Assembly (NCBI GenBank): GCA_003694385.1
Contig: RFKA01000061.1
Location: 1-5,327, forward strand
From: Candidatus Woesearchaeota archaeon
GTDB lineage: Archaea > Nanobdellota > Nanobdellia > Woesearchaeales > UBA525
DNA length: 5,327 nt
Direction: 5' to 3'
The number at the start of each line of letters is the position of its first letter. Positions within the stretch are counted from its first letter, which is position 1. The position numbers and the translations under genes are program-made. Below the pieces are notes generated by a model that worked only from the letters and a program-made list of their open reading frames with translations, ran no database searches and had not been told where the DNA came from. Below are positions 1-5,327 of this stretch, in pieces.

Positions 1-1
1 C

Positions 2-577
2 ACAGACCTGCTCGAAGCTGGCCGGCGCGAAGCACTGGCGCGCTTCCAAGAGGAAGACGAAACGCTCAAGACACTCAGGCGCGCCCAGGATGGCTACGTG
101 GAGGCCATGCGCGAAGTCATAATGGCCTACAAAGGCTGGACAAAACTCAAAGGGGGTGGCGCGAGCACGGAAGGGCGCGTAACGCTCGAAGAAGCGCCCG
201 CACGACAAATCCGCGCAGTCTTCCACCGCACATTCCCAGCAGAGTCACTCGAAACACTCACGAGGAACACAGCTGCGCGCCGCATCGCCTACGCGAACGC
301 CGCAGGCCTCAGAACTGATTACGGGCACGCGCGCCCAGCAAACGCAGAAGACAATTCAAAGACCTTCCCCATCACGGCATGGCTCGACCAGCTCGTCTTC
401 GCAGAACAACGAATACGCGCGGCCGAGGACAAGCTCGGCCTCGAGGACCAGTACGTCGACGCGTTTCGCGAGCGCCTCGCCATCATAGCAGAGAGCCTCG
501 ACGAGTTCACGTATGCGCACTACGCACCGCAACATCAAGGGCCAAACGACGACAGTCCTTTCCACATTCCTTTCTGA
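2..577 (+). CDS. Unrecognised helical protein, C-terminal part (5' truncated)
   Basis: The frame is open from the first bases of the window to a TGA at 575-577, so this is the last 191 residues of a longer protein. A GTG at position 98 could be a start, but the frame is equally convincing upstream of it, so I treat the gene as running in from outside. The visible part begins with a charged, probably helical stretch (LLEAGRREALARFQEEDETL). A GGG-containing linker follows at about bases 154-162, and then a second charged helical region (AEQRIRAAEDKLGLEDQYVD) close to the C-terminus. There are no cysteines, no transmembrane segment and no catalytic motif that I recognise. The codon choice (GCG, CTC, CGC, AAC) matches the downstream genes, which supports it being a real gene. 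I do not recognise the family and assign no function. The next gene starts 65 bases downstream with its own promoter. Confidence 0.75.
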   Translation, partial: TDLLEAGRREALARFQEEDETLKTLRRAQDGYVEAMREVIMAYKGWTKLKGGGASTEGRVTLEEAPARQIRAVFHRTFPAESLETLTRNTAARRIAYANAAGLRTDYGHARPANAEDNSKTFPITAWLDQLVFAEQRIRAAEDKLGLEDQYVDAFRERLAIIAESLDEFTYAHYAPQHQGPNDDSPFHIPF

Positions 578-614
578 ATAGGCACGCCTCGACCAACCAC
601 CTTCTGAATAACTA

Positions 615-620
615 CTTAAA
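615..620 (+). promoter_or_regulatory. TATA (box A)-like element for the XRE-CBS gene
   Basis: CTTAAA in an otherwise GC-rich 65-base gap ends 22 nt before the ATG at 643. Archaeal transcription usually starts about 25 nt downstream of the box A centre, so the mRNA would begin at or next to the start codon. No Shine-Dalgarno sequence is visible, which fits a leaderless message. Confidence 0.5.
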
Positions 621-642
621 GCAGCCAATCTTCACGCAGTCC

Positions 643-1188
643 ATGGAGGTGGATCCTGAACTCTCAGAAGTGAAACAGCTCCGCAAACGAGCAGGGCTCA
701 CGCAGCAGCAACTCGCGCAGGCCGCGGGCGTCTCGCAGAGTCTCATCGCGAAGATCGAGGCGGGCCACGTCGACCCGAGCTTCAGCGTCGGCAAGCGCAT
801 CCTCGCAGCCCTGAAGAGTTGTGAGCAAGAACAGGAACCAACTGCGAAAGAGCTCATGCAAACACACGTTGTGCAGTGTAAAAAAGAAGAGCCGCTCGCG
901 AGAGTCATCGCGCGCATGAAGAAGCACGGCATTAGCGCGGTGCCTGTTGTCGAGGACAAGCGCGTCGTCGGCCTCGTCAGCGAGCGCGGCATCATCGAGC
1001 AGCTCGGCTCCATCACCGCCACGACACGCGTCGCGGAGGTCATGAGTGACGCGCCACCTATCATTCCAGTGCAAACGCCGCGGAGCGTCCTCGCGAGTCT
1101 CCTCCAGCACTTTGGGCTTCTTATTGTTGGTGAGCGTGGCACGTGCAGGGGTGTCGTGACGAAGGCAGACCTCCTCGGCAAGCTGTGA
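643..1188 (+). CDS. XRE-family HTH regulator with two C-terminal CBS domains
   Basis: This is a predicted cytoplasmic DNA-binding regulator of 181 residues. Residues 9-58 form an XRE/Cro-type helix-turn-helix: RAGLTQQQLAQAAGVSQSLI followed by AKIEAG is the classic two-helix signature. Residues about 70-124 (MQTHVVQCKKEEPLARVIARM and on to AVPVVEDKRVVGLVSERGII) are a first CBS motif, and residues about 129-181 (RVAEVMSDAPPIIPVQTPRS to GVVTKADLLGKL) a second. CBS pairs typically bind adenine nucleotides or S-adenosylmethionine, so DNA binding may respond to energy or metabolite state; the ligand cannot be read from sequence. The architecture matches a group of archaeal regulators (COG3620-like). 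The frame is open upstream to base 379, but ATG 643 is chosen because it lies just before the HTH, 22 nt after a TATA-like box, and outside the preceding gene. It is complete, with its stop six bases before the next promoter. Confidence 0.9.
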   Translation: MEVDPELSEVKQLRKRAGLTQQQLAQAAGVSQSLIAKIEAGHVDPSFSVGKRILAALKSCEQEQEPTAKELMQTHVVQCKKEEPLARVIARMKKHGISAVPVVEDKRVVGLVSERGIIEQLGSITATTRVAEVMSDAPPIIPVQTPRSVLASLLQHFGLLIVGERGTCRGVVTKADLLGKL

Positions 1189-1193
1189 AAAAG

Positions 1194-1200
1194 TTTATAA
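1194..1200 (+). promoter_or_regulatory. TATA box for the DPF/coiled-coil protein gene
   Basis: TTTATAA lies directly after the stop codon of the regulator gene and is a good archaeal box A. Transcription would start near 1223-1226, giving a leader of only about 10 nt before the GTG at 1235. It is the one promoter here whose distance to the start codon (34 nt) allows a 5' leader. Confidence 0.65.
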
Positions 1201-1223
1201 GTCCTCCCCCGTCAGGGAGCGAA

Positions 1224-1230
1224 GAGGTGA
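1224..1230 (+). promoter_or_regulatory. Shine-Dalgarno sequence GAGGTGA
   Basis: GAGGTGA is a seven-base match to the anti-Shine-Dalgarno end of 16S rRNA, ending 4 nt before the GTG at 1235. It decides the start: nearby GTG codons at 1227 and 1233 run straight into TGA. It sits close to the predicted transcript 5' end, so the leader would be almost only the ribosome-binding site. Confidence 0.65.
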
Positions 1231-1234
1231 GCGT

Positions 1235-1678
1235 GTGAGTCTCTTAGAGCATCTGCCGTTCCACAAGAAACACGAAGAGCCGCCGGACTTCTCGAACGAC
1301 CCATTCGCCGACGAAGGATTCGCCAAAGAAGGGGTGGAAGACGGCATGGGGAAGGACCCGTTCGACGATGCGCAGGACCCGTTCGCTCACGAAGCCCCGT
1401 CAACTCCCGGACTAGGCAGTAATGCACCAGTTGACGCAGCAGATAATGAGCCGCCAGACCCCTTCGCAGGGCAGGGTGGGGCGCGCGCCTATGCGAAGCA
1501 GCTCGTGAGGGAAGCACAGCGGGAACAGCCGGCGGCGCAGACCGCGAGCAAGGCAACAGAGCTACAACTCATTCTCGAGCGCCTCGACACAATTAAGGCG
1601 GAGCTCGACAGCATCAAGCAGCGCATGTACCGCTTCGATCGCTTCATGGACAAGCAAGAACAGCGGAAGATGTGGTAG
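1235..1678 (+). CDS. Small acidic protein with four DPF motifs and a C-terminal coiled coil
   Basis: A 147-residue protein starting at GTG. The first two thirds are low-complexity, acidic and proline-rich, probably disordered, and carry Asp-Pro-Phe at residues 22-24, 41-43, 48-50 and 75-77, usually preceded by N, K, Q or P. The last third (about residues 108-140, LQLILERLDTIKAELDSIKQ and beyond) is a clean heptad coiled coil with hydrophobic positions I113, L117, I120, L124, I127, M131, F134 and M138. There is no signal peptide or transmembrane segment. The layout, a disordered tail with repeated short linear motifs attached to an oligomerising helix, suggests a scaffold or adaptor, but this is inference from architecture and I do not recognise a named family. 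It has its own TATA box and Shine-Dalgarno site, so it appears to be transcribed separately from the regulator upstream. Confidence that it is a real gene is high; function is unknown. Confidence 0.8.
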   Translation: MSLLEHLPFHKKHEEPPDFSNDPFADEGFAKEGVEDGMGKDPFDDAQDPFAHEAPSTPGLGSNAPVDAADNEPPDPFAGQGGARAYAKQLVREAQREQPAAQTASKATELQLILERLDTIKAELDSIKQRMYRFDRFMDKQEQRKMW

Positions 1679-1780
1679 TTGACACCGTAGAACGAGCTTG
1701 CCGCCCTCTCGAATCCCGTCCTCCCAAATCGTTTGTGAAGGCACACTCATCATAACACCTGCACTCGAGCTACGGAAGAA

Positions 1781-1787
1781 TTATAAA
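1781..1787 (+). promoter_or_regulatory. TATA box for lspA
   Basis: TTATAAA in the 131-base gap before lspA ends 22 nt before the ATG at 1810. This predicts transcription starting at about 1807-1810, essentially at the start codon. The remainder of the gap (1679-1780) holds no gene that I can support; a 6-bp inverted repeat CCGTAG/CTACGG (1685-1690, 1770-1775) is probably chance. Confidence 0.65.
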
Positions 1788-1800
1788 GCAGGAGCGAGGA

Positions 1801-1808
1801 GGAGGAGG
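1801..1808 (+). promoter_or_regulatory. Shine-Dalgarno-like purine run before lspA
   Basis: GGAGGAGG lies 1 nt before ATG 1810, within a longer GA-rich stretch starting near 1791 (AGGAGCGAGGAGG). It resembles a ribosome-binding site, but the spacing is too short for that exact octamer; upstream AGGAGC or GAGG at 1791-1800 is better placed. If transcription starts where the TATA box predicts, none of it would be in the mRNA. Confidence 0.4.
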
Positions 1809-1809
1809 C

Positions 1810-2307
1810 ATGCGTCTCACCCCGCGAGCATTCCTCCCCTACGCAGGCCTCTTCATCGGCATCATCGCGCTCGACCAAGCAGTGAAGAACGTCTCGCGCG
1901 GCTTAGCGCTCGGCGAGCGCCACACACTCATCCCCAAACTCCTCGCATTCACACACGTCCAGAACACAGGCATCACGTTCGGCTTCCTACAGGGGAGCAA
2001 CGGCGCGGTCATCTGGCTCAGTATCTTCTTCCTCGGCATCCTCGTGTACTTCTTCGATTATTTCTCGACGAGGACGGAGCGCGTCCTCTACACGCTGCTC
2101 CTCGCAGGCATCATCGGGAACCTCATCGACCGGTTGGCGCAGGGCTTCGTCACTGACGTCTTCGACCTCACGGGCTGGCCGGGCATCTTCAACGTCGCGG
2201 ATAGCGCGCTCGTCATTGGCGTGTGCGGCATGCTCCTCCATGAAATCTACACAAGTACGCACGGCAAACGCGCTGCTCCTGCGGTTCCGCGACGAAGCAG
2301 TCCTTGA
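1810..2307 (+). CDS. lspA: Prolipoprotein signal peptidase (signal peptidase II)
   Basis: A membrane aspartyl protease that cuts signal peptides in front of the lipid-modified cysteine of lipoproteins. The 165 residues match the family's usual length, and all diagnostic motifs are present in order: LDQAVKN (D22, Q23, K26), QNTGITFGF (N52, G54, F57, G58), GNLIDR (N104, D107, R108) and FNVADSA (N128, D131). D107 and D131 correspond to the catalytic aspartate pair. Four membrane helices are visible at about residues 8-23, 65-82, 92-106 and 129-147. After the last helix a basic, proline-containing tail (GKRAAPAVPRRSSP) follows, and it is read over DNA that also encodes the next gene. ATG 1810 follows a TATA box by 22 nt. 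Recognisable LspA is classically bacterial, so in this archaeal context it is probably of bacterial origin by transfer (inference). A lipobox protein at 3849-4448 is a plausible substrate. Confidence 0.93.
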   Translation: MRLTPRAFLPYAGLFIGIIALDQAVKNVSRGLALGERHTLIPKLLAFTHVQNTGITFGFLQGSNGAVIWLSIFFLGILVYFFDYFSTRTERVLYTLLLAGIIGNLIDRLAQGFVTDVFDLTGWPGIFNVADSALVIGVCGMLLHEIYTSTHGKRAAPAVPRRSSP

Positions 2308-2632
2308 AGACCTCCTGAGCACTCACGACGTGCTCCTCGGCGACGCGTGGCGCGCCCACGCAACGCTCTGCGCGGACGAGTACTTCGCGAGCGGCGCGTA
2401 CCGTCAACAAGCAGGTCATTACTTTCCTGGCGAGTACGCGCTCTACGTCAACGGCACGCTTAGCGAGGAGGAAAGCGCCGTCACGCTCATGCATGAACTC
2501 CTCCACGCGTTCTGTGACGACTACGACCTCGCAACCGTCGTGAGTCACGAGGAGATTGAACGGGAAGCAGTCATCCTCGTCCACGATCACCCCGCACTTG
2601 TCGGGTTCGTGCGTGGCTATCTTGGCTGGTGA
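2240..2632 (+). CDS. Small HExxH zinc peptidase, ImmA/IrrE (M78)-like
   Basis: A 130-residue protein with a zinc-peptidase signature. GHYFPGEYALYVNGTLSEEE (residues 59-78) leads into TLMHELLHAF (82-91), where H85, E86 and H89 form HExxH, followed by HEEIEREA (103-110), where E107 or E109 can be the third zinc ligand. The order of a 'Y(V)N' strand, LSEEE, T-L-x-HELxH and EREA is that of the ImmA/IrrE (M78, DUF955) fold, whose members often cleave XRE-type repressors. The protein is soluble, with no signal peptide. The start is uncertain: ATG 2240 overlaps the end of lspA by 68 nt in another frame; TTG 2216 (8 residues longer) and GTG 2330 (23 bases after the lspA stop, 30 residues shorter) are alternatives. 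No Shine-Dalgarno site is seen at any of them, so translation may be coupled to lspA. The 3' end overlaps the convergent membrane-protein gene by 62 bp. Confidence 0.75.
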   Translation: MKSTQVRTANALLLRFRDEAVLEDLLSTHDVLLGDAWRAHATLCADEYFASGAYRQQAGHYFPGEYALYVNGTLSEEESAVTLMHELLHAFCDDYDLATVVSHEEIEREAVILVHDHPALVGFVRGYLGW

Positions 2633-3335
2633 TCTGCTGCTTGAGGGCGAGCAAGTTGCCCGTGCCAATCTGGTACTCTCCATAGTCGAGCGTATCGATG
2701 TCAATGATGAGGTAGCACAGGTAGATGAGTGCAAAGATGAGCAGGCCACCAACGATGAAGAGTACGCCATTCGATGCAACGATGAAGAGGATGACGGTGC
2801 TGAGGAAGCCTGTGAAAACGAAGAAAAGCAGTTTCAATTCCCCCACAATGTAGCGGTGGCCGTACACTTCGAGTTGCTCACGGTCCTTCGAGATCTCAAT
2901 GAGAACAGCGAGGAGGCGGCTCTTCAAGGAATCATCAGTCTTCAGGGACGCGACGGTCTCGTACAAGCGCGCCACTTCTCCTTGAGCCAGAGCAAACTGT
3001 TCGGGGGCACACGCAATGAGTTTGTCAATGAAGGTCAGCATTGCCGAACGGAGAGCGGAGATGAACCTGGCGTGTTTCGTCAGCAGGGCCATGCTGTAGA
3101 GGGATTGCATGTTCGCATTGAGGTTCGCCATGTGTGTCTTATAGTGGAGGTACTTTGCTTCGACGAAGGTGAAAATGCTGTTGAGGAAGAACCCATAAAT
3201 GAAGGTGATCATCGAGCCGAGGAGGCCCAGCTCGAGTCCCAGCGTGTGCGTGGTGAGTCCGAGCGCGAAGAGTAAGACTGCAATGAGAACAATCGTGAGT
3301 GCGAGCTTCCTCACACCCATTACGCGCTCGTACAT
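2571..3335 (-). CDS. Four-helix membrane protein, bestrophin-like/DUF4239-like
   Basis: A 254-residue integral membrane protein with two helices near the N-terminus (about residues 11-29 and 36-58) and two near the C-terminus (166-186 and 190-212). Between them is a soluble helical region of about 105 residues. FTFVEAKYLHYKTHMANLNA (56-75) followed by NMQSLYSMALL (75-85) just after helix 2, and IDIDTLDYGEYQIGTGNLLA (211-230) after helix 4, resemble the bestrophin-like DUF4239 pattern, in which the last helix ends in a 'LD-x-x-x-G' turn. The assignment is by eye and moderate; an anion-channel role would be speculation. ATG 3335 is chosen over TTG 3350 and ATG 3320 because it lies 22 nt after a TATA-like element. 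The C-terminal tail (residues 236-254, rich in R and G) is encoded opposite the M78-like gene and may be poorly constrained. Repeats upstream of the promoter suggest regulation. Confidence 0.8.
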   Translation of the reverse strand: MYERVMGVRKLALTIVLIAVLLFALGLTTHTLGLELGLLGSMITFIYGFFLNSIFTFVEAKYLHYKTHMANLNANMQSLYSMALLTKHARFISALRSAMLTFIDKLIACAPEQFALAQGEVARLYETVASLKTDDSLKSRLLAVLIEISKDREQLEVYGHRYIVGELKLLFFVFTGFLSTVILFIVASNGVLFIVGGLLIFALIYLCYLIIDIDTLDYGEYQIGTGNLLALKQQITSQDSHARTRQVRGDRGRG

Positions 3336-3357
3336 AGCGTGTTTGCGCAAAGAGTGG

Positions 3358-3365
3358 TTTTTAAT
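3358..3365 (-). promoter_or_regulatory. TATA-like element for the bestrophin-like membrane-protein gene
   Basis: Read on the minus strand this is ATTAAAAA, the only A/T-rich run in the gap. It ends 22 nt before ATG 3335, the same spacing as other promoters here, which supports that start and a leaderless mRNA. GAACCATT repeats abut it upstream. Confidence 0.5.
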
Positions 3366-3388
3366 GGTAATGGTTCTCGCAATGGTTC
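3363..3388 (-). repeat. GAACCATT direct repeats upstream of a promoter, operator-like
   Basis: On the minus strand GAACCATT occurs at 3388-3381 and again at 3376-3369 (12-base period), followed directly by a partial copy ACCATT at 3368-3363 that runs into the TATA-like element. Direct repeats immediately upstream of box A are where archaeal activators, or repressors blocking TBP/TFB, commonly bind. That this is a binding site is inference. Confidence 0.4.
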
Positions 3389-3400
3389 GTTACGCGAAAG

Positions 3401-3460
3401 AGCTGCGTAGTGGGCATGCGACCCAGGGCACGCGACCAGAGCTAGGAGAAACACGCAGCT
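3401..3460 (-). repeat. 8-bp inverted repeat immediately 3' of the aIF-1A gene
   Basis: AGCTGCGT (3401-3408) and ACGCAGCT (3453-3460) are perfect reverse complements separated by 44 bases. The second arm abuts the aIF-1A stop codon (minus strand, 3463-3461), so the hairpin would form right at the 3' end of that transcript. Only a short T-run (TCTTT, minus strand) follows, so it is a weak candidate terminator or 3' stabilising structure. The loop contains the tandem repeat listed separately. Confidence 0.35.
3412..3437. repeat. Imperfect tandem repeat, 14-base period
   Basis: GGGCATGCGACC (3412-3423) is followed by GGGCACGCGACC (3426-3437), 12 bases with one T/C difference. It lies between the two minus-strand genes inside the loop of the 3401-3460 inverted repeat. 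Function unknown. Confidence 0.4.
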
Positions 3461-3793
3461 TTAGAACTCGTCGAGGTCTTCGAGTGCGTCGAGGTGGCCG
3501 TTGTCACGCAGCCACTTCACCTGAACGGGGCGGTACTTGAAAATGATGTCGCCGCGCGTGTCACCCTCAAACTCCCAGGGCTCGACGAGGACGATGTCGC
3601 CGGGGCGCACCCAGAGGCGGCGCTTGAGCCGGCCGGGAATGCGGCAGTTGCGCGTCTTGCCGTCGAGACAACGGACGAGGCAGCGGCTCCCCCCGAGTCG
3701 TTGCTCGAGCACACCGAGGCTCTGGTCGCCGCGTGGAAGCTTGACGCGGGCGATGAGTTCCTCGTCAGTCAATTGGGGGCGCTTATATGCCAT
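3461..3793 (-). CDS. eif1A: Archaeal translation initiation factor 1A (aIF-1A)
   Basis: A 110-residue counterpart of eukaryotic eIF1A and bacterial IF1. It binds the small ribosomal subunit at the A site and assists initiator tRNA placement and start-codon selection. The whole protein follows the family: a short basic N-terminus, then an S1/OB-fold domain with RVKLPRGDQSLGVLEQRLGG (16-35), SRCLVRCLDGKTRNCRIPGR (36-55), LKRRLWVRPGDIVLVEPWEF (56-75) and GDIIFKYRPVQVKWLRDNGH (81-100). A short acidic tail follows (LDALEDLDEF). Family length is about 100-115 residues. ATG 3793 is chosen rather than the in-frame GTG 3802, because the TATA box ends only 15 nt before the GTG, which would fall upstream of the expected transcription start. 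The gene diverges from the lipoprotein gene, and the two appear to share a TATA box. This is the clearest evidence that the window is archaeal. Confidence 0.97.
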   Translation of the reverse strand: MAYKRPQLTDEELIARVKLPRGDQSLGVLEQRLGGSRCLVRCLDGKTRNCRIPGRLKRRLWVRPGDIVLVEPWEFEGDTRGDIIFKYRPVQVKWLRDNGHLDALEDLDEF

Positions 3794-3817
3794 CTCGGCC
3801 ACGACAACAACGTCGGC

Positions 3818-3825
3818 TTTATATA
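3818..3825. promoter_or_regulatory. TATA box shared by divergent aIF-1A and lipoprotein genes
   Basis: TTTATATA on the plus strand (TATATAAA on the minus) is the only strong box A in the 55-base divergent gap. It ends 23 nt before ATG 3849 on the plus strand and 24 nt before ATG 3793 on the minus strand, so one near-symmetric element is correctly placed for both genes. On the minus strand it is preceded by CAAAAG, a plausible BRE (TFB recognition element); the plus-strand side (GTCGGC) is a poor BRE. The aIF-1A direction is therefore probably the stronger. A weaker CTTATATG at 3782-3789 could serve the lipoprotein gene instead. Confidence 0.65.
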
Positions 3826-3848
3826 CTTTTGCTGCTCGGAAGCGTGAT

Positions 3849-4448
3849 ATGCGTCGAGTAATCGGTTTCCTAGCCCTCGTGGTTATAGTTCTTGCTGCGT
3901 GCGCGCAAAAGCCTGATTTCTCCCGCGTCCCGGACGACTTCCGAGTCAGTTATGGGGAGTACGGCGTTGGTGGCGTCCGCGAAGCTATTCTAGAGGAGAA
4001 TCTCACGCTGAAAGCGTACTCGCTCGGTTATACAACGGTACGCACATACCCACTCTCACAGGAGGAGCGCGAACAGCTCTACGCTGCGATTGGCGAAGCC
4101 GGGTTCTTCTCGCTCGAGGATCATTACGAGAACACGCTCGTCTTGGACGGGACCGCTCAGCTGCTCACCGTCACGGCTGACGGCCTGACGAAGAGCGTGT
4201 TCGTGCGGAACACGACCGTGCCGGCATTCGCTCAGGTCGTCGGCAACCTCACAGCCATCCTGACGAAACGAGAGGACCCTTGGGGGCGGGTGACGATTGA
4301 GGAAGAGTACATGCAGTGCCTCCAGTGGCGCCTCGACTGCGCTGACAGCACGTCACCCATTTGTGCTACGCGACGAGCCCAGTGCGCAGAGATCGAGGAA
4401 CAGTACCTTCGTTTTTCCACAAAGAATTTTTCCACAAAGAATAAATAA
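3849..4448 (+). CDS. Lipobox-bearing secreted lipoprotein of unknown function
   Basis: A 199-residue protein with a textbook lipoprotein signal peptide: basic MRR, hydrophobic residues 4-16, then L15-A16-A17-C18, which would leave C18 as the lipidated first residue. The mature part has a compact probably beta-rich domain (about residues 30-140), with LSQEEREQLYAAIGEAGFFS (69-88) and a 'LLTVTADGLTKSVFVRN' strand pair. This arrangement, with a helix followed by GFF-S/L, is reminiscent of small bacterial lipoprotein domains such as DUF6438, but I do not claim membership. The C-terminal region has four cysteines spaced C157-x6-C164-x7-C172-x6-C179. The protein ends in a duplicated FSTKN pentapeptide encoded by a perfect 15-bp tandem repeat. 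ATG 3849 gives the signal peptide directly and is 23 nt from the TATA box. Lipidation would need Lgt-like and LspA activities; lspA is at 1810-2307. Confidence 0.85.
   Translation: MRRVIGFLALVVIVLAACAQKPDFSRVPDDFRVSYGEYGVGGVREAILEENLTLKAYSLGYTTVRTYPLSQEEREQLYAAIGEAGFFSLEDHYENTLVLDGTAQLLTVTADGLTKSVFVRNTTVPAFAQVVGNLTAILTKREDPWGRVTIEEEYMQCLQWRLDCADSTSPICATRRAQCAEIEEQYLRFSTKNFSTKNK
4412..4441 (+). repeat. Perfect 15-bp tandem duplication at the lipoprotein gene end
   Basis: TTTTTCCACAAAGAA occurs at 4412-4426 and again at 4427-4441 with no mismatch. Within the reading frame it encodes FSTKN twice. The unit is far more A/T-rich than its surroundings. The second copy runs into the TATA-like element of the RDD gene, so the duplication also changes the sequence just upstream of that promoter. 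Confidence 0.85.
4440..4447 (+). promoter_or_regulatory. TATA-like element for the RDD-sppA pair
   Basis: AATAAATA overlaps the TAA stop codon of the lipoprotein gene (4446-4448) and ends 22 nt before ATG 4470. This matches the local leaderless spacing and argues for ATG 4470 over the GTG at 4449, which lies upstream of the expected transcription start. Confidence 0.5.
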
Positions 4449-4469
4449 GTGCTCGTGGGGCCAGGCGTC

Positions 4470-4928
4470 ATGGGCAAAGATATCGATGCGGTGCTCGCGC
4501 AATTGAACCTCCCCCAGCAGCGCGTCATGACGCGTCAAGCAGGGAGGGCGCGGCGCGTGCTCGCGTTCCTCGCCGATATCTTCATAGTAAATGCGTTCGT
4601 GCTGAGCCCGCTGAGCACAGTCGTACCTACGACGTTCACCCTCGGAGTAATCAGCAAAGAGTTGTACGCGGTGTTCACCGTGATGATGCTTATCTTCCTC
4701 GGGTACTTCTGGCTCCTCGAGTACGGGCTTGGGCAGACGCCGGGCCAGCTCCTCCTCGGGCTCGAGACGAGAGGAGTTACGTTCTGGCGCGGGCTTCTCC
4801 GGAATCTTCATTTCCTTCCCTTCATGCCCTTCCCATTCCTCTTACTCGTTGAGCCAATCGTGTTCTTCTTGAGCGGTGAGCGATTGCTCGCGCGCTGGAC
4901 AATGACAGAGACTATTGAGAGGCGGTAG
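4470..4928 (+). CDS. RDD-family membrane protein
   Basis: A 152-residue integral membrane protein. A soluble N-terminus (1-25) leads into RARRVLAFLADIFIV (26-40), the R...AF.xD signature that opens RDD domains. A second helix lies at about 66-84. LGQTPGQLLLGLETR (87-101) is the conserved T-x-G-x-x-LLGL loop, and a third helix lies at about 112-135. The final SGERLLARWTMTET (135-148) lines up with the usual 'L-x-D-R-x-x-x-T' end of the family, but has Ala where Asp is typical. The second characteristic aspartate is thus missing or moved. RDD proteins are poorly characterised; some have transport roles, so no substrate is assigned. GTG 4449 would add seven residues, but the promoter position favours ATG 4470. 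sppA begins 4 bases after the stop, so the two are probably one operon. Confidence 0.8.
   Translation: MGKDIDAVLAQLNLPQQRVMTRQAGRARRVLAFLADIFIVNAFVLSPLSTVVPTTFTLGVISKELYAVFTVMMLIFLGYFWLLEYGLGQTPGQLLLGLETRGVTFWRGLLRNLHFLPFMPFPFLLLVEPIVFFLSGERLLARWTMTETIERR
4917..4922 (+). promoter_or_regulatory. Shine-Dalgarno-like site for sppA
   Basis: GAGAGG lies inside the end of the RDD gene, 10 nt before ATG 4933. As the downstream gene of a tight pair, sppA would need such a site or coupling to the RDD gene, unlike the leaderless first genes here. Confidence 0.4.
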
Positions 4929-4932
4929 AATA

Positions 4933-5327
4933 ATGAAACAAACAAAAACGCAAGGCCTTGGGACGAAAGTCGCCCTTATCATCCTCGTCCTCTTCGGACT
5001 CGCAATCATCGCGAGCATCAGCGCAACCATCATCATGCTCTTTGGGAACGAGTACGAGCGCGGGAACATCGCCATCATCCCTCTCGAGGGTGTCATCGTG
5101 GCGGGCACGGAGACAGTATCAAGCGGGCTCATCACGAGTGACCGCGTCATCGATGACCTCGAGCGTGCCGAAGAAGATGATGGTGTACAGGGGATCATCC
5201 TCTTGATTAATAGTCCTGGTGGCAGCGCCGTCGCGAGCGATGAGATTGCAGCGAAGGTTTCCGCTCTTGAGAAGCCGGTCGCGGCAGTGATTCGTGAGGT
5301 GGGCGCGAGTGGCGCGTACTGGGTCGC
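4933..5327 (+). CDS. sppA: Signal peptide peptidase SppA, S49 family (3' truncated by window)
   Basis: A membrane-anchored serine protease that degrades signal peptides left in the membrane after secretion. About 131 N-terminal residues are present before the window ends. A short basic N-terminus (MKQTKTQGLGTK) is followed by one membrane helix (about 13-37), then GNIAIIPLEGVI (44-55), the standard first strand of the S49 fold. Next comes ILLINSPGGSAVASDEI (89-105), the near-invariant substrate-binding segment, and KPVAAVIREVGASGAYWVA (from 114). S126 in GASGAYW is the expected nucleophile. The general-base lysine lies in the missing part, so completeness of the active site cannot be checked. 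Length and motif order fit short, SppA-type single-domain enzymes as in Bacillus and archaea. It starts 4 bases after the RDD gene and probably shares its transcript. Along with LspA it suggests local grouping of signal-peptide handling functions. Confidence 0.93.
   Translation, partial: MKQTKTQGLGTKVALIILVLFGLAIIASISATIIMLFGNEYERGNIAIIPLEGVIVAGTETVSSGLITSDRVIDDLERAEEDDGVQGIILLINSPGGSAVASDEIAAKVSALEKPVAAVIREVGASGAYWV

Follow-up and report, generated by a model that had tools for sequence, protein, structure and literature searches.

A predicted lipoprotein pathway of two bacterial-type enzymes, Lgt and LspA, in an archaeal phylum

Introduction

According to three papers, published in 2010, 2025 and 2026, archaea lack the bacterial enzymes of lipoprotein processing, or Lgt (PMC2945643; PMC12186497; PMC13251419). 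As a reason, differing membrane lipids are suggested in PMC12186497. In Haloferax volcanii, the AliA/AliB system places a lipid on the N-terminal cysteine of lipobox proteins, according to PMC12186497 and PMC13251419. The structure of the signal peptidase II LspA of S. aureus has a catalytic dyad of Asp118 and Asp136, and 14 highly conserved residues are listed in PMC6952399. For E. coli Lgt, PMC13251419 gives six absolutely required residues (Y26, H103, R143, N146, G154, R239) and five further residues essential for viability (G99, G142, G145, Y235, R246).

Here, we analysed a stretch of 5,327 bp, hereafter the window, which is an entire contig (C70) of a Candidatus Woesearchaeota genome. The assembly comprises 130 contigs with a total of 889,737 bp, at a completeness of 86.74% and a contamination of 0.18%. 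A preliminary description of the window had reported a bacterial-type LspA and considered that a complete bacterial-like pathway would be an informative case of transfer. Our results point to a predicted two-enzyme lipoprotein pathway that is spread through the archaeal phylum, and hence wider than that description supposed. None of the open-licence papers listed in our searches dealt with either enzyme in DPANN or Woesearchaeota; the main archaeal study (Hong et al. 2025, Nat Commun 16:8411) falls outside that literature.

Gene content of the window

The features of the window are listed in Table 1. As described previously, the same 5.3 kb encodes a protein with an L-A-A-C lipobox. An SppA gene had also been reported; an SppA-like gene is indeed present, but it is truncated by the contig end, scores below its family cut-off and has little bearing on lipoproteins. 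The archaeal initiation factor aIF-1A passes its cut-off for NF003084 and falls slightly under that of TIGR00523 (98.7 vs 102.9). The last ~68 bases of lspA are shared with the IrrE-like (M78) ORF.

Table 1. Features of the window, with positions, strands and the evidence for each
Feature	Position	Strand	Evidence and remarks
HTH-CBS regulator	643-1188	+	PF01381, PF00571; near LspA in G145 too (E = 1.1e-59 to the G145 ORF)
ORF without Pfam match	1235-1678	+	Near LspA in G145 too (E = 3e-11 to the G145 ORF)
TTATAAA, TATA-box-like, upstream of lspA	1781-1787	+	Read from the sequence
lspA, full-length signal peptidase II, 165 aa	1810-2307	+	PF01252, TIGR00077 (see text)
IrrE-like (M78) protein	2240-2632	+	PF06114, 27 bits vs cut-off 22, scanned from 2216; start codon picked by eye
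aIF-1A, archaeal translation initiation factor 1A	3461-3802	-	NF003084, 116.8 vs cut-off 91; PF01176; adjoins LspA in G083
Predicted lipoprotein, 199 aa, possible substrate	3849-4448	+	N-terminus MRRVIGFLALVVIVLAAC; lipobox
Lipobox L-A-A-C of the predicted lipoprotein, Cys18 (3900-3902)	3891-3902	+	Sequence reading and lipobox scan
RDD-family membrane protein	4470-4928	+	PF06271, E = 3.4e-9; adjoins SppA in G145 too
SppA-like signal peptide peptidase, incomplete at contig end	4933-5327	+	TIGR00706, 61.8 vs cut-off 155.45; homologues beside LspA in G145 and G083

The two enzymes

The identification of a bacterial-type LspA held up: the protein scores above the cut-offs of both PF01252 (99.4 bits vs 25, E = 2.6e-28) and TIGR00077 (95.9 vs 73.95). 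All three PDB sequences that matched it at E <= 1 are lipoprotein signal peptidases, and its fold agrees with that of LspA (four-helix plus beta-strand). In the alignment, Asp118 and Asp136 of S. aureus correspond to D116 and D131, and the window LspA has all 14 residues of the list in PMC6952399 (D22, K26, N52, G54, G100, N104, D107, R108, V114, D116, F127, N128, A130 and D131). The preliminary description was right that the sequence blocks and catalytic aspartates are intact, but it took D107 and D131 for the dyad, which is D116 and D131; D107 corresponds to Asp109 of S. aureus, a member of the conserved set outside the dyad. Both D116 and D131 are invariant in the 39 archaeal and 22 bacterial LspA rows, and D107 is present in 37 of the former and all 22 of the latter.

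The search for lgt that had been proposed was successful, as the source genome also encodes Lgt (E = 4.8e-70), the enzyme acting before LspA. Its scores are above the curated cut-offs of PF01790 (234.4 vs 24.9) and TIGR00544 (200.4 vs 118.9). One position counts against the pathway proposed below: this Lgt has N where 33 of the 38 archaeal and all 74 bacterial rows have E. We take this position to be E243 of E. coli Lgt. The six absolutely required residues of PMC13251419 are all in place (Y21, H99, R139, N142, G150, R218), as are four of the five viability residues; the fifth, G145, is replaced by A141, as in 32 of the 74 bacterial rows.

Two side observations concern this Lgt and its genome. 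Close to the RHPSQ motif, the nearest relatives of our Lgt have in common a pair of nearly invariant cysteines (C170 and C182 in P0058), which possibly form a disulfide. Furthermore, the genome encodes a sigma-70 family protein at 6901-7848 (+) of contig C81 (L063; Sigma70_r2, E = 6.4e-14; Sigma70_r4, E = 6.6e-15), located between an ORF without Pfam match and HisRS. Among 58 relatives, 24 had a Sigma70_r2 match (over the cut-off in 23), and the four archaeal controls had none.

Distribution in the phylum

Of the 279 genomes sampled from the phylum, 199 have LspA (173 of the 220 of good quality) and 207 have Lgt (181 of 220). These counts are lower bounds, as one control, B. subtilis, escaped the Lgt search. 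Both enzymes were found in 189 genomes, LspA only in 10, Lgt only in 18 and neither in 62, a strong co-occurrence (Fisher p = 9e-35, a statistic that ignores kinship). Hence, the enzyme pair is not special to one genome, and with two thirds of the sampled genomes having Lgt and LspA, the generalization that the enzymes are absent from archaea fails for this phylum. Of the 14 control genomes, 10 had a match to LspA and 9 to Lgt, and every one of these is a bacterium; the same searches gave no match to either enzyme in the four archaeal controls (Methanocaldococcus jannaschii, Haloferax volcanii, Sulfolobus acidocaldarius and Methanosarcina acetivorans).

In a scan of named genomes with the Lgt alignment, the best among the matches listed were Nanoarchaeota archaeon Modern_marine.mb.57 (50% identity) and UBA9640 (45%); the best 80 loci included four more that are archaeal by title, among them Candidatus Woesearchaeota UBA10194 and SI047_bin109, and the remainder were bacterial or named only as bacterium. 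LspA was present in all 25 named genomes examined from these loci (6 archaea, 19 bacteria). In UBA10194, its contig and coordinates are identical to those of LspA in G054, a genome from the order of the window, which therefore likely includes a genome deposited as Woesearchaeota. The named relatives with LspA or Lgt have been deposited as Nanoarchaeota and Woesearchaeota. In a protein search with Lgt, 10 of the 120 matches listed carried an organism name, and all 10 were Woesearchaeota, Nanoarchaeota or Pacearchaeota. With LspA, the two closest matches had 72% and 71% identity, and the only two organism-named matches were Bacillota (Pontibacillus, 38%; Sediminibacillus, 32%).

Lnt (TIGR00546) had no match in the source genome (86.74% complete) and exceeded the cut-off in 4 of the 279 genomes. 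Full-length Lnt-like genes were seen at G127:C69, G096:C32, G271:C1 and G104:C4, of which the G127 copy reads through a stop. In these four genomes, Lnt-like genes would complete the bacterial three-step pathway in archaea.

Proposed pathway and lipid donor

In our preferred reading, which we consider very probable, Lgt and LspA act in turn on secreted proteins, first lipidating their lipobox cysteine and then cleaving the signal peptide. A lipobox precursor, such as the predicted lipoprotein of the window, would be exported by a general export route. Lgt would then take a glycerol lipid from a phospholipid of the membrane and attach it to the thiol of the cysteine, after which LspA, with D116 and D131, would cut directly before the lipidated cysteine. 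Since Lnt was not found in the source genome, the mature protein would bear a two-chain lipid.

On contig C41 of the source genome, a CarS-like gene (E = 4.4e-22) adjoins a CDP-alcohol transferase gene, and the same pair occurs in two relatives of the same genus (G304 and G145). PlsY was absent from the source genome by search and present in 2 of 58 genomes. Because of the adjoining CarS-like and CDP-alcohol transferase genes and the lack of PlsY, the lipid donor of Lgt is likely an archaeal ether phospholipid, possibly taken up from a host. Two observations count against this part of the preferred reading. Firstly, GGGP synthase was found neither in the source genome nor in four relatives of the same genus, so that the ether-lipid pathway of the source genome is incomplete. 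Secondly, CarS-like genes, present in 30 of the 58 genomes, were matched in some bacterial controls too. GGGP synthase was over the cut-off in only 1 of the 58 genomes, compared to all four archaeal controls. With CarS-like genes in so many more genomes, an early step of ether-lipid synthesis is either missing from these genomes or unrecognised.

An alternative explanation might be that the pathway is real while its lipids, possibly bacterial phosphatidylglycerol, come from a host or prey and are not self-made. This possibility, which differs from the preferred reading in the donor only, seems to us worth keeping in mind but the less probable of the two. The scarcity of GGGP synthase would be in line with scavenging, as would the restriction of the CarS-like gene to about half of the genomes, whereas Lgt is common, and the four E. 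coli-type active-site features of Lgt that are unchanged. Conversely, the CarS-like and CDP-alcohol transferase genes, adjacent in the source genome and in its same-genus relatives, suggest that ether phospholipids are built or remodelled, and the absence of PlsY also argues against scavenging.

A more specific version of the preferred reading is that Lgt throughout the phylum is adapted to archaeol, an isoprenoid ether lipid of the opposite glycerol stereoisomer, and places it on the lipobox cysteine, after which LspA cleaves. This would be a second, long-established archaeal system unrelated to AliA/AliB; we give it an even chance.

Candidate substrates

The search for further lipobox proteins in the source genome yielded one more textbook case, MKLLAICIIGVLILTAC on contig C12 (L076). 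That makes only two in the 259,857 bp of own sequence scanned (40 of the 130 contigs, one of them masked), which seems few and counts against the preferred reading. The lipobox scan was a crude regular expression, applied to ORF calls that include spurious ORFs, and it missed the lipobox of L321, which was seen by eye; other settings gave the same matches in the five sets covered. Textbook cases were picked by eye from its matches: 2 of 3 in the source genome, 6 of 6 in G004 and G044 together, 6 of 6 at the survey loci, 0 of 1 at the loci of named archaea and 3 of 5 in genomes with neither enzyme.

Overall, lipobox enrichment in genomes with both enzymes was weak. Textbook cases made up 14 of 1,145 ORFs in these genomes versus 3 of 1,073 in genomes with neither enzyme (p = 0.013); without the 60 survey loci, the former count was 8 of 823 ORFs (p = 0.066). 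No case occurred in 80 further ORFs of genomes with both enzymes, which stand outside these tests. All three cases from genomes in which neither enzyme was found belong to G032 (L242, L249) and G100 (L257), which is another point against the preferred reading. Possibly, these proteins reflect missed enzymes, another system or chance.

The surroundings of lgt are more telling. In relatives, a lipobox ORF was present at 6 of 30 lgt loci and at none of 30 lspA loci (p = 0.024), and five of these six ORFs, from five relatives, lie on the same strand within 700 bp downstream of lgt. For the lipoprotein of the window, a homologue search returned one near-identical protein only, and the match to Pfam DUF6438 remained under the cut-off (18.8 vs 30 bits). 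Among 58 genomes, homologues were found in G134 (29% identity, E = 2.5e-10) and G311 (27%, E = 3.4e-4), both of which keep the lipobox cysteine (FGC and SGC, respectively).

The low, weakly enriched lipobox counts might also mean that the lipobox matches are mostly due to chance, and that the enzymes, with folds and active sites kept, now serve a different function, for example the cleavage or modification of other lipids or membrane proteins. The 28 of 279 genomes with one enzyme only point in the same direction and away from the preferred reading, although many of them are incomplete and the Lgt search has the gap noted above. We consider such a change of function improbable. It would not readily explain why all 14 LspA residues and the six required Lgt residues have been kept, nor the strong joint occurrence of the two enzymes. 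Moreover, lipobox genes directly follow lgt in five relatives, and the lipobox cysteine is kept between distant homologues.

Origin of the genes

The Lgt trees depended on the sampling of bacteria. In a narrow tree of 37 archaeal rows (one genome enters twice, as L051 and L089) and every second of the 74 bacterial rows (37), the archaeal rows formed one side of a branch with an SH-aLRT of 94. In a wider tree, with every third bacterial row (25) and six plasmid rows of other bacteria, and leaving out the archaeal rows L035, L036, L037, L051 and L062, the archaeal rows fell between two bacterial groups with two label changes, and the bootstrap was unsettled. The bacterial sampling of Lgt was biased, because the bacterial loci are those among the best 80 of a scan whose patterns derive from archaeal sequences. 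An LspA tree with bacterial and archaeal homologues, as had been suggested, was poorly resolved (4 of 56 inner branches starred), with four label changes and partly mixed rows; the named Nanoarchaeota row L183, for instance, grouped weakly with two bacterial rows.

These trees are compatible with a pathway that was gained once, gained more than once or inherited by the phylum, with transfer from bacteria as well as without it. Hence, from the earlier idea of an informative case of transfer into this genome, the joint presence of Lgt and LspA stands, and the restriction to one genome does not. We regard it as very improbable that this lineage alone acquired lspA (and lgt) from bacteria in one recent event. 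The Bacillota among the organism-named LspA matches and the mixed rows of the LspA tree would fit such an event. Yet, both genes are spread through the phylum, our Lgt groups with rows of the same genus and of Nanoarchaeota in the wider tree (100/98 and 100/91), and all organism-named Lgt matches among the 120 listed are archaeal.

Several results bear on whether the contig itself is archaeal. In the same-genus genome G145, the order SppA, RDD, LspA, orf3, HTH-CBS is conserved, with other genes interspersed, and in the same-family genome G083, SppA, aIF-1A and LspA are close neighbours. Likewise, lgt is near HisRS in both the source genome and G145. The window has a GC content of 0.583, with no break in GC or tetranucleotide composition. 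Its three 1.7-kb pieces are nearer the tetranucleotide profile of the genome than 61%, 71% and 97% of other such pieces, in a comparison whose GC mean and spread are skewed by a contig that is N throughout (L210). Both enzymes are on one contig in G004 (1.30 Mb) and G077 (1.16 Mb). In a draft genome of 130 contigs, with the two genes on different short contigs, a bacterial lspA (and lgt) might have been included through contamination of the bin or a chimeric contig. We rejected this as the least credible explanation of all, given the neighbourhood of lspA kept in the same genus and partly in the same family, a composition within the range of the genome, and the 189 genomes with both enzymes, two of them on a single contig. 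This agrees with the preliminary description, which had taken the aIF-1A gene as an argument against bacterial contamination. That description would have been refuted by a composition break, or by a lack of Lgt and of other lipobox proteins; since Lgt and a further lipobox protein were found and the composition is unbroken, its core stands.

Comparison with known systems

The enzyme families themselves are known, and the archaeal genes have already been annotated, as NCBI records bear names like 'prolipoprotein diacylglyceryl transferase [Candidatus Woesearchaeota archaeon]'. What is new is the host phylum and, presumably, the lipid to be handled. The phylum offers a direct test case of whether Lgt and LspA accept archaeal ether lipids. 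The predicted pathway also suggests how surface proteins might be anchored in small archaea, for which it makes lipoprotein prediction meaningful.

Compared to bacterial signal peptidase II (PF01252, TIGR00077; 6ryo, 5dir), the window LspA is alike in family score, the 14 residues, fold and length. It differs in that it comes from an archaeal phylum, has ~30% identity to the solved enzymes, and would act on a substrate bearing an archaeal lipid. Similarly, our Lgt resembles bacterial Lgt (PF01790, TIGR00544; 5azb) in family score, the six required residues and fold, and differs from it by N for the conserved E, A for G145, and a donor that is likely not phosphatidylglycerol. Lnt, the third enzyme of the bacterial pathway, exceeded its cut-off in only the four genomes named above. 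AliA/AliB act on the same kind of cysteine in archaeal lipobox proteins, but they are said to be non-homologous to the bacterial enzymes in PMC13251419, whereas the system described here belongs to the bacterial families.
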